A stretch of DNA of 64,000 bases. Source: Jiangella alba. Lineage in GTDB: Bacteria > Actinomycetota > Actinomycetes > Jiangellales > Jiangellaceae. Made by a program: the position numbers and the translations under genes. Positions 1-64,000 of this stretch are shown piece after piece (the first letter of the stretch is position 1; each line of letters begins with the position of its first letter). The stretch is taken from positions 1,915,501 through 1,979,500 of the forward strand of contig NZ_FNUC01000003.1 of the NCBI RefSeq assembly GCF_900106035.1, read 5' to 3'. Under the pieces are notes generated by a model. That model had not been told where the DNA came from and ran no database searches. It worked only from the letters and a program-made list of their open reading frames with translations.

Positions 1-1
1 C

Positions 2-373
2 CAGCGCTCCGGGTCCATCGTCAACATCGGCTCCATCTACGGTCTGGTGGGGCCGGACTTCCCGATGTACGAGGGCACCGAGATCACCTCGCCGCTGTTC
101 TACGCCTACGACAAGGCCGGCATGGTCGGCCTGACCCGGTACCTCGCCTCGGCGCTCGGCCGGTCCGGGGTACGGGTCAACTGCCTGTGCCCGGGCGGGC
201 TGTACAGCGGGCAGGGGCAGGCCTTCGTCGACGCCTACTCCGCCCGCGTGCCGCTGGGCCGGATGGCCGCCGAGGACGACGTCACGGGCGCGCTGGTGTT
301 CCTGGCGTCCGACGCGTCGGCCTACGTCACCGGCGTGACGCTGCCGGTCGACGGTGGCTGGACGGCGCGGTGA
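2..373 (+). CDS. SDR-family oxidoreductase, C-terminal part
   Basis: The frame is open from the left edge, so the gene begins outside the window; 123 residues are visible. They show the second half of a classical short-chain dehydrogenase: the SIVNIGS strand with the catalytic Ser region, the YxxxK catalytic pair in YAYDKAG, the GVRVNCLCPG strand, and the usual end VTGVTLPVDGGW. It should be a cytoplasmic NAD(P)-dependent alcohol or sugar dehydrogenase. The stop overlaps the GTG of the next dehydrogenase (GTGA), so it is the visible head of the first catabolic operon. Family assignment is firm; substrate is unknown. Confidence 0.9.
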   Translation, partial: QRSGSIVNIGSIYGLVGPDFPMYEGTEITSPLFYAYDKAGMVGLTRYLASALGRSGVRVNCLCPGGLYSGQGQAFVDAYSARVPLGRMAAEDDVTGALVFLASDASAYVTGVTLPVDGGWTAR

Positions 374-1398
374 GCGGGCCGGACCCGGGGCCGACCGGGA
401 TCGCGGTGCTCGGGTCGGGCGGCATCGCCCGCGCGCACGTCGCCGCGCTCGGCCGGGTGCCGGGGGTGCGGGTCACGCACGTGCTCGGCTCCGACCCGGC
501 CCGTGCGGCGCAGGTCGCCGCGCTGGCGCCCGGCGCCCGCGCCGCCACCGTGCTGGACGACGTCCTGGCCGACCCGGGCACCCACGGGGTGTACGTGTGC
601 GGGCGGACCGAGGACCATCCCGGCCGCACGCTGGCTGCGGTCGCGGCGGGCAAGCACGTCGTCGTGGAGAAGCCGCCGGCCCGCGACGTCGCCGACTTCG
701 ACGCCATGGTGCGTGCGGCGACGACGGCCGGTGTCCGGCTGATGGTCGGGCAGACGGTCCGGTTCCAGCCGGCCGTCGCGACGCTGGAGTCGGCCAGCCG
801 GTCCGGGCGCGTCGGCGACCCGCGGCTGCTGCACCTGAACTGGTACGTCGGGCACGTCTGGCCGGGCGCGTGGCGCAGCTGGCAGCTGGACCCGCGGCAG
901 TCCGGCGGGCACCTCGTCCACAACGGCATGCACCCGCTCGACCTCGCGATCTGGCTGCTCCGCGCACGGCCGGTGCGGGTCTTCACCCGTGGCTGGTGCA
1001 CGCACGCCCCCGACCTGCCGACGCCGGACAGCTTCCACCTGACCGTCCGCTTCGACGACGGCGGCCTGGCCATGATCGAGGTCTCCTACGGGCTGCGCGA
1101 ACCCGGCGACGTGCTGCGCCGGATGGTGCTCTGCGGCACCGAGGGCACGTTGGCCCACCACACCGCCGACGACGCCGCGGTGTCCGGCGGCGGACCACCG
1201 GCGCAACCCGCCTCGGTCGGGGACGCCGTCCAGCGGCAGGCCGAGCACGCGGCCGCCGTCGTCGCCGGACATGCCGAGCCACTGGTCGAGCTGCGGCACT
1301 CCCGGTGGGCCCTGGCGGCGGCGATCGCGGCCCAGCGGTCGCTGGAGACCGGGCAGCCGGTCGACATCGAGCCCGGGGGAGGAGACCTCGATGCCTGA
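370..1398 (+). CDS. Gfo/Idh/MocA family dehydrogenase (first copy)
   Basis: A 342-residue NAD(P)-dependent oxidoreductase, normal length for the family. The N-terminal Rossmann fold starts with VLGSGGIARAHV and the diagnostic EKP motif is EKPPARDV near residue 105. The C-terminal half is the usual beta-sheet domain with an HNGMHPLDL stretch that supplies the active-site His. I chose GTG at 370 because it overlaps the upstream stop and the Rossmann strand begins a few residues later; the open frame upstream is non-homologous. It probably oxidises a sugar or cyclitol. It is translationally coupled to the SDR before it and overlaps the next gene by 8 bases. Confidence 0.88.
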   Translation: MSGPDPGPTGIAVLGSGGIARAHVAALGRVPGVRVTHVLGSDPARAAQVAALAPGARAATVLDDVLADPGTHGVYVCGRTEDHPGRTLAAVAAGKHVVVEKPPARDVADFDAMVRAATTAGVRLMVGQTVRFQPAVATLESASRSGRVGDPRLLHLNWYVGHVWPGAWRSWQLDPRQSGGHLVHNGMHPLDLAIWLLRARPVRVFTRGWCTHAPDLPTPDSFHLTVRFDDGGLAMIEVSYGLREPGDVLRRMVLCGTEGTLAHHTADDAAVSGGGPPAQPASVGDAVQRQAEHAAAVVAGHAEPLVELRHSRWALAAAIAAQRSLETGQPVDIEPGGGDLDA

Positions 1399-2482
1399 AC
1401 CGCTGCGGACCGTGCTGGTGAGCGCGGTCCGGCACGCCGCCGGCTACGCCGAGCTGCTGGCCGCCCATCCCGGCTACGCCCTGGCCGGCGTCGCCGAGAG
1501 CGACGAGGCCGGTGCGGAGGCGCTGGCCGACGCCCGGGCCCTCGCCACCGCGACGTCGGTGCCGCTGTGGCGGCTGGAGGACGTCGGGGCGGATCGCGCC
1601 GACGTCGCGGTGATCTGCTCCGAGCCCACCCGGCACGCCGTCCTGGCCGAGCGGATGCTCGGGCTCGGCCTGCACGTCCTGGTCGACAAGCCGCTGGCCA
1701 CCGACGTCGCCGCGGCCCGGCGCGTGGTCGAGGCGGCCCGCGCCGCCGGACGCCACTGCGCCGTGGTGACCCGCGCGCTGGCGCCGCCCGTGCGCCGGCT
1801 GCGCGGCTGGGTCGACGACGGCCGGCTCGGGCTGCCGCGCAGCATCGACGCCGAGTTCCTGTCCAGCGGGACGCACTTCTCCGCCTCGGTCGAGCGGCCC
1901 GAACTGCTGACCGACCCGCGGCTGTCCGGCGGCGGCGAGGTGATGAACGTCCTCGGCTACCCCGTCGACGACATCCGCGCCGTCACCGGCTGTGAGCCGG
2001 TCGAGGTGTTCGCCGAGGCCGGGACGCTGTTCTGGGACGCGCACCGGTCGCACGGGGTGGAGGACGTCGCCGTCGTCTCGGCGCGGTTCACCCACGGCCT
2101 GGCGGCGTCGATCGTGGTGGGCCGGGTGCCGGTGGCGCCGGGTCCGGGGCCGGGCACGTACACCCTGCGGGTGATCGGCTCGCACGGCCACGCGGAGGTC
2201 GACGCGGGCGCGCCGGCCGTGCACCTGCACACCGCCACCGGCGCCGAGCCGATCCCGATCGACCGCGCGCCCGTGGTGGCGGTCCTGGACGACCTGCACG
2301 CCGGCATCCGCACCGGGCGCCGGCTCAGGTACGACTGCGCCGACGCGGCGATCGCGGTGGCGACCATCGACGCCGTCTACCGCTCGCTGGCCAGCGGCGC
2401 GCCGGCCCCGGTCGACACCGGGACGGCACCGAGACCGGTGGCGAACGTCTCGCCACCCACCAGAGAGGATGGACCACCTTGA
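1391..2482 (+). CDS. Gfo/Idh/MocA family dehydrogenase (second copy)
   Basis: 363 residues. The N-terminal nucleotide-binding half is less canonical (VLVSAVRHAAGYAELL instead of a clear GxGxxG), but VICSEPTRH and the VDKPLATDV motif (DKP replacing EKP) near residue 100 identify the family. The C-terminal half has a VMNVLGYPVDDI stretch at the position of the catalytic His loop, with Gly-Tyr-Pro where many members have G(M/G)H. The loss of a strict GxGxxG and of that His suggests a divergent or differently tuned enzyme. Start ATG 1391 has a GGAGGAG ribosome site 5 bases before it. Paired with the previous dehydrogenase, it may act on the next oxidation step. Confidence 0.82.
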   Translation: MPEPLRTVLVSAVRHAAGYAELLAAHPGYALAGVAESDEAGAEALADARALATATSVPLWRLEDVGADRADVAVICSEPTRHAVLAERMLGLGLHVLVDKPLATDVAAARRVVEAARAAGRHCAVVTRALAPPVRRLRGWVDDGRLGLPRSIDAEFLSSGTHFSASVERPELLTDPRLSGGGEVMNVLGYPVDDIRAVTGCEPVEVFAEAGTLFWDAHRSHGVEDVAVVSARFTHGLAASIVVGRVPVAPGPGPGTYTLRVIGSHGHAEVDAGAPAVHLHTATGAEPIPIDRAPVVAVLDDLHAGIRTGRRLRYDCADAAIAVATIDAVYRSLASGAPAPVDTGTAPRPVANVSPPTREDGPP

Positions 2483-2865
2483 TCGAACATTTCGCGCCGG
2501 ATCCCGACGCGTCGTACTCGCCGGCGGTACGCGCGGGCGGCTGGCTGTTCATCTCCGGCCAGGCGTCGACCGATCCGGAGACCGGTGCGTTCATCCCGGG
2601 CACCTTCGAGGAGGAGTTCATGCGCAGCGTGGAGAACCTGCGCCGCGTGCTGGCGCAGGCCGGCGGGAGGGAGGACCAGATCGTGAAGATCGCGGCCTTC
2701 GTCCGCGACGAGGCGAGCCTGCCCCGCTACAACGAGCTGTACCGCGAGACGTTCAAGCACCCCCGGCCGGCCCGGACGACCTCGTCGATGGGGTTCGACT
2801 TCCTCCAGGTCGAGCTGGAGTGCGTCGCCTACGTCGGCGATGAGGTTCCAGTAAGCGAAACGTAA
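2479..2865 (+). CDS. RidA/YjgF/UK114 family protein
   Basis: 128 residues, standard RidA length, starting at TTG 2479 that overlaps the previous stop (TTGA). Family signatures are GWLFISGQASTDPETG near residue 22, the central QAGGREDQIVKI helix-strand, and VELECVAYVGDE at the end. The usual Arg of the substrate pocket near position 105 appears to lie in RPARTTSSMGF. RidA proteins hydrolyse reactive enamines/imines such as 2-aminoacrylate made by PLP enzymes, which fits the PLP lyase encoded at 12.6 kb. It closes the first run; a promoter follows. Confidence 0.88.
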   Translation: MIEHFAPDPDASYSPAVRAGGWLFISGQASTDPETGAFIPGTFEEEFMRSVENLRRVLAQAGGREDQIVKIAAFVRDEASLPRYNELYRETFKHPRPARTTSSMGFDFLQVELECVAYVGDEVPVSET

Positions 2866-2892
2866 CGGTCCAATTTCGTGCCCCCGGAACTC

Positions 2893-2928
2893 TTGACACC
2901 GGAGCCCGGGTCGACAGACTACTGAAAC
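2893..2928 (+). promoter_or_regulatory. Predicted promoter of the 13-kb operon
   Basis: TTGACA at 2893-2898 is a perfect -35 box. CAGACT at 2915-2920, 16 bases on, fits the actinobacterial TANNNT -10 in its second A and last T. The start site would fall near 2928, just before the palindrome at 2934. It sits in the only sizeable gap (150 bases) between the first gene run and the aldolase. Confidence 0.5.
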
Positions 2929-2933
2929 AACGC

Positions 2934-2950
2934 GTTCTGATTGGTGGAAC
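2934..2950. promoter_or_regulatory. Putative IclR operator, copy 1
   Basis: GTTC-N9-GAAC palindrome (GTTCTGATTGGTGGAAC); with flanks it is GCGTTC/GAACGC. The same pattern and spacing recur at 16259, in front of the third run of the locus. It lies a few bases downstream of the predicted transcription start, a position suited to repression. Two IclR regulators are encoded in the locus. Confidence 0.5.
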
Positions 2951-3015
2951 GCAGGTGTCGGTCGCAAGACCAGAAGTCGTCCCCCATCCGACCGAATCTT
3001 CGTGTGGAGAGATAC

Positions 3016-3939
3016 ATGACCGACCGAGCCCTACCGACCGGCGTCGTGACTCCGCTGGTGGTGTTCCGCACCGAGGACGGCGCGACCGACCGCGCCGCCA
3101 CCAAGGCCCTGGTCGAGCACCAGATCGCGGCGGGCGTCCGTGGCCTGCTGGTCAACGGCTCGACCGGGGAGCTGGGCAACCTGGCCCCGGCCGAGCGGTC
3201 GGCCGTCCTGCGCGCCGTCGTGGAGACGGCGGCCGGGCGGGTGCCGGTCTGGGCCGGGGTCGCCGGGCTCGGCACCGCGGACGCCGTGACGGCCGCGCGG
3301 GAGGCCGAGGCCGACGGCGCCGACGCCGCGCTGGTGCTGCCGCCGCTGTTCTTCGACACCAGCGACGCCGAGCTGGCCGAGCACTTCCGCACGGTCGCCG
3401 CGGCCATCGGCATTCCGGTGCTGGCCTACGACGTGCCGGCGCGGGCGCCGCGCAAGCTGCCGGTGCCGCTCGTGCGCGAGCTCGCCGAGGAGGGCGTGCT
3501 GCGCGGCCTGAAGGACTCGTCGGGCAACCTGACGGCGGGACGGCAGCTGTGCGCGGCCACCGAGCACGTGGCCGGCTTCGCCACCTACCTCGGGTCGGAG
3601 ATCACCCTCGACCTGGCCGCGTACCTCGGCTTCGACGGCGTGGTGCCGGGGCTGGCGAACATCCTGCCCGGGTCCGCGGTCGAGGTGTTCGACGCCGCGC
3701 GCTCCGGCGACCCGGCCCGGGCCGCCGAGGCCCAGCGCACCTACCAGCGGCTGCTGGGCATCCTGGACGTGCCGCTGGACGGCGCCGGGTTCTCGGCCCG
3801 CGCCATCGCCGCGATCAAGGTGGCCGCCGCCGTCGTCATGGACCTGCCGGCGCCCGGCACGACGGCGCCGTTCACGCAGCCCGACGCCGCGTTCGTGGCC
3901 GCGGTGACGGACATCGTCCAGCAGTCGCGGACGAACTGA
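3016..3939 (+). CDS. DapA/NanA-family aldolase or lyase
   Basis: 307 residues, a TIM-barrel class I aldolase of the dihydrodipicolinate synthase / N-acetylneuraminate lyase family. The phosphate/carboxylate loop is NGSTGELGNL near residue 45, the catalytic Tyr is in LAYDVP (usually YNxP) near 136, and the Schiff-base Lys is in LRGLKDSSGN near 163. Members cleave or form pyruvate-linked sugar acids or amino-sugar acids. Start ATG 3016 gives the standard N-terminus (GVVTPLVVF); the longer frame upstream covers the promoter and operator. First gene of the long operon, overlapping the next gene by one base. With two sialidase-fold neighbours a 2-keto sugar acid substrate is plausible, but not proven. 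Confidence 0.88.
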   Translation: MTDRALPTGVVTPLVVFRTEDGATDRAATKALVEHQIAAGVRGLLVNGSTGELGNLAPAERSAVLRAVVETAAGRVPVWAGVAGLGTADAVTAAREAEADGADAALVLPPLFFDTSDAELAEHFRTVAAAIGIPVLAYDVPARAPRKLPVPLVRELAEEGVLRGLKDSSGNLTAGRQLCAATEHVAGFATYLGSEITLDLAAYLGFDGVVPGLANILPGSAVEVFDAARSGDPARAAEAQRTYQRLLGILDVPLDGAGFSARAIAAIKVAAAVVMDLPAPGTTAPFTQPDAAFVAAVTDIVQQSRTN

Positions 3940-5099
3940 TGACGACCCTGACCTCCGAGTGGGCGGTCACCGGGAGCGGTGTCGTCGTCGATGCCGTGCC
4001 GGCCATGTTCCCGGGCCTCACCTGGGCCGGCGACGAGCTGCTGGCGAGCTACTCCACGGTGCCCGACGGCTGGCCGGGCGGCACCGTCGGTGTCGTGCGG
4101 TCCGGCGACGGCGGCCGGAGCTGGTCGCCGCCGCACACAGTCGCGGAGCCGGCCGACGGCCTCGACGCGGTGCTCAACGCCGTCGGCATGACGACCCTGC
4201 GCGACGGCACCGTCCTGCTGCCGTACAACGGAGTGCGCTGGACGCCGGGCGAGGGCGTGGGCGGCCGCGTCATCAGCCTGCACCTGCTGCGCTCGGCCGA
4301 CGGCGGCCGGACCTGGACCGGCGGCGCGCCGATCGACCTCGGCTTCCACGGGCCGTGCGTCTACGGACGGCTGATGGAGCTGCCCGGCGGCCGGCTGCTC
4401 TGGCCCGTCTGGGGCCAGCGGACCGTCGCCGAGCGGTGGCGGTCGGTGCTGCTGGAGTCCGCCGACGGCGGGCACACCTGGTCCGTCGGCGCCACCATCG
4501 GCTACGACCCGGACGCCCGGCTGGCCGGCGCGTACGCGACGCCGGCCGAGGGCGGTCTCGGCGCCGACGGGAACCCGGACGTCGCGCGCACCGCCGACCC
4601 CGACTTCCGCCCGCACAGCCCGATCGACGGGTTCACCGAGACCACGGTCGTCCCCACCGGCGACGGCCGGCTGCTGGCCGTGCTGCGCCAGCAGGGCGTC
4701 GGGGGCGACGACACCATGCAGCTGTTCGGCTCGGAGTCGGCCGACGATGGCGCCACCTGGACGACGCCGGCGCTGATCGGCTTCGCCGGCATGTCGCCGT
4801 TGCTGCACCGCGCGGCGGACGGCGCGATCCTGCTGGCCACTCGCCGGTTCGCGCCCGAGGGCGGTCCGACGCCGGCGGGCGTCGAGGTGCGGGTCAGCCA
4901 GGACGGCGGCCGTTCCTGGTCGGCGCCGCTGCCGCTGCGTGACCCGCACGGCTACCAGCACACCGCGGAGTACCAGTGCGGCTACCCGGCGATGGCCGAC
5001 CTCGCCGACGGCTCCGTGCTCACCGTCTTCTACAGCTATGCGCCCGGCCGAGGCCGGTTCCTGGCCTGGAACACTCTGCGACTGGGAGGAACCCGATGA
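3939..5099 (+). CDS. Sialidase-fold (BNR/Asp-box) protein, cytoplasmic
   Basis: 386 residues with five Asp boxes of the S-x-D-x-G-x-T/S-W type: SGDGGRSW (residue 55), SADGGRTW, SADGGHTW, SADDGATW and SQDGGRSW. These mark a six-bladed beta-propeller of the exo-sialidase superfamily. No signal peptide is visible, so it should act inside the cell on an imported substrate. ATG 3939 overlaps the aldolase stop and the propeller starts at once after it. The fold is certain; true sialidase activity is not, because the three-Arg cluster cannot be assigned with confidence from sequence alone and many relatives act on other sugars. Confidence 0.82.
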   Translation: MTTLTSEWAVTGSGVVVDAVPAMFPGLTWAGDELLASYSTVPDGWPGGTVGVVRSGDGGRSWSPPHTVAEPADGLDAVLNAVGMTTLRDGTVLLPYNGVRWTPGEGVGGRVISLHLLRSADGGRTWTGGAPIDLGFHGPCVYGRLMELPGGRLLWPVWGQRTVAERWRSVLLESADGGHTWSVGATIGYDPDARLAGAYATPAEGGLGADGNPDVARTADPDFRPHSPIDGFTETTVVPTGDGRLLAVLRQQGVGGDDTMQLFGSESADDGATWTTPALIGFAGMSPLLHRAADGAILLATRRFAPEGGPTPAGVEVRVSQDGGRSWSAPLPLRDPHGYQHTAEYQCGYPAMADLADGSVLTVFYSYAPGRGRFLAWNTLRLGGTR

Positions 5100-7084
5100 C
5101 GCGTTCGCCCGCTCTGCTGGCGCTGGCGACCGGCGTGGCGCTCGCGCTCGCCGGCGCCGCCCCCGCTCCGGTCGCCGCCGGCGCCACCGAAGCGCCCGAC
5201 CCGGCGCTGCGCGTCGTCGACGCCTGGAACGTGACCGGCCCGGAGACCTTCCCCGGCGAGGCGACGCTGCCGGCCCAACGCCCGGCGCTCACCCGCGCGC
5301 CCAACGGCGACCTGCTGGCCGCGTTCAACACCTCCGGCGACGCGCACCCGGGCGGTCAGCTGCGGCTGATCAGGTCTGCCGACGAGGGCCGGACCTGGGG
5401 GCCGTCCGAGGTCGTGGCCGAGCCGAGGCTGTTCGGCACCCGCGGCAGCATCTCGGCCACCCGCGGCATCGCCACGCTGTCCGACGGCACCATCCTGCTG
5501 CCGTACAACGACGCGGTGAACCACACGAACTACAACAACCGCGAGTCGGTGCTGTTCGTGGCGCGGTCGACGGACAGTGGACAGACGTGGACCGGTCGCG
5601 ACGAGCCGGTCGAGCTGCCGATCCCGATCCGCGAGGCGCACGTCGGCGGCAGCCGGATCGTCGAACTGGACGACGGCACCCTGCTGCTGCCGATCTGGGG
5701 CGCGCTCGAGCTGGTCGACGGCTGGGAGACCGACCCGATGCGCTGGCGCTCCGGCGTGCTGCGCTCCTTCGACGGCGGGCAGACCTGGTCCGACTACCGG
5801 ACCATCGCCTACGACCCCAACAACCCGCCGCAGTTCCCGCCGTTCCACAGTGCCAACTACACCAGCGGCGCGAACGAGCTGGCCCTGCACGAGCTGCCGG
5901 ACGGCCGCATCGTCGCGGTGGTCCGCTATGCCACGGGCGTCGGCCCCAACCGGGCCCAGGTGTACCTGTCCTACTCGTCCGACGCCGGCGCGACCTGGAC
6001 GGCGCCGGTGGCCACCGGCCAGCAGGCGGAGGCGCTGTCGCTGACGTACGCACCCTGCACCGACCGGCTGGCCGAGGGCCAGGCCAAGCTGATCATGGGC
6101 CACCGCGAGCTCGACGCCGCGGGCACCCGCATCGGCCAGGCCGCCCTGCACACCTCGTTCGACGGCGGCGTCACGTGGACCGGCAAGGTCCGGCTGCGTG
6201 ACCCGTCCGGCGCGGCCAACCTGGGCGCCGCGACCGGCGAGCCGGACTTCCTGCGGCTCTCCGACGACCGGCTGCTGGTGCTGTTCCAGGTGTTCCTGCC
6301 CGGGCAGCCGGCGAAGATCGTCGCCAACGTCGTCGAGGACGCCACGGACGCGGCGACCTGCCAGGCGCAGGCCGACGCCGCGGCCGCGACGGCGCAGACG
6401 ACACCCACGTTCTTCGTCGACCGCGCGGACCGCGACCAGTGGGCCTGGCCGTTCGCCAGCCGCAAGGTCAGCCACCCGGCGACGGCCACCGTCGGCGCCG
6501 TGCTCGACGCGGCCGCCGCCGGACTGTCCTGCGCCGGCCCCGGCCTCCGGCTGACCCTGGACGGCCGGACCCTGGACCGGTCGGACACCCTGGCCGCGGC
6601 CGGTGTCGGCAACGGAGCGGTGCTGCGACTGAGCGGGCCGCCGCCGAGCCGGCCGTGGCGGGTCGGGTTCGCCGAACTGGACACCGCGCCGCAGACCCGG
6701 CACGTCTACGGCTGGGACCGGGCCTGCGCGCCCGCGTCCCTGGCGCTGGACTACCGGGCCCGCTCGCTCGGCCTGGACGTGCGCATCCCCGCCGCCCACC
6801 GCATCAGCGCCGTCGAACTGCGCGACCGGGATGCCGCGACCCGGCTCACCGGCGCGGACTACCGGCTGTTCAGCAGCCCGGACAACGAGACCTACACCGA
6901 GATCACCGGCTGGTCGTTCAGCTCTCGCGTGGTGGACGGCCGGGTGGTGCACCGGTTCGACGGCCTCGCGGTGACCGACCGCTACCTGAAGATCCATCAG
7001 CCGCACACGACCACGTCGTACAGCTTCGTGCTGGCCGACGCGCGCGCTGACGTCAACGTGGAGTTCGCCAGCCGGCGCCGTTGA
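5096..7084 (+). CDS. Secreted sialidase-fold protein with C-terminal accessory domains
   Basis: 662 residues. A signal peptide (MTRSP, hydrophobic run, cleavage near PVAAGA) directs export. Residues about 35-430 form a sialidase propeller with five Asp boxes (SADEGRTW, STDSGQTW, SFDGGQTW, SSDAGATW, SFDGGVTW). Residues about 445-520 look like a small beta-grasp, ubiquitin-like unit (LRLTLDGRTLDRSD, then GNGAVLRLSG). The last 140 residues resemble a discoidin-like carbohydrate-binding domain (HRISAVELRDRDAATRLTG, RYLKIHQPH). It would release units from an external glycan for the ABC importer that follows. ATGA overlap with the previous gene. The accessory domains are inferred by eye. Confidence 0.8.
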   Translation: MTRSPALLALATGVALALAGAAPAPVAAGATEAPDPALRVVDAWNVTGPETFPGEATLPAQRPALTRAPNGDLLAAFNTSGDAHPGGQLRLIRSADEGRTWGPSEVVAEPRLFGTRGSISATRGIATLSDGTILLPYNDAVNHTNYNNRESVLFVARSTDSGQTWTGRDEPVELPIPIREAHVGGSRIVELDDGTLLLPIWGALELVDGWETDPMRWRSGVLRSFDGGQTWSDYRTIAYDPNNPPQFPPFHSANYTSGANELALHELPDGRIVAVVRYATGVGPNRAQVYLSYSSDAGATWTAPVATGQQAEALSLTYAPCTDRLAEGQAKLIMGHRELDAAGTRIGQAALHTSFDGGVTWTGKVRLRDPSGAANLGAATGEPDFLRLSDDRLLVLFQVFLPGQPAKIVANVVEDATDAATCQAQADAAAATAQTTPTFFVDRADRDQWAWPFASRKVSHPATATVGAVLDAAAAGLSCAGPGLRLTLDGRTLDRSDTLAAAGVGNGAVLRLSGPPPSRPWRVGFAELDTAPQTRHVYGWDRACAPASLALDYRARSLGLDVRIPAAHRISAVELRDRDAATRLTGADYRLFSSPDNETYTEITGWSFSSRVVDGRVVHRFDGLAVTDRYLKIHQPHTTTSYSFVLADARADVNVEFASRRR

Positions 7085-7116
7085 GGCGCCCGGCTCGACA
7101 TTGGAGGGGCACTACC

Positions 7117-8748
7117 GTGATTGGACGACGTAATCGGTCGATCGCCGCAGCTCTGGCCGGCCTGGCCCTGCTGGCGGCGGCCGCCTGCTCCGGTCCCGAC
7201 GAGGACACCGGTGCGACCGGCGGCGAGTCCGGCGCGCCCGCCGGTGACCGCGAGGTGACGGTCCAGCTCTACCAGGCGCCGCGCGGGTTCAGTCCGCTGC
7301 TCGCGTCGATCGGCCCGGACCACCTGATGGAGCAGCTGCACTGGGACTCGCTGGTGTCGGCGACCGCCGACGGCGAGTACGGCCCGCGGCTGGCCGAGAG
7401 CTGGGAGGTCTCGCCGGACGGCACGACCTGGACCTTCCACCTGCGCGACGACGTGCTGTGGAGCGACGGCGAGCCGTTCACCTCCGAGGACGTGCTGTTC
7501 ACCTACAACGTGTACGCCAACCCGGCCACCGGCAGCGCCTACGCGGGCAAGTTCGGCACCGTCACCGGCGCCGCGGCGCTGGCCGATGGCACGGCCGACG
7601 CCGTCGCCGGCTTCCAGGCGCCGGACGAGCACACGTTCGTGATCCAGCTCGACGCGCCGAACGTGGCGCTGCTGGACGAGCTGGTGCAGCCGATCCTGTT
7701 CATCCTGCCGCAGCACGTGGTCGGCGAGCTTCCGCTGGAAGGCCTTGCGGACAACCCGTTCTTCCGCGAGCCCACCGTGGGCCTCGGGCCGTACGTGTTC
7801 CAGCGCTGGGTCACCGACGACCAGGTCGAGTTCGCGGCCAACCCGGAGTACCGCGACGAGCTGGGCCTGGACCGGATCTTCACGCAGTACGTGACCACGG
7901 ATGTCGCGACCGCCCAGCTGGAGACCGGCGAGATCGACTTCGCCCAGGTGGCGGCGCCGGACGTCGCCCGCGTCGAGGGCCTCGACGGCGTCACGCTGCA
8001 TCGCGCCGAAGGCCCGGGCGTGCTGGCGCTGCACACCGCGATCGACTCCGGCAAGCTCGCCGACCCGCGCATCCGCCAGGCGATCATGTACGCCATCGAC
8101 CGCGAGGCGCTGGTCGAGGAGGTGCTGGCCGGCGAGGGCAAGGTCGTCGACACGCTGGTGCACGGCCCGGCGTGGGCCATGCCGGACGACCTCACGCACT
8201 ACGGGTACGACCCGGACAAGGCGCGGGAGCTGCTGGCCGAGGCCGGCTGGGACCCGGCGACGCCGGTCCGCCTCGAGATCGTCCCCGGTCAGCGCGACCG
8301 GGACACCACGATGACGATCGTCGCCGCCCAGCTGCAGGAGGTCGGCATCAACGCCCAGGTGCAGCCGTACGAGGCAGCTCAGCTGTCCGAGTCGATCGGC
8401 AACCGCGACTTCGACCTGCTCATCTCCGGCTACGGCCTGTTCACCATCGACCCGGCCTCGATGAACGCCCGGCTGACGTGCGCTCAGGTCGGCGGCGCGA
8501 ACATCTCCGCGTACTGCAACGAGGAGCTGGACGCACTGCTCCAGCAGGGCATCGCCACCACCGATCAGGCCGAGCGCGAGTCCATCTACGCGCAGGCGCA
8601 GAAGATCGTCAACGAGGAGGTGCCGATCTTCGTGCTCTACGTGCCGAACACGCTCGCGGCCACGAGCGACCGCCTGCAGGGCTTCGAGCTGAACCCCTCG
8701 ACGGTCGACGCCTTCTGGAACGCGGCCGAGTGGACCGTGAGCAGCTGA
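7117..8748 (+). CDS. ABC importer substrate-binding lipoprotein, family 5 (Dpp/Opp type)
   Basis: 543 residues. GTG 7117 follows a GGAGGGG ribosome site and opens a lipoprotein signal: Arg-rich start, hydrophobic stretch and lipobox LLAAAACS with the lipidated Cys near residue 24. The mature part has the family-5 pattern GPRLAESWEVSPDGTTWTFHLRDDV split over residues 90-120, and PDKARELLAEAGWD. It binds an oligopeptide-like or glycoconjugate ligand outside the membrane and hands it to the two permeases just downstream (gap of one base). The Cys in CAQVG and YCNEELD may form a disulfide in the mature protein. Confidence 0.93.
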   Translation: MIGRRNRSIAAALAGLALLAAAACSGPDEDTGATGGESGAPAGDREVTVQLYQAPRGFSPLLASIGPDHLMEQLHWDSLVSATADGEYGPRLAESWEVSPDGTTWTFHLRDDVLWSDGEPFTSEDVLFTYNVYANPATGSAYAGKFGTVTGAAALADGTADAVAGFQAPDEHTFVIQLDAPNVALLDELVQPILFILPQHVVGELPLEGLADNPFFREPTVGLGPYVFQRWVTDDQVEFAANPEYRDELGLDRIFTQYVTTDVATAQLETGEIDFAQVAAPDVARVEGLDGVTLHRAEGPGVLALHTAIDSGKLADPRIRQAIMYAIDREALVEEVLAGEGKVVDTLVHGPAWAMPDDLTHYGYDPDKARELLAEAGWDPATPVRLEIVPGQRDRDTTMTIVAAQLQEVGINAQVQPYEAAQLSESIGNRDFDLLISGYGLFTIDPASMNARLTCAQVGGANISAYCNEELDALLQQGIATTDQAERESIYAQAQKIVNEEVPIFVLYVPNTLAATSDRLQGFELNPSTVDAFWNAAEWTVSS

Positions 8749-8749
8749 C

Positions 8750-9721
8750 GTGCTCGCTTTCATCGTCCGCCGCCTGGCGATCTCCGTCGTGGTCCTCGCC
8801 GGCATCAGCGTGCTGCTGTTCGTGCTGCTGCAGCTGATGCCGGGGGACCCGGCGGAGATGATGGTCGACCCGTTCAGTTACAGCGGCGACCGGGCGGCAG
8901 CCATCGAGCAGCGGCGCCAGGAGCTGGGCCTGGACCAGTCCATCGCCGTGCAGTACCTGCGCTGGATCGGGGAGTTCGTCCAGGGCAACCTGGGCTTCTC
9001 CTACAGCACCCAGCGGCCGGTGACCGAGGTCATGCTGGAGCGGTTCGGGCCGACGGCACGGCTGATGGGGACCGGGCTGGTCATCGCGCTGCTGGTGGGC
9101 ATCCCGGTCGGCATCCTCGCCGCCATGCGGCGCAACACCGCCGTCGACTACGGCGCGACGGTGCTCAGCCTGGTGGCCATCTCGATCCCGAGCTTCTTCG
9201 TCGCGCTCATCGGGATCTACGTGTTCGGCCTGAAGCTCGGCTGGCTGCCGACGGCCGGGATCAACAGCCCCGGCGGCGGCGGGTTCGCCGACTCCGTCCG
9301 GCACCTGGTGCTGCCGGCCGCGATCCTCGGGCTCGCGCTGGCCGGGCCGTACGTGCGCTACGCACGCGCGGCGATGCTGGAGGTCCTCGGCCAGGACTAT
9401 CTGACGACGGCCCGCTCCAAGGGCCTGGCGCGACGGCGGGTGATCGGCCGGCACGCGTTGCACAACGCGCTGATCCCGCTGGTCACCGTCGTCGCGGTGC
9501 AGATCCCGACACTGTTCGCGGGGGCCGTGATCATCGAGCAGATCTTCGCCTGGCCGGGGATGGGCCGCATGGCGCTGGACGCCGTGCGCGCCCGCGACTA
9601 CCCGATCCTGCTGGGGTTCGTGATGGCGGTCGCGGTGCTGGTGCTGCTGTGCAACCTGATCGCCGACATCGCCTACGCGATCATCGATCCCCGCATCCGA
9701 CTGTCTGGAGCACGCGCATGA
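8750..9721 (+). CDS. ABC importer permease, DppB type
   Basis: 323 residues starting at GTG 8750. Begins with the typical LAFIVRRLAISVVVLAGISV helix and LLQLMPGDPAE, then five further membrane segments. The cytoplasmic coupling (EAA) loop is DYLTTARSKGLARRRVIGRH, followed by the HALHNALIPLVT helix; it ends with IIDPRIRLSG. It forms half of the channel of the peptide-type importer with the next gene, which it overlaps by ATGA. Confidence 0.93.
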   Translation: MLAFIVRRLAISVVVLAGISVLLFVLLQLMPGDPAEMMVDPFSYSGDRAAAIEQRRQELGLDQSIAVQYLRWIGEFVQGNLGFSYSTQRPVTEVMLERFGPTARLMGTGLVIALLVGIPVGILAAMRRNTAVDYGATVLSLVAISIPSFFVALIGIYVFGLKLGWLPTAGINSPGGGGFADSVRHLVLPAAILGLALAGPYVRYARAAMLEVLGQDYLTTARSKGLARRRVIGRHALHNALIPLVTVVAVQIPTLFAGAVIIEQIFAWPGMGRMALDAVRARDYPILLGFVMAVAVLVLLCNLIADIAYAIIDPRIRLSGARA

Positions 9722-10617
9722 CCGCACTGGACACCATGACGACGTCGGCCGTGCCGCCGGAGGGTCAGGGCTCGCTGTCGCCGGGGCAGTTGGCCGTCCG
9801 GCGGTTCCGGCGGCACAAGGTGGCGGTGGCCGGGCTGGTGCTGCTGGTCCTGTTCGGCCTGGCCGCCATCGTGCTGCCGTTCTTCCTGGACGATCCGAAC
9901 GCGGTAGACCCGACGGCGATCCGGCAGGGCCCGGGCGAGGGACACCTGCTGGGCACCGACTCGGCCGGACGCGACGTGCTGGCCCGGCTGGTCGCCGGTG
10001 GCCGGGTCTCGCTGCTGGTCGGGCTGAGCGTCGCCGCCCTGACGACGACCATCGGGCTGGTGCTGGGCGCCGTCGCCGGGTACTTCCGCGGCTGGGTCGA
10101 CGCGGTGCTCAGCCGCATCACCGACGTCGTGCTGTCGTTCCCGACGCTGATCATCGTGATCGTCGTGGTGGCCTTCGTCGGGCCCAGCGTCACGGCGCTG
10201 ATCCTGGGCATCGGCCTGTTCCACTGGCCGGTCGCGTTCCGGATCGTCCGCGGCCTGACGCTGTCGCTGCGCGAGCAGGACTCCATCCAGGCGGTCTCCG
10301 GTCTGGGTGCCGGCCCGGCCCGGGTGCTGCGCAAACACGTCGTGCCCGCCGTCGTCGCGCCGCTCACCGTGGTGGCGACGCTGGAGGTGGCCCAGGCCAT
10401 CCTGCTGGAGGCGGCGCTGTCGTTCATCGGCCTCGGCGTTCCGCCGCCGACCGCGAGCTGGGGGAACATGCTCAACGAGGCACAGTCGCTGACCATCCTG
10501 GAGTCGATGCCGTGGCTCTGGCTGCCGCCGGGCATCGCCATCGCGCTCACCGTCCTCGCCGTGAACTTCGTCGGCGACGGCCTGCGCGACGCCGCCGACC
10601 CGAGGGCGGCCCGATGA
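9718..10617 (+). CDS. ABC importer permease, DppC type
   Basis: 299 residues, ATG 9718 overlapping the previous stop. The N-terminal OppC-type segment (RRFRRHKVAVAGLVLL) is followed by HLLGTDSAGRDVLARLVAGG, the hallmark of DppC/OppC subunits, six membrane helices and the coupling loop QAVSGLGAGPARVLRKHV. It ends [17 protein letters not shown]. Partner of the DppB-type permease; overlaps the first ATPase gene by four bases. Confidence 0.93.
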   Translation: MTALDTMTTSAVPPEGQGSLSPGQLAVRRFRRHKVAVAGLVLLVLFGLAAIVLPFFLDDPNAVDPTAIRQGPGEGHLLGTDSAGRDVLARLVAGGRVSLLVGLSVAALTTTIGLVLGAVAGYFRGWVDAVLSRITDVVLSFPTLIIVIVVVAFVGPSVTALILGIGLFHWPVAFRIVRGLTLSLREQDSIQAVSGLGAGPARVLRKHVVPAVVAPLTVVATLEVAQAILLEAALSFIGLGVPPPTASWGNMLNEAQSLTILESMPWLWLPPGIAIALTVLAVNFVGDGLRDAADPRAAR

Positions 10618-11606
10618 CCGAGCCGCTGCTGTCGATCGAGAACCTCGTCACCGAGTTCCGGGTGGAGGGCGGCACCGTCCCGGCCGTCAACGGCGCCGGC
10701 TACCAGGTGCTGCCCGGCGAGACCGTCGGGGTGGTGGGGGAGTCCGGCTCCGGCAAGAGCGTGACCGTCGCGTCCGTGCTGGGCCTGCTGCCGTCGTCCG
10801 GCCGGGTGGTGTCGGGCACCGCCCGGTTCGCCGGGCGTGACCTGCTCGCGATGCGCGAACGCGAACTGGAGCAGATCCGGGGCCGCGACATCGGGCTGGT
10901 CTTCCAGGACCCGATGACGGCGCTCAACCCGGTGATGACCATCGGTGAGCAGATCGCCGAGAGCCTGCGCCGGCACGCGCCGATCTCGCGGCGGGCGGCG
11001 ACCACGAAGGTGGCCGAGCTGCTCGCCGAGGTCGGCATCCCCTCGCCGAAGGAACGGGCGCGGCAGTACCCGCACCAGTTCTCCGGCGGCATGCGCCAGC
11101 GGGCGATGATCGCGATGGCCATGGCGAACCGTCCCCGGCTGATCATCGCCGACGAGCCGACGACCGCCCTGGACGTGACCATCCAGGCGCAGATCCTGGA
11201 CCTGCTCCGGCGGGTCCAGCGCGAGCACGACGCCGCGCTGGTGATGATCACGCACGATCTCGGCGTGATCGCCGAGATGACCGAGCGCGTGGTGGTCATG
11301 TACGCCGGCCGCGTGGTCGAGACCGCCGACGTCGACTCGATCTTCCACCGTCCCCGGCACCCGTACACCCGGGGCCTGCTCCGCAGCCTGCCCCGGCTGG
11401 GGGAGCGGCGCGACGAGCTGCCCGCCATCGGCGGTCAGCCGCCGGACCCGCGCCGGCTGCCGGACGGGTGCGCGTTCCGGGTGCGCTGCGACCTGTCCGG
11501 CGGACGGGCGGAGTGCGGGTTCCAGCCGGCACTGACGGAGGTCGCCGCCGGCCACGTCAGCGCCTGCCACTTCCACAGCGAGCTGGCGGCGGAGGAGGTG
11601 GCATGA
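10614..11606 (+). CDS. ABC importer ATPase, DppD type
   Basis: 330 residues. Walker A GESGSGKS near residue 44, Q-loop [11 protein letters not shown], signature [12 protein letters not shown], Walker [13 protein letters not shown] and switch His in ITHDLG. The C-terminus has the oligopeptide-type extension with [16 protein letters not shown] and ACHF, a four-Cys pattern that in related proteins can bind an iron-sulfur cluster. Powers import together with the next ATPase. ATG 10614 overlaps the permease stop. Confidence 0.93.
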
Positions 11607-12628
11607 GCGGCAACGATCCGCTGCTGGCGGTCGACGGGCTGGTGAAGCACTTCCCCGTGCGCGGCGGGGTCCTGCAGCGTCAGGTCGCCACCGTCCGCGC
11701 GGTCGACGGCGTGTCGTTCGAGATCGGGAAGGGCGAGACGCTGGCCCTGGTGGGCGAGTCCGGCTGCGGCAAGTCGACCGTGGGCAAGACGATCATGCGG
11801 TTCCACCCGCCCACGGCCGGCACCGTCCGGTTCGACGGCCGCGACCTCGCCACGATGAAGCCGCGCGAGCTGCGTGCCGTCCGCCGCGACGTCCAGTTCG
11901 TCTTCCAGGACCCGTTCGCGTCGCTGCCGGCCCGCATGCCGGTGGGCGACATCCTGGCCGAGCCGCTGGAGATCCACGGTGTGGGCGACCGCCGGTCGCG
12001 CCGGGCCAGGGTCGTCGAGCTGCTCGAGCTGGTCGGCCTGGGCGCGGACTCCGTCAACCGCTACCCGCACGAGTTCTCCGGCGGGCAGCGGCAGCGGGTC
12101 GGCATCGCCCGCGCGCTGGCGCTGGAGCCGCGGCTGCTCATCCTGGACGAGCCAGTGTCCGCGCTGGACGTGTCGATCCAGGCCCAGGTGATCAACCTGC
12201 TGGCGCGGCTGCAGCGCCAGCTCGGCGTGGCGTACCTGTTCATCGCGCACGACCTGGCCGTGGTCCAGCACCTCGCGCACCGGGTGGCGGTGATGTATCT
12301 CGGTCACATCGTCGAGTACGGCGACGCCGGCACCGTGTTCACCCGGCCGGCCCACCCGTACACGCAGGCCCTGCTGTCCGCGGTGCCGGTGCCGGACCCG
12401 CGGCTGCGCGACCTCGACCGCCGGATCCTGCTCAGCGGCGACCTGCCCAGCCCGGCCGACCCACCCGCCGGCTGCCCGTTCCACACCAGGTGCTGGAAGG
12501 CCGAGGACCGGTGCCGGGCGGAGCGGCCGGTGCTGGAGATCCGCACTCCCGGCGGCGCGGGCACGGCCTGCCACTTCGCCGCCGAGGCGGAGCTGACCAG
12601 CGGACCGGCCGGGAGGACGGCGACGTGA
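11603..12628 (+). CDS. ABC importer ATPase, DppF type
   Basis: 341 residues. Walker [10 protein letters not shown]-loop VFQDPFASL, signature [12 protein letters not shown], Walker [13 protein letters not shown], switch IAHDLAVV. The C-terminal extension again holds Cys pairs ([15 protein letters not shown] and TACHF). The Q-loop region reads SLPARMPVG where most DppF proteins have SLNPRMTVG, a small change. GGAGGAGG ribosome site before ATG 11603, overlapping the DppD stop. Completes the importer. Confidence 0.93.
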
Positions 12629-13710
12629 CCGAGGGAATGTGGCGCTACGCGGACCGGCTGCCGGCCGTCGCGCCCAAGAGCATCGTCAGCCTGGGGGAGG
12701 GCGGCACCCCGGTGCTGGACCTCACCGAGGCGCTCGGCCGCCGGCTCGGCGTGGCGTCGGTGGTGGCGAAGGCGGAGGACCGCAATCCGACCGGCTCGTT
12801 CAAGGCGCGCATCGCGTCGGTCGCGTACTCGCTGGTGAACGAGCGCGGCCTGGCCGGGACGGTCGGGACGTCGTCGGGCAACGGCGGCGCGGCGGCCGCC
12901 GCCTACGCCGCGGCGGCCGGGTCGCGGGCCATCCTCTTCACGCTCACGGACACCGCGCCGGTGAAGCTGCGGGAGATCCTGGTCATGGGCGCGACGGTGC
13001 ACCGCGTGGCCGGGGTCGGGCACGACGCCGCGTCCACCCGCGCCGTCGCCGACACCATCGCCGAGCAGGCGGAGCAGCGGGGGTTCGCGCCGATGCTGAC
13101 CGCGTTCCACTACGCGCCCGAGGCCATGCAGGGGGTGTCGACGATCGCCTTCGAGCTGGCCGAGCAGGCGCCGGAGCTGACGGCGCTGTACCTGCCGGTC
13201 GGCGGCGGCGGCCTGCTCACCGGCGTGCACCGCGGCTACCGCGACCTCGGCCGCGTTCCGCGGCTGGTCGGCGTCCAGCCGTCCGGGTCCGCGGCGCTGC
13301 GCCGCGCCCTCGACGGGTTCCCCGGCGGCATCGCCGGGACCGTCCAGACGACGGTGTCGGGGCTGCAGATGGCCGCGCTGTACGACACCGACGGCGCCGT
13401 CGGCGCGGTGCGCGAGTCGGGCGGGCACGCCGTCGAGATCGGCGACGAGGAGATCTGGCAGGCGCAGGAGGAGCTGGCCCGCTGCGGCCTGCTGGTCGAG
13501 CCGGCCGGCGCCACCGCGCTGGCCGGGCTGTTCGCCGACGCCCGGGCCGGACGGCTGCGGCGCGACGACCACGTGGCGATCGTGCTCACCGGCGCCGGCT
13601 ACAAGGACCGGGACGCGCTGCGGCGGATGGCCCCGGCCGACGACACGCCGGTGATCTCGTCCGGCGACGTTCCGGCCCGGCTCGACGCGCTGCTCGGGCG
13701 GACGCGATGA
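12625..13710 (+). CDS. PLP-dependent lyase (threonine synthase / diaminopropionate lyase-like)
   Basis: 361 residues, fold-type II PLP enzyme. The PLP Lys lies in [11 protein letters not shown] near residue 57, the Asn-containing loop is [12 protein letters not shown], and the phosphate-binding glycine loop is VGGGGLLTG. It should catalyse alpha,beta-elimination or replacement on an amino acid and release an enamine, which the RidA protein at 2.5 kb could clear. Start GTG 12625 overlaps the ATPase stop. Threonine synthase, dehydratase and diaminopropionate ammonia-lyase are all possible; its place inside a catabolic operon favours a degradative lyase. Confidence 0.82.
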
Positions 13711-14690
13711 CCGCGGCGTGGCGGGAGCACCGGTTGCCGACCGGCCCGGGCGGAGCGGGGATCGACGTCCACGAGCTGGACAGCGGCGCATCCGGGCCGA
13801 CCGTCGTGATCCTCGGCGGTGTGCACGGCAACGAGGTCGGCGGCATCCTGGCCGCCGCCCGGCTGACCCGGCTGCCGCTGCCGCTGCGCGCCGGCCGGGT
13901 GCGCGTCGTCCCCGTCACGCACGAGGCGGCGTACGAGGCGGACAGCCGGGTGGGCCCCGGCGACGGACTCAACCTGGCCCGGGTGTTCCCCGGAGCGGCC
14001 GGCGGATCGGCCACGGAACGGCTGGCGCACCTGGTGACCGAGCAGCTGCTGCGCACCGCCGACGTGCTGGTCGACCTGCACACGTCCAGCCCCGACACGG
14101 ACATGCCGCTGTTCGCGGGCTGCCTCGACGACGGGTCGGACGCGGCGGACCGCGCGGTGCGCCTGGCGCTGGCGTTCGGCGCGCCGGCGGTGTGGACGCA
14201 CGGCGTGCTCGGTCCCGGGCGCACGCTGACGGTGGCCCGGGATCTGGGCATCCCGGCCATCTACGCGGAGTCGCCGGTGGGCGGCGTCCTGGACGAGCGC
14301 TACCTGGACGCGTACGTGTCCGGCGTGCGGCGGGTGCTGGCCGATCTCGCGATGCTCCCCGATGAGACCGCCCCGGGCGCTACGGTGCCGGTATGGGTGC
14401 ACGGCGACGGTGACGTCGACATGTTCTCTCAGGTCGCCGTCGGCGGGATGTTCCACGCGGAGGTCGCACTGATGGACCGGGTCGAGGCCGGCCAGCTGGT
14501 CGGGACGGTCGTCGACACTCGCGCGCGGGTACTCGAGCACGTGCACGCCGCCGCATCCGGTCACGTCGTCACCCTGCGACGTGCCGCGCACGTCCGTCCC
14601 GGCACGCCGGTCGCCGGAATCGCCGCCGCGCGACCCGCGCGGCTGGGACTACCGTCCGACTCGCTCGTCCCGTCTGGAGCACTCCGATGA
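13707..14690 (+). CDS. Succinylglutamate desuccinylase / aspartoacylase family deacylase
   Basis: 327 residues, zinc carboxypeptidase-like fold of the AstE/AspA family. Zinc ligands are the His and Glu of GGVHGNEVGG (near residue 38) and the His of VDLHTSS (near residue 128). IYAESPVGGV supplies the general-base Glu region. Members remove an acyl group from an acylated amino acid or amine. It suits a substrate that is N-acylated or acyl-linked. Coupled by overlap to both neighbours (ATGA). Confidence 0.83.
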   Translation: MTAAWREHRLPTGPGGAGIDVHELDSGASGPTVVILGGVHGNEVGGILAAARLTRLPLPLRAGRVRVVPVTHEAAYEADSRVGPGDGLNLARVFPGAAGGSATERLAHLVTEQLLRTADVLVDLHTSSPDTDMPLFAGCLDDGSDAADRAVRLALAFGAPAVWTHGVLGPGRTLTVARDLGIPAIYAESPVGGVLDERYLDAYVSGVRRVLADLAMLPDETAPGATVPVWVHGDGDVDMFSQVAVGGMFHAEVALMDRVEAGQLVGTVVDTRARVLEHVHAAASGHVVTLRRAAHVRPGTPVAGIAAARPARLGLPSDSLVPSGALR

Positions 14691-15469
14691 GCAACGACTC
14701 GTCCTACCCGATCCGCGCCGTCGAGCGCGTCTGCGACATCCTCGACCTCGTCCAGCAACGGCCCGACGGGCTGACGCTGGTCGACGTCACCCGGGCCACC
14801 AACCTGCCGAAGAGCTCGGCGTTCCGCTACCTCACCGCGCTCGAGGCGCGCGGCTACGTCGAGCGCGGCGAGGACGGCCGCTTCCTCGTCGGGCTGGCCC
14901 TGAACTCCGAGCGGCTCGACGTCCTCACCCAGCGGGTCCGCCCGTACCTGGAGAAACTCCGCGACGAGTTCGGCGAGACCGTGAGCCTGGGCATGTTCGA
15001 TCGCGGCGGGGTGTACTACCTCGCCATCGTCGAGAGCCAGCGCGCCACCCGGACGGTGCAGCAGCCGAACGTGCGGTACCCGATCCACGCCTCGGCCTTC
15101 GGCAAGGTGTTCACCGCGTGGCGCCCCGACGCCGACGTGCGCGAGTTGCTGGCGCGCGAGGGCATGCCGCGCTACACCGAGCACACCATCACCGACCCCG
15201 AGGACTACCTGCGCGAACTGGCCCGCATCCGGGAGCGCGGCTACGCCATCAACGATCGCGAGGGCGAGCCGGACAGCCGCTGCGTGGCGGTGCCGGTGCA
15301 CGGCCTGCGGCTGCCGATCTCGATGAGCCTGTCCGCGCCGCTGTCCCGCCTCAGCATGGACGACGTCCCGCTGGTCGCCGAGGCGCTCACGGAGGCGGCG
15401 CGCGAGTTCTCGGCGCTCTCCACCCGGCCGCGGGACCAGTCCGTGCCGGACGAGTCAGCCACCCCTTAG
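14687..15469 (+). CDS. IclR-family transcriptional regulator (first)
   Basis: 260 residues. The N-terminal winged helix covers residues about 5-75 (AVERVCDILDLV, then LPKSSAFRYLTALEARGYV as the recognition helix) and the C-terminal GAF-like effector domain about 80-250 (VSLGMFDRGGVYYLAIVES, ASAFGKVFTAW, GYAINDREGEPDSRCVAVPV). It is encoded inside the operon it probably controls, translationally coupled to the deacylase. The GTTC-N9-GAAC sites at 2934 and 16259 are candidate operators for it or for its paralogue at 19875. Confidence 0.93.
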   Translation: MSNDSSYPIRAVERVCDILDLVQQRPDGLTLVDVTRATNLPKSSAFRYLTALEARGYVERGEDGRFLVGLALNSERLDVLTQRVRPYLEKLRDEFGETVSLGMFDRGGVYYLAIVESQRATRTVQQPNVRYPIHASAFGKVFTAWRPDADVRELLAREGMPRYTEHTITDPEDYLRELARIRERGYAINDREGEPDSRCVAVPVHGLRLPISMSLSAPLSRLSMDDVPLVAEALTEAAREFSALSTRPRDQSVPDESATP

Positions 15470-15486
15470 AAGGAAGGGAACCGCCG

Positions 15487-16170
15487 ATGAGCGTCGAACC
15501 GGTGCCGATGCGCTGGCTGGCCGAAGTGGAGCGGTACTCGACACCGACGATCGCCAACGCGATCGAGACCTTCGACGTCCGGCCGCGTTCGGAGGGCTTC
15601 CTCGACGCCACCGTGCGGCACGTCGCCGGCGGGCCGGGTCCGTGGACGGCGTACGCGGCCACCGCACGCATGCGGTCGGCGGAACGCTACGGCGACGCCG
15701 TGCCGCTGGTCGCGTTGCTGCGGCACATCGCGGAGCTGCCGGAGCCGCGGGTCGTGGTCGTCGAGGACCTGGACGAGCGGCCAGTCGGCGCGTTGTGGGG
15801 CGAGGTCATGGCGAACATCCACCGCGCCCACGGCTGCGTCGGCGCCGTCACCAACGGCGGAGTCCGCGACATCGACGAGGTCGGCTCCCTGGGCTTCCGG
15901 TTCTACGCGAGCTCCGTGCTGGTGTCGCACGCCAACGCGCACCTGGTCGAGGTCGGGGTGCCGGTGCGGGTCGGCGGGATGGTCGTCGAGCCCGGCGCGC
16001 TGCTGCACGGCGACTCGCACGGCGTCGTCGAGGTGCCACGCGCGATCGCCGGTGAGGTCGCGGCGGCGGCACACGCGGTGGAGACGACCGAGCGGGAGAT
16101 CATCGGCCACGTCAGGCAGGGACGACTCGACGTCGAGAGATTCGGCGACTTCCTCGCCGCCTACGAATAG
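15487..16170 (+). CDS. RraA / HMG-aldolase family protein
   Basis: 227 residues, ATG 15487 after AAGGAAGGGA. Core motifs are PTIANAIETFDVRP at the start, HGCVGAVTNGGVRDIDEV with the Arg-Asp pair that binds metal and substrate in this family, and DSHGVVEVP near residue 180. Relatives are class II pyruvate aldolases (4-hydroxy-4-methyl-2-oxoglutarate or oxaloacetate cleavage) or RNase E inhibitors; the catabolic context favours an aldolase or decarboxylase. Last gene of the operon, 11 bases before the terminator. Confidence 0.82.
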   Translation: MSVEPVPMRWLAEVERYSTPTIANAIETFDVRPRSEGFLDATVRHVAGGPGPWTAYAATARMRSAERYGDAVPLVALLRHIAELPEPRVVVVEDLDERPVGALWGEVMANIHRAHGCVGAVTNGGVRDIDEVGSLGFRFYASSVLVSHANAHLVEVGVPVRVGGMVVEPGALLHGDSHGVVEVPRAIAGEVAAAAHAVETTEREIIGHVRQGRLDVERFGDFLAAYE

Positions 16171-16180
16171 CTGACTGACG

Positions 16181-16226
16181 ACGGTCCTGCCCACCCGCCG
16201 CGATGCCGGGTAGGCAGGACCGTTTT
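16181..16226 (+). terminator. Strong rho-independent terminator
   Basis: ACGGTCCTGCC (16181-16191) pairs perfectly with GGCAGGACCGT (16213-16223). Inside, ACCCG pairs with CGGGT across one mismatch, and TTTT follows directly. It closes the 13-kb operon. Confidence 0.85.
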
Positions 16227-16258
16227 CGTCCCGTATGATTCAACAGTTAGAACCGAGC

Positions 16259-16275
16259 GTTCCAGCCAATGGAAC
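16259..16275. promoter_or_regulatory. Putative IclR operator, copy 2
   Basis: GTTCCAGCCAATGGAAC, a GTTC-N9-GAAC palindrome whose inner GTTCCA/TGGAAC arms are perfect. It matches the 2934 copy in arm sequence and spacing. A -10-like TATGAT at 16234-16239 puts the start site near 16246, so the operator again lies just downstream of it. Confidence 0.5.
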
Positions 16276-16331
16276 ATCTGCCGCTTCGCCGGCAGGTCGC
16301 CCGGTTTCCCGTCACCGCCTGGGAGGCGAGG

Positions 16332-17594
16332 TTGTCCACCGTTCTCGAGCGCTCCGCTGCGTTCTCCAGCCGTGCCCGCGAGCTCACGCCGGGTGGCGTG
16401 CATTCGAATGTCCGTCTGAGCGCGCCGTCGATCTTCTTCGAGCGCGGCGAGGGCGCCTGGCTCTACGACGCCGACGGCAATGACTACGTGGACTACCTGC
16501 TCGGGCAGGGCCCGAACTTCCTCGGTCACGCGCCGGCGCGGGTGAACGACGCGGTGGCGGCCGAGGCGCGGCGCGGATCGGTGTTCGGCGCCAACCACGT
16601 GCTGGAGAACGAGGCCGGGGAGCTGTTCCTCGACACCGTCGGCTGGGCCGAGCGGGTGCGCTTCGGCGTCACCGGCACCGAGTCCGACCAGGCGGCGCTG
16701 CGGCTGGCCCGCGCGGCCACCGGCCGCAACCGGTTCGTCCGCTTCGCGGGCACGTATCACGGCTGGCTGGACAACGTCCTGATGTCCATGGTCGACGGCA
16801 AGCCCGCGCCTGGCAGCGCCGGCCAGCTGTCGCACAGCCTCACCGAGGCGTACGTGCTCCCGTTCAACGACGCCGCCGCACTGGAGGCGACGCTGGCCGA
16901 GCACGACGACATCGCCGCGGTCATCGTCGAGCCGGTCATGTTCAACAACGGCGCCATCCCGCCGGCCGAGGGGTTCCTGGCGCACGTGCGCCGGCTCTGC
17001 GACGCGCACGGCGTCGTGCTCATCTTCGACGAGGTCATCACCGGGTTCCGGGTCGCGCTGGGCGGCGCCGCCGAGCGGTTCGGGGTGCGGCCCGACCTCG
17101 CCGTCTACGGCAAGGCGATGGCCGGCGGCTGGCCGGTGTCGGCACTCGCGGGCTCTGCCGCGCTGATGGACCGGTTCGCCGAGGGCGTCGTCCACGCGGG
17201 CACCTTCAACGGCTCCGTGCCGGCCTGCGCCGCGGTCATCGCCAGCCTGAAGGCACTGCGCGAGGACCCGCCGTACGCGCGGCTGGAGGAGTACGGCGAC
17301 TCGCTGATGGACGCGATCGTCGAGATCGGCCGCGACCACGGCCTGCCGCTGCGCGCGCAGGGCCTGCCGATGGCCTTCCACGTGTCCTTTGGCGACCCCG
17401 CGCCGGTGCACGACTACGCCGGGCTGGCCGGGCTCGACCTCGACCGCTACGCGGCGTTCTCGCACACCCTGGCCGACCACGGCGTCTGGGTCGCCGCCCG
17501 GGGCATCTGGTACGTCTCGGCCGCGCACGCGGACAAGGAGATGGCGGCCACGCTGGAGCGGTTCGACACCGCCGCGGCACAGGTGTCCGCTTGA
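16332..17594 (+). CDS. Class III aminotransferase, glutamate-1-semialdehyde aminomutase-like
   Basis: 420 residues. PLP features: GTESDQAALRLARAATG near residue 115, LIFDEVITGFR with the pyridine-N Asp, and the Schiff-base Lys in YGKAMAGGWPVSAL. GSAM-like start ELTPGGVHSNVRL. I chose TTG 16332, 5 bases after GGGAGG, rather than ATG 16269, because that ATG lies inside the operator palindrome and would add 21 non-homologous residues. It would transaminate or isomerise a catabolic amino intermediate. Heme GSAM itself is unlikely in this context. Confidence 0.87.
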   Translation: MSTVLERSAAFSSRARELTPGGVHSNVRLSAPSIFFERGEGAWLYDADGNDYVDYLLGQGPNFLGHAPARVNDAVAAEARRGSVFGANHVLENEAGELFLDTVGWAERVRFGVTGTESDQAALRLARAATGRNRFVRFAGTYHGWLDNVLMSMVDGKPAPGSAGQLSHSLTEAYVLPFNDAAALEATLAEHDDIAAVIVEPVMFNNGAIPPAEGFLAHVRRLCDAHGVVLIFDEVITGFRVALGGAAERFGVRPDLAVYGKAMAGGWPVSALAGSAALMDRFAEGVVHAGTFNGSVPACAAVIASLKALREDPPYARLEEYGDSLMDAIVEIGRDHGLPLRAQGLPMAFHVSFGDPAPVHDYAGLAGLDLDRYAAFSHTLADHGVWVAARGIWYVSAAHADKEMAATLERFDTAAAQVSA

Positions 17595-19093
17595 TGCGTC
17601 TGGCCATGGTGGGCTTCGGTCACGAAGCGAACACGTTCGCACCGTCGGCGGCGACGCTGGCGGCGTGGGAGCGGGCCGGCATCCTCGAGGGCGACGCGAT
17701 CCGGCAGCGGCACGAGCGGTCGGAGTCCATCCTCGCCGGCTACTTCGCCTACGCGGCCGAGGACCCCGCCGTCGAGGTCGTCCCGCTGGTGTACAGCTGG
17801 ATCACGCCCACCGGCGCCAGCACCGCCGAGGCGTTCGAGCACCTGAGCGGCCTCATGCTGGCGCGGCTGCGCGAGCAGGGACCGTGGGACGGCGTCCTGC
17901 TGCCGCAGCACGGCGCGGCCGTCGCGGACGGCCACCCCGACGCCGACGGCGAGTTCCTGCGGCGGGTGCGCGCGGCCGTCGGCCCGGACGTCCCGATCGG
18001 CGTCACCCTCGACCTGCACGCGAACGTCTCACGGCAGCTGGTCGAGCATGCCGACGTCATCACCGTCTACCAGACCAACCCGCACGTCGACGCGCGGGAG
18101 CAGGGCCTGGCCTGTGCCCGGCTGCTGGGCCGCGCGATCCGCGGCGAGATCCGGCCGGTCATGGCGCTGGCCGAGCTGCCCCTGGCGGCCGGCATCCTGC
18201 GCATGGGCACCGGACACGAGCCGATGAGCGAGCTGCTCGCCGCGGCCCGCGAGCACGAACGCCGTCCCGGGGTGCTCTCCGTGAGCCTGGTCGAGGGGTT
18301 CCCGTACGCCGACGTCGCCGAGATGGGCATGTCGGTGATCGCCGTCGCCGACGCCGACCCGGCGCTCGCGGCCGATGCCGCCCGGTCCGTCGCGGCCGCC
18401 ACCTGGGAACGCCGCGACGGCTTCGTCGGCGCGGCGCCCGGGACGGACGAGGCGATGCGGCGGGCCGGCGCCGCGGACGGCGGCCCGGTGGTCGTCCTCG
18501 ACATGGGCGACAACGTCGGCGGCGGCAGCCCCGGCGACTCCACCCATCTGCTGCACGCGGCCCGCCGGCTCGGCGTCACCGGGGTGGCGCAGTGCGTCTA
18601 CGACCCCGCGGTCGCGCTGTCGTGCGCGGCCGCCGGCGTCGGCGCCCGGGTCGACCTCACCGTCGGCGGCAAGGTCGACGACCGGCACGGCATCCCGTTC
18701 CCGATCCGTGGCGAGGTCATCGCGGTGACCGACGGCCGGTTCGAGGACCCGTCGGCGACCCACGGTGGCGCCCGCGTCTTCGACCTGGGCACGTCGGCGG
18801 GGGTGCGCACCGACGACGGCTTCCTGCTGGCGCTGCACTCGCGGCCCGAGGGCACCTGGAGCCGGATGCAGTTCAGCACTCTCGGCATCGATCCGGCCGG
18901 CGTGCCGATCGTCGTCGCCAAGGGCGTCCACGCGCCGCGGGCGGCGTTCGAGCCCATCGCCAGCCAGCTGATCTGGGCCGACACTCCCGGCTCCACCAGC
19001 GCCGACGTCTCCGCCTTCGACTTCCGCCATCGGCGCCGGCCGATGTTCCCGTTCGAGCCCGAGGCCCGGTTCGACCCGGAGACGGTCCGATGA
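17594..19093 (+). CDS. M81-family metallopeptidase (MlrC-like)
   Basis: 499 residues. Starts MRLAMVGFGHEANTF and carries the MlrC domain signatures LLPQHGAAVADGHPDADGE and TLDLHANVSRQL (metal ligands in the first domain), NPHVDAREQG, and the C-terminal MlrC_C stretch DMGDNVGGGSPGDSTHLL. Named after a microcystin-pathway protein, but family members in actinobacterial catabolic loci have other, mostly unknown, amide substrates. ATG 17594 shares one base with the aminotransferase stop; the next gene overlaps by ATGA. Confidence 0.87.
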   Translation: MRLAMVGFGHEANTFAPSAATLAAWERAGILEGDAIRQRHERSESILAGYFAYAAEDPAVEVVPLVYSWITPTGASTAEAFEHLSGLMLARLREQGPWDGVLLPQHGAAVADGHPDADGEFLRRVRAAVGPDVPIGVTLDLHANVSRQLVEHADVITVYQTNPHVDAREQGLACARLLGRAIRGEIRPVMALAELPLAAGILRMGTGHEPMSELLAAAREHERRPGVLSVSLVEGFPYADVAEMGMSVIAVADADPALAADAARSVAAATWERRDGFVGAAPGTDEAMRRAGAADGGPVVVLDMGDNVGGGSPGDSTHLLHAARRLGVTGVAQCVYDPAVALSCAAAGVGARVDLTVGGKVDDRHGIPFPIRGEVIAVTDGRFEDPSATHGGARVFDLGTSAGVRTDDGFLLALHSRPEGTWSRMQFSTLGIDPAGVPIVVAKGVHAPRAAFEPIASQLIWADTPGSTSADVSAFDFRHRRRPMFPFEPEARFDPETVR

Positions 19094-19857
19094 GCCGCCT
19101 GGCCGGCCGGGTCGCGCTCGTCACCGGCGCGTCACGCGGCATCGGCGCCGCGGCGGCACGGGCCCTGGCCGCCGAGGGCGCGGCCGTCGTCCTGGCGCAC
19201 GAGCCACGCGTCGACCGCAAGACGGAGGCCGCCCAGCTGGCCGACGAGCTCGCGGCCGGCGGCGCGCGGGTGGTCACCGCGGAGGCGGACCTCGGCGACC
19301 CGCGCGGGCCGGCGGACCTGGTGGAACAGGCCCGGCGCGCGCTGGGCCCGCTCGACATCGTCGTGGCGAACGCCGCGGCCGGCGGGCACGCGCGCTGGCA
19401 GGACATCACCGTCGAGCAGTGGGACCACGTGCTGGCGGTCAACCTGCGCGCGACGTGGCTGCTGGCCCGGGCCGCCCATCCGGATCTGGCCGCTTCCGGG
19501 CACGGCGCCATCGTCACCGTCACCAGCATCATGGCGGAGACCGGGCAGCCCGGATCGCTGCACTACACCGCGAGCAAGGCGGGCATCATCGGGATCACCC
19601 GGGCGCTGGCCCGCGAGCTCGGGGCCGACGGCATCCGCGTCAACGCCGTCATGCCCGGAGCGATCCGGACCGAGCAGGAGACGGAGCTGTTCGCGGACGA
19701 GCGGGCGCTCTTCGACGAGGTCGTGCCGCAGCAGTCGCTGCCACGCCGCGGCTACGCCGCCGACCTCGCGCCGACCTTCGTCTACCTCGCCAGCGATGAC
19801 AGCGCGTTCGTGACCGGCCAGGTCGTCACCGTCGACGGCGGCTGGGTGTTCCGATGA
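19090..19857 (+). CDS. SDR-family oxidoreductase (complete)
   Basis: 255 residues, classical short-chain dehydrogenase. TGASRGIG cofactor motif near residue 12, NAAAGG, catalytic Ser in VTSIMAETG, YTASK catalytic pair, VNAVMPGAIRTEQE, and the end TGQVVTVDGGW. Reduces or oxidises a hydroxyl intermediate in the pathway. ATG 19090 overlaps the metallopeptidase stop. Confidence 0.92.
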   Translation: MSRLAGRVALVTGASRGIGAAAARALAAEGAAVVLAHEPRVDRKTEAAQLADELAAGGARVVTAEADLGDPRGPADLVEQARRALGPLDIVVANAAAGGHARWQDITVEQWDHVLAVNLRATWLLARAAHPDLAASGHGAIVTVTSIMAETGQPGSLHYTASKAGIIGITRALARELGADGIRVNAVMPGAIRTEQETELFADERALFDEVVPQQSLPRRGYAADLAPTFVYLASDDSAFVTGQVVTVDGGWVFR

Positions 19858-19874
19858 AGGCAGGGGGAGAACCC

Positions 19875-20696
19875 ATGAGCGACGAGATCGACATCACCGG
19901 CGCGCCCGATCCCGCGACGGCGACGCCGGAGCAGATCAAGAAGTACAACAACCGTTCGGTCGAGCGGGTCGTGTCGATGCTCAACGTGCTGCAGGAGTCG
20001 CCGGAGCCGATGGCGCTGGTCGACGTCCATCGCTCCATCGGCATGGCCAAGGCCACGGCGTTCCGCTACCTGTGGACGCTGGAGCGGCACCGCTACGTCG
20101 AGCGCGACGCCCAGGGGCGCTACCGCCTCGGCCTCGGCTTCGTCGGCATGCAGTCGCGCGACCTCGACATGCTGAAGGAGCGCGCCCGCCCGTGGCTGGA
20201 GAAGCTGCGCGACGAGACCGGCGAGACGGTGAACCTCGGCGTCCTCGACGGCAACACCGTGCGCTACGTCGAGGTCGCCGAGAGCCTCCGTCAGGTGCGC
20301 ATGGTGAGCGCGCCCGGCGCCCGCGACCCGCTCTACTGCACCGCGCTGGGCAAGGCCATCGCGGCGCAGCTGCCCGAGGCCAGGGTGCGCGAGCTGCTGC
20401 ACCAGGTCGAGATGCCGCGGCGCACCCCCAGCACCATCACCTCCCTCGACCGGTTCCTCGAGGAGCTCGAGCTGGTCCGCCAGCGCGGCCGCGCCGTCGA
20501 CGACCAGGAGAACGAGGAGGACGGCCGCTGCGTCGCCGTCGGCATCGCCGGCACCCGGGTCCCGGCCGCGCTGAGCCTGAGCGCCCCCGCCAGCCGCTTT
20601 CCGGTCAAGGACATCCCGAGGGTCGCCAGGACGCTGACCTTCGCCGCCGAGCGGCTGATGAGCGATCCGCGGGCGGCCCAGCGCGGCGAGGGCTGA
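19875..20696 (+). CDS. IclR-family transcriptional regulator (second)
   Basis: 273 residues. Winged helix about residues 20-95 (SVERVVSMLNVLQESPEPM, MAKATAFRYLWTLERHRYV), GAF-like effector domain about 100-265 (GETVNLGVLDGNTVRYVEV, CTALGKAIAAQL, GRAVDDQENEEDGRCVAVGI). ATG 19875 is 5 bases after AGGGGGAGA, better than an in-frame ATG at 19854 that overlaps the SDR stop. A paralogue of the 14687 regulator; one may sense the inducer for both promoters. Its stop lies inside a hairpin shared with the convergent TauE gene. Confidence 0.93.
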   Translation: MSDEIDITGAPDPATATPEQIKKYNNRSVERVVSMLNVLQESPEPMALVDVHRSIGMAKATAFRYLWTLERHRYVERDAQGRYRLGLGFVGMQSRDLDMLKERARPWLEKLRDETGETVNLGVLDGNTVRYVEVAESLRQVRMVSAPGARDPLYCTALGKAIAAQLPEARVRELLHQVEMPRRTPSTITSLDRFLEELELVRQRGRAVDDQENEEDGRCVAVGIAGTRVPAALSLSAPASRFPVKDIPRVARTLTFAAERLMSDPRAAQRGEG

Positions 20697-20715
20697 GACC
20701 GCAGGCGGCTCAGCC
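20691..20715. terminator. Bidirectional hairpin over convergent stops
   Basis: GGCTGAG (20691-20697) pairs with CTCAGCC (20709-20715), extended by CCG/CGG inside. Both converging stop codons lie in the stem. No T-run. Confidence 0.55.
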
Positions 20716-21468
20716 GAAGGCGACGAACGGGGCGAGGACGAGCAGCGAGACGACGAGGGCGGTGGCGAGCTGACGGGTCGGGAGGGTCGTCGCGATCTTC
20801 CAGCCGAGCAGCACGCCGGCGAGTGAGGGCACGCCGATGAGCGCCGCGAGCGGCCAGTCGACGGCGCCGGCGGCGAGGTAGCCGGCCGTCCCGGTGCTCG
20901 CGATGACGATCGACTGGACCTGGGCGGCGGCCAGCGACTCGAGCAGCGGCACCCCGGCCGCGACGAGCAGGGGAACGGCCAGCATCGGGCCGCCGATGCC
21001 GACGACGCCGGCCACCACCGCGACGGCCAGCCCTAGCCCGGCGACGACCGCCGGCGGCGGCGCCGACGCCGCCGGTGACGACGGCTCGCGACGGCGTTCC
21101 CGCCGCCACACCAGCGCGGCGGCCACCACCATGAGGGCCGCGAGGAGCACACCGAAGACGTCCGTGCCGACCCTGGAGTTGATCAGCACGCCGGCCGGAG
21201 CGCCGGCCGCCGCGGCGGCGGCCAGGACGAGCGCGGTGCGCCGGGTGTGCGGCTCGGTGAGGTGCCCGGAGCGCGCATACGCCGCCGTCGCCAGCGCGCC
21301 GGTCGCGACGTGGGTGACCATCGCCGTCCCCGCGACCTCGGACGGGGTGAGGTCGGTCAGCAGGAACAGCCCCGTCGTGGGGAGCACGCCGCCCGGGCCG
21401 ACGGCGGCGATGCCGATGCCGCCGATCAGCCCGAACGACGCCAGCAGGACGAGGAGAGGGTCCACCAT
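20710..21468 (-). CDS. TauE/SafE-family membrane transporter
   Basis: 252 residues, about eight hydrophobic segments in two inverted repeats. Each repeat begins with the family glycine motif: GLIGGIGIAAVGPGGVLPT and VVAGVVGIGGPMLAVPLLV. Relatives export sulfite, sulfonates or other small organic anions. It lies 6 bases downstream of a HutC-type GntR gene, so the pair probably forms a ligand-controlled export unit. The substrate is unknown. Confidence 0.87.
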   Translation of the reverse strand: MVDPLLVLLASFGLIGGIGIAAVGPGGVLPTTGLFLLTDLTPSEVAGTAMVTHVATGALATAAYARSGHLTEPHTRRTALVLAAAAAAGAPAGVLINSRVGTDVFGVLLAALMVVAAALVWRRERRREPSSPAASAPPPAVVAGLGLAVAVVAGVVGIGGPMLAVPLLVAAGVPLLESLAAAQVQSIVIASTGTAGYLAAGAVDWPLAALIGVPSLAGVLLGWKIATTLPTRQLATALVVSLLVLAPFVAFG

Positions 21469-21474
21469 GCCGCG

Positions 21475-22233
21475 TCAGCCGGCGGCCGGGCCGCGGTGCA
21501 GGGTGGCCCGCAGGGTCAGCCGGTCGGCGCGGATGCGCAGCGACTCGACGTCGACGACCCGGCCGCCGGGCAGGAACGTGCTCCGTTCGATGGCGAACAC
21601 CGCGGCACCGGCCGGGACGTCGAGCAGCCGGGCGGTGCCGGCGTCGGCGTTCACGGCGTGGACGGCGACCTCGGCCCGGCCCAGACGGCCGCCGGTCACC
21701 TCCTCGATGACGGCGAAGACGTCGCGGTGGACGAGGTCGGCGTCGAGCACGCGGCGTCCGACGTCCGCGACGAGGTAGCTGGTGTCCAGCGACAGCGGCT
21801 GGTCGTCGAGGCGGCGCAGGCGCTCGATGCGGACCACGTCGTCGCCGGGCTCCACCTCGAGGCGGTCGGCGACGGCGGCCGTCGCGGACACGGTCTCGGC
21901 GACGCGGACCTCGTTGGTGACGGTCCCGTGCCCGGCCAGGGTCTCGGCGAGGCCGGCCAGGCGGTCCAGCCCGTGCCCGAGCTTGGGTGCGACGACCGAC
22001 GTGCCGACGCCGCGGCGCCGGGTGACGAGGCCTTCCTCGCGCAGCAGGCCCAGCGCTTCGCGGACGGCGTTGCGCGACGCGCCGAGGTGGCGTCCGAGCG
22101 TCCCTTCGTCCGGCAGCAGGCCGCCGGGAAAGGCGTCGTCGGTGATCTGCTGGCGGAGGAGGTCGGCGACGTGCCGGGCCCGCTCGGCCCGCGGCCGTGC
22201 CGTCCGTTCGCTGTACTGGCTCACGCCTCCCAC
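21475..22233 (-). CDS. GntR-family regulator, HutC/UTRA subfamily
   Basis: 252 residues. The winged helix (residues about 15-85) includes GGLLPDEGTLGRHLGASRNAVREALGLL, split here as the GntR signature, and the wing RRRGVGTSVV. The UTRA ligand domain (about 90-245) has VVRIERLRRLDDQPLSLDTSYL and FAIERSTFLPGGRVVDVE. GTG 22233 is taken as start; GTG 22224 is possible and has GGGAGGC close by. It most likely represses itself and the TauE gene through the direct repeats at 22249-22267. Confidence 0.9.
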   Translation of the reverse strand: MGGVSQYSERTARPRAERARHVADLLRQQITDDAFPGGLLPDEGTLGRHLGASRNAVREALGLLREEGLVTRRRGVGTSVVAPKLGHGLDRLAGLAETLAGHGTVTNEVRVAETVSATAAVADRLEVEPGDDVVRIERLRRLDDQPLSLDTSYLVADVGRRVLDADLVHRDVFAVIEEVTGGRLGRAEVAVHAVNADAGTARLLDVPAGAAVFAIERSTFLPGGRVVDVESLRIRADRLTLRATLHRGPAAG

Positions 22234-22248
22234 GCTAGGCGGACTCGG

Positions 22249-22267
22249 GTTACGCCGGAGTTACGCC
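22249..22267. promoter_or_regulatory. Direct repeats upstream of the GntR-TauE pair
   Basis: GTTACGCC occurs twice (22249-22256 and 22260-22267), 11 bases apart, one helical turn, flanked by CGGG/CCCG. It lies 16 bases upstream of the GntR start, so it is a candidate operator. Confidence 0.4.
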
Positions 22268-22337
22268 ACCCGAATTGACCAGCGCAAACGCCTGACCAGC
22301 GCGGGTGCGGGGGCGGTTCGGCGCTCCGCCGCCCGGG

Positions 22338-23177
22338 CTACGCGGCGCGCCGCCGTTCGAGGAGGACGGTGTCGTGCCAGACGCCGTCGCGCTGGGCGAT
22401 CTTCTCGCGGATGCCGACGGTGCGGTAGCCGGCTTGGTGGTGCAGCGAGAGGCTGGCGCGGTTCTCGGTGAAGATCGACGTCTGCAGCGTCCAGAGGTCG
22501 TCGTTGTCGGCCGCGGTGACCTGCCGGCGCAGCAGGGCCTTGCCGACGCCGCGGCCGCGGTGGGCGGCGTCGACGTAGACCGAGGTCTCGCCGACGCCGC
22601 GGTAGCAGTCGCGGTCGGAAGCGGCGGTGATGGCGGTCCAGCCGGCGACGGCGCCGTCGAGCTCGGCGACCCAGCGGTGCCCGGGCAGCCACTTCGCCGC
22701 CAGCCGGTTGCTGGCCGGCACCGAGGTCTCGAACGTCGCGATGCCGGTGTCGATGCCCTCGCGGTAGATGCGGCGGACCTCGGGCCAGTCGTCGTCGGCG
22801 AGCGCCCGGACCGTCACGTCGGCGGGGACGTCGTCGGGGCAGCACGGCCGGGACTCGGAGGTGACGCCCATGACGACGTCGGCCATGTGCGGCAGGCCCG
22901 TGCAGCAGGCCTCGTTGACGGTGACGCGCGTGCTGGTGCCGACCTTGGCGACGTGCACGAACCGCGCGTCGGTGAGCTTGCGCACGTGGTGCGACGCGGT
23001 CGACTGGCTGATGCTCAGCAGCTCGGTCAGCTCGCCGACGGTGACGCCGCCGTTCGAGGCGGCGACGGCGTGCAGCAGCCGGACCCGGGTGGGGTCGGAG
23101 AGCGCCGTGAAGCACTCGGCGTAGTCCGCCGCGGCGTCGGCGGGGAGGAGCTGCGGCGGCGCGGCCAGAGTCGTCAT
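22338..23177 (-). CDS. ArsR regulator fused to GNAT acetyltransferase (ArsN-like)
   Basis: 279 residues in two domains. Residues about 18-95 are an ArsR winged helix (FTALSDPTRVRLLHAV, SISQSTASHHVRKL). Vicinal Cys pairs C91-C92 (NEACCTGL) and C112-C113 (RPCCPDD) fit an As(III)-responsive site. Residues about 120-279 are a GNAT domain of the phosphinothricin/arsinothricin N-acetyltransferase type (VRALADDDWPEVRRIYREGI, acetyl-CoA loop RGRGVGKALL, GYRTVGIREKIAQRDGVWHD). It would both sense arsenite and inactivate an amino-acid arsenical or phosphinothricin. It diverges from the flavoprotein at 23277 over three repeated operators. Confidence 0.87.
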   Translation of the reverse strand: MTTLAAPPQLLPADAAADYAECFTALSDPTRVRLLHAVAASNGGVTVGELTELLSISQSTASHHVRKLTDARFVHVAKVGTSTRVTVNEACCTGLPHMADVVMGVTSESRPCCPDDVPADVTVRALADDDWPEVRRIYREGIDTGIATFETSVPASNRLAAKWLPGHRWVAELDGAVAGWTAITAASDRDCYRGVGETSVYVDAAHRGRGVGKALLRRQVTAADNDDLWTLQTSIFTENRASLSLHHQAGYRTVGIREKIAQRDGVWHDTVLLERRRAA

Positions 23178-23188
23178 GGCGGGAGTCT

Positions 23189-23262
23189 ATCGACGAAGGT
23201 CGATGGTTGCCATCATCGATACTCGTCGATAGAGTCGCCGGCAACAATCGATGACGTTCGAT
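23189..23262. promoter_or_regulatory. Three ArsR-type operators, ATCGA-N6-TCGAT
   Basis: The divergent gap holds three copies of the same 16-base palindrome, at 23189-23204, 23215-23230 and 23247-23262. Centres are 26 and 32 bases apart. They lie between the ArsR-GNAT fusion and the flavoprotein, the last one ending just before the flavoprotein's GGAG. Confidence 0.65.
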
Positions 23263-23276
23263 GAAGGAGTCGTGTG

Positions 23277-24602
23277 ATGGCGTACCCCGTGGTGGTGGTC
23301 GGCGCCGGCCCGGTGGGCCTGGCGGCCGCGGCCGAGCTGGTCGAGCGCGAGGTCGGCGTGCTGGTGTTCGAACGTGGCGCGTCGGCGGGGGCGGCGGTGT
23401 CGGAGTGGGGACACGTCCGGCTGTTCTCGCAGTGGTCGGAGCTGGTGGCGCCCGCGGCCGGCCGGCTGCTCGAGGCGCGCGGCTGGGTCCGTCCGGCCGG
23501 CGACGGCTACCCGACCGGTGGCGAGTGGGTGCGCGACTATCTCGCGCCGCTCGCCGGCCTGCTGGGGGAGCGGGTGCGTACCGGTGCGGAGGTCGTCGGG
23601 GTGGCGCGGCGCGGCCGCGACCGCGTGGTCGACGACGGCCGCGACGGCGAGCCGCTGACCGTCCACGTCCGGTACGACGACGGCCACGAGGAGCGGGTGG
23701 TCGCCAGCGGCCTGATCGACGCGTCCGGCACCTGGGTGGCGCCGAACCCGCTGGGCGGCGACGGGCTGCGCGCGGTCGGTGAGGCCGCTGCCGTGGCGGC
23801 GGGCCGGCTGAGCTACCGCGGCCCGGACCTGTCCGTCCCGGCCGAACGGGACCGGCTGGCCGGCCGGCATGTGGTGGTCGCCGGGAGCGGGCACTCCGCG
23901 CTCACCGCGCTGGTGTCGCTGACCGGCCTGCCCGACGGCACGTCCGTCACCTGGGTGCTGCGCCGCGGCGCCATCGGCGACACCTTCGGCGGCGGCGACG
24001 CCGACGAGCTGCCGGCCCGCGGGCGGCTCGGCCAGCGCGCCCGCGAGGCGGTCGAGGCCGGCCGGGTCCGCGTCGTCACCGGCTTCCGCACCGAGGCCGT
24101 CGAGTCCCAGCCCGACGGCCGGGTCGCGCTGGTGTCGTCCAGCGGGCAGCGCGTCGGCGACGTCGACCGGGTGATCGCGCTGACCGGCCTGCGCCCGGAC
24201 CTGGCCTGGCTGTCCGAGCTGCGGCTGGAGCTGGACGCCACGCTGCAGGCGCCGGTGAAGCTCGCGCCCATGATCGACCCGAACGTCCACTCCTGCGGCA
24301 GCGTCTCCCCCCACGGCGTCGTCGAGCTGGCCCATCCCGAGCCCGGCGTCTACCTGGCCGGGATGAAGAGCTACGGCCGGGCGCCGACGTTCCTGGCCAT
24401 GACCGGCTACGAGCAGGTCCGCAGCATCGCCGCCGCCTTCGCCGGCGACCGCGCCGCGGCCGAGCGGGTCGAGCTCGTCCTGCCCGAATCCGGCGTCTGC
24501 GGCGGCTCCGGCGGCTACGACGTCGCCAGTGGCGGCTGCTGCGGCGCCCCGGCCGGCCCGGAGCTGATCACGCTCGGCGCGCCGGTTCGCAGCTCCACCT
24601 GA
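23277..24602 (+). CDS. FAD/NAD(P)-binding oxidoreductase of arsenic loci
   Basis: 441 residues. First Rossmann motif VVVGAGPVGLAAAAEL at residue 5, second VVVAGSGHSALTALV near residue 200, and ALTGLRPDLAWL before the C-terminal half: the flavin-monooxygenase-like two-dinucleotide fold. The C-terminus is unusual, VCGGSGGYDVASGGCCGAP, a Cys-rich tail with a vicinal pair that could bind As(III). ATG 23277 follows AAGGAG by 7 bases. Divergent from the ArsR-GNAT gene and sharing its operators, so induced by the same signal. Its reaction on arsenicals is not established. Confidence 0.82.
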   Translation: MAYPVVVVGAGPVGLAAAAELVEREVGVLVFERGASAGAAVSEWGHVRLFSQWSELVAPAAGRLLEARGWVRPAGDGYPTGGEWVRDYLAPLAGLLGERVRTGAEVVGVARRGRDRVVDDGRDGEPLTVHVRYDDGHEERVVASGLIDASGTWVAPNPLGGDGLRAVGEAAAVAAGRLSYRGPDLSVPAERDRLAGRHVVVAGSGHSALTALVSLTGLPDGTSVTWVLRRGAIGDTFGGGDADELPARGRLGQRAREAVEAGRVRVVTGFRTEAVESQPDGRVALVSSSGQRVGDVDRVIALTGLRPDLAWLSELRLELDATLQAPVKLAPMIDPNVHSCGSVSPHGVVELAHPEPGVYLAGMKSYGRAPTFLAMTGYEQVRSIAAAFAGDRAAAERVELVLPESGVCGGSGGYDVASGGCCGAPAGPELITLGAPVRSST

Positions 24603-24618
24603 CCGCGGGACGGCTCAG
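24599..24618. terminator. Hairpin over convergent stops
   Basis: CTGACCG (24599-24605) pairs with CGG-C-TCAG (24611-24618) with one bulged C. Both convergent stops lie in the stem. No T-run. Confidence 0.45.
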
Positions 24619-26216
24619 GGCTCGACCAGCCAGCGGTCGAGGTACGCGCGGGCGGCGCCGAGATCGGCGTCGCCGCGGTAGGCGAGGTGCCCGTCGGGAC
24701 GGACGAGCAGCTGGGCGGCGGCCGGGCCGACGTGGAGTCGCCGGCCCGCCCGGCCGGTGTGGTCGACCAGGACGTCGCCGTCGCCCTCGCGGCTGAGCCG
24801 ATGCACCGTGAGCAGGCCGGGATGGCGGGCGGCGAGATCGGCGCCGGCCGACGCCGGCCACCGGCCGGCCGATCCGCACAGCACCAGGTGGAAGCCGGGC
24901 GCACCGAGCTCGGCGTGGAGCGTGGTCGGCCGGCCGCCGCGGATGACGGGTGCGTCGGGGAGCCGGTCGCCGGGACGTGGGCCGCGGCGGCGGGCGCGGC
25001 CGGCCGACAGCGGGCTGTGCCGGTAGCGGATGGCGAGCTGAGCGAGGACGCGGAAGCCGTAGCCGCGGACCCGCCGGAAGCGCCCGGCCAGCGGTGCGAC
25101 GGCCGGAACGGCGCGGGCGCGGGCGGCCCGGAGCAGCGGGCGCTCCGACGTGGCGATGGTGAAGGCGCGGTCGGTGAAGCGCAGGACGCGGCGACCGACG
25201 GGTGCGCGTTCGGTCTCATAGGTCTCCAGCAGCTCGGGGGCGCCGCGTCCGGTGGCGACGAGGCCGAGCTTCCAGCCGAGGTTGACGGCGTCCTGGATGC
25301 CGGTGTTCATGCCCTGCGCGCCGGCCGGGCTGTGCACGTGCGCGGCGTCGCCGGCCAGGAAGACCCGCCCGGACCGGTACCGGGTGGCGCCGCGGTTGGC
25401 GATGCGGAAGTCGGTGGTCCAGATCGGGTCGTGCAGCCGGACCGGCATCGCGGTGGCGGCGTCGACGAGTGCCTGCAGCTCCGAGAGGGTGACGGCGTCG
25501 CGCGTGGAGGCCGGATCGCCGGGCGGGCGCATGGCGAGCAGGCGCCACGATGCCGGGGTGGCGAGCGGGAAGAAGAACAGGATGCCCCGGCCGCCGACGA
25601 ACGCGTGGGCGGCGCCGGGATCGATGCCGTCGGCCTCGAGGTCGGCCAGCACGAACGTCTGCGGGTAGGCCAGGCCGTCGAAGCCGATGCCGGCCAGCCG
25701 GCGAACGGCGCTGCGGGCGCCGTCGCAGCCGGCCACGTAGCGGGCGGTCACGGACTCCTCCACACCGGCCGACCGGAGCCTGCACGTCACGGTGTCGTCG
25801 TCCTGGTCGAGGGCGACGAGCTCGGTCCCGCGCTCGGGCCGGACGCCGTGCCGCACGAGGTGACCGGTGAGGATGCGCTCGGTCTCGGCCTGGGAGAGGA
25901 ACAGCAGGTAGGGGTAGGCGGTGTCGTGGAGGCCGATGTCGAACAGCGGCATCGACACGGTCCGGCGGCTCGCATGCAGGTGCAGGCGGACGGTGCGGTT
26001 GCCGTGCGCGACGAGCTGGTCGCTCAGGCCGAGTCCGGCCAGCACCTCCAGCGTCCGCGGCTGGATGGCCAGCGCCCGCGACTCGTGCACACGGTCGAGC
26101 GCGCGGTCGACGACGCGGAACCGCGCCCCGTAGCTCCGCAGCGTGGCGGCCAGCGCCAGGCCCGTCGGCCCGGCCCCGACGACGAGCACGTCCAGCACGT
26201 CGCCCGGAGCCGTCAT
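24615..26216 (-). CDS. FAD-dependent aromatic-ring-type monooxygenase
   Basis: 533 residues, class A flavoprotein hydroxylase. GxGxxG motif VVGAGPTGLALAATL at residue 14, the DG motif in VAGCDGARSAVRRLAG near 165, and the GD motif in RVFLAGDAAHVHSPAGAQG near 285. A C-terminal thioredoxin-like region follows (residues 400 on), as in PHBH/phenol hydroxylase and rifampicin monooxygenase relatives. ATG 26216 overlaps the arsC stop by four bases, so it is translated with arsenic genes; a role in modifying an organoarsenical or antibiotic is possible. An upstream open extension lies inside arsC and was not used. Confidence 0.85.
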   Translation of the reverse strand: MTAPGDVLDVLVVGAGPTGLALAATLRSYGARFRVVDRALDRVHESRALAIQPRTLEVLAGLGLSDQLVAHGNRTVRLHLHASRRTVSMPLFDIGLHDTAYPYLLFLSQAETERILTGHLVRHGVRPERGTELVALDQDDDTVTCRLRSAGVEESVTARYVAGCDGARSAVRRLAGIGFDGLAYPQTFVLADLEADGIDPGAAHAFVGGRGILFFFPLATPASWRLLAMRPPGDPASTRDAVTLSELQALVDAATAMPVRLHDPIWTTDFRIANRGATRYRSGRVFLAGDAAHVHSPAGAQGMNTGIQDAVNLGWKLGLVATGRGAPELLETYETERAPVGRRVLRFTDRAFTIATSERPLLRAARARAVPAVAPLAGRFRRVRGYGFRVLAQLAIRYRHSPLSAGRARRRGPRPGDRLPDAPVIRGGRPTTLHAELGAPGFHLVLCGSAGRWPASAGADLAARHPGLLTVHRLSREGDGDVLVDHTGRAGRRLHVGPAAAQLLVRPDGHLAYRGDADLGAARAYLDRWLVEP

Positions 26217-26851
26217 GGCTGCCTGACGGTGACCTGGAGTTCGTCGAGCAGGGTGAGGACGCGGCGTTCGACGTCGTCGCGGATGGGGCGGACGGCGTCG
26301 AGGCCCTGGCCGGCGGGGTCGTCGAGGGACCAGTCCTCGTAGCGCTTGCCGGGGAAGACGGGGCAGGCGTCGCCGCAGCCCATGGTGACCACGACGTCGG
26401 CGGCGCGGACCACCTCGTCGGTCCAGGGCTTGGGGTACTCGGCGGAGATGTCGATGCCGCGTTCGGCCATGGCGGCGACGGCGACGGGGTTGACCTGGTC
26501 GCCGGGTTCGGAGCCGCCGGACCACGCGATGGCGGCGTCGCCCGCGTGGTACCGGAAGAAGCCGAGCGCCATCTGCGAGCGGCCCGCGTTGTGCACGCAC
26601 AGGAACAGCACGGTGGGACGGCCGTCGTGGCTCAGGCCCTCGACGCGGGCGAGTGCGGTGAGGCGCTGGCGGGCGAAGCGTTCGGCCAGCAGGGGCAGGA
26701 AGGTGGCGACGGCGGCGCGGCCGGCGAACTGGTCGTAGGACGTGTGCAGGAACCGTTCGATCGTCTCGGCGCCGAAGGTGCCCTCGAAGTCGGCGGCCAG
26801 GCGGCTGGCGGCGGTGGCGAGGGCGACCTGCTGGTCCAGCGTGTGTGGCAT
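26213..26851 (-). CDS. arsC: Arsenate reductase, LMW-phosphatase type with N-terminal helical domain
   Basis: 212 residues. Residues 1-75 form an all-helical extension (LDQQVALATAASRLAADFEGTF, split here by description) known from actinobacterial arsenate reductases. The phosphatase-like domain has the CX5R loop VLFLCVHNAGRSQ (nucleophilic Cys near 82), a second redox Cys pair in MGCGDACPVF near 158-162, and the Asp loop DWSLDDPAGQ. It reduces arsenate to arsenite, probably with mycothiol or thioredoxin. Sits 12 bases after the ArsR-ArsC fusion and is coupled to the monooxygenase. Confidence 0.92.
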   Translation of the reverse strand: MPHTLDQQVALATAASRLAADFEGTFGAETIERFLHTSYDQFAGRAAVATFLPLLAERFARQRLTALARVEGLSHDGRPTVLFLCVHNAGRSQMALGFFRYHAGDAAIAWSGGSEPGDQVNPVAVAAMAERGIDISAEYPKPWTDEVVRAADVVVTMGCGDACPVFPGKRYEDWSLDDPAGQGLDAVRPIRDDVERRVLTLLDELQVTVRQP

Positions 26852-26863
26852 GACGGTCTCCTG

Positions 26864-27535
26864 TCAGGATGCGGCGAGTCGTGGGGCGAGGCCGCTCACG
26901 CGGCCGGCGAGTGCGGTGACGGTGGCGTCGAAGGCGTGGTCGGTGCCGGCGCGGACGGGGTCGGGGATGGACCAGTGCAGGCCGCCGCGGTCGCCGAGTT
27001 CCTCGTGCGCGTGGTCGCAGACGGTGATGACGAAGTCGTCGTCGGCGGCGACGTCGGCCAGGAGGCGGGGCCGGCGCGCGGGCAGCGGGAGGTGGTGCCG
27101 CCGGGCGGCGGCGACCGCACCCGGGTCGATCCGGTCCGCGGGATGGGTGCCGGCCGACGCGACGGGGATGCGGCTGGCCCGCCGCCAGAGCGCGGCGGCG
27201 AGCTGGGAGCGGGCGGAGTTGGCGGTGCAGACGAACACGACGCGGTGCGCCCTGCCGGCGGAGCCGGGGACGAGCCCGTCCAGCGCGCCCGGAGTGAGCC
27301 GTACGTAGCTGCGGCGGCGATCGGCCTCGGACCGGCCGCGGGTGAGCATGCCCACGGCCTCCAGAGCCTTGAGGTGGTGGGCGAGCAGGTTCGACGGCAT
27401 CGCCAGCCGGGCCTGGAGCTCGCTGGGGGCGAGGTCGCCGAGGCTGAGCAGGTCGACGATGTGCAGCCGGGACGCGTCGGCCAGCGCCGCGTGTCTGGCG
27501 GCCCGCCGCTCCAGGTCTGTTCGCTCAGCGTTCAT
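26864..27535 (-). CDS. ArsR-ArsC fusion: HTH regulator with arsenate-reductase-like domain
   Basis: 223 residues. Residues about 8-90 are an ArsR-type winged helix (HAALADASRLHIVDLL, MPSNLLAHHLKALEAVGML). Residues about 100-223 are an LMW-phosphatase/ArsC domain with CX5R in VFVCTANSARSQLAAAL, ITVCDHAHEEL and the Asp loop in WSIPDPV. The HTH part has no Cys, so sensing may lie in the reductase-like domain. ATG 27535 is preferred to an earlier GTG/ATG because it leaves 38 bases of divergent promoter before the aquaporin. Heads the minus-strand arsC operon. Confidence 0.87.
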   Translation of the reverse strand: MNAERTDLERRAARHAALADASRLHIVDLLSLGDLAPSELQARLAMPSNLLAHHLKALEAVGMLTRGRSEADRRRSYVRLTPGALDGLVPGSAGRAHRVVFVCTANSARSQLAAALWRRASRIPVASAGTHPADRIDPGAVAAARRHHLPLPARRPRLLADVAADDDFVITVCDHAHEELGDRGGLHWSIPDPVRAGTDHAFDATVTALAGRVSGLAPRLAAS

Positions 27536-27538
27536 TGC

Positions 27539-27554
27539 CTCAATCTTGACTGAG
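27539..27554. promoter_or_regulatory. Putative operator between ArsR-ArsC fusion and aquaporin
   Basis: CTCAATCTTGACTGAG, an imperfect palindrome (CTCA/TGAG ends, 12 of 16 positions symmetric), fills the short divergent gap. Typical location for an ArsR site controlling both directions. Confidence 0.35.
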
Positions 27555-27585
27555 CTATCTGGTCTCGTCAAGGATGGGGCCCGTG

Positions 27586-28266
27586 ATGACGCGACGGCTG
27601 CTGGCCGAGTTCCTCGGCACCGGCCTGCTGGTGGCCGTGGTGGTCGGCTCCGGGATCGCCGCCCAGCGGCTCTCGCCCGGCGACACGGGGCTGCAACTGC
27701 TGCAGAACAGCACCGCGACAGTGCTGGGGCTGGCGGTGCTGATCCTGCTGTTCGGGCCGGTGTCCGGGGCGCATTTCAACCCGGTGGTGTCGCTGGCTGA
27801 CTGGTGGCTGGGGCGCCGTTCGGGTGGCGGGCTGTCCGGCGGCGAGCTGGTGGCCTACGTGGTCGCGCAGTGCGCCGGGGGTGTCGGCGGGGCGCTGCTG
27901 GCCAACGTCATGTTCTCCGTCGACGCCGGGCTGGCGGCGACCGAACGCGCCGGGACCGGGCTGCTGGTCGGTGAGGTGGTGGCGACGGCCGGGCTGGTGC
28001 TGTTGATCTTCGCGCTCGTCCGAACCGGCCGGGCCGCGTTGTGCGCGCCCGCGGTCGGCGCCTACATCGGGGCGGCGTACTGGTTCACCAGCTCCACGTC
28101 GTTCGCCAACCCGGCCGTCGCCGCCGGGCGGATGTTCTCCGACACGTTCGCGGGCATCGCGCCGTCCTCGGTGCCGGCGTTCGTCGGCGCTCAGCTGGCC
28201 GGCGCCGCCGTCGGCGTCCTGCTCGTCCTCGTGTTGTATCCCGCGCCCACACCCGTTCGCATCTGA
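27586..28266 (+). CDS. Aquaporin / aquaglyceroporin (MIP family), AqpS-like
   Basis: 226 residues, six membrane segments. Two pore half-helix motifs: GAHFNPVVSLADWW near residue 64 (NPV in place of NPA) and TSFANPAVAAGRMF near 175 (NPA). MIP channels in arsenic loci let arsenite leave the cell after ArsC reduction. Start ATG 27586 gives the usual MTRRLLAEFLGTGLL; ATG 27574 is an in-frame alternative of 4 residues more. Divergent from the ArsR-ArsC operon and 11 bases before the next reductase. Confidence 0.9.
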   Translation: MTRRLLAEFLGTGLLVAVVVGSGIAAQRLSPGDTGLQLLQNSTATVLGLAVLILLFGPVSGAHFNPVVSLADWWLGRRSGGGLSGGELVAYVVAQCAGGVGGALLANVMFSVDAGLAATERAGTGLLVGEVVATAGLVLLIFALVRTGRAALCAPAVGAYIGAAYWFTSSTSFANPAVAAGRMFSDTFAGIAPSSVPAFVGAQLAGAAVGVLLVLVLYPAPTPVRI

Positions 28267-28277
28267 GAGGAACGCTC

Positions 28278-29687
28278 GTGCACATCGTCGCCGTCGGCGG
28301 CAGCGACGCCGGCATCTCCGCCGCGTTGCGCGCCCGCGAGCTGGACCCGTCGGCCGAGGTCACCGTGGTGGTGGCCGATGCCTATCCGAACTTCTCCATC
28401 TGCGGCATCCCGTACTACATCTCCGGCGAGGTCGGGCACTGGTCGAACCTGGCCCACCGCACCCACGCCGACCTCGAGGCCACCGGGATGCGGCTGCGGC
28501 TGGACACGCTCGCCACCGGCATCGACGTCGACGGGCGGCGGCTCGCGCTGCGCGAGCCGGACGGCGCGGAGACGACCCTCGAGTACGACGAGCTGGTCGT
28601 CGGCACCGGCGCGCTGCCGGTGCGCCCGCCGATCACCGGCCTGGACGAGCTGGGCGCGGCCGACGGTGTGCATGTGCTGCACTCCATGGGCGACACCTTC
28701 GCGCTGGAGCAGAGCCTGGACCGCATCCGGCCGTCCACCGCGCTGATCGTGGGCGCCGGCTACGTCGGGCTGGAGATGGCCGAGGGCCTGACCACGCGCG
28801 GGGTCGCCGTCACCCAGGTCGAGATGCTGCCCGAGGTGTTGCCCACCGTCGACCCGTCCCTCGGTGCGCTGGTGCACGCCGAGCTGGACCGGCACGGCGT
28901 CACCGTCCACACGGAGTCGACGGTCACCGCGATCTCGCGCGAGCCGTCGGGCCTGCACGTCGACGGCGCTGGTCCCGGCGGTGAACCGCTCGGCTGGGAC
29001 GTCGACCTCGTCCTCGTCGTGGTGGGGGTGCGGCCGGACACCGACCTGCTGGTCGCCGCCGGAGCACGGACCGGGCCGCGCGGCGCCGTCGTCGTCGACG
29101 AGTCCATGGCCACCGGCCTACCGCACGTCTGGGCCGCCGGCGACTGCGTCGTCACCCACCACCGTCAGCTCGGCGTCACCTACCTGCCGCTGGGCACGAC
29201 CGCGCACAAGCAGGGCCGGGTCGCCGGCGAGAACGCCCTCGGCGGCGCGGCCCGGTTCGCCGGCAGCCTCGGCACCCAAGTCGTCAAGGTCTTCGACCTG
29301 GTCGCGGCCCGCACCGGCCTGCGCGAGCACGAGGCCACCGCGGCCGGGTTCGCCCCCGCCAGCAGCACGGCCACGCCGGACGACCACAAGGCCTACTATC
29401 CGGGCGCGCAGCCCATCACCATTCGCCTCACCGGCGACGCCGGCACCGGCCTGCTGCTCGGCGCCCAGCTGGTCGGACCCCGCGGCACCGAGACCGCCAA
29501 ACGGGTCGACACCTACGCCACCGCCCTGTTCCACGCCATGACCGTCGACGGCTTCAGCGAGCTCGACCTGTCGTACACCCCGCCACTCGGCTCGCCCTGG
29601 GACGCGACGCAGCTGGCCACGCAGGCCTGGGGCCGCGAACACCTCCTGCCTGGGCAGGTGGCAGCGCTGTCGTCAGCTGAGCGGTGA
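28278..29687 (+). CDS. FAD-dependent pyridine-nucleotide disulfide reductase, CoA-disulfide-reductase-like
   Basis: 469 residues. FAD motif GGSDAGISAALRARELD at residue 8, single redox Cys at C42 in SICGIPYYISGE (the CoADR/NADH-oxidase position), NAD motif LIVGAGYVGLEMAEGL near 157, VWAAGDCVVTHH near 282, then the dimerisation domain. One active Cys rather than CxxC means a mixed-disulfide or persulfide chemistry. Encoded 11 bases after the aquaporin with a GTG start; in this setting it may regenerate thiol for ArsC or reduce an arsenic-thiol adduct, which is inference. Confidence 0.86.
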   Translation: MHIVAVGGSDAGISAALRARELDPSAEVTVVVADAYPNFSICGIPYYISGEVGHWSNLAHRTHADLEATGMRLRLDTLATGIDVDGRRLALREPDGAETTLEYDELVVGTGALPVRPPITGLDELGAADGVHVLHSMGDTFALEQSLDRIRPSTALIVGAGYVGLEMAEGLTTRGVAVTQVEMLPEVLPTVDPSLGALVHAELDRHGVTVHTESTVTAISREPSGLHVDGAGPGGEPLGWDVDLVLVVVGVRPDTDLLVAAGARTGPRGAVVVDESMATGLPHVWAAGDCVVTHHRQLGVTYLPLGTTAHKQGRVAGENALGGAARFAGSLGTQVVKVFDLVAARTGLREHEATAAGFAPASSTATPDDHKAYYPGAQPITIRLTGDAGTGLLLGAQLVGPRGTETAKRVDTYATALFHAMTVDGFSELDLSYTPPLGSPWDATQLATQAWGREHLLPGQVAALSSAER

Positions 29688-29699
29688 CCCCGAAGATCT

Positions 29700-30080
29700 G
29701 GTCGGCGAGCCGTTGCGCCTGATCCTGGTCGAGGATCTCGCCGCGGATCTCCGCGTGCTGGTCGGCCCAGGTTCGTGCGGCCGCGTGCCGAGGGCGTCGA
29801 TCGCGCACATCGCGTCGAGATCGTGCCGGCCGGCGAGCGCACGAGGGGTGGTCAGCGCCTCGGTCACATCGTCAGTCTCGTCGGCACCCGCCTGGACGAG
29901 CGCGGCCACGGTCTCGGCGCCGCGCGGGAAATGACCGGGCCATCCGTTGCCACGTGCAGCAGGGTGCGTGACATGCCGGTCGCGGAGCCCAGCCGGTCCG
30001 TCGCCAGGCCAGGATGCTCGACGAGCAGCTGCCGCGACCGCGACCCGGATCACGCGTGTCCACGTAGGCCCTGGCCACAT
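29700..30080 (-). pseudogene. Degraded ankyrin-repeat gene
   Basis: The 454-base gap between 29687 and 30142 has no intact gene. On the minus strand one frame reads TLLHVATDG and, after a shift of frame, another reads NGWPGHFPRG, then AETVAALVQAGADE, which together resemble one repeat of bacterial ankyrin proteins (LLHVATDWPGHFP-type). After this the frame drifts through short remnants (LAGRHDLDAMCAIDALG) without completing a second repeat. This suggests frameshift plus deletion of an ankyrin gene. Confidence 0.4.
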
Positions 30081-30141
30081 CCTGCCGTCAGCGCGTGCGA
30101 CCGGCCAGGCATCCGTCCCACCGCGTTCTTACGATGTGCGG

Positions 30142-30978
30142 GTGGGACCCACGGGGGAGACCGGGCCGACGGTGGGCGGCGGCGCGCGGGCCGGGTGGCA
30201 TCGTCAGGCGGCGGCCGGGTTCGGGGCCGGTGCCGTTGTCGGCCTCGTCGGCGGGATGATCGGGCTCGGTGGCGCCGAGTTCCGGTTGCCGCTCCTGATC
30301 GGGGTGTTCGGGTTCGCCGCGCTGGCCGCTGTCATCCTGAACAAGGCGATGAGCCTGATCGTCGTGCTCACGGCGATTCCGGCGCGCCTGGCCGCGGTGC
30401 CGCTGGAGGACCTGTCTCCGCACTGGGATGTCGTGGTCAACCTGCTCGTCGGCAGCGTCGCCGGGGCCTGGCTGGGGGCCACGTGGGCGACGCGGATGCG
30501 CACGGCCACGCTCTACAGGGTCCTGGCCGTGCTGCTCGTGGTCATCGCCGGGGCGCTGGTCGTCAACCACGTCGGGCCGGCTGACGGACTCGATCTCCCG
30601 GCGGCGCCGACGGCGGTCATCGGTGTGATCGCGGGCGTCGGGATCGGCATCGTCGCCGCCCTCATGGGGGTGGCCGGCGGCGAGCTGCTCATCCCCACGA
30701 TCGTGGTGCTCTACGGAGTGGACATCAAGATCGCTGGAAGTCTGTCGTTGGCCGTGTCGCTGCCGACGATGCTGGTGGCGTTCGCCCGCTACAGCCGCGA
30801 CCGCAGTTTCGTCGTGCTGCGCGAGCAGTTCCGGTTCGTCGTCGTCATGGCTTCGGGCTCCATCGTGGGCGCCGTCGTCGGCGGCCTGCTCCTGGGCATC
30901 GTGTCCGACCTGGTCCTGATCCCCGTGCTCGTCGCACTGCTCCTGCTGTCCGCGCTCAAGGTCTGGCGGCACCGTTGA
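30142..30978 (+). CDS. TauE/SafE-family membrane transporter
   Basis: 278 residues and about eight membrane helices. The two family glycine motifs are VVGLVGGMIGLGGAEFRLPLL near residue 28 (shortened here) and ALMGVAGGELLIPTIV near 175. A TACGAT -10-like box at 30130-30135 would place the transcript start on GTG 30142, so it may be leaderless; GTG 30136 is an alternative. It exports a small anion; sulfite or an arsenic-thiol product are open options. Its 3' end overlaps the convergent MFS gene by 23 bases. Confidence 0.82.
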   Translation: MGPTGETGPTVGGGARAGWHRQAAAGFGAGAVVGLVGGMIGLGGAEFRLPLLIGVFGFAALAAVILNKAMSLIVVLTAIPARLAAVPLEDLSPHWDVVVNLLVGSVAGAWLGATWATRMRTATLYRVLAVLLVVIAGALVVNHVGPADGLDLPAAPTAVIGVIAGVGIGIVAALMGVAGGELLIPTIVVLYGVDIKIAGSLSLAVSLPTMLVAFARYSRDRSFVVLREQFRFVVVMASGSIVGAVVGGLLLGIVSDLVLIPVLVALLLLSALKVWRHR

Positions 30979-32152
30979 TCGTCGCCGTGCCGATCGCGAC
31001 GACGGCGGCGGCGACGGCGATGGCGGTGAGCACGGCGAACATGGCCGGGGAGGAGCCGACGGCGGCGGCGATGGCGCTGCCGGCCCAAGGGGCGACGGCC
31101 ATGGCGATGGTGGTGGGGGCGTTCAGGATGCCGTACAGGGTGCCGAAGCCGGCGATGCCCCACCGGTCGCTGACGGCGGTGGACTGCAGCAGGGTGAACG
31201 CGCCGCGCGCCACGCCGAGGACGATGCTGGCGGCGACGAGCGCGGCGGCGGGTCCGGGCAGCAGGCCGACGGCGGCGACGGTGGCCGCGACGGCGGTCAG
31301 GATGAGGACGGACCGGACGCGCGGCGTGGTGCGGCGCGACAGCGGCGCGTAACCGATGCGGCCGAGCAGCTGCCCCGCGCCGGACAGGCCGAGCGCCCAG
31401 GCGGCCAGCGTCATCGACAGGCCGCGGCCGGTGAGCAGCGGGATGAGGTGGATCGTCGCGGCGAACATCGCGAACGCGGTCAGCGCCGAGGCGATGGTGA
31501 GGCACACGAAAGGACGGCTGGTCGCGACGGCGCGGACGTGGCCGTCGCGCAGCCGGGTGTGTGCCGCGTGGTCGGCGGCCGGCCAGGGCGCGGTCAGGCC
31601 GAACGCGTGGCCCGGGATGGCGGTGGTGACCGCCAGCAGGACGGCGAGCGCGACGTAGGTCTGCCGCCAGGACAGGTGGTCGAGGAGGGCGGCGGTGGCC
31701 GGGGCGAAGATCGTGCTGGACAGGCCCGCGACCAGGGTCAGGACGGTCAGTGCGCGGACGCGGGCAGGCCCGTACCAGCGGGTGAGCGCGGTGAACGCGG
31801 GCGCGTAGAGCGTCCCGGCCTGGGCGATGCCGGCGATCACCCAGGCGGCGGCGAACCAGCCGACGCCCGGTGCGGCGGCGACGGCGAGGGTCGCGGCGAC
31901 GCCGATGACCGAGCCGAGCGTCATCACCCAGCGTGGGCCGTGCCGGTCGATGATCCGGCCGACGGCGATGCCGGCGACGGCCGCGACGAGCAGCGCCGCC
32001 GAGAACGCCGCCGTCGTCGACGACTCGGACCAGCCGGTGCCGGCGGTGATGGCCGGCAGCGCGACCGGGAACGAGTAGTAGAGGACGCCCCAGCCGACGA
32101 TCTGCGTCAGGCACAGCGCGGCCAGGGCGCCGGTCGGGTGGGCAGGTCTCAC
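30956..32152 (-). CDS. MFS transporter of the arsenic locus
   Basis: 398 residues with twelve hydrophobic segments. Major facilitator motifs: GRIIDRHGPRWVM after helix 2 (motif A) and LGRIGYAPLSRRTTPRV in the second half. GTG 32152 overlaps the ArsO stop (GTGA), so it is translated with that flavoprotein. The ArsO-MFS pair is a common arsenic arrangement; the transporter probably exports the oxidised arsenical. No GAPDH partner is present, so it is not an ArsJ system. Confidence 0.85.
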   Translation of the reverse strand: MRPAHPTGALAALCLTQIVGWGVLYYSFPVALPAITAGTGWSESSTTAAFSAALLVAAVAGIAVGRIIDRHGPRWVMTLGSVIGVAATLAVAAAPGVGWFAAAWVIAGIAQAGTLYAPAFTALTRWYGPARVRALTVLTLVAGLSSTIFAPATAALLDHLSWRQTYVALAVLLAVTTAIPGHAFGLTAPWPAADHAAHTRLRDGHVRAVATSRPFVCLTIASALTAFAMFAATIHLIPLLTGRGLSMTLAAWALGLSGAGQLLGRIGYAPLSRRTTPRVRSVLILTAVAATVAAVGLLPGPAAALVAASIVLGVARGAFTLLQSTAVSDRWGIAGFGTLYGILNAPTTIAMAVAPWAGSAIAAAVGSSPAMFAVLTAIAVAAAVVAIGTATINGAARP

Positions 32153-33228
32153 AGGCCGATGATCGCGTGTGCCCCCTGGACGTGTGCGGCCAGTGGCTGT
32201 ACGACGTGGTCGGCGTCGCGGCTGACCCCGCGCAGGGTGTTGGACGAGAACGAGCGCTGGAACTCCAGGCCCAGGTAGACGAGGCCGGGGTGCGTGGTGG
32301 AGATGCCCTCGGCGTGCCGCGGCAGGCCGTGCTCGTCCAGCGCGCCGAGCGGTGCCAGGTAGGCGAGGTCCGGCCGATAGCCGGTGGCGAAGACGACGGC
32401 GTCGACCCTCTCGCGCTCGCCGTCCGCCCAGACGACGCAGTCGCCGTCGAAGGCGGTGAACATCGCCCGGCGGTCGATGCGGCCGGACTCGATGCCCTCG
32501 CGGTAGCGGCCGGTGTCGAGCACGAGCGGCTTGCGCACGAGGTGGCGCAGCCAGGCCGCCGGCAGGTGGTCGAAGCGGGTGACCTCGAGCCAGTGGTGCA
32601 GGTCGCGGCCGCGGATCACCTGGGGGAGGAACGAGATCGGCGCGAGCGTGGCCAGCGTCAGGTCGGCGACGCCGGCGAGCTCGTCGGCGAGCTGGACGCC
32701 GGAGTTGCCGCCGCCGACCACGACGACTCGCTTGTCCGCGTACGGGGCGGGGTCGCGGTAGCCGGTGACGTGCAGCAGTTCGCCCGTGAACGTCTCCTGC
32801 CCGGGCAGGCTCGGGAGGGCGGGGTTGCCGAACGACCCCGACGCGGCCACGACGCCCGCGGCCGGGACGGCGTCGCCGCCGGCGGTGTGCACGACGAACC
32901 CGGGACCGTCGGCCTCGACACCGCTGACCCGGGTGTGGGTGCGAATGTCGACGCCGAGGTGCTGGGCGTAGCGGTCGAGGTAGCCGGCGACCTCGTCGCG
33001 GGTGGGGTAGCGGCCGGGGTCGCCGTCCATCGGGAAGCCGGGCATGGCGCTGTAGCGGGCGGGGGAGAACAGCCGCAGGCTGTCGTAGTAGCGCGGCCAG
33101 GACCCGGCCGGCCGGTCGCTCGCCTCCAGGACGACGGGCTGCAGGCCGGCGTCGCGGACGGCGCGGGCGGCGGCGAGGCCGGACTGGCCGGCGCCGATGA
33201 CGATCACGGGGTGTGTTGGGGTGGTCAC
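32149..33228 (-). CDS. arsO: Flavin-dependent monooxygenase, ArsO-like
   Basis: 359 residues. FAD motif VIVIGAGQSGLAAARAV at residue 8, NADPH motif VVVVGGGNSGVQLADEL near 170, and ATGYRPDLAYL near 295 give the FMO/ArsO two-dinucleotide fold. It likely oxidises trivalent arsenicals, in the cytoplasm, with NADPH. GTG 33228 is the start; the ArsR operator palindrome lies 8 bases upstream and is shared with the divergent arsR. Naming rests on fold and arsenic context. Confidence 0.8.
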   Translation of the reverse strand: MTTPTHPVIVIGAGQSGLAAARAVRDAGLQPVVLEASDRPAGSWPRYYDSLRLFSPARYSAMPGFPMDGDPGRYPTRDEVAGYLDRYAQHLGVDIRTHTRVSGVEADGPGFVVHTAGGDAVPAAGVVAASGSFGNPALPSLPGQETFTGELLHVTGYRDPAPYADKRVVVVGGGNSGVQLADELAGVADLTLATLAPISFLPQVIRGRDLHHWLEVTRFDHLPAAWLRHLVRKPLVLDTGRYREGIESGRIDRRAMFTAFDGDCVVWADGERERVDAVVFATGYRPDLAYLAPLGALDEHGLPRHAEGISTTHPGLVYLGLEFQRSFSSNTLRGVSRDADHVVQPLAAHVQGAHAIIGL

Positions 33229-33235
33229 GCCGCAA

Positions 33236-33259
33236 ACATATCGTCGAATCGCGATATGT
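33236..33259. promoter_or_regulatory. ArsR operator between arsO and arsR
   Basis: ACATATCG (33236-33243) and CGATATGT (33252-33259) are perfect 8-base arms around TCGAATCG. It covers the -35 region of the arsR promoter and lies just upstream of arsO, so one dimer could silence both. Confidence 0.7.
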
Positions 33260-33280
33260 CAAAGTGGCGATACGTTGCGT

Positions 33281-33637
33281 ATGCTCGACGGCGTGAGCGA
33301 GGTCGTCGAGGCGGGGGAGCGCAGGTCGTTGCCGCTGGTGACGGACGACCTCGTCGAGCTCGGCGACGCCACGCTCGAGTTCCTCAAGGCGCTGGCCAGC
33401 CCGGCTCGGCAGAAGATCCTGCTGCTGTTCGCCCGCGGCGCCGAACTGTCCGTGGGGCAGATCGCCGAGCTCGCCGGCATCGGCCAGTCGACCGCGTCGG
33501 AGCAGCTCAAGCTCCTGCGGCGCGGCGGCATCGTCACCTCGCGCCGCGACGGCAAGACCGTCTACTACCGCGCCGACAAGGACGGCATGGCGCGGGCGCT
33601 CGCGGACCTGCAGCACTACCTCGAGGTCTGCTGCTGA
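33281..33637 (+). CDS. arsR: ArsR-family regulator with C-terminal vicinal Cys
   Basis: 118 residues. Winged helix with FLKALASPARQKILLLF and GIGQSTASEQLKLLRRGGIV. The only cysteines are the last two residues (LEVCC), a vicinal pair apt to hold As(III) in the dimer. A GATACG box at 33269-33274 would start the transcript at about ATG 33281, so the message is probably leaderless; the open frame upstream covers the operator and is not coding. Controls arsO-MFS and itself. Confidence 0.87.
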   Translation: MLDGVSEVVEAGERRSLPLVTDDLVELGDATLEFLKALASPARQKILLLFARGAELSVGQIAELAGIGQSTASEQLKLLRRGGIVTSRRDGKTVYYRADKDGMARALADLQHYLEVCC

Positions 33638-33723
33638 CCCTCAGCGGCTGCGCCGATCAGAAATCCGCCGCCACGTCGTCAGTTCCTGGTAGCCCCCTCG
33701 CACCGGTGGAAGGATTGACGACC

Positions 33724-34719
33724 ATGACCGACGCTCGACCCCTGGGCGCTGACGAGGCCACGTTCATCGACGTGGTCCGCTCGGGCGATACGGCGCGGTT
33801 CGCGCTCATCACGGAGCGCCACCGGCGTGAGCTGCAGGTGCACTGCTACCGCATGCTCGCGAACTACGAGGACGCCCAGGACATGACGCAGGAGACGTTC
33901 CTGCGGGCGTGGAACAAGCGCGACTCGTACAAGGGCCACGCGGCGCTGCGGACCTGGCTGTACCGGATCGCGACGAACGCCTGCCTCGACTTCCTGGAGA
34001 AGCGCAACAACCGCACGCCCGTGCCGTCCGGGCTGCCGGACTCCGGCTCCGAGGTGCTGTACCTGCAGCCGTACCCCGACCGGATGCTCCCCGAGGACCC
34101 GCAGGAATCGGTGGTGGCGCGGGAGACGATCGAGCTGGCGTTCATCGTCGCCGTCCAGCACCTGCCGCCGCGGCAGCGGGCGGTGTTCATCCTGCGCGAC
34201 GTCCTCGGCTGGCCGGCGTCGAAGGCGGCCGACGCCCTCGAGCTGACCGTCGCCTCGGTGACCAGCGCACTGCAGCGGGCGCGCGTGACGATGCGCGAGC
34301 AGCTGCCCGACCGCCTCGACTGGCGCAGCCCCGAGCTGTCGAACGACGAGCGCGGCGTGGTGAAGTCGTACATCGACGCCCATGAGCGCAACGACCTCGA
34401 CGGGCTGACGTCCCTGCTGCGCGACGACCTGCGCTTCGCGATGCTGCCCGATCCGGGCACCGTGACCACGACGGCCGAGGACGCGGTGGACGGCTGGGTC
34501 TCCGGTGGGCTCTTCGGGCCGGGCCACGACGACTGGCGCGGCATCGCCACGACGGTCAACCGCATGCCGGCCGCCGCGCTGTACCTGCGCACCCCCGGCG
34601 ACCCGGAGTACCGGCTGTTCGCCATCGCGGCCCTGCACATCGCCGACGGCAAGATCGCCGAGCTCACCGGATTCGACGCCGCCGACAAGCCCTGGCTGGA
34701 CCTGCCGCCGACACTGTGA
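33724..34719 (+). CDS. ECF-type sigma factor with SnoaL-like C-terminal domain
   Basis: 331 residues. Region 2 (about 20-95) with YEDAQDMTQETFLRAWNK; region 4 (about 140-195) with LPPRQRAVFILRDVLGWP as the conserved helix and SVTSALQRARVTMR for -35 recognition. Residues about 210-331 form a SnoaL-like fold (VKSYIDAHERNDLDGLTSLL, LPPTL end), as in SigX5/SigJ-type sigma factors where this domain replaces a separate anti-sigma as activity switch. No anti-sigma gene is adjacent. AAGGA about 11 bases before ATG 33724. Its regulon is not evident. Confidence 0.9.
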   Translation: MTDARPLGADEATFIDVVRSGDTARFALITERHRRELQVHCYRMLANYEDAQDMTQETFLRAWNKRDSYKGHAALRTWLYRIATNACLDFLEKRNNRTPVPSGLPDSGSEVLYLQPYPDRMLPEDPQESVVARETIELAFIVAVQHLPPRQRAVFILRDVLGWPASKAADALELTVASVTSALQRARVTMREQLPDRLDWRSPELSNDERGVVKSYIDAHERNDLDGLTSLLRDDLRFAMLPDPGTVTTTAEDAVDGWVSGGLFGPGHDDWRGIATTVNRMPAAALYLRTPGDPEYRLFAIAALHIADGKIAELTGFDAADKPWLDLPPTL

Positions 34720-34782
34720 CCACACCGGTCACCGCGCCCGGGGCAGGTCCCTGGCTTCACGAGCCGATCGCCAGGCCCGTGC

Positions 34783-35373
34783 TCATCGCCTCGTCTCGTA
34801 TCGGGTCAGCACCACGCCGCCGGAGAACGTCCGGTTCTCCACCAGGGTCAGCTTCACCCAGCTGTCCAGCGCGGTGAAGAACGGCGTGCCGCCGCCGACC
34901 AGGACCGGATGGGTGACGATCGCGTACTCGTCGATCAGCCCGGCCCGCATGGCCGCACCGGCGAGCGTGGCGCCGACGATGTCCATGGGGCCGCCGTCCT
35001 CGGCCTTGAGCCGGGCGATCTCGGTGACCGCGTCGCCGGTGACCAGGCGGGCGTTCCAGGCGACCTCGTCGATGGTCGAGGAGAACACCACCTTCGGCAT
35101 ATCCCGCCAGCGGCGGGCGAACTCGATCTCCGCCGGTGTGGCGCCGGGCTGCTGGTCGGCGGTCGGCCAGTGGGGACTCATCGCCTCCCACAGCTTGCGC
35201 CCGTACAGCGCCAGGCTCGTCGCCGCCACCCGGTCGGACCACCACTGGAACAGCTCGTCGCTCGCCGACGAGTCCGGTCCCTCACCCTCACCCCCGCTCC
35301 AGCCCAGGTCGTCGCCGGGCGCGGCGACGTAGCCGTCCAGGGTCACGTTCATGGCAAAGGTCAGTTTCCGCAT
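34783..35373 (-). CDS. RibD C-terminal / dihydrofolate-reductase-like protein
   Basis: 196 residues. Begins MRKLTFAMNVTLDGYVAAPG, the typical start of the stand-alone RibD_C family, followed by ALYGRKLWEAM, PKVVFSSTI and IDEYAIVTHPVLVGGGTPFF, the NADPH-binding and closing strands. Catalytic function in such proteins is generally unknown; they are NADPH reductases by fold. AGGAGG lies 8 bases before the ATG, next to a small palindrome. It stands alone between the sigma factor and an ArsR gene. Confidence 0.85.
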   Translation of the reverse strand: MRKLTFAMNVTLDGYVAAPGDDLGWSGGEGEGPDSSASDELFQWWSDRVAATSLALYGRKLWEAMSPHWPTADQQPGATPAEIEFARRWRDMPKVVFSSTIDEVAWNARLVTGDAVTEIARLKAEDGGPMDIVGATLAGAAMRAGLIDEYAIVTHPVLVGGGTPFFTALDSWVKLTLVENRTFSGGVVLTRYETRR

Positions 35374-35386
35374 GGCGTCAGCCTCC

Positions 35387-35403
35387 TGTGAGTCGATCTC
35401 ACA
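35387..35403. promoter_or_regulatory. Palindrome abutting the RibD-like gene's ribosome site
   Basis: TGTGAG (35387-35392) and CTCACA (35398-35403) flank TCGAT. On the minus strand it ends exactly at the AGGAGG of the downstream gene, so it could be an operator or a translational hairpin. Confidence 0.3.
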
Positions 35404-35443
35404 CGTACTGACGGACGCGGCGCGACAACCTGATCGGTGCGCG

Positions 35444-35809
35444 TCACCGACCCAGCGCCAGGGCGTCGCGGATGGCGGTCAGACGCTCGGGGATGACGCG
35501 GTAGTAGACCCAGGTGCCGCGGCGGTCGCCGGTGATCAGCCCGGCGTCGCGCAGCAGTTTCAGGTGGTGGCTGGTCGTGGCGGCCGTCTTGCCGATGCTG
35601 GCCGAGAAGTCGCAGGCGCACACCTCGTCGGCGTTGAGCAGCATCGACAGGATCTTCACCCGTGCGGGGTCGGCCAGCGCCTTGAACGCGCCCGCGAGCA
35701 GCGACGCGTCGTCGTCGCTCATGGCCGAGCTCGGGGTGCAGCAGTCGTTGAGCACCGGCAGCGCGCGGGTGCTCGCCGGTGCGGCGGGGGTGATGGTCGG
35801 TGTGGTCAT
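35444..35809 (-). CDS. ArsR/SmtB-family metalloid regulator
   Basis: 121 residues. Winged helix AFKALADPARVKILSML and KTAATTSHHLKLLRDAGLI. Cys are arranged as C23-C24 near the N-terminus (LNDCCTPS) and C64/C66 in DEVCACDF, the classic helix-3 sensing motif for As(III)/Cd(II)/Pb(II). It diverges from the two Cys-rich small proteins at 35885 and 36117, with an AATCA-A-TGATT palindrome in the gap, so it probably represses them and itself. Confidence 0.9.
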   Translation of the reverse strand: MTTPTITPAAPASTRALPVLNDCCTPSSAMSDDDASLLAGAFKALADPARVKILSMLLNADEVCACDFSASIGKTAATTSHHLKLLRDAGLITGDRRGTWVYYRVIPERLTAIRDALALGR

Positions 35810-35846
35810 CGTCGCTCCAGACTACCCGCTGTTTCCATATTCTTCG

Positions 35847-35857
35847 AATCAATGATT
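35847..35857. promoter_or_regulatory. Putative ArsR operator before the Cys-rich small proteins
   Basis: AATCA-A-TGATT perfect palindrome in an unusually AT-rich 75-base divergent gap, 27 bases before the first small gene. Confidence 0.4.
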
Positions 35858-35884
35858 AGATGAACATCGAAACAAGGAGGCGTC

Positions 35885-36079
35885 ATGGATCCGTACCTGC
35901 CCGAGACGATGGCCGCCGAGCGCCGGCGCGACCTGCTCGCCGAGGCCGCTCGCCGGCGGCTCGTCGCGGTGGCGACGTGCTGCCGCGGCAGCGCCCTGGG
36001 CCGCTCGGTGTCGCGGGTGCGCGACGCGTGGGCCGCGCGGTCCGCTCGTCGCGGCGCCGCCTGCTGCGCGACGGCCTGA
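35885..36079 (+). CDS. Small Arg-rich protein with two Cys pairs
   Basis: 64 residues, no family recognised. Starts MDPYLPETMAAERRRDLL and carries vicinal pairs at C32-C33 (VATCCRG) and C60-C61 (GAACCATA). It is Arg-rich and probably helical at the N-terminus (residues 9-27). AAGGAGG lies 4 bases before ATG 35885, a near-perfect ribosome site, which makes translation likely. Divergent from the ArsR gene and 37 bases before the 17-residue gene, so it is likely induced by the same metalloid and may bind As(III) or assist the regulator. Function is inference from Cys content and location. Confidence 0.65.
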   Translation: MDPYLPETMAAERRRDLLAEAARRRLVAVATCCRGSALGRSVSRVRDAWAARSARRGAACCATA

Positions 36080-36116
36080 CCACCTGTCAACGAGCGCGCG
36101 AGGGGAGGTGACAACG

Positions 36117-36170
36117 ATGGACTGCTGCGACGACCAGACCGTGGACTGCTGCGACTCCGGCTGTTGCTGA
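36117..36170 (+). CDS. 17-residue microprotein with three Cys-Cys pairs
   Basis: The whole product is MDCCDDQTVDCCDSGCC: 17 residues, six Cys in three vicinal pairs at 3-4, 11-12 and 16-17, with six acidic or polar Asp/Gln neighbours and no Lys or Arg. GGAGGTGA at 36104-36111, complementary to the 16S tail over eight bases, stands 5 bases before the ATG, and a hairpin terminator follows 12 bases after the stop. It lies downstream of the 64-residue Cys-pair protein in an ArsR-divergent unit. A soft-metal or arsenite chelator, like a minimal metallothionein, is the natural reading; no known family is recognised. Confidence 0.65.
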   Translation: MDCCDDQTVDCCDSGCC

Positions 36171-36182
36171 ACCGCGGACGAG

Positions 36183-36211
36183 TCAGGCGGCGCGCCGGGC
36201 GCGCCGCCTGA
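36183..36211 (+). terminator. Hairpin terminator after the microprotein
   Basis: TCAGGCGGCGC (36183-36193) pairs over 11 bases with GCGCCGCCTGA (36201-36211), loop of 7. No T-run follows, as is common in GC-rich actinobacteria. Confidence 0.7.
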
Positions 36212-36223
36212 ACGCCTTCCCTT

Positions 36224-36239
36224 GTGTACCTCGGTATGC
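36224..36239. promoter_or_regulatory. GntR-type operator, copy 1
   Basis: GTGTAC-CTCG-GTATGC followed by GAT. It fits the shared pattern GYATAC-N4-GTATGC-RAT seen at four promoters of the regulon. It lies 41 bases before the DUF1932-type dehydrogenase. Confidence 0.5.
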
Positions 36240-36280
36240 GATGGTGTCCGCCACGTCCAGGGTGTGGCGGAAGGGGCCTC

Positions 36281-37093
36281 ATGGAACTCGCGCATGACGT
36301 CGTCCGAATGGGGTTCGTCGGCCTGGGGGAGGCGGCCGGCGCGATCGCCGCCGGCCTGCCCGCCGCGGCGGTGCACGTGTACGCGTTCGACGCCAGGGCC
36401 GACGACGCGAGGGTGCGCGAGCGCGCCGCGGCGGGCGGCGTCACGCTGGTGCGCACGCCGGCGGACCTGGCGGCGCGATGCGACGTCGTCATCGGCCTCA
36501 CCAGTGGTTCGACCGCCGTGACGGTGGCGGAGGAGCTGGCCGGAGCGCTGCAGCCCGGGCACGTCTACGCCGACTGGAACTCGGCCAGCCCGGACACCAA
36601 GCGGCGGGTGGCCGCGGTGGTCGAGCCGAGCGGCGCCCGGTTTGCCGACGGCGCCGTCATGGCGGCGGTACCCGCGCACGGCCACCGGGTGCCGGTGCTG
36701 CTCAGCGGCGGCGGGGCGGACGAGCTGCTCCGCCGTTGTGCGGGCCTGGGAATGAACCTGCGGGTCATCGGCGCCGAGCCGGGTCAGGCGGCGGCCGTGA
36801 AGATGCTGCGCAGCCTGATCGTCAAGGGTCTGGAATCGCTCGTGGTGGAGTGCGCCGTGGCGGCCGGCCACTACGGGGTCGCCGACGAGGTGCTGCGGTC
36901 GCTGGACGGTACGCCGGACACGTCGGACTGGGGCGCGCTGTCGGCCTACGTGCACGCCCGGGTCCGCGAGCACGGCGCCCGCCGGGCGTCCGAGCTGGAC
37001 GAGGTGGCGCGGACGGTGTCGGCCGCCGGGCTCGAGCCGTGGCTCGCCGAGGCGGCGGCACGCCGGATGCGGTGGGTCGCAGAGACCTCTTGA
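36281..37093 (+). CDS. NAD(P)-binding dehydrogenase, 6PGDH-like with DUF1932 C-terminus
   Basis: 270 residues. Rossmann start VRMGFVGLGEAAGAIAAGL, then DWNSASPDTKRRVA and FADGAVMAAVPAHGHRVPVLLSG as in beta-hydroxyacid/6-phosphogluconate dehydrogenase relatives. The C-terminal helical part has EPGQAAAVKMLRSLIVKGLE, with the conserved Lys of the family. GGAAGGGG lies 4 bases before ATG 36281; an earlier in-frame ATG would lie within the operator. It has its own promoter with the GntR-type operator, so it belongs with the ABC importer and DUF3830 genes. Confidence 0.83.
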   Translation: MELAHDVVRMGFVGLGEAAGAIAAGLPAAAVHVYAFDARADDARVRERAAAGGVTLVRTPADLAARCDVVIGLTSGSTAVTVAEELAGALQPGHVYADWNSASPDTKRRVAAVVEPSGARFADGAVMAAVPAHGHRVPVLLSGGGADELLRRCAGLGMNLRVIGAEPGQAAAVKMLRSLIVKGLESLVVECAVAAGHYGVADEVLRSLDGTPDTSDWGALSAYVHARVREHGARRASELDEVARTVSAAGLEPWLAEAAARRMRWVAETS

Positions 37094-37137
37094 CGCGTCA
37101 GCGAAGCAGCCGTACGCTGCCGCATACTTCGGTATGC
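37090..37137 (+). promoter_or_regulatory. Promoter and GntR-type operator (copy 2) of the ABC importer operon
   Basis: TTGACG (37090-37095), 17-base spacer, TACGCT (37113-37118): a near-consensus promoter with start near 37125. The operator GCATAC-TTCG-GTATGC (37122-37137) is a perfect 6-base-arm palindrome directly over the start site, followed by AAT. The same element could also fold as a UUCG-loop hairpin in RNA. Confidence 0.65.
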
Positions 37138-37213
37138 AATGGTCTACGGAGCGGCGCAGCGAGGACGCGCTCGCCGGCCGGGATCCCCACCGTCAGGCGA
37201 GAGCGAGGTGTTC

Positions 37214-38200
37214 ATGCTCCGCTTCACCGCACGCCGGCTCCTGCACGCGGTCCCGCTGCTCTTCGGCGTCGTGACGCTGATGTTCTTCCTGCTCCAGCTC
37301 GCGCCCGGAGACCCCATCCAGGCGCTCATCGGCGACTACCCGGCCACGCCGGAGTACATCGCCCAGGTCACCGAGGCCTACGGCCTGGACCAGCCGCTGC
37401 TGGTGCGGTACTGGGAGTACCTGCAGCAGATCTTCACGCTCAACCTCGGCGAGTCGCTGGCCGGCCGGGTCCCGGTGGCCGACCTCATCGCCGACCGGCT
37501 CGGCAACACGCTCATCCTGACCATCACCGCGATGACGTTCGCCGCGATCGTCGGCGTGGCCGTGGGCGTCTGGGCCGGTGTCTCCCGCTCCCGCGCGCTC
37601 GACCACCTGGTCACCGGCGTCGCCGTCGGCTCGCTCTCGATCCCGATGTTCTGGCTCGGCCAGATGCTGGTGCTGGTCTTCGCGATCAAGCTGTCGGTGC
37701 TGCCGTCGCAGGGCATGTACTCGACGCGGTCGACCGCCGAGGGCCTGGACCGGTTGCCGGACCTGCTCACGCACCTGCTGCTGCCGGCCCTGGTGCTGGC
37801 GATGCGTGAGATCGGCGTCGTGGCGCGCATCGTGCGGACCAGCGTGCACGACGTCCTGACGCTGCCGTACGTGGAGACCGCGCGGGCCAAGGGCTTCAGC
37901 CGGGCGACGATCATCCGCCGGCACGTCGTGCGCAACTCGCTGCTGCCGGCGGTGACCGTCATCGGCTACAACTTCGGCTTCGTCCTGGCCGGGTCGGTGC
38001 TGGTCGAGACGGTGTTCGGCTGGCCGGGCATGGGCCAGCTGCTCTACGAGTCGATCCGCAACCGCGACAACGCGGTGACCATCGGCATCGTCCTGCTCAT
38101 CGCGGTCGCGGTGGTCGTGGTGAACCTCATCACCGATCTGGTCTACGGCCTCGTCGACCCGCGGATCCGGGTCGGCGCCGGCGCGGGAGGTCGCGCATGA
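37214..38200 (+). CDS. ABC importer permease, DppB type (second system)
   Basis: 328 residues, six membrane helices. MLRFTARRLLHAVPLLFGVV opening, LLQLAPGDPIQ, the coupling loop YVETARAKGFSRATIIRRHV, and the end VDPRIRVGAG. GAGGTG stands 4 bases before ATG 37214; the leader from 37125 is about 90 bases. First gene of a five-gene importer operon in which ATPases and binding protein follow the permeases. Confidence 0.92.
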   Translation: MLRFTARRLLHAVPLLFGVVTLMFFLLQLAPGDPIQALIGDYPATPEYIAQVTEAYGLDQPLLVRYWEYLQQIFTLNLGESLAGRVPVADLIADRLGNTLILTITAMTFAAIVGVAVGVWAGVSRSRALDHLVTGVAVGSLSIPMFWLGQMLVLVFAIKLSVLPSQGMYSTRSTAEGLDRLPDLLTHLLLPALVLAMREIGVVARIVRTSVHDVLTLPYVETARAKGFSRATIIRRHVVRNSLLPAVTVIGYNFGFVLAGSVLVETVFGWPGMGQLLYESIRNRDNAVTIGIVLLIAVAVVVVNLITDLVYGLVDPRIRVGAGAGGRA

Positions 38201-39114
38201 ACGTCGAACTGCTGCCCGCCACGCCGCCGGGCGTGGCACCTCCCGGACGGCGGTGGCGGACGGGCCGGCGCCGTCCGCCGGCTCCGGGCGGACGCCAGGC
38301 GCTGCGACGCTTCCTCGGTCACCCGCCGGCCGTCGCCGGACTGGTGGTCCTGGCCGCCGTCGCGCTGGTCGCCATCGGCGCGGACTGGATCGCGCCCTAC
38401 GACCCGCAGGCGGTCTCGCAGTCGCTGCTCCAGCCGCCCAGCGGCGAGCACCTGCTGGGCACCGACACCGTCGGCCGCGACATCCTGTCCCAGATCATCC
38501 ACGGCGGCCGCGTCTCGCTGATCGTCGCGCTGGTGACCGGGCTGGGCACGCTGGTGATCGGCTCGCTGGTCGGCGCCGTCGCCGGCTTCTACGGCGGCCG
38601 GGTCGACGCCGTCCTGATGCGCGTCGCCGAGGTCTTCCAGGTGATCCCGAGCTTCGCGCTTGCACTGATCATCGTCGCCGTGCTCGGCGCGAACCTCGCC
38701 TACATCTGCGCCGCCCTGGTGATGGCGCTGTGGCCGCAGATGGCCAGGCTGGTGCGCGGCGAGGTCCTGCGGATCATGACGACGGACATGGTGGCCGCCG
38801 CGCGGACGGTGGGCCATTCGAACCGGCGGATCATCATGTCCGACGTCCTGCCCAACGCGCTGCCGCCGCTGATCGTGCAGGCGACCATCGACCTGGGCAG
38901 CGCGATCCTGCTGCAGGCCGGGCTGGCGTTCCTCGGCCTCGGCGACCCGAGCAACCTCAGCTGGGGCGACATCCTCCAGCAGGCCCAGCGCGACCTCTCC
39001 GCGTGGTGGATGAGCGTTCCGGCCGGTGTCGTGATCTTCCTCGTCGTGCTCGCCGCCAACTTCGTCGGTGACGGGCTGAACCGCGCGCTGCGGCCGACGA
39101 GCAGCCACCTCTGA
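38197..39114 (+). CDS. ABC importer permease, DppC type (second system)
   Basis: 305 residues with a long Pro/Arg-rich N-terminus, HLLGTDTVGRDILSQIIHGG as the DppC/OppC hallmark, six membrane helices and the coupling loop AARTVGHSNRRIIMSDV. Ends NFVGDGLNRALRP. ATG 38197 overlaps the DppB-type stop; a 24-base gap follows. Confidence 0.92.
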   Translation: MNVELLPATPPGVAPPGRRWRTGRRRPPAPGGRQALRRFLGHPPAVAGLVVLAAVALVAIGADWIAPYDPQAVSQSLLQPPSGEHLLGTDTVGRDILSQIIHGGRVSLIVALVTGLGTLVIGSLVGAVAGFYGGRVDAVLMRVAEVFQVIPSFALALIIVAVLGANLAYICAALVMALWPQMARLVRGEVLRIMTTDMVAAARTVGHSNRRIIMSDVLPNALPPLIVQATIDLGSAILLQAGLAFLGLGDPSNLSWGDILQQAQRDLSAWWMSVPAGVVIFLVVLAANFVGDGLNRALRPTSSHL

Positions 39115-39138
39115 CCCTTCGACGAGACGGAGCCGGCG

Positions 39139-40116
39139 ATGAGCACGGGACTTGCGGTCCGCGACTTCTCGGTCGCGCTGAAGACGCCGGCCGGGGTGAT
39201 CCGGCCGGTCGACGAGGTGAGCATCGACGTGCGGCCGTCCCAGCGCGTCGCACTGGTGGGTGAGAGCGGCTGCGGCAAGTCGATGACGCTGCGCGGCATC
39301 CTGCGGTTCATCCCGCCGTCGGTGCTGGACGGCGTCAGCGGCGAGGCGAGCTACGACGGGGTGGACCTCGCGCAACTGGACGACCGCCGGTTGCGCGACT
39401 ACCGCGGCCGGCGCATCGCGATGGTCTTCCAGGACGCGCTGGCCCGGCTGAACCCCACGATGACGGTCGGCGCGCAGGTCGAGGAGGTGCTCGCCGGCAA
39501 GGACCGGCGCGGGCGAGAAGCCCAGGTGACGGCGCTGTTCCGCTCGGTCGGGCTGGACAGCTCGCGCGCGTTCCGCCGGCGCTACCCGCACGAGCTCAGC
39601 GGCGGCATGCGCCAGCGCGTGCTGATCGCGATCGCCCTGGCCGGCGACCCCGAGCTGCTGGTGGCCGACGAGCCCACGACGGCGCTCGACGTCACCGTCC
39701 AGGCGCAGATCCTCGACACCATCACCGACGTGGTGCGCGAGCGCGGCATGGCGCTGCTGGTGGTGACGCACGACCTCGGCGTGGTCTCGGAGACCTGCGA
39801 GTTCGTGTACGTCATGTACGCCGGGCAGATCGTGGAGTCGGGTCCGGTCGACGCCGTCTTCGCCGCCCCCGGCCACCCCTACACGCAGGGGCTGCTCGCA
39901 TGCGTCCTCGACGTCGACGACCCGGTCGAGCAGCGGGTGCGCACCATCCCCGGCGTGGTCCCGCCGCCGGGCAGCATCACGACGGGCTGCCGGTTCCGGT
40001 CGCGCTGCCCCGCCGCCCACGACCGGTGCGCCGACGACCCGCCGGTCGTGCGCCTGGGCGACGACCGGACCGCCCGCTGCTGGCTGGCCGCCGAGACCGC
40101 CGGGGAGGCGTCGTGA
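39139..40116 (+). CDS. ABC importer ATPase, DppD type (second system)
   Basis: 325 residues. Walker A GESGCGKS near residue 40, Q-loop [11 protein letters not shown] (Ala in place of Pro-Met), signature [12 protein letters not shown], Walker [13 protein letters not shown], switch VTHDLG. C-terminal oligopeptide-type extension with [15 protein letters not shown] and ARCW. Ribosome site GGAGCCGG before ATG 39139. Overlaps the second ATPase by GTGA. Confidence 0.92.
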
Positions 40117-41162
40117 CCGACGAACCCGTGCTCAGCCTGTCCGGCGTGAGCAAGCGCTACGGCGTCCGCCGCGGCATCCTGTCCCGCGGGCCCGGCCAGG
40201 CCCTCGCCGTCGACGGTGTCGACCTGCAGCTGCACCGTGCCCGGATGCTCGGGCTGGTGGGGGAGAGCGGGTGCGGCAAGAGCACGACCGCGCGGATGGC
40301 GCTCGGCCTGCTGCAACCCGACAGCGGCACGGTGGCGCTGCACGGCCGGCCGATCGACCAGCTGAGCCGCCGCGACTACCGGCGCGCGTTCCGGCCGAAG
40401 GTGCAGGCGGTCTTCCAGGACCCCGGCTCGGCGCTCAACCCCCGCAAGACCGTCTTCGAGACGCTGCACAGCGCGATGGCGCTGTACGGCCGCACGTCAC
40501 GCGCGTCGGCGCAGGACGACGTGGCCCGGCTGCTCGACCAGGTGGGCCTGCAGCCGGGGCGCCAGTTCCTGGCCCGGCGCCCGCACGAGCTCAGCGGAGG
40601 GCAGCTCCAGCGGGTCGGCATCGCCCGCGCGCTGGCGGTCGAGCCCGACGTGATCATCGCCGACGAGCCGGTCTCCGCGCTGGACGTGTCCATCCGCGGG
40701 CAGATCCTCAACCTGCTCGCCGACATCCGGGCCGAACGCGGCATCAGCGTCCTGCTGATCACCCACGACCTGTCGGTGGTCGCGTCGACCGCCCAGGACG
40801 TCGCGGTCATGTACCTCGGCCGCATCGTCGAGCAGGGGCCGACGGAGCGGGTCTTCCAGTCGCCCCGGCATCCGTACACCCAGGCCCTGCTGGCCGCCAC
40901 GCCGCGGATCAGGCGGGGCGGCTCCACGCCGTCCCGTCGCACGCTCTCCGGCGACCCGCCGTCGGCGCTCGCTCCGCCGAGCGGCTGCCGGTTCCACCCG
41001 CGCTGCCCGTCCGCCATGGACGTCTGCGCGCGGGTCGATCCCCCGTTGCTGCCCGTCCCGCACCACGGACTGGCGGCGTGTCATCTGCTGTCCGAGCCTG
41101 CGGTCCCGCCGCCGGCCCATGACCGCCGCACCGTCGGTGCGGCAGAAAGCGACAGATCATGA
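40113..41162 (+). CDS. ABC importer ATPase, DppF type (second system)
   Basis: 349 residues from GTG 40113. Walker [10 protein letters not shown]-loop VFQDPGSALNPR, signature LSGGQLQRVGIA, Walker [13 protein letters not shown], switch ITHDLS. Cys-rich C-terminal extension GCRFHPRCPSAMDVC. Overlaps both the DppD-type gene and the binding-protein gene (ATGA), so all are made in fixed ratio. Confidence 0.92.
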   Translation: MTDEPVLSLSGVSKRYGVRRGILSRGPGQALAVDGVDLQLHRARMLGLVGESGCGKSTTARMALGLLQPDSGTVALHGRPIDQLSRRDYRRAFRPKVQAVFQDPGSALNPRKTVFETLHSAMALYGRTSRASAQDDVARLLDQVGLQPGRQFLARRPHELSGGQLQRVGIARALAVEPDVIIADEPVSALDVSIRGQILNLLADIRAERGISVLLITHDLSVVASTAQDVAVMYLGRIVEQGPTERVFQSPRHPYTQALLAATPRIRRGGSTPSRRTLSGDPPSALAPPSGCRFHPRCPSAMDVCARVDPPLLPVPHHGLAACHLLSEPAVPPPAHDRRTVGAAESDRS

Positions 41163-42760
41163 CCATCACGTTCGCGCGGCGGGCCGGCATCGTGCCGGCC
41201 ATCGCGGCCGCGGCGCTGCTGCTGGCCTCCTGCGGCGGCTCCGACACCGACGCCACCGGTGGTGGCGGCGGTGAGACCACGTTCGTCACCGGGCTGGCCA
41301 GCCAGCCGGAGATGCTGGTGCGCAGCTTCACCTCCGACGCGCTCACGGCCACCGTCGGCCTGGCCGTCGGCGAGGGCCTGGTGCGCACGACGAAGGACAA
41401 GGACGTCGTGCCGGCGCTGGCGGAGAGCTGGGACATCTCCGACGACGGCCTGACGTACACCTTCCACCTCCGCCAGGGCGTCACCTGGCACGACGGCGAG
41501 CCGTTCAGCTCGGCCGACGTCCTCTTCAGCTTCCAGGAGGTGCTGCCGCTGTCGCCGACCGGCGCGGTGCTGACCAGCACCATCTCCTCCGTCGCGGCAC
41601 CCGACGAGGCGACCGTCGTCGTCACGCTGAAGCAGCCGCTGGCGCCGCTGCTGCTGGCGCTGGGCCCACAGGACTTCAGCATCCAGCCCGAGCACATCTA
41701 CGCCGGCACCGACCTGCTGACCAACCCGAACAACCGCGCCCCGGTGGGCACCGGTCCCTTCGTCTTCGACAGCTGGAGCGGCGACACCATCACGCTGACC
41801 GCCAACCCGGACTACTGGGACGGCGCACCGGCCGTCGACCGGCTGGTGTACAAGGTGATCCCGGACAGCAACTCGCGCGCCAACGCCCTGGTGAACGGCG
41901 AGATCGACTACATCAACAAGTTCGACGTCGACGACACCATCGTCAAGGCCCTCGAGGGCAACGACGAGATCACGCTGCAGAACGGCCGGGTGTCGGCGAC
42001 GTTCATGACGATGTGGCTCAACCAGAACGAGGAGCCGCTGAACGACCCGGAGGTGCGCAAGGCGCTGTTCATGGCGCTGGACCGCGAGCTGATGTCGAAG
42101 TCGGCCGACCCGGAGTTCACCGAGCCGGCGGCGGGGTCGTTCCCGACCGGGCTCTGGGCGACCGACACCGGGATCGACTACCTCGACGCCTACGGCTACG
42201 ACCCCGACGCGGCCGCCGCGCTGCTGGACCAGGCGGGCTACCCCGAACAGGGCGACGGCACCCGGTTCAGCGTCAGGCTCCGCTATGTGGCGACCCAGCC
42301 GTACACGCAGGCGCTGGCCGCGATCATCGCGGACAACTGGCGGGCCATCGGGGTGGAGACCGAGCCCACCCAGGACGAGGCGACGGTGAACAGCGACGCG
42401 CTCTTCGTCCAGCAGGACTTCGGCACCAACCTGCTCTCGCTCGACACACGCCCGGACCCGGAGTTCGGCATCGGGAGGGTCTACAAGTGCAACCCGGACA
42501 AGCTGGCGTTCAACAACCCGACCGGCTACTGCAACGAGGAGCTCGACGCGCTCTTCGCCGAGGCCGCCCGCACCCAGGACCAGGCGGCCCGGGCCGAGAT
42601 CTACGGCCAGGCCCAGGAGATCATCGCCGCGGACCTGCCGGCGCTCACGCTGCTGCAGGCCGATCAGCCCGACGCCATCCGCTCGAGCTTCGGCGGCATC
42701 GACGAGTTCCTGTCCGGGGCGCTCTCCGGCGACCTCACCTGGAGCGCGCTGGAGCCGTGA
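41159..42760 (+). CDS. ABC importer substrate-binding lipoprotein, family 5 (second system)
   Basis: 533 residues. Lipoprotein signal with RR, hydrophobic run and lipobox LLLASCGG (lipidated Cys near residue 25). Family-5 motifs: PALAESWDISDDGLTYTFHL (20 residues), WHDGEPFSSADVLFS, DPDAAAALLDQAGYP. Captures the external substrate of the pathway encoded downstream. Only moderately similar to the binding protein at 7.1 kb, so a different ligand is likely. Followed by the GntR gene with its own operator. Confidence 0.92.
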   Translation: MTITFARRAGIVPAIAAAALLLASCGGSDTDATGGGGGETTFVTGLASQPEMLVRSFTSDALTATVGLAVGEGLVRTTKDKDVVPALAESWDISDDGLTYTFHLRQGVTWHDGEPFSSADVLFSFQEVLPLSPTGAVLTSTISSVAAPDEATVVVTLKQPLAPLLLALGPQDFSIQPEHIYAGTDLLTNPNNRAPVGTGPFVFDSWSGDTITLTANPDYWDGAPAVDRLVYKVIPDSNSRANALVNGEIDYINKFDVDDTIVKALEGNDEITLQNGRVSATFMTMWLNQNEEPLNDPEVRKALFMALDRELMSKSADPEFTEPAAGSFPTGLWATDTGIDYLDAYGYDPDAAAALLDQAGYPEQGDGTRFSVRLRYVATQPYTQALAAIIADNWRAIGVETEPTQDEATVNSDALFVQQDFGTNLLSLDTRPDPEFGIGRVYKCNPDKLAFNNPTGYCNEELDALFAEAARTQDQAARAEIYGQAQEIIAADLPALTLLQADQPDAIRSSFGGIDEFLSGALSGDLTWSALEP

Positions 42761-42775
42761 CGATCAGGCAAGATC

Positions 42776-42791
42776 GGCTACTCTCGAATGC
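42776..42791. promoter_or_regulatory. GntR-type operator, copy 3 (autoregulatory)
   Basis: GGCTAC-TCTC-GAATGC, a weaker match to GYATAC-N4-GTATGC, overlapping a TACTCT -10 box (42779-42784) that lies 16 bases after GTGACG. It is 22 bases before the GntR start. Confidence 0.4.
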
Positions 42792-42813
42792 TCATCCTGA
42801 GAAAGGCACTCCG

Positions 42814-43491
42814 ATGGTCACGGTCCCCAGCGACGATCAGCGACGATTCCCGCCGCCGGACCGCCGGCCGAACCCGTACGAGAAGATCAGGCAGGCCATC
42901 CTGTCCGGCGAACTGGAGCCGGGACAGCCACTGGTCGAGGCCACGCTGGCCGAATGGTGCCAGGTCAGCCGAACGCCGGTGCGCGAGGCGCTGACCCGCC
43001 TGGAGCAGGACGGCCTGATCCGCCGCGGCGACCGCGGCCTGGTGGTGCGGGAGAGCAGCCCCGAGGAGATCCTCGACATCTACGAGACCCGCATCGTGCT
43101 GGAGGCCACGGCGGCCCGGTTCGCCGCCGACCGCCGCAACCAGAACGACCTCCTGCTGATGCGCCGGATGATCCCGCGCATGGCCACGCTCGCCGACGCC
43201 GACGCCACCACCAAGGCGGCCGTCAACGCCGACTTCCACCGGCTGGTCTGGCGGGCCAGCCACAACGGCTCGCTCATCGACCTCCTCGGGCGGCTGAGCA
43301 TGCACCTGGGCCGGTACCCGGCGACGACGCTGGCCTATCCGGGCCGGTGGGAGACCTCCAATCGCGAGCACGAGCAGCTGGTCGACGCCATCGAGGCACG
43401 CAACGGCGAGCTCGCCGCCGAGCTGGCGGGGCAGCACTTCACCGCTGCCCGGGACATCCGGCTGAAGCTCTGGGAGACCGATCTGAGCTAG
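42814..43491 (+). CDS. GntR-family regulator, FCD subfamily
   Basis: 225 residues. HTH about residues 20-85 (NPYEKIRQAILSGELEPGQ, VSRTPVREALTRLEQDGLI). FCD ligand domain about 90-220, with Asp and His metal-ligand candidates in NADFHRLVWRASHN and EHEQLVDAIEARNGE. Such proteins sense small carboxylates. ATG 42814 follows GAGAAAGG. It is encoded between the importer and the enzyme operon and is the obvious regulator for the four shared operators. Confidence 0.92.
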   Translation: MVTVPSDDQRRFPPPDRRPNPYEKIRQAILSGELEPGQPLVEATLAEWCQVSRTPVREALTRLEQDGLIRRGDRGLVVRESSPEEILDIYETRIVLEATAARFAADRRNQNDLLLMRRMIPRMATLADADATTKAAVNADFHRLVWRASHNGSLIDLLGRLSMHLGRYPATTLAYPGRWETSNREHEQLVDAIEARNGELAAELAGQHFTAARDIRLKLWETDLS

Positions 43492-43536
43492 GCCGCATGG
43501 CGCGCGCCCGGCGGGTCTGGACGTCGTTGCGCGCGA

Positions 43537-43552
43537 CGGTATACGTTGGGAT
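43537..43552. promoter_or_regulatory. GntR-type operator, copy 4
   Basis: GTATAC-GTTG-GGATGC followed by AAT, overlapping a TATACG -10-like box (43538-43543) that lies 17 bases after CTGGAC. It precedes the LLM/DUF3830 operon by 28 bases. Confidence 0.5.
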
Positions 43553-43580
43553 GCAATCGTAGACACGGAGGTTCGAGCGC

Positions 43581-44564
43581 ATGCGTTTCGGAGCAGCCAT
43601 ACCGAACTGTCGCGAAGGGAAGGTCTATCCGCCCGGGTTCACGACGCCCGAGGTGCTCACCGACATCGCGGTGACCGCCGAGGCGAGCGGGTTCGACTCG
43701 CTCTGGGCCAACGACCTGCAGTCCACCTTCGACGAGGCGTTGTCGGGCCGGGCCCGCGCGACGCCGAACTTCTTCGAGGCCCAGACGACGCTGGCGTTCC
43801 TGGCCGCTCGCACCGAGCGGATCCGGTTCGTCACGTCGGCCGTCACGGTGCCGTTGCGCGACCCGATCCTGCTGGCCAAGCAGGTGGCCACGCTCGACGT
43901 GCTGTCCGGCGGGCGGTACGCGCTCGGTCTCGGGCTCGGCGGGAAGCGCACCGAGCTCGACCGCCTGCGCGGCCGGTTCAGCTCGTCGATCAACCGCGGG
44001 CGCTGGCTGGAGGAGTCGCTGGAGCTGCTGGAGAAGCTGCTCACCGAGCAGGTCGTCGACCACGACGGCGAGTACTTCAGCGTGCAGGGCGCGGAGGTCT
44101 TCCCGAAGCCGGTGCAGCGCCCGTTCCCGCTGTACATGACCGGCGCCGGCGACGAGATGCTGCGCCGCACCGCCCGGTGGGGCGCCGGCTGGATCCACAT
44201 GCACATCACGCCGGAGCAGCTGACCGAGCGGATCCAGGCGCTGCACGCCGCGTGCGCGCAGGTCGACCGCGACCCGGCCGAGATCGAGGTCAGCCTGCAG
44301 TTCGACGTGCTCGTCGCGCCGACCCGCGCACAGGCGCAGGAGCGGTGGGAGAACTCCCTGGCCCGGGGTCTGGGCGCGGCCCGTGGCCGGTCCGCCGAGA
44401 CGTCGTACATCGTCGGGTCGCCGGACGACGTCGCCGCACGGCTGCGCGAGTACGAGCGGGCCGGCATGCGCCACGTCGGGCTGATCCCGAGTGGGAACAC
44501 CCCCGAGCAGGTGCTCGAGCAGATCCAGCTGCTCGGGAAGGAGGTCATCGCGCAGTTCGCGTAA
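43581..44564 (+). CDS. LLM-class flavin- or F420-dependent oxidoreductase (first)
   Basis: 327 residues, luciferase-like TIM barrel. MRFGAAIPNCREGKVYPPG start, GFDSLWANDL near 38, then RIRFVTSAVTVPLRDPILLAKQV split around residue 95, LDVLSGGRYALGLGLGG, and RPFPLYMTGAGDEMLRRTARW for flavin phosphate binding. It may oxygenate or oxidise the imported compound, using FMNH2 or F420. GGAGG lies 8 bases before ATG 43581. First gene of the enzyme operon. Confidence 0.88.
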   Translation: MRFGAAIPNCREGKVYPPGFTTPEVLTDIAVTAEASGFDSLWANDLQSTFDEALSGRARATPNFFEAQTTLAFLAARTERIRFVTSAVTVPLRDPILLAKQVATLDVLSGGRYALGLGLGGKRTELDRLRGRFSSSINRGRWLEESLELLEKLLTEQVVDHDGEYFSVQGAEVFPKPVQRPFPLYMTGAGDEMLRRTARWGAGWIHMHITPEQLTERIQALHAACAQVDRDPAEIEVSLQFDVLVAPTRAQAQERWENSLARGLGAARGRSAETSYIVGSPDDVAARLREYERAGMRHVGLIPSGNTPEQVLEQIQLLGKEVIAQFA

Positions 44565-44600
44565 CGCCTCCGGCACACACGCATCGAGACGACCGATGGG

Positions 44601-45035
44601 ATGGGAATGAAGAGGATCGAAGTCCGGGTGGGCGACGCCGCGGCGCGCTACACCCTGCTCGAGGACGCGCCGAAGACGGCCGACGCCTTCTGGGAGTCGC
44701 TGCCGATCGAGGGCACCATCACGCACGCCCGGTGGGCCGGGTCGGCGGTGTGGGTGAAGACGCCGAACCAGCCGATCGCCGCCCTCGACGACATCGAGCT
44801 GCCGGTGACGTCGATCTACCCGGGCACCATCGTGGTGCGGCCGAACCCGCGTGGCGTCGCCGAGCTGTTCATGTCGTACGGCGTCGCCGAGTCGCGCGGC
44901 CCGGTGGGCCGCACCTACGCCACGCCGGTCGCCGAGCTGGACGGCGACGGCGCCGACCTGCTGGCCGCCTTCGGCGCCACCTGGCAGGGCGGTTCCACCG
45001 AGGTGTCGATCACCCGAGCGGAGGACGCGTCGTGA
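44601..45035 (+). CDS. DUF3830 cyclophilin-like protein A
   Basis: 144 residues. Recognised by KTADAFWESLPIEG near residue 25 and PVTSIYPGTIVVRP near residue 75, features of the DUF3830 family, which has a cyclophilin-like beta-barrel. Catalytic activity of the family is unknown. ATG 44601 or 44607 are both possible starts. The first of three tandem paralogues; it shares the IYPG block almost exactly with copy C. GTGA overlap with copy B argues that the three are made together. Confidence 0.78.
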   Translation: MGMKRIEVRVGDAAARYTLLEDAPKTADAFWESLPIEGTITHARWAGSAVWVKTPNQPIAALDDIELPVTSIYPGTIVVRPNPRGVAELFMSYGVAESRGPVGRTYATPVAELDGDGADLLAAFGATWQGGSTEVSITRAEDAS

Positions 45036-45442
45036 CGAAGCTGCGCATCACGGTCGACGGCGTCACCGCCGTGGCCGAGCTGAAGGACGCCGCCGCGCCG
45101 AACGGCGTCGCCGCGGTCCTGGCGACGCTGCCCCTGCGGGCCCGGGTCGTGCACGCCAGCCGCAGCGGCAACTGCGCCGTCGTGCACGACGCCGCGCTGC
45201 GCGACGAGACGGCCGGCATCGAGGGCCAGGTCTCCATGTACTACCCGGGCATGGTCGCCTACGACCCCGTCCGCGGTTACCTGGTGTTCGCCTACGGCCA
45301 GGGCCAGGCGCGCAGCAACACCGGCACCCACTGGGTGACCTACCTGGGCGACGTCGTCGAGAACGCCGCCGGGCTCGCGGGCAAGCTCCAGGACACCCGC
45401 GACCGTGGAGCGCTGGACGTGCTGATCGAGCAGGGGGAGTGA
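45032..45442 (+). CDS. DUF3830 cyclophilin-like protein B (divergent)
   Basis: 136 residues from GTG 45032, overlapping copy A. The layout matches its neighbours: short strand start VTKLRITVDGVTAVAELKD (19 residues), then GNCAVVHD, SMYYPGMVAYDP in place of SIYPG, and YLVFAYGQGQAR. It is the most diverged copy, with no PVTSIYPG block, so it may be a non-catalytic partner or a subunit with a distinct role. Assignment rests on position and shared pattern. Confidence 0.65.
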   Translation: MTKLRITVDGVTAVAELKDAAAPNGVAAVLATLPLRARVVHASRSGNCAVVHDAALRDETAGIEGQVSMYYPGMVAYDPVRGYLVFAYGQGQARSNTGTHWVTYLGDVVENAAGLAGKLQDTRDRGALDVLIEQGE

Positions 45443-45444
45443 CG

Positions 45445-45867
45445 ATGACGCAGAAGCGGATCAGGCTGGAGTCCGGCGGCGTGACCGCCGAGGCGCTGCT
45501 GCTGGAGGCCAATGCGCCGAAGGCCACCGCCGCCCTGTGGGAGATGCTGGCCGAGCCGATCGAGCGCAAGCTGATCTCGGCCAAGTGGTCCGGCGACGTC
45601 GGCGTGCTGCACCCGGGCGAGGGCCCGCTGCGCGAGGTCGCCGACCTGGAGAACCCGGTCACGTCGATCTACCCGGGCACGCTCGTGATGCGCCCGCGTG
45701 GCAGCGAGATCCTCATCGGCTACGGCGTCGGCGAGTACCGCTGGGCGGTCGGCGTCGACTACACGACCCGCCTGGCCAAGATCGTCACCAACCGGCCGGA
45801 GTTCCTGTCCGTCGTGGCTCGCACGGCCGACCAGGGCCCGTCGGCCATCGTCGTCGGCCGGGCCTGA
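45445..45867 (+). CDS. DUF3830 cyclophilin-like protein C
   Basis: 140 residues. NAPKATAALWEMLAEPIE near residue 24 and PVTSIYPGTLVMRP near residue 70 match copy A; ILIGYGVGEYRWAVG follows. Two bases separate it from copy B. It probably arises from duplication and may form a hetero-oligomer with A and B, each lending part of a barrel pocket. Confidence 0.77.
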   Translation: MTQKRIRLESGGVTAEALLLEANAPKATAALWEMLAEPIERKLISAKWSGDVGVLHPGEGPLREVADLENPVTSIYPGTLVMRPRGSEILIGYGVGEYRWAVGVDYTTRLAKIVTNRPEFLSVVARTADQGPSAIVVGRA

Positions 45868-45879
45868 GAGGAGCAGCGC

Positions 45880-46869
45880 ATGGTCAAGTTCGCCTGGTTG
45901 TGCAGTCACGAGTCCTACCAGCCGGAGGAACTGGTCGAGCAGGCCGTCCTGGCCGAGCAGGCCGGGTTCGACACCGTCCTGGGATCGGACCACTTCCACC
46001 CGTGGGTCGACGACACGTCGGCCGCGGGGTTCGTGTGGAGCTGGCTGGGCACGGTGGCGGCCCGCACCGAGCGGGTCGAGCTCGGCACGTCCGTCACCTG
46101 CCCGCTGTTCCACTACCACCCGGGGGTGGTCGCGCAGGCCTCGGCCACCGTGCAGCGGCTCTCCGGCGGACGCCTGCTGCTGGGCGTCGGCAGCGGTGAG
46201 GCCATCAACGAGACGCCGCTGGGCTGGGAGTTCCCCGGCTACGGCGAGCGGATGGGCCGGATGCGCGAGGCGCTGGAGATCATCCGGCGGTTGCACGGCG
46301 GCGAGAAGCTGGACTTCGCCGGCGACTACTACACGACCACCACCGCCAAGCTCTACAGCCCGCCGACGTCCCCGGTGCCGACGCTGCTCGCGGCCGGTGG
46401 GCCGAAGTCGGCCGCGTTCGCCGGCGCCCACGCCGACGGCCTCATCACCAGCGTCAAGAACCCGCAGGACACCATCACCAAGGTCATCGAGCCGTTCCGG
46501 GCCGCGGCCGCCGAACGCGGCAACGCCAACCCGCGGATCCTCGCGACCCGGTGGACCGTCCTCGCCGGCGACGACGACGAGGCCTGGCGCGCGCTCGGCC
46601 CGATGCGCGGCTTGCGGGCGCCCGGCCGGCTGGAGGTGGCCGACCCGGCCGTGCTGCGCGAGCGGGCCGACGCGATGGACCGCGGCGAGGTGCTCGGCAG
46701 CTACACGGTCGTCCCCGACGCCGACGCGCTGGTCGAGGCGTACCGGCCGCTGGTCGAGCAGATCGACGCGGAGTGGGTGTCGATCCAGGTGGCCAGCAAC
46801 GACCCGGTCGGCACCATCAAGCTCATCGGCGAGAACGTGCTGCCGCGGCTGCGCGAACTGGCGGCCTGA
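45880..46869 (+). CDS. F420-dependent glucose-6-phosphate-dehydrogenase-like LLM enzyme
   Basis: 329 residues. MVKFAWLCSHESYQPEELVE start, GFDTVLGSDHFHPWVDD near residue 32 with the catalytic His and Trp of F420 dehydrogenases, ELGTSVTCPLFHYHPGVVAQ, and LSGGRLLLGVGSGEAINE with the F420 phosphate loop. These mark the F420-linked G6PDH-like subgroup. It would oxidise a hydroxyl to a carbonyl with F420 as acceptor. GGAG 10 bases before ATG 45880; 3-base gap to the ThDP enzyme. Confidence 0.88.
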   Translation: MVKFAWLCSHESYQPEELVEQAVLAEQAGFDTVLGSDHFHPWVDDTSAAGFVWSWLGTVAARTERVELGTSVTCPLFHYHPGVVAQASATVQRLSGGRLLLGVGSGEAINETPLGWEFPGYGERMGRMREALEIIRRLHGGEKLDFAGDYYTTTTAKLYSPPTSPVPTLLAAGGPKSAAFAGAHADGLITSVKNPQDTITKVIEPFRAAAAERGNANPRILATRWTVLAGDDDEAWRALGPMRGLRAPGRLEVADPAVLRERADAMDRGEVLGSYTVVPDADALVEAYRPLVEQIDAEWVSIQVASNDPVGTIKLIGENVLPRLRELAA

Positions 46870-46872
46870 CCG

Positions 46873-48480
46873 ATGACGACCGAGGCGGCGAGCACCGCGG
46901 ACGTGATGGCGGCCTACCTCGCCGAGGCCGGCACCGAGGCGATCTTCGCCTATCCCGGTGATCCGATCATCGAGTTCATGGAGCGCTCGCGGGTGCGCGG
47001 CATCGACGTCGTGCTGGCGCGGCGCGAGGGCACCGCGGGGTTCATGGCCGAGGCGTACGGCATGGTCACGGGCCGGCCCGGCGTCTGCCTGTCGACGCTG
47101 GGCCCGGGCTCCACCGCGCTGGTCAACGGCGTCGCGGCGGCCACCCTGGACCGCGTGCCGATGCTCGCGGTGTCGGGCCAGATCGAGTCGGCCCGGGAGC
47201 CGTTCTTCACCCACCAGGTGGTCGATCACCAGGCGCTGTTCGGGCCGGTCACCAAGTGGGCCGGTCGCATGGACGCCGGCGCCGTGGCCACCGTCATGCG
47301 CAAGGCGCTGCGCACGGCGACCGCCGAGCGGCCCGGCGCCGTGCACCTGACCGTCGGCTCGGACACGTTCAAGGCCACCGCGCGCGACGCCGAGGTGGCG
47401 GTGCCGCCGTTCGGCCCGGCCCGCGGGGGAGCCGGGGTGAGCGGTCCGGACCCGGCCCGGGTGCTCGCCGCTGCGCGGCGCCCGGTGCTGCTGGCCGGCA
47501 TCGGCGCCGCGCGCTGCGAGGCCACGGAGCAGCTGCTCCGGCTGGCCGAGACCGCCGGGATGCCGGTGGTCGTGGCGCCGATGGCCAAGGGCGTCGTGCC
47601 GGAGGACTCGCCGATGTTCGCCGGCGTGCTGGACATGGCCTGCAACCAGGTGGTCTGGGACTTCCTCGGGTCGGCCGACCTGATCGTGGCGGCCGGGTTC
47701 GACCCGGTCGAGCTGATCAAGCCGTGGCGGCTGACCACCCCGGTGCTGCACGTCGACACCACGCCGAACACCGACCAGATCTACGCCGCCGCCACCGAGG
47801 TGGTCGGCGACATCGCGGCCGGGCTGGACCTGCTGGCCGACGGCTGGACCGGCGAGCCGCGGTGGACCGAGCGCGAGGTCAAGGAGCAGCGGACCCGGCT
47901 GCGCGACGCCTACTACGACGGGCGGGTGGACGGCCGGCTGAACCCGACCGACGTGGTCGACGTCGTGGCCGGGCGGCTGGCCGGCACGGCGATCGTCACC
48001 TCCGACGTCGGATCGCACAAGCTGCTGGTGGGGCAGGGGTGGCCGGCCACCCGGCCGCGCAGCGTGCTCATGACCAACGGTCTCTCGGCGATGGGCTTCG
48101 GCGTGCCGGCCGCCATCGCCGCGAAGCTGCTGCGCCCGGACCGGCCGGTGGCGGCGCTCGTCGGCGACGGCGGCTTCGCCATGGTCGCGACGGAGATGCG
48201 GCTGGCGGCGGCACTGGGGCTGCCGATCGTCGTGGTGGTGTTCGTCGACGGCAGCCTCAACCGCATCGAGCTCAAGCAGATGGCGGTCAGCTACCCCAGC
48301 GTCGCCACCCGCATCGAGGACACCGACCTCGTCCGGCTGGCCGAGGCGATGGGCTGCGACGGCGTCCGGGTGGAGTCGAGGGCGCAGCTCGACCGCGCTC
48401 TCGAGGGCGCCGCCGGGCTGACCCGCCCGCTGGTCGTCGAGGCCCGCATCGACCCGGCCCAGTACGCGTCGCAGTTCTGA
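46873..48480 (+). CDS. ThDP-dependent enzyme (acetolactate-synthase/benzoylformate-decarboxylase family)
   Basis: 535 residues in the three-domain layout. PYR domain: AIFAYPGDPIIEF and the catalytic Glu in LARREGTAGFMAEAYG (near residue 55). Central FAD/NAD-like domain about 190-330. PP domain: ThDP motif from GDGGFAMVATEMRL to the Asn in VFVDGSLNRIEL near residue 460. It decarboxylates a 2-keto acid or ligates aldehydes. Coupling to the aldehyde dehydrogenase 14 bases downstream suggests 2-keto acid to aldehyde to acid. Confidence 0.88.
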   Translation: MTTEAASTADVMAAYLAEAGTEAIFAYPGDPIIEFMERSRVRGIDVVLARREGTAGFMAEAYGMVTGRPGVCLSTLGPGSTALVNGVAAATLDRVPMLAVSGQIESAREPFFTHQVVDHQALFGPVTKWAGRMDAGAVATVMRKALRTATAERPGAVHLTVGSDTFKATARDAEVAVPPFGPARGGAGVSGPDPARVLAAARRPVLLAGIGAARCEATEQLLRLAETAGMPVVVAPMAKGVVPEDSPMFAGVLDMACNQVVWDFLGSADLIVAAGFDPVELIKPWRLTTPVLHVDTTPNTDQIYAAATEVVGDIAAGLDLLADGWTGEPRWTEREVKEQRTRLRDAYYDGRVDGRLNPTDVVDVVAGRLAGTAIVTSDVGSHKLLVGQGWPATRPRSVLMTNGLSAMGFGVPAAIAAKLLRPDRPVAALVGDGGFAMVATEMRLAAALGLPIVVVVFVDGSLNRIELKQMAVSYPSVATRIEDTDLVRLAEAMGCDGVRVESRAQLDRALEGAAGLTRPLVVEARIDPAQYASQF

Positions 48481-48494
48481 CACGGAGGAGAAGC

Positions 48495-49913
48495 ATGAAG
48501 CAACTGCGCCCGTTCGTCGGCGGCGACTGGGCCGACGGCGACCACAGCGCCGTCGCCCGCGACACGTACACGCGCGAGCCGGTGGCCGAGGTGCACGCGC
48601 CCGGCCGCGAGCAGGTCGCGGCGGCCGTCCGGGCCGTCGCGGCCGCGCAGGCCGGGCCGTCGCTGTCGCCCTACGACCGCTACCGCATCCTCGCCCGCGC
48701 CGCCGAACTGGTGCTGGAACGGGCCGGCGAGCTGGTCGAGTCGATCGTCACCGACACCGGCTTCACCACGGTCGACGCCCGGCGCGAGGTCGAGCGCACG
48801 GCGCAGACCCTGCTGTTGTCGGGGGAGGAGGCCAAGCGGCTGCGCGGCGAGGTGGTGCCCATCGACGCCGACCCCGGCCGGCCCGCGCGGGTCGCGTTCA
48901 CGGTGCGCCGCCCGGTCGGCGTCGTGTGCGCCATCACCCCGTTCAACTCGCCGCTCAACACCGTCGCGCACAAGATCGCGCCGGCGCTGGCGGCCGGGAA
49001 CGGCGTCGTGCTGAAACCGGCCGAGGCGACGCCGCTCACCGCCGACCTGCTGCTGCGGGTGCTGCTCGACGCGGGGCTGCCGCCGGGCCTGATCAGCGTG
49101 CTGTACGGCGACGGCTCGACCGTGGGCCAGTGGCTGCTCGAGGACGACGTGCCGGCGTACTACGCGTTCACCGGCAGCACGGCGGTCGGCGAGCACATCC
49201 AGCGCACCATCGGCGTGCGCCGGGCCCAGCTCGAACTGGGCAGCCTGGCCAGCACCATCGTCTGCGAGGACGCCGACCTCGCGCGGGCGGCGCAGCTGTG
49301 CGTCAACGCCGCCTTCCGCAAGGCCGGCCAGGTCTGCACGTCGGTGCAGCGGCTCTACGTGCACGAGGCCGTCGCCGCCGACTTCACCGCGGCGCTGCTG
49401 GCCGCGCTGGACGGGCGGCCGGTCGGCGACCCGCGGCAGCCGGGCACGTTCATCGGCCCGCTCATCGACGAGCAGGCGGCGGAACGGGTCGAGAGCTGGG
49501 TGACGGCCGCGGCCGGCGACGGCGCCGAGGTCGTGACCGGCGGCACCCGCAGCGGCGCCGTCGTCCAGCCGACCGTGCTCACCGGCGTCGCGCCGGACAT
49601 GAACGTCATGTGCCGCGAGATCTTCGGGCCGGTGGTGTCGATCCGGCCGTTCGCCGACGTCGACAAGGCGATCGACGAGGCCAACGACACCCCGTACGGC
49701 CTCGCGGCCGGCCTGTTCACGTCCGACATCGGGCGGGCGCTGCACGTCGCCGGCCGGCTGCGGGTCGGCACCGTGCACGTCAACGAGACCTCCAGCGCCC
49801 GCGTCGACCTCATGCCGTTCGGCGGCGTCAAGGCCAGCGGCTTCGGCCACGAAGGGCCGGCGTACGCCATCCGCGACATGACCGAGGAGACGTTGCTGAC
49901 GCTCGGCCCGTGA
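48495..49913 (+). CDS. Aldehyde dehydrogenase family protein
   Basis: 472 residues, usual length. Cofactor region VVCAITPFNSPLNTVAHKIA and VLKPAEATPLTA, nucleotide loop FTGSTAVGEHI, catalytic Glu in LELGSLAS near residue 255, and nucleophilic Cys in KAGQVCTSVQRLYV near residue 280. Ends in the FGGVKASGFGHEGP block. Oxidises the aldehyde probably made by the ThDP enzyme. GGAGGAG lies 6 bases before ATG 48495. Confidence 0.92.
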   Translation: MKQLRPFVGGDWADGDHSAVARDTYTREPVAEVHAPGREQVAAAVRAVAAAQAGPSLSPYDRYRILARAAELVLERAGELVESIVTDTGFTTVDARREVERTAQTLLLSGEEAKRLRGEVVPIDADPGRPARVAFTVRRPVGVVCAITPFNSPLNTVAHKIAPALAAGNGVVLKPAEATPLTADLLLRVLLDAGLPPGLISVLYGDGSTVGQWLLEDDVPAYYAFTGSTAVGEHIQRTIGVRRAQLELGSLASTIVCEDADLARAAQLCVNAAFRKAGQVCTSVQRLYVHEAVAADFTAALLAALDGRPVGDPRQPGTFIGPLIDEQAAERVESWVTAAAGDGAEVVTGGTRSGAVVQPTVLTGVAPDMNVMCREIFGPVVSIRPFADVDKAIDEANDTPYGLAAGLFTSDIGRALHVAGRLRVGTVHVNETSSARVDLMPFGGVKASGFGHEGPAYAIRDMTEETLLTLGP

Positions 49914-49961
49914 CGCCGCGCCCGCGCGTCAGTCCGTCCACCCGGAGAAGCGGAGAACACC

Positions 49962-51446
49962 TTGAACCGACTGGGAAGCGCCCGGCCGTACGCCGACGTC
50001 GTCGTCGTGGGCGGCGGCAACGCCGGCTTCTGCGCCGCGCTCGCCGCCGCCGAGCGGGGCCGCTCGGTCGTCCTGCTGGAGAAGGGCGACCGCGAGCACG
50101 CGGGTGGCAACAGCTACTACACGGCGGGCGCCACCCGCATCGTGCACGACGGCCTGCCCGACCTGCTCGACATCGTCGAGCCCGACGACCGGCACGACGC
50201 CACCGAGGTCCCGCCCTACTCCGCCGAGGAGTACGCGGCCGATCTCGCCAAGGTGACGGGCGGGCGCAACGATCCCGACCTCACCCGGGTGCTGGTGGCG
50301 CAGAGCAGCCGGGTCGTGCGGTGGCTGCACGGTCACGGGCTGCGCTACCGGCTGATGTACGAGCGCCAGGCGTACCAGCGCGACGACGGCACCTACCTGT
50401 TCTGGGGCGGGCTGCACGTCGGCAACGTCGACGGCGGACAGGGCCTGATGGGCGACCACGCCCGCGCGGCCGCCGCCCTCGGCGTCGACGTCCGCTACGG
50501 GCACGCCGTGCACGAGCTGCTGGTCGACGACGGCGCCGTCACCGGCGTCGGCTACCTGACCAGTGACGGCGTCCGGGGCGAGGTGGCGGCCGCGTCGGTG
50601 GTGCTCGCCGCGGGCGGGTTCGAGGCCGACCCGCGGCTGCGCGAACGCCACCTGGGCCGCGGCTGGGCCAACGCCCGCGTGCGCGGCACGTCGAACAACA
50701 CCGGCGAGGTGCTGGTCGAGGCGCTGCGGATCGGCGCGGGGCGGGCCGGCGACTGGTCCACCTGCCACGCCGTGGCCTGGGACGCCGGGCACCCGCAGAA
50801 CGAGAGCAACCGCGAGCTGACCAACCGGTTGACCCGGCAGAGCTACCCGCTCGGCATCGTCGTCAACGTCGACGGCCAGCGCTTCATCGACGAGGGCGAG
50901 GACTTCCGCAACTACACCTACGCCAAGTACGGCAGCCAGATCCTCGAGCAGCCCGGCTCGGTGGCCTTCCAGCTCTTCGACGCCGAGCTGCGGCCCATGC
51001 TGCGGGCCGAGGAGTACGACATGCCCGGCATCAGCGTCGTCGTCGCCGACACGGTGGACGAGCTCGCGCGGCAGGCCGGCATCGACGAGGCGGGACTGCG
51101 CAAGACCGTCGCCGAGTACAACGCCGCCATCGACACCACGGCGCGCTTCGACCCCACCGTCAAGGACGGCCGCCGCGCCGACGTCCGCCCGCCGAAGAGC
51201 AACTGGGCCGCGCCGCTGGTCACGCCGCCGTTCTACGCCTACCCGGTGACCTGCGGCATCACCTTCACCTTCGGCGGGCTGCGGGCCGACACCCACGGCC
51301 GTGTGCTCGCCGACGACGGCACGCCGATCCCGGGCCTGCTGGTCGCCGGCGAGATGCTCGGCGGCCTGTTCAGCGGCAACTATCCGGGCGGCACCGGCCT
51401 GGCCGCGGGCGCGGTCTTCGGCCACCGCGCCGGCAGCGTCGCCTGA
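49962..51446 (+). CDS. FAD-dependent dehydrogenase, tricarballylate/fumarate-reductase type
   Basis: 494 residues from TTG 49962. FAD motif DVVVVGGGNAGFCAALAAAE at residue 12, GGNSYYTAGATRIVHDG near 48, and the C-terminal pocket TCGITFTFGGLRADTHG and GLFSGNYPGGTGLAAGAVFG. This is the TcuA / FAD-binding-2 family, which oxidises or reduces a carboxylate next to a double bond. Last gene of the GntR-controlled operon, ending in a hairpin shared with the convergent neighbour. Confidence 0.88.
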   Translation: MNRLGSARPYADVVVVGGGNAGFCAALAAAERGRSVVLLEKGDREHAGGNSYYTAGATRIVHDGLPDLLDIVEPDDRHDATEVPPYSAEEYAADLAKVTGGRNDPDLTRVLVAQSSRVVRWLHGHGLRYRLMYERQAYQRDDGTYLFWGGLHVGNVDGGQGLMGDHARAAAALGVDVRYGHAVHELLVDDGAVTGVGYLTSDGVRGEVAAASVVLAAGGFEADPRLRERHLGRGWANARVRGTSNNTGEVLVEALRIGAGRAGDWSTCHAVAWDAGHPQNESNRELTNRLTRQSYPLGIVVNVDGQRFIDEGEDFRNYTYAKYGSQILEQPGSVAFQLFDAELRPMLRAEEYDMPGISVVVADTVDELARQAGIDEAGLRKTVAEYNAAIDTTARFDPTVKDGRRADVRPPKSNWAAPLVTPPFYAYPVTCGITFTFGGLRADTHGRVLADDGTPIPGLLVAGEMLGGLFSGNYPGGTGLAAGAVFGHRAGSVA

Positions 51447-51463
51447 CCGCGCCGCGGTCAGGC
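51441..51463. terminator. Bidirectional hairpin over convergent stops
   Basis: GCCTGACCGC (51441-51450) pairs with GCGGTCAGGC (51454-51463) across a three-base loop. The stop of the dehydrogenase and of the AhpD-like gene are both in the stem. Confidence 0.65.
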
Positions 51464-51826
51464 GGCCGGCTCGGCGGCCTCGAACTCGCAGAACGCGTCG
51501 TAGGCACGGGGACCGTAGATGGTGGCCGGCCCGCCGTTCATGAGGAACGTGACGCCGATGGCTTCCGCGGCTTCCTGCCGGGTCGCGCCGGCCCGGGCCG
51601 CGGCCTGGGCGTGCGAGGCGATGCAGCCGTCGCAGCCCTCGACGACGCCGATGGCGAGCGCGATGAGCTCCTTCGTCTTCGTGTCCAGGGCGCCGTCCTG
51701 GAACGCGGCGTGGTGGAGCTCGCGGAAGCCCTTGTAGACGTCGGGAACGGCTCGGCGCAGCTGGCGGTGCAGCGGCGAGAGGTCGTCGAGCACGGCCTGG
51801 CCGTGGCCGGGGGTGGTGACGGTCAT
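51458..51826 (-). CDS. Carboxymuconolactone-decarboxylase / AhpD-like protein
   Basis: 122 residues, all-helical. TKTKELIALAIGVVEGCDGC carries the redox CxxC (C68/C71) and is followed by IASHAQAAARAGAT, the conserved His of AhpD-type alkylhydroperoxidase proteins. It is probably a thiol peroxidase accessory rather than a decarboxylase. Located 27 bases downstream of the CstR-like gene, so it belongs to the thioredoxin-DUF302 unit. Confidence 0.87.
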   Translation of the reverse strand: MTVTTPGHGQAVLDDLSPLHRQLRRAVPDVYKGFRELHHAAFQDGALDTKTKELIALAIGVVEGCDGCIASHAQAAARAGATRQEAAEAIGVTFLMNGGPATIYGPRAYDAFCEFEAAEPAA

Positions 51827-51853
51827 GTCGGTCCTTCTGTGTTCGCGGGTCGC

Positions 51854-52117
51854 TCAGGCGAGCGTGAGGAAGAGCTTCTCCATCTTCTTGACGTCGACGC
51901 TGTCGGTGTCCTGGCCGGAGCTGAGGCACTGCTGCAGCCCGGTGGCGACGATGGCGAAGCCGGTGCGGTCCAGCGCCTTGATCACGGCGGCGAGCTGCGT
52001 CAGCACGTCCTCGCAGTCGTCGCCGTTCTCGAGCATCGTGATGACGCGGGCGAGGTGGCCGTGCGCGCGCCTGGCGCGGTGGATGATCGGCGTGGTGGTG
52101 TCGGGCTCGAGCTGCAT
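51854..52117 (-). CDS. CsoR/RcnR-family regulator, CstR-like
   Basis: 87 residues, four-helix DUF156 fold. HRARRAHGHLARVITMLENG opening, then Cys35 (GDDCEDVL) and Cys64 (LQQCLSS). Copper-sensing CsoR needs Cys-His-Cys with His four residues before the second Cys; here that position is Gly60. A two-Cys, no-His pattern is that of the persulfide sensor CstR. It probably binds the C6G6 palindrome at 52924-52943 and regulates its own operon of thioredoxin, DUF302 and AhpD-like genes. Confidence 0.82.
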   Translation of the reverse strand: MQLEPDTTTPIIHRARRAHGHLARVITMLENGDDCEDVLTQLAAVIKALDRTGFAIVATGLQQCLSSGQDTDSVDVKKMEKLFLTLA

Positions 52118-52120
52118 GGG

Positions 52121-52525
52121 TCAGCCTCTCCGCGTGGTGAGCCGGGACAGCGCCTCGGTGAGGCGCCGGCGGGCCTCGTCGGCCACCTCGGCGAGCTCGT
52201 CGCGGCCGGTGACGCCGAGCAGGGCGGCGGGGTCGACGGTCTCGACGACGGTGCGGCCCGGCGCCACCGCGCGGACCACCACGTTGCACGGCAGCAGCGT
52301 GGCGACCGACGGGTCGGCGGTCATGGCCCGGTGCGCCAGCTCCGGCCGGCAGGCGCCGAGGATGACCTCGTCCGGCACGTCGACGTCCAGCTTGGCCTTC
52401 AGGGTGGCGCGCACGTCGATCTCGGTGAGCACCCCGAACCCGGCGTCGGCCAGCGCCGCGCGCGTGGCGCCGACCGCGTCGTCGTAGGGGAGGCCGACGG
52501 TGACGCCCAGGGTGTGGGTCGTCAC
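52121..52525 (-). CDS. DUF302 protein
   Basis: 134 residues from GTG 52525, which overlaps the thioredoxin stop (GTGA). HTLGVTVGLPYDDAVGATRAALADAGFG, abbreviated here, then IDVRATLKAKLDVDVPDEV, ILGACRPELAH with a conserved Cys-x-P, and LLPCNVVVRA give the DUF302 profile. The two Cys could carry a persulfide or metal. DUF302 proteins commonly lie with CsoR-family regulators and thioredoxins, as here. Function is unknown. Confidence 0.83.
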   Translation of the reverse strand: MTTHTLGVTVGLPYDDAVGATRAALADAGFGVLTEIDVRATLKAKLDVDVPDEVILGACRPELAHRAMTADPSVATLLPCNVVVRAVAPGRTVVETVDPAALLGVTGRDELAEVADEARRRLTEALSRLTTRRG

Positions 52526-52884
52526 TGCTGCGCGTCCTGGGCGGCGGCCAGGGCGGCGTCGACGTCGAGGTCGACGACGGCGTCGATGACCTGCTGCAGG
52601 GCGGCCGCGGGCAGGGCGCCGGGCTGGGAGAAGACGAGGTGGCCCTTCTTGAAGGCCATCAGGGTGGGGATGGACGTGATCTGCGCCGACGCGGCGAGCT
52701 CGCGCTCGGCCTCGGTGTCGACCTTGCCGAAGACGATGTCGGGGTGCTGCTCGGCGGCCTGCTCGTAGACGGGCGCGAACATGCGGCAGGGGCCGCACCA
52801 GGCGGCCCAGAAGTCGACCAGCACGATCTCGTTGTCCTCCACGGTCTGCGCGAAGGTCTGGCCGGTCAGCGTGGTGGTGGTCAT
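52522..52884 (-). CDS. trxA: Thioredoxin
   Basis: 120 residues. DFWAAWCGPCRMFAPVYE near residue 25 holds the redox CGPC; SIPTLMAFKKGHLV has the cis-Pro. Slightly long C-terminal tail rich in Ala and Asp. A cytosolic disulfide reductant, here in a CstR-like operon, so probably used in sulfur or peroxide stress rather than general housekeeping. First gene of the minus-strand operon, with the operator 40 bases upstream. Confidence 0.93.
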   Translation of the reverse strand: MTTTTLTGQTFAQTVEDNEIVLVDFWAAWCGPCRMFAPVYEQAAEQHPDIVFGKVDTEAERELAASAQITSIPTLMAFKKGHLVFSQPGALPAAALQQVIDAVVDLDVDAALAAAQDAQQ

Positions 52885-52915
52885 GAACGTGGTGCCCTTC
52901 GGTGTGGTGGCTCGG

Positions 52916-52946
52916 TTGACAGCATAACCCCCCGGGGGGATACGTT
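52916..52946. promoter_or_regulatory. CsoR/CstR operator in divergent promoters
   Basis: CCCCCC-GGGGGG (52928-52933 and 52934-52939) within ATAAC...ATAC, the form of CsoR-family operators. On the plus strand it fills the spacer between TTGACA (52916-52921) and TACGTT (52941-52946). On the minus strand it lies between TGAACG and TATGCT, spacer 16. One repressor would control both directions. Confidence 0.7.
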
Positions 52947-52979
52947 CATTCCCGGACGACGATCGGCAGGAGGCGAACC

Positions 52980-53147
52980 ATGTGTCACCCGGCGTTGTGC
53001 AGGACGTGCGGCCGCACGACCTGGCGCGGCTGCGGCATGCACGTGCAGCAGGTCATGGCGGGCATCCCGGAGGAGGAGCGCTGCCCGGGCCACGAGTCCG
53101 AGCGCGGCTCGCTCCTCGGCCGCCTCCTCGGGCGCCGCCGGTCCTGA
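52980..53147 (+). CDS. 55-residue zinc-ribbon-like Cys/His protein
   Basis: Product begins MCHPALCRTCGRTTWRG and has Cys at 2, 7, 10, 18, 35 and His at 3, 21, 38. C7xxC10, C18xxH21 and C35xxH38 look like paired metal-ligand knuckles. The tail is Arg/Leu-rich and probably helical. GGCAGGAGG lies 7 bases before ATG 52980. It diverges from the thioredoxin operon over the C6G6 operator, so it is under the same regulator. A metal- or persulfide-binding role is inferred; similar small proteins exist in other actinobacteria as hypothetical proteins. Confidence 0.75.
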   Translation: MCHPALCRTCGRTTWRGCGMHVQQVMAGIPEEERCPGHESERGSLLGRLLGRRRS

Positions 53148-53210
53148 CGCGCCGCTAAGGAGTCGTCAAGGTCGTTGACAGCGCCGGGCGGACGGGCGGT
53201 AGATGGAGAC

Positions 53211-53987
53211 GTGGACGCGTCGCCGAGCCGCTCCGCCGCCGTGGTGATGGCCGTGGCCCTGCTGGGGCCGCTGGTGGCGTGCGCCGCGCTCACCGCGGTC
53301 CGCGACGACGTCGCGAACGCCAACGCCGCCCTCGGCCTGGTGCTCATCGTGGTCGGCGTCGCCGCCACCGGCCGGCGCGTGGCCGGAGTCGTCGCGGCGC
53401 TGTCGAGTGCCGTGTGGTTCGACTTCTTCCTCACGCAGCCGTACCAGACCTTCACCATCGACGATCGCGACGACATCGAGACCGCCGCCCTGCTGACGGT
53501 GGTGGGGCTGGCGGTCACCGAGATCGCGCTGTGGGGACGACGGCAGCAGGCGCGCTCCAGCGAGCGGCGGGGCTACCTCGACGGCATCGTCTCCGCGGCC
53601 CGGATCGTCGCGTCCGGCGACGACGTGCCGGACGAGCTGATCCGCCGGGTCGAACGGCAGATCATCGACGTGCTCGACCTCGACGGCTGCCGCTACGAGC
53701 GCGGCGCCGGCCGGCAGCACGCCGAACTGCACAGCGACGGCACCGTGACCCGCCGCGGCCGTCCGGTGAACGTGGACCGCGACGGGCTGCCGACCGACGA
53801 CGAGATCGAGCTGGCGGTCGAGTTCGGCGGCACGAGACGCGGCCGGTTCCTGCTCACCGCCGCCACCGCGATCCGGCGGCCGTCGCTGGAGCAACGCCTC
53901 GTCGCCGTCACCCTCGCCGAGCAGGTCGGCGCCGCCCTCGCCGCCGGGGCCGGACGGGAGCGGGAACCGCCGCACGCCGACCGGTGA
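53211..53987 (+). CDS. DUF4118 (KdpD-like) membrane protein
   Basis: 258 residues. Four hydrophobic segments in residues 8-110 with FDFFLTQPYQTFTIDDRDDIET, abbreviated, typical of the KdpD membrane domain. A cytoplasmic helix and a small GAF-like part follow (DGIVSAARIVASGDDVPDEL, FLLTAATAIRRPSLEQRL). There is no histidine-kinase domain, so it is a truncated sensor type. TTGACA at 53175 and TAGATG at 53200 suggest a start close to GTG 53211, possibly leaderless. Confidence 0.77.
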   Translation: MDASPSRSAAVVMAVALLGPLVACAALTAVRDDVANANAALGLVLIVVGVAATGRRVAGVVAALSSAVWFDFFLTQPYQTFTIDDRDDIETAALLTVVGLAVTEIALWGRRQQARSSERRGYLDGIVSAARIVASGDDVPDELIRRVERQIIDVLDLDGCRYERGAGRQHAELHSDGTVTRRGRPVNVDRDGLPTDDEIELAVEFGGTRRGRFLLTAATAIRRPSLEQRLVAVTLAEQVGAALAAGAGREREPPHADR

Positions 53988-54022
53988 CCGCCCGGCGCCG
54001 GGCGGGACGACCCGCCGGTCCG

Positions 54023-54036
54023 GGGACCTTCGGCCC
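54023..54036. promoter_or_regulatory. DosR-like box 1
   Basis: GGGACCTTCGGCCC, 36 bases before ATG 54073. A degenerate second copy may lie at 54004-54017 (GGGACGACCCGCCG). Confidence 0.5.
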
Positions 54037-54072
54037 TGAGGCCGAGGCCGGGCGGTGCGCCACAGTGGCCGC

Positions 54073-54459
54073 ATGACCCCACCACCGGCCGGGCTGCCGC
54101 GCCGGGCGACGGCGTTGCGGCTGGCCCACACCGGCATCGCGGCGGCCGAGCTGGCCGCCCTCGGCCACGTCTGGGCCTGTGCGCTGACCGGGCGCCGGGA
54201 TCGCTGGCTGGCGGTCAGCGCCGGCGCGCTCGCGGCCGAAGGGCTGGCGCTGGTGGTCGGACGCGGCAGCTGCCCGCTCGGCCCGCTGCAGCGACGACTG
54301 GGCGACCCGGTGCCGCTGTTCGAGCTGGTCCTGCCGCCTCGGGCCGCGAAGGCCGCGGTGCCGGTGCTGACGGCGGCCGCGCTGGCCGGCCTGGCGGTCG
54401 TCGCCGTCCGGGCCATCGGCGATGAGTTCTCCACCGCAGATCGGTCGTACCCGTCATGA
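54073..54459 (+). CDS. Small membrane protein of unknown function
   Basis: 128 residues with three or four hydrophobic stretches (HTGIAAAELAALGHVWACAL, WLAVSAGALAAEGLALVVG, AAVPVLTAAALAGLAVVAV) and a central RGSCPLGPLQRRLGDPVPLFELVLPP segment, abbreviated, with a single Cys. No family is recognised with confidence. It stands 36 bases after a DosR-like box and overlaps the next PPOX gene by ATGA, so it is probably induced in hypoxia or stationary phase. Confidence 0.6.
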   Translation: MTPPPAGLPRRATALRLAHTGIAAAELAALGHVWACALTGRRDRWLAVSAGALAAEGLALVVGRGSCPLGPLQRRLGDPVPLFELVLPPRAAKAAVPVLTAAALAGLAVVAVRAIGDEFSTADRSYPS

Positions 54460-54983
54460 CGGAGAAGAAGACGCCGATGAACGCACCGGCCACCTCACTC
54501 GACGCCCGGTTCAGCGCGCCGGGCGCCGCGCCGGCCTCGTGGGACGACACGGTGCGCGTGATCGAGGCCGCCGAGCTGTTCTGGATCACCACGGTCCGGG
54601 CCGGCGGACGGCCGCACGTCACCCCGCTCGTGGCGGTCTGGCTCGACGGCGCCCTCCACTTCTGCACCGGCGCCGCCGAGCAGAAGGCCGTCAACCTGCG
54701 GGCGAACCCGCAGGTCACCCTCATTACCGGGCGCAACGACTGGGACCGCGGCCTGGACGTCGTCGTCGAGGGCGACGCCGTTCGGGTCACCGACGACGCC
54801 ACGCTGCACCGGCTGGCCGCCGCGTGGCGCGCGAAGTGGGACGGGTCCTGGCGGTTCGAGGTGCGCGACGGCGCCTTCCACCACGACGACGGCGGCGAAG
54901 CGCTGGTGTTCGCCGTCGCCCCGGTGAAGGTGCTCGCCTTCGGCAAGGGCGACACGTTCTCGCACACCCGACACCGCTTCTGA
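54456..54983 (+). CDS. PPOX-fold flavin/F420-binding protein
   Basis: 175 residues. ELFWITTVRAGGRPHVTPLV near residue 40 is the first strand pair of the pyridoxamine-phosphate-oxidase barrel; GAAEQKAVNLRANPQVTLIT follows. A reductase using FMN or F420 is expected. ATG 54456 overlaps the membrane-protein stop, so both sit behind DosR-like box 1. Its 3' end shares a hairpin with the convergent stress protein. Confidence 0.85.
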   Translation: MTEKKTPMNAPATSLDARFSAPGAAPASWDDTVRVIEAAELFWITTVRAGGRPHVTPLVAVWLDGALHFCTGAAEQKAVNLRANPQVTLITGRNDWDRGLDVVVEGDAVRVTDDATLHRLAAAWRAKWDGSWRFEVRDGAFHHDDGGEALVFAVAPVKVLAFGKGDTFSHTRHRF

Positions 54984-54999
54984 CGCCGTCACCCGTCAG
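54980..54999. terminator. Hairpin over convergent stops
   Basis: CTGACG (54980-54985) pairs with CGTCAG (54994-54999), loop of 8; both stops are inside. Weak stem, no T-run. Confidence 0.35.
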
Positions 55000-55877
55000 T
55001 CCGGCGGCGCGTGCAGGACGGCGACCGGCCGGCCCGCGTGGTGCAGGACGCCCTGGCTGGTGGAGCCGAGCAGCAGCCCGCGCACCTCGCCGCGGCCGCG
55101 CGACCCGACGACGATCAGGCCGGCGTCGCGTCCGGCGTCGGTGAGGACCTCGGCCGCGCGTCCGGCCTGGACGCGGACGGTGACGGGTGCGGCGGCGCCG
55201 GTGGCCGCCCTGGCCCGGCCGACCGCGTCGGACGCCAGCTGCTCGGCGCCGCGCCGTTCGATCGCGGCGGCGCGGTCCACGGCCGCGGGGTCGAGGACGG
55301 GCAGCATGAGCGGGTCCGGCTCGTAGGCGGTCACGGCCGCGACGGGCACGGCCCGGCGGTCCGCCTCGGTCAGCGCGAACCGCAGCGCGGCGTCGCCGTG
55401 CGGCGAGCCGTCGACCCCGGCGACGATCGTGCCGTCGCCCGGTCCGGCCGGCTCCGGCACCACGACGGCGGGCGCGGTGGCTCGGGCGGCCACCCGGGCG
55501 CTCACCGAGCCGAGCAGCAGCCCGCCGAACGCGCCGAGCCCGCGCGTCCCCACGACCACCAGTGCGGCGTCGTGGGAGATGTCGAGCAGCGCCTGCACCG
55601 GCGGGCGCACGACGAGCACCGTGCTCACCTCCACGCCGGGGTGCTGCTCCCGCACGAGCTCCTTCGCGCGGTCCAGGACGCGGGTGGAGTACAGCCGCAG
55701 CTCGTCGGGCGGCAGCCGCACCGCCGCGCCGCCGAACGGGAGCGCGGCCAGCGGCGTCCAGAGCCCGAAGACGACGTACAGCACGCTGCCGCGCCGGTGC
55801 GCCTCCGCGGCCGCCCAGGAGAGGGCGTGGCCGCTGTCGGGCGATCCGTCGACGCCGACGACGACGGCGTTGGTCAT
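54996..55877 (-). CDS. Universal stress protein, two tandem USP domains (first)
   Basis: 293 residues. Each half starts with a GVDGSP strand (VVVGVDGSPDSGHAL; IVAGVDGSPHGDAAL) and ends with an ATP-binding loop: VVGTRGLGAFGGLLLGSVS and VVGSRGRGEVRGLLLGSTS. Both loops are intact, so ATP binding is likely. Third gene of the PIG-L operon (56806 downwards), driven from the DosR-like boxes at 56842-56876. ATG 55877 is taken because the longer frame reads into the small membrane gene. Confidence 0.92.
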   Translation of the reverse strand: MTNAVVVGVDGSPDSGHALSWAAAEAHRRGSVLYVVFGLWTPLAALPFGGAAVRLPPDELRLYSTRVLDRAKELVREQHPGVEVSTVLVVRPPVQALLDISHDAALVVVGTRGLGAFGGLLLGSVSARVAARATAPAVVVPEPAGPGDGTIVAGVDGSPHGDAALRFALTEADRRAVPVAAVTAYEPDPLMLPVLDPAAVDRAAAIERRGAEQLASDAVGRARAATGAAAPVTVRVQAGRAAEVLTDAGRDAGLIVVGSRGRGEVRGLLLGSTSQGVLHHAGRPVAVLHAPPD

Positions 55878-55902
55878 GGACGACTCCGCTGCGCCGGTCA
55901 CG

Positions 55903-56091
55903 TCAGTCCAGTGCCTTGAACGCCTCGTAGACCATGAACGCCGGCCAGAACAGGCCCTGCACGATGGCGAGGACGTAGTCCCAGAAGGTGTCGGCCTGCT
56001 GCCAGAAGAAGACCAGCGCGCCGAAGATGCCGAGTCCGTAGAGGGCGCCGCCACCGGCTCCGGCGCCGGGACCGCGGGTTCTGTCGCTCAT
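55903..56091 (-). CDS. Small membrane protein between PIG-L and USP genes
   Basis: 62 residues. Gly-rich N-terminus, two hydrophobic stretches (LYGLGIFGALVFFWQQ and YVLAIVQGLFWPAFMVYEAF). The AGxGxGG start and FWPAFMVYEAFKAL end are the only distinctive marks. Coding bias matches its neighbours and it fits between two operon genes by 25 and 52 bases. Function is unknown; stress-island context suggests an envelope role. Confidence 0.65.
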   Translation of the reverse strand: MSDRTRGPGAGAGGGALYGLGIFGALVFFWQQADTFWDYVLAIVQGLFWPAFMVYEAFKALD

Positions 56092-56143
56092 GGTGTCCGC
56101 CTCCGCACACGTGGACGACGACCGGCGACGGGGTCCGAGCCGG

Positions 56144-56806
56144 TCATGACGGGCTCCGTTCCGGCGGCCGGTCGACGGGGGCGAGGGTCCGCTCGTCGCG
56201 CAGCACGACCAGCCGTTCGGCCGGGTCCTGGTGGCGCATCCACCGGCTGCGCAGCGGGTCGTTCTCGGGCAGGCCGGTGTGGCAGGCGATGGCCGCGCGC
56301 TGCCGGGCCCGGTCGGCGTCGATCACCAGCACCTGGTGCGTGGTCCGCAGCTCGGCCGGGCGCAGCGTCCAGGCGTAGAGGACGGTGCCGGTGGCGGCGG
56401 CCGCGCGGTAGGCCGCGCGCATCGTCCGCACGTGGTCGGGGTGGGCTCCGGGGCCGGTGGCGTCGACGACGAGCAGCGCGTCGGCGGCGACCGCGGCCGA
56501 CCGGATCTCGGCCGCCAGCTCGTCGATGGTCGCGGCGGCGAGCGTGCCGGGGGCGTGGTCCAGCAGGACGGCGTCCTCGGCGCCGAGCCGCCGCACGGCG
56601 CGGCCGAGGTCGCGGGCGCGGTCGACCCGCCGGCGCGGCGTCGGGTCCCGCCGCCGTCCGTGCGTCAGGCACAGGACGCGCACCGAGGTCCCGGCGTCGG
56701 CGAAGGCGCCGATCACGCCGCCGAGCGCGAACGTCGCGTCGTAGGGGTGGGCGCAGACGACGAGCATCCGTCGCGCCGCCGGCACTGGTCTCGCGTGGTG
56801 GCCCAT
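56144..56806 (-). CDS. PIG-L family deacetylase-like protein
   Basis: 220 residues. Zinc motif VCAHPYDATFALGG near residue 17 has Tyr where the family has a second Asp (AHPDD); the second motif GPGAHPDHVRTMRA near 110 keeps H-P-D-H. The His ligands and first Asp remain, so metal binding is possible though the catalytic base may be altered. Relatives deacetylate GlcNAc-inositol (mycothiol) and mycothiol conjugates. It begins the minus-strand operon behind two DosR-like boxes. Start ATG 56806; longer frames lie over the boxes. Confidence 0.78.
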   Translation of the reverse strand: MGHHARPVPAARRMLVVCAHPYDATFALGGVIGAFADAGTSVRVLCLTHGRRRDPTPRRRVDRARDLGRAVRRLGAEDAVLLDHAPGTLAAATIDELAAEIRSAAVAADALLVVDATGPGAHPDHVRTMRAAYRAAAATGTVLYAWTLRPAELRTTHQVLVIDADRARQRAAIACHTGLPENDPLRSRWMRHQDPAERLVVLRDERTLAPVDRPPERSPS

Positions 56807-56841
56807 GCCTCCAGCGTCCGCCGCGGGCGGCGTCGGGCGTA

Positions 56842-56876
56842 GAGGCCGAAGGCGGTGATGTCGGGACCTTCGGCCC
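56842..56876. promoter_or_regulatory. DosR-like boxes 2 (tandem)
   Basis: GGGACCTTCGGCCC at 56863-56876 and a degenerate inverted copy, GAGGCCGAAGGCGG, at 56842-56855. Centres are 21 bases apart, two helical turns, as with tandem DosR sites. They sit 36 bases upstream of the PIG-L operon. Confidence 0.5.
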
Positions 56877-56882
56877 GAGACG

Positions 56883-57779
56883 TCAGAGCGGCGCCTCGGC
56901 GGGACGGACGACCGTCCGTCGTGGCGTCCGGGCCCGGGCGGGGTGGACGACGGCGACCGGGCAGCCGGCCTCGTGCAGCAGCTGCCGTCCGACCGAGCCG
57001 AGCACCAGGCCGGCCACCCGGCCGCGCCGCCGCGAGCCGACGACCACCAGCTGGGCGCGGGCACTGGCCGCGGTCAGCGCCTCGGCCGCGCCGTCGCCGG
57101 ACAGGTGCGCCGTCACCGGCACGTCCCGATACCGGGATGCGTAGTTCGCCAGCCTGGGCGCCAGGCCGGGATCGGCCCGGCCGGCGTGGAGCACCGTCAG
57201 CGGTACCCGGCGCACCGACGCCTCGCGGAAGGCGAAGTCGAGGACGCCGTCGGCGGCGCGGTCGTCGGCGATCCCGGCGACGACCGGCAGACCGGCGCCG
57301 GACCCGGGCGGCTCGGCGCCGACGACGACCACGGGGCAGCGGGCGTGTGCGGCCACCGTCGCGCTCACCGAACCGAGCGCGGCGGCGGCGAGCGGGCCGC
57401 GCCTGCGGGTGCCGACGACGAGCATGGCGGCGTCGGCGGAGTCCTCGATCAGGGCCGTCGCGGCGGCGCCGGGCGCGCGTCGTCCGGTGACGGCGCCGGG
57501 CGGCAGGTGCAGCCGGGCGATCGCGACCGCGCGGTCGAGGTCGTCGTCGGACGGATGCCGGTGCGGCCGCGCCGGGACCATGAACGTCTCGCCGTGGACG
57601 TCCGGCCGGTACGGCACGTAGCGCTGCAGCTCGGACGCGTCGGCGACCAGGACGACGCGCAAGGGCGTCCGGCGCGCCCGGGCCGCGGCGACGGCCCAGT
57701 GCAGGGCGGCCTCGCTCTCCGGGCGGCCGTCGATGCCGGCCACGATCGGCCGGTCCGTCGCGTCCAGCACGTTCCACAT
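56883..57779 (-). CDS. Universal stress protein, two USP domains (second)
   Basis: 298 residues. VAGIDGRPESEAAL and VVAGIADDRAADGVL begin the halves; ATP loops are VVGTRRRGPLAAAALGSVS and VVGSRRRGRVAGLVLGSVG. The second half has IADDRA where most have VDGSP, so its ATP site may be weakened. ATG 57779 faces the divergent USP gene at 57948. A DosR-like box lies 84 bases upstream at 57864. Confidence 0.9.
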   Translation of the reverse strand: MWNVLDATDRPIVAGIDGRPESEAALHWAVAAARARRTPLRVVLVADASELQRYVPYRPDVHGETFMVPARPHRHPSDDDLDRAVAIARLHLPPGAVTGRRAPGAAATALIEDSADAAMLVVGTRRRGPLAAAALGSVSATVAAHARCPVVVVGAEPPGSGAGLPVVAGIADDRAADGVLDFAFREASVRRVPLTVLHAGRADPGLAPRLANYASRYRDVPVTAHLSGDGAAEALTAASARAQLVVVGSRRRGRVAGLVLGSVGRQLLHEAGCPVAVVHPARARTPRRTVVRPAEAPL

Positions 57780-57863
57780 CGTCGGCTCCGTTCGTCCCGG
57801 ACGGCGCACCTCGTCGTCGCCGTCGTCGCGTCCACCGTCGCGCCGGTCCCCGTCCGGCGGGTA

Positions 57864-57877
57864 GAGCCGCAGGTCCC
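57864..57877. promoter_or_regulatory. DosR-like box 3a
   Basis: GGGACCTGCGGCTC on the minus strand, 84 bases before the 57779 USP start. One mismatch in the spacer, two in the second arm. Confidence 0.4.
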
Positions 57878-57897
57878 GCCGCACGGCCCGTGCGCGC

Positions 57898-57911
57898 GGG
57901 ACCTTGGGCCC
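57898..57911. promoter_or_regulatory. DosR-like box 3b
   Basis: GGGACCTTGGGCCC, a nearly symmetrical copy exactly 36 bases before ATG 57948, the same distance as box 1 to its gene. Confidence 0.5.
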
Positions 57912-57947
57912 TGTGCGGGTCCCGGCCGGCGGCGATCTGCTGGAGGC

Positions 57948-58823
57948 ATGGCCACCAGCACCGCACCCATCGTCGTCGGACTGGACGGATCGCCGAGCGC
58001 CCTGCTCGCCTTGGACTGGGCCGCGGGCGAGGCCCGCACGCGCGGGTGCGGGCTGACGCTGGTCTTCGCCCATCCCGGCGAACGCCACTCGCTCGCCGTT
58101 CTCGACACCGCGCCGCAGGAGCTGGCCGACGACATCTTCGACGAGGCGCTGGACCGGCTGGCCGAGCGCGGCTACCACGACGTCCCGGCCCGGACGGTCC
58201 TGCGCTACGGCCTGGTGCCCCGGATCCTGCTGCGCGCCTCGATGCGCGCGCCGATGCTCGTGGTCGGCCGGCAGGGCGTGGGCCGCGTGGCGGAGCTCGT
58301 GACGGGGTCCACCTCGCTGGCGTGTGCCGCCCGCACCCGGGTGCCGCTGACCATCGTCCCGGACACCTGGGCGCCGCCCGTCCGCCTGCGCCACGCCATC
58401 CTGCTGGGCGTCGACGGCTCCGATCGTGGCCAGGCCGCCGTGGAGTACGCCTTCACGCTGGCTTCCGCACGCGGTGCGCGGATCATCGCCGTGCACGCGA
58501 TGGAGCTGCCGCTCGGCTACCCGGCGGACCGGCCGCTGCGCCCGGACGCCGCGCGCTACGAGGCGGCGGCCGCGGAGGTGTTCCGGGCCTCGGTGGAGCC
58601 CTGGCGGGCGAAGTACCCGGCCGTGCGGGTGACCACCACCGTCGAGTACGGGCGTCCCGCCCTCGTGCTGGCCGAGTACGCCGGCGGGGCGGACCTCGCC
58701 GTCGTCGGCGGGCGCGGACACGGCCGGATCACCGGCCTGCTGCTCGGGTCGTCCGCGCGCAGCATCCTGCGGCGCCTGCCGATCCCCGTCACCGTCGTCC
58801 GCGACCTCGACCCGCGGCGCTGA
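57948..58823 (+). CDS. Universal stress protein, two USP domains (third)
   Basis: 291 residues. IVVGLDGSPSALLALDWAAG and ILLGVDGSDRGQAAVEYAF open the halves. ATP loops: VVGRQGVGRVAELVTGSTS and VVGGRGHGRITGLLLGSSA. TGGAGGC ribosome site before ATG 57948. The last 35 bases overlap the convergent PPOX gene. It is the plus-strand member of the USP pair sharing the 57.8-57.9 kb regulatory region. Confidence 0.92.
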   Translation: MATSTAPIVVGLDGSPSALLALDWAAGEARTRGCGLTLVFAHPGERHSLAVLDTAPQELADDIFDEALDRLAERGYHDVPARTVLRYGLVPRILLRASMRAPMLVVGRQGVGRVAELVTGSTSLACAARTRVPLTIVPDTWAPPVRLRHAILLGVDGSDRGQAAVEYAFTLASARGARIIAVHAMELPLGYPADRPLRPDAARYEAAAAEVFRASVEPWRAKYPAVRVTTTVEYGRPALVLAEYAGGADLAVVGGRGHGRITGLLLGSSARSILRRLPIPVTVVRDLDPRR

Positions 58824-59226
58824 CGAATCGCCGGCCGGTCACCTGCGCCGGATGGACCCGCACGAACCACTGCTTCGGGTGCGTCGTCCACGACCGGAGC
58901 GGGAGCTCCTCGGCCCGGTAGATGTCGGCGAAGCGCACCAGGCGCTCGGCCCGGCCCCTGACGACGACGCTCCACGCGACGCCCCGCTCCGCGTCGGCGC
59001 CGTCGGCCTCGAGCACGACGTCGCGAGCGATCGTCACGGCCGCGAGTTTGGTGCCCTCGCCCGTGGCGAACACGAGGGTGTGGCCGTCGACGACCGCGTT
59101 GACCGGGAAGATCTCGAGGTCGCCGGCCGCCACGACGGCGAGCCGGACGACGTCCGCCGACGCGAGCAGCGCCCAGCAGCTGTCCGCATCGAGGATCGTC
59201 ATCCCGGTGCGCGGATCGACGTCCAT
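58789..59226 (-). CDS. PPOX-fold flavin/F420-binding protein (second)
   Basis: 145 residues. MDVDPRTGMTILDADSCWALL, shortened, then VVRLAVVAAGDLEIFPVNAV and TLVFATGEGTKLAAV match the pyridoxamine-oxidase-type barrel found in actinobacterial dormancy loci. Ribosome site GGGAGG before ATG 59226. Twenty bases downstream of the flavodoxin gene, so both are probably driven by the 59829 box. Confidence 0.83.
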   Translation of the reverse strand: MDVDPRTGMTILDADSCWALLASADVVRLAVVAAGDLEIFPVNAVVDGHTLVFATGEGTKLAAVTIARDVVLEADGADAERGVAWSVVVRGRAERLVRFADIYRAEELPLRSWTTHPKQWFVRVHPAQVTGRRFVSAAGRGRGRR

Positions 59227-59246
59227 GGCGCTGCCTCCCGTCAGGG

Positions 59247-59744
59247 TCAGGTCCGGGCGCGGCCGAGCTGCTCGCCCCAGCGGCGGGCGCGCTCCTCCTC
59301 GCCGTCGGCGAGCGGGCCCTCCATGCCGGTGACGAGGAAGCTGGTCGCCGCGGCGACCGGACGCAGGCCCCGGCGGCGCAGGCGCCGGCGTGCGGCGTGG
59401 GCCGCGGACCGGGGCAGGCGCGGCTTGGTGGCCTTGGTGTCGAAGGTCGCGAACGGCGTGCCGTCGGCGTCCAGGGCGGCGATCCACTCGCGGACGCCGC
59501 CGGCCTTCGACACGACCGCGCCGGGTGTCCGGTCGTGCGCGCTCCTGCGGGTGGACGCGCGGCTCATCCCGAAGGCGTGGGTGGGCCCGCCGACCACCAG
59601 CAGGTCGACGCCGGCGAGGGAGGGGCCGGCGGAACCGGCCTCGACGAGGTCGGTGGTCATGCTCAGGGCGAGGCCGCCGGCGATCGCCTCGGCGATCTTC
59701 TGGGTGTTGCCGAACATGGATTCGTAGACGACGAGTGCGCGCAT
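59247..59744 (-). CDS. Flavodoxin-family protein
   Basis: 165 residues. MRALVVYESMFGNTQKIAEA opens with the FMN phosphate loop (SMFGNTQ, residue 9), then VDLLVVGGPTHAFGMSR for the isoalloxazine loop and FATFDTKATKP in the middle. ATG 59744 follows AGGAGTG. It would carry electrons or reduce a quinone in stress. The DosR-like box lies 84 bases upstream at 59829. Confidence 0.85.
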   Translation of the reverse strand: MRALVVYESMFGNTQKIAEAIAGGLALSMTTDLVEAGSAGPSLAGVDLLVVGGPTHAFGMSRASTRRSAHDRTPGAVVSKAGGVREWIAALDADGTPFATFDTKATKPRLPRSAAHAARRRLRRRGLRPVAAATSFLVTGMEGPLADGEEERARRWGEQLGRART

Positions 59745-59828
59745 GATGGCACTCCTCTCGATCTCTGCCTGTTTCGACCCTCCGCCGGACGGCGCCGGCA
59801 CGCCAGCCCCGTTCGACCCGGTGACCCG

Positions 59829-59842
59829 GGGACCTTCGGCAC
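59829..59842. promoter_or_regulatory. DosR-like box 4
   Basis: GGGACCTTCGGCAC, 84 bases upstream of the flavodoxin start (minus) and 33 bases before the plus-strand ATG 59876. Confidence 0.45.
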
Positions 59843-59875
59843 GATCCGGCCGGAGATCAGGAGAGGGGAGGCGCC

Positions 59876-60050
59876 ATGCCGGTGACCGTCGTGAGGAATG
59901 TCGCGGTCGCCTGGTGCGAGCGCTCCGATCCGCCGTTCCGCGCGACCCTCGGCGAGCTGCTGCTGGGCCGGTTGCGGCCGCGGGTCGGTGAGGACGCGCC
60001 GGTCGGGCTGGCGGCACGGATCGTGCTTCCTCGCGGAGAGCACGTTCATG
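59876..60050 (+). pseudogene. Possible truncated gene behind DosR-like box 4
   Basis: ATG 59876 has a strong GAGAGGGGAGG ribosome site and lies 33 bases after a DosR-like box, the layout of real genes nearby. The frame begins MPVTVVRNVAVAWCERSDPP and keeps the local GC3 bias for about 55 codons (to AARIVLPRGEH), then loses it and runs into antisense of hsp20. After about 60050 coding bias is better in another frame (MAVEGVLIGSVLATPVPG). A frameshifted or truncated small gene is the best reading; no family is recognised. The rest of the 425-base gap between 59744 and 60170 holds nothing else I can support. Confidence 0.3.
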
Positions 60051-60169
60051 GCCGTCGAAGGCGTCCTGATCGGCTCGGTGCTCGCCACGCCGGTCCCTGG
60101 CGTGTCGGTGCCCGCCCGAACGGGAGCAAGGGCGGGCACGGTGACTGCTCGGTCAACGCGTCGTGGCGG

Positions 60170-60595
60170 TCATCCTCTCGTGACGGGAACGGTGTGGGAC
60201 TCGGGCGGCGTCTCGGCGATCGGGACGGTGATCTCCAGGATCCCGGCCACGTAGCGAGCCGTCGCCTTGGTGGCGTCGGCGCCCTTGGGCAGGACGGCGC
60301 TGCGGTGGAGCCGGCCGTAGCGGAACTCCGACCGGTCGGACTCCTCGCGCCGGTCCGTGCGCTCGGCGTTGATCGTCAGCCGGTCGCCGGTGATGTCGAT
60401 CGAGATGTCCTTCTCCGGATCCATGCCGGGCAGCTCGGCCCGGATGACGTACGCGTCGTCGTCCTGGTGCTCCTCCAGCCGGAACGGGCGGAGGCCGGGC
60501 GGGCCGGGCCACGCGAACGTGTTGGGCAGGTCTTCGACCCACTCGAGCAGGTCGGGAACCGTGCGGCGCAGATCGTGCCGTGGGGTGAGGCTCAT
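60170..60595 (-). CDS. Hsp20 / alpha-crystallin small heat-shock protein
   Basis: 141 residues. The crystallin domain runs about 40-130: YVIRAELPGMDPEKDISIDI, LTINAERTDRREESDRSEF and the closing GILEITVPIAE with the family's IxV-like end. Short N-terminal arm with WPGPPGLRP. An ATP-independent holdase, typical of hypoxia/dormancy regulons with universal stress proteins. The ATG at 60595 follows GAGGTGAG, and a DosR-like box lies 82-84 bases upstream. Confidence 0.92.
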   Translation of the reverse strand: MSLTPRHDLRRTVPDLLEWVEDLPNTFAWPGPPGLRPFRLEEHQDDDAYVIRAELPGMDPEKDISIDITGDRLTINAERTDRREESDRSEFRYGRLHRSAVLPKGADATKATARYVAGILEITVPIAETPPESHTVPVTRG

Positions 60596-60677
60596 GTGCT
60601 CACCTCCTCTCCGTGCTCACACCACCAGTCCACCGCTTTCCGGCGGTGACCGCGTGAGCCGTCGGTCCCATGCGGAG

Positions 60678-60691
60678 ATGACCAAGGTCCC
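60678..60691. promoter_or_regulatory. DosR-like box 5
   Basis: GGGACCTTGGTCAT on the minus strand, 82 bases before the hsp20 start and 100 bases before the DoxX gene on the other strand. Confidence 0.45.
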
Positions 60692-60791
60692 GCACCGAGA
60701 CGACGTTGGGCAGCAGCGCCGGACACCCCCGTCGCGGTGGACTGGAGTCAGCGCCGGAGAGGCCGGCGGAACTCCAGAAGGAGACGGGACG

Positions 60792-61373
60792 ATGACCACG
60801 TCCAGCAGCCACGACGCGCCGATCCGGAACCTCCCGCGTCAGCGCACCGTGCCGGTGACCACCACCGGCACCACTCACCCCGACGTTCGTCCGGTCGCGC
60901 TCCAGTACGTTCTGGGCCTGCTGCGGCTGGCTCTGGGCTGGACCTTCCTCTGGGCGTTCCTCGACAAGACGTTCGGCCTCGGCTACGCCACCCCGAGCGA
61001 GAACGCGTGGATCGACGGCGGCAGCCCCACCACCGGGTACCTGTCGGGCGTCGAGGGCCCGTTCAAGGACTTCTTCACCAACCTGGCCGGCAACACCTGG
61101 GTCGACTGGCTGTTCATGATCGGTCTGCTCGGCATCGGGCTGGCGCTGATCCTCGGCATCGGGATGCGGGTGGCGGCCGTGGCCGGTGTGCTGATGCTCG
61201 CCATGATGTACATGGCGTCGCTGCCGCTGGAGACCAACCCGTTCATGGACGAGCACCTCATCGAGGCGCTCGCGATCGTGGTGCTGGCGCTGACCTTCTC
61301 GAGCCGCTACCTCGGACTGGGGCGGCTGTGGGAACGGATCCCGTTCGTCCAGAAGAACCGCTGGCTCATCTGA
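60792..61373 (+). CDS. DoxX-family membrane protein
   Basis: 193 residues, four membrane helices: VLGLLRLALGWTFLWAFLDK near residue 38, WLFMIGLLGIGLALILGIGM, VAGVLMLAMMYMASLP and EALAIVVLALTFS. The helix-1 R-xx-xGWxFLWAFxDK pattern and ENAWIDGGSPTTGYLSG loop match DoxX/quinol-oxidase-subunit-like proteins. It may serve a respiratory or redox complex. AAGGAGACGGG precedes ATG 60792. Divergent from hsp20; both may use box 5. Terminator follows. Confidence 0.87.
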   Translation: MTTSSSHDAPIRNLPRQRTVPVTTTGTTHPDVRPVALQYVLGLLRLALGWTFLWAFLDKTFGLGYATPSENAWIDGGSPTTGYLSGVEGPFKDFFTNLAGNTWVDWLFMIGLLGIGLALILGIGMRVAAVAGVLMLAMMYMASLPLETNPFMDEHLIEALAIVVLALTFSSRYLGLGRLWERIPFVQKNRWLI

Positions 61374-61390
61374 GCCACTGATCGTTCTGC

Positions 61391-61423
61391 CCGCGCCGGG
61401 TCCCACCGAGGGGCCCGGCGCGG
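61391..61423 (+). terminator. GC-rich hairpin terminator after DoxX gene
   Basis: CCGCGCCGGG (61391-61400) pairs with CCCGGCGCGG (61414-61423); CCC/GGG extends the stem inward. No T-run. Confidence 0.65.
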
Positions 61424-61469
61424 ACCCACGTCACGAAGGGTGCTGCCGATGCAATGACACCATGGCGGC

Positions 61470-62201
61470 ATGCTGGTCGTGACGATCCGTGCCGTCGTCG
61501 TCCTCGCCGCGGCGGTGGCGACCTGGGTCCTGGTCCAGTCGCGCACCGAACGGCTCGACGACCGGCTGACGCTCGTGGTGGCGGGCGCGGCCGTGCTGGC
61601 GGTGGCGCTCAGCGCGCTGGACCGCCGGCTGCAGCGGCGCCGGCGTCGCTGGCCGGCGATCATCGAGGAGCTTTCAGGCGCCGCCGGGAAGGTCGCGCGC
61701 GAGCACGACGACGGGTCCGTGGGCGTGGTCCTGGGCCTGCTCGGCATGGCGGCCGGCGGGTGCGCGGCGGCGTTCACCGCGGCCGGCGGGCTGGAGTGGG
61801 TCGGCGCCGGCGTGGGCGTCGTGTGCGGGCTGGGCGCCTACTGGGTCCACGCCGCGAGCCGGCGCGGCCGCCGGAAGGCCGACGCGCTGCGCGACGAGAT
61901 CGTCCGGGTGCGCGGCGGCGGCACGCCGACCCGCGGGGTGGTCACCGGCACGTCCGGGGAGGGGCGCTGGCGGTACGGCGCCCCCGTCATCACCGTGTGG
62001 GCGACCATCGAGACGCCGGCCGGGACGCGGGCGGTCGTCGGCACGATCCTCCCGGAGCCGGCGCAGGTTCCGGCCGTGGGCGGGACCGTGCTGGTCTGGT
62101 ATCTCGGCGACGGCTCCGGCGAGGTCCACGTCGACGTCGATCCCGAGAGCATCCGCGAGCCCGGCGCGGCCGAGAAGTACGAGTCGTCCTCACCCAGCTG
62201 A
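61470..62201 (+). CDS. Membrane protein of unknown function
   Basis: 243 residues. Two hydrophobic pairs: residues 5-25 and 36-50 (AVVVLAAAVATWVLVQ; LTLVVAGAAVLAVALSAL), and 85-125 (VVLGLLGMAAGGCAAAFTAA; GAGVGVVCGLGAYWV). The C-terminal 100 residues form a soluble beta-rich part (TRGVVTGTSGEGRWRYGAPV, then PAVGGTVLVWYLGDGSG) like DUF3592-type domains. ATG 61470 has no strong ribosome site. Overlaps the convergent GH3 gene by 12 bases. No known function. Confidence 0.6.
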   Translation: MLVVTIRAVVVLAAAVATWVLVQSRTERLDDRLTLVVAGAAVLAVALSALDRRLQRRRRRWPAIIEELSGAAGKVAREHDDGSVGVVLGLLGMAAGGCAAAFTAAGGLEWVGAGVGVVCGLGAYWVHAASRRGRRKADALRDEIVRVRGGGTPTRGVVTGTSGEGRWRYGAPVITVWATIETPAGTRAVVGTILPEPAQVPAVGGTVLVWYLGDGSGEVHVDVDPESIREPGAAEKYESSSPS

Positions 62202-64000
62202 ACCGGGCATCGTCACCTCGGCGCGCAGCGGGAGGTCCGCCACGTTCGCGCCGGCGTGGATGGTGAAGGTGCCCGGCTCGGTGCGCCAGCCGCCGTCCCA
62301 GTGGGCGAACGACCGCGGCCGGAGCTCGATGCGGGCGGCCGCGGTGGCGCCGGGGGCGGCGCGGACGACGGCGAAGCCGGCCAGCCAGCGGGCCGGGCGG
62401 TCGACGGCGCTGCCGGGTCGCGAGAGGTAGACCTGGACGACGTGCTTGCCGGGCCGCGTCCCGGTGTTGCGGACGCGGACGGTGACGTCGTGGCCGTCGA
62501 CGGCGAGGTGGTCGAACGACCAGGTCGTGTAGCCCAGGCCGTGTCCGAACGGGTACGCGGGCTCGGCGTCGGTCCGCAGCCAGGCCCGGTGGCCGACGTG
62601 GATGCCCTCGTCGTAGCGGAGCACGCCGCCGGCCGGCGCGGTGGCCAGCACCGGCACGTCGGCCTCGGTGGCCGGCCAGGTCGTCGGCAGCCGCCCGCCC
62701 GGCTCGGCCAGCCCGAGCAGCACGTCGGCCAGCGCGTGGCCGAGCTCCTGCCCGCCGAACCAGGTGAGCAGCACCGCGGCCACGTCTGAGCGCCACGGCA
62801 GCAGCACCGGCGCCCCCGCGTTCACGGCGACGACGGTGTGCGGGTTGGCCGCGGCGACCGCGCGCACCAGCTCGTCCTGCCGTCCGGGCAGCGCCAGCGT
62901 GGACCGGTCGAAGCTCTCGCTCTCCATGTCCGGCGTGGTCCCGACGACGACGAGGACGGCGTCGGCGTCGCGGGCGGCGGCCACCGCGGCCGCCAGTTCG
63001 TCGTCGGGCGACGACGTGGCGAGGTCGGTCCCCACCACGAGCGTCGCCGCGGTGTGGCCGGCGCCCGGCTCGGGCGGCTGGGGGAGGTCGAGCCGGACGG
63101 CGATCCGGACCGGCCGGCCGGCGGCGAACTCGACCGGTGCGCTGGCCACCGGCGGCGACACCAGGCCCCCGGCGAACGAGGTGCCGTCGTGGTCCAGCAC
63201 GGTGTCGATGACGTCGGCGCCGTCGACGCTCAGCCGGACCCGCCCGGCCGCCGCGACCCCCAGCCGGACCGGGCCGTCGTCGCCGGGCCGGTGGATCGTG
63301 GCCAGTTCGATGGAGGCCGCGCCGGCCAGCCGCTTCGAGCCGATGCGGGTGAGGTCGGCCGAGCGGTGCCGCTCGGAGCGCAGGACGGCGCCGTCGGCCG
63401 CCCGGATCACCAGCCGCACCCCCGGGGATCCGGTCTCCGGATCGGTGAGGCCGGGCGGGGGGAGCGGGACGAGGCCACGCTGCACCTGGGCGCCGAGCGA
63501 CCACCGCACGTCGACGCCCGGCATCGCGGCGCGCAGCCCGTCGAGCGGCGACACCACGTGCTCGGGCTGCACGTACGCGCTGCCGCCGCCCTGTGTCCGC
63601 GCCAGCACGGCGCTCTGTCCGATGACCGCCACCGACCGCAGCCGGGCCGGGTTCCAGGGCAGCTCGTCCTGGTTGCGGACGAGCACCATCCCGGCGGCCG
63701 CCGCCTCGCGGGCCAGGCCCGGCCCGTCGACCGGCGGCGGCACGACGGCGCCCGCGCCGACGCCGTCCAGCGCTCCGACCCGCTCCGCCAGCCGGAGCAG
63801 CCGCCGCACCTTCTCGTCGACCGCCGCCTCCGGCACCTCACCGGCCCGCACCGCCTTGACCAGCGCGTCGCCCCACGGCCCGGACGGCCCGGGCATCACG
63901 AGGTCCAGCCGGGCCCGTCCGGCCGCGGCCGTGGTCCGTGCCGCGCCCCAGTCCGAGACGACGACGCCGTCGAAGCCCCATTCGTCGCACAGCGGCGACG
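62190..64000 (-). CDS. Glycoside hydrolase family 3 (beta-glucosidase-type), N-terminus outside window
   Basis: About 600 residues visible; the start is beyond the right edge. CDEWGFDGVVVSDWGAARTT at the edge contains the nucleophile Asp (SDW) of GH3. The GH3_C domain follows (MVLVRNQDELPWNPARLRSV; AVNAGAPVLLPWRSDVAAV). A PA14-like insert lies between (SIELATIHRPGDDGPVRLGV), and the end is a fibronectin-III-like domain (TWSFDHLAVDGHDVTVRVRN; QVYLSRPGSAVDRP). The acid/base Glu may be in TPDMESESFDRS. An exo-beta-glycosidase, without visible link to the stress island. Confidence 0.9.
   Translation of the reverse strand, partial: SPLCDEWGFDGVVVSDWGAARTTAAAGRARLDLVMPGPSGPWGDALVKAVRAGEVPEAAVDEKVRRLLRLAERVGALDGVGAGAVVPPPVDGPGLAREAAAAGMVLVRNQDELPWNPARLRSVAVIGQSAVLARTQGGGSAYVQPEHVVSPLDGLRAAMPGVDVRWSLGAQVQRGLVPLPPPGLTDPETGSPGVRLVIRAADGAVLRSERHRSADLTRIGSKRLAGAASIELATIHRPGDDGPVRLGVAAAGRVRLSVDGADVIDTVLDHDGTSFAGGLVSPPVASAPVEFAAGRPVRIAVRLDLPQPPEPGAGHTAATLVVGTDLATSSPDDELAAAVAAARDADAVLVVVGTTPDMESESFDRSTLALPGRQDELVRAVAAANPHTVVAVNAGAPVLLPWRSDVAAVLLTWFGGQELGHALADVLLGLAEPGGRLPTTWPATEADVPVLATAPAGGVLRYDEGIHVGHRAWLRTDAEPAYPFGHGLGYTTWSFDHLAVDGHDVTVRVRNTGTRPGKHVVQVYLSRPGSAVDRPARWLAGFAVVRAAPGATAAARIELRPRSFAHWDGGWRTEPGTFTIHAGANVADLPLRAEVTMPGSAG

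Follow-up and report, generated by a model that had tools for sequence, protein, structure and literature searches.

In the cyanobacterial SmtB/SmtA system, a repressor of the ArsR family is encoded divergently from a metallothionein. Metallothioneins are near 25 residues long in fungi and above 50 in bacteria, and if the 17-residue peptide described here, cc17, is one, it would be shorter than any that we know of. The tetracysteine (FlAsH) tag, in which two CC pairs stand a few residues apart, can hold arsenic. As for ArsR-family sensors, the As(III) site of CgArsR is composed of Cys15, Cys16 and Cys55 and the ligands of CadC are Cys7, 11, 58 and 60 according to excerpts of one paper (PMC4287715), and As(Cys)3 units are described for CgArsR and AfArsR structures in excerpts of another (PMC11590777). 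Finally, polycysteine sORFs have been reported from mycobacteria, and these are leaderless judging from the title of the original work (Canestrari 2020, cited in PMC9094748).

The locus that we compare with these systems lies in a 64,000-nucleotide stretch of the genome of Jiangella alba, a soil bacterium (contig NZ_FNUC01000003.1, positions 1,915,501 to 1,979,500), which was analysed as a whole and is referred to as the window. It has the following features.

35444-35809, minus strand: ArsR1, a divergent ArsR/SmtB-family regulator (HTH_5, PF01022, E 2.3e-13; NF033788 over its cut-off).
35844-35874, no strand: operator-like block TCGAATCANTGNTTAGATRAACRTCGAAACA, conserved in the alignment of the ArsR1-cc64 intergenic region, a putative site of ArsR binding.
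35885-36079, plus strand: cc64, an Arg-rich protein of 64 residues whose CC pairs are at 32-33 and 60-61, encoded upstream of cc17 on the same strand.
36104-36116, plus strand: the ribosome site of cc17, GGAGGTGA, with its spacer, a strong site.
36117-36170 including the stop, plus strand: cc17, a 17-residue, six-Cys peptide, MDCCDDQTVDCCDSGCC, by direct reading.
36184-36210, plus strand: a GC-rich hairpin 3' of cc17, identified by its fold relative to shuffles, a putative terminator without a T run.

A previous sequence-only reading of the window had pointed out the 17-residue peptide with its three vicinal Cys pairs, a good ribosome site in front of it, a 64-residue protein with two CC pairs just upstream, and an ArsR whose metal-binding region contains CAC, all of which were borne out. 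The ribosome site, presumably a perfect match to the anti-SD of the ribosome, places GGAGG 8 nt from the ATG by direct reading. Just as in SmtB/SmtA, an ArsR/SmtB-family regulator is divergent from a small Cys-rich protein that is presumably its target. The unit differs from that system by 1) a second CC protein, 2) arsenic-type surroundings, and 3) sensor cysteines resembling those of CgArsR and CadC, and cc17 itself differs from SmtA, since it has 17 residues, no His and no match to the Metallothio_Pro model. When compared to the FlAsH tag, cc17 is a natural peptide, with a three-residue spacer (CCDSGCC) and a third CC pair.

The same reading had seen no likeness between cc17 and known metallothioneins. 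In profile searches with an in-frame extension of cc17 to 20 residues, there was no match to Pfam models, PF02069 (Metallothio_Pro, SmtA/BmtA) included, or to NCBIfam models, and no protein in 22 genomes of the family exceeded the PF02069 cut-off. One family member without the unit has a weak, sub-cut-off match to the bacterial metallothionein model (G018:C6:1358-1450, L112). No such peptide is described in the titles and abstract openings of the literature searched, in which few subscription papers are represented. By analogy, cc17 may be SmtA-like in its working, outside the SmtA family by profile and with no detectable homology to it.

We searched 60 genomes with ArsR1 and found 14 places with at least 71% identity, in 13 genomes, the window included. 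In all 14 loci, from whose counts an overlapping frame of L005 was excluded, cc17 is present and stands beside the divergent ArsR, and hence the check proposed for relatives, whether a CC-pair peptide led by a ribosome site is conserved at this place, had a positive outcome. The GGAGG core is kept in 13 of the 14 loci, with GGGGGTGA replacing it in the alignment of L002. Mean nucleotide identity over the 14 loci is 86% in the cc17 ORF, 31% in the 54 nt after the stop, and 37% in the 16 nt that precede the ribosome site. C3, C4, C16 and C17 are invariant in every locus, with TGC/TGT switches, and the middle CC pair is complete in 11/14, one of its Cys being lost in the other three. With a cc17 profile, 13/22 family genomes match strongly (E up to 3e-5), the carriers being 11 of the 12 Jiangella genomes and two of the five genomes of a sister genus.

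Since the ORF is very short, it might have arisen by chance within a non-coding element that is itself conserved. Only 10 of its 24 variable columns are third positions, and pN/pS (0.43 in the reading frame, 1.30 and 0.77 in the two alternatives) is based on few sites with no significance test (one inserted codon of L002 was excluded from both analyses). However, the in-frame pN/pS is the lowest of the three, the amino-acid pattern and the Cys codons are kept with synonymous switches, and the ribosome site is kept between unconserved flanks, so that we find a chance origin highly improbable. When we counted ATG ORFs of 12-40 aa with at least three CC pairs in 355,202 bases (the window and 15 Jiangellaceae stretches), there were 11, all cc17 orthologues, whereas none with three CC pairs appeared among the 7,099 ORFs of 12-40 aa in 1.92 Mb of DNA simulated from the window with a second-order Markov model. 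On this comparative sequence evidence, cc17 is a conserved gene.

cc64 is found alongside cc17 in 14/14 loci. Its C60-C61 pair is invariant in all of them, and C32-C33 in 12. It has no match in Pfam and a single, below-cut-off match in NCBIfam, and its predicted structure, of modest confidence (mean pLDDT 74.8, pTM 0.37), consists of two helices and is uninformative about a site. Among 393 genomes of the class, cc64 was detected in the 13 carriers and in one relative outside the family, G041, where its relative (E 4.2e-4; L059 1498-1647; L076) comes directly after CadI, beside ArsR, aquaporin-like and ArsC-like genes. These neighbours tie cc64 to an arsenic-type locus outside the family too. 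Scanning a collection of 84,980 species with one conserved stretch of cc64 yielded six loci in five species, all Jiangella, and a scan of plasmids was empty. Genome G005 has a second, partial cc64-like match (G005:C55:7892-8026; L061/L077) beside a fragment, PILSMLLNA, that looks like part of ArsR1; this may be what is left of a second copy of the unit.

The claim that cc17 has its own terminator stood in part. The hairpin is present, and the 70 nt 3' of the cc17 stop in the window fold at -38.6 kcal/mol, against -29.8 ± 3.5 in mononucleotide shuffles. However, the T run is absent, and while the fold is more than 1 SD stronger than shuffles in 10/14 loci, it is not in L002, L004, L007 and L008. 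The window contains no Rfam match at the gathering threshold. A short Cys-rich ORF followed by a hairpin could also encode a cysteine-sensing leader peptide that attenuates a downstream gene, on the model of the mycobacterial polycysteine sORFs, which share with cc17 that they are short, Cys-rich and actinobacterial. In contrast to them, cc17 is SD-led, is the second ORF of its unit, and has no shared downstream gene. The genes that follow it are mostly not common between loci, and simple ORF calling shows the next gene to be convergent in 6/14, which disfavours a leader peptide to the point that we give it very little credence.

ArsR1 is divergent from cc64-cc17 in 14/14 loci. It scores 96.3 bits with the Rv2640c-family model NF041413, below the 155-bit cut-off. 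Its Cys 23, 24, 64 and 66 are invariant in the 13 sequences aligned (13/13). In an alignment with CgArsR from Corynebacterium glutamicum (6J0E), the N-terminal CC of the two proteins coincide, Cys 64/66 being present as well, and ArsR1 differs from this protein by its extra CxC and by facing two small Cys proteins. A CxC is also found in the Cd/Pb sensor CadC, and the N-terminal Cys pair of ArsR1 is adjacent.

Since ArsR1 has four thiols, Cd/Pb is possible as inducer. It could then be a CadC-like sensor, with cc17 and cc64 sequestering Cd(II)/Pb(II), or zinc, as a micro-metallothionein. The invariance of the four candidate thiols and the four-cysteine ligand set of CadC count for this. So do the CadI-adjacent ArsRs, of which, among ten aligned, nine have an N-terminal CC motif and eight CxCD, and the name of CadI, which comes from cadmium induction. 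Nevertheless, the N-terminal pair of ArsR1 is a CC as in CgArsR and lacks the Cys7/Cys11 spacing of CadC, and the unit is flanked by arsenic-type genes in all Jiangella loci (see below). We consider a Cd/Pb system unlikely and prefer arsenite as the ligand.

The operator-like block next to ArsR1, TCGAATCANTGNTTAGATRAACRTCGAAACA, was the single hit when the 7.68-Mb genome was scanned with a tolerance of 3 mismatches (none for the control), and because there is no second site, ArsR1 may control the cc64-cc17 unit alone. In the alignment, inspected by eye, TTGANA stands 17 nt before TAGATG-like letters in 12/14 loci, five of which have the exact TTGACA; the TTGANA part of this promoter-like pair is absent from the window itself and from L004. 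The arrangement suggests that the ArsR, the 64-mer and the 17-mer form a unit behind the operator-like block, which ArsR1 presumably represses.

The arsenic-type genes of the window stand on the ArsR1 side of the unit.

26228-26848 (aligned range), minus strand: arsenate-reductase-like protein with an N-terminal three-helix domain (in the relative L070, reductase models below cut-off and N-terminal domain over).
26867-27553 (aligned range), minus strand: ArsR-ArsC-like fusion, named by eye from the relative L070.
27580-28194 (aligned range), plus strand: aquaporin/MIP-like channel (relative L063, below cut-off).
28278-29660 (aligned range), plus strand: CoA-disulfide-reductase-like flavoprotein (relative L070, below cut-off).
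31037-32164 (aligned range), minus strand: ArsK-like MFS transporter (relative L070, 152.4 bits, cut-off 400).
32149-33228, minus strand: ArsO-like flavin monooxygenase (246.8 bits, cut-off 425).
33275-33637 (open ORF from 33197), plus strand: ArsR2, a second ArsR/SmtB-family regulator, with a C-terminal CC.

The names ArsO, ArsK, ArsC, aquaporin and CoA-disulfide reductase correspond to model scores below the cut-offs. Between ArsR2 and ArsR1 (33700-35373), the window holds an ORF that looks sigma-70-type by eye and a RibD_C-domain protein; the distance between the two regulators is shorter in the nine other loci that have both.

Each of the 12 Jiangella loci (11 genomes) has arsenic-type genes no more than 10 kb from the unit, L067 with ArsC only, a count obtained with queries taken mostly from these same loci and without a random-stretch baseline. 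This strengthens the link of cc17 to arsenic that the sequence-only reading had drawn from the ArsR. Within 10 kb of the two sister-genus loci, no arsenic-type query matched. Acr3 is absent from the 12 Jiangella genomes (0/12) and present in 5/22 family genomes, including both sister-genus carriers of cc17. Since these carriers have Acr3 and no arsenic-type neighbours, cc17 is not simply a pump substitute. No ArsB was over cut-off in the 22 family genomes. The genome of the window has two sub-cut-off matches to the ArsB model (112 and 100 bits, cut-off 415), at G000:C4:3540811-3542067 (L111) and G000:C3:2360075-2361277, which leave room for an ArsB-like pump.

CadI/ArsI (NF041414) was detected in 152 of 393 class genomes and in none of the 20 Jiangellaceae listed. 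We examined 17 loci from 31 more distant ArsR hits (leaving out the other 14), 16 of them outside the family, and found CadI divergent beside ArsR in nine. In these nine, the place beside a related ArsR is occupied by CadI/ArsI, which again favours the arsenic link. In 48 ArsR/CadI loci scanned, no cc17 relative was found (best E 3.2), and neither cc17 nor cc64 matches NF041414.

The CadI tails were read in 30 of these 48 loci, the 18 without CadI by pattern being left out. At least two Cys are found in 27 tails, 14 tails end in CC, and one of the three with fewer than two Cys is cut by a contig end. An acidic C-terminal tail that carries CC pairs is common among actinobacterial CadI/ArsI (L079-L108, L014-L030 and L059).

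Like such a tail, cc17 is acidic, has CC pairs and stands beside a divergent ArsR, as CadI often does beside a related one. In contrast, cc17 is free-standing and has no enzyme domain, and at such a length homology is beyond demonstration. We infer that the cc64-cc17 unit may have replaced CadI beside ArsR. Conversely, the likeness gives a testable idea of the role of the CC tails in CadI. The resemblance would equally suit an arsenite chaperone, in which case cc17 would not be a sink but would pass its As(III) on, with the ArsK-like carrier, ArsR or cc64 (its companion in 14/14 loci) as the recipient, much as the CC tail may serve CadI. However, the two sister-genus loci have no nearby ArsK- or ArsO-like match, and we regard such a delivery role as rather improbable.

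The reading that we favour, with a probability of roughly 60%, is that cc64-cc17 is an ArsR-controlled, arsenite-buffering micro-metallothionein system, which by analogy is SmtB/SmtA-like in layout. ArsR1 would repress the divergent two-gene unit until its cysteines bind arsenite, or another soft metal, upon which repression would be lifted and the unit transcribed. Good ribosome sites would then ensure that the acidic cc17, with three CC pairs, and the helical cc64, with two, are made. With three thiols per As(III), cc17 could bind at most two As(III) through its six thiols, and the peptide would thereby buffer the arsenite coming from ArsC-type reductases until its exit via the ArsK-like carrier or the aquaporin. 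Expression of the peptide, As(III) as its ligand and sequestration as its function are what this scheme predicts.

More tentatively, the effector of an ArsR circuit in Jiangella and its relatives might be an arsenite-binding peptide that is encoded by a gene and has the size of a phytochelatin. It would represent a class of ultra-small metallothioneins that gene callers miss and that replaces CadI/ArsI beside such an ArsR, in Jiangella in genomes without Acr3, CadI and over-cut-off ArsB. If this is true, cc17 is a natural, regulated arsenite-binding peptide that would be useful for arsenic sensing and capture, and metal-resistance operons can hide effectors below annotation length.

How widespread might such peptides be? 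Among the 393 class genomes, 13 matched a profile of cc17 at E up to 0.05, all of them Jiangellaceae. Among 396 genomes drawn from the phylum, this profile gave the window's own match and a weak one in G750 (E 0.015), which was rejected as chance because it lies inside a 368-residue open frame, with another gene on the opposite strand by eye. The sole Jiangella genome of the 12 without an ArsR1 hit, G002, also has no cc64 hit. It has a weak peptide match (E 0.095; L044, G002:C435:64699-64746; L075), DCRDDLSTDCCDTGSC, which follows a GTG and keeps four of the six Cys. From its sequence, this is a probable cc17 remnant with GTG replacing ATG, and the unit may have been lost as a whole in G002; since the assembly is in 440 pieces, a copy of the unit may also have been missed. 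In J. anatolica, a single contig carries the unit twice, with some 21 kb between the copies (L063 and L067), and an ArsC-like gene stands roughly 0.85 kb from one of them.
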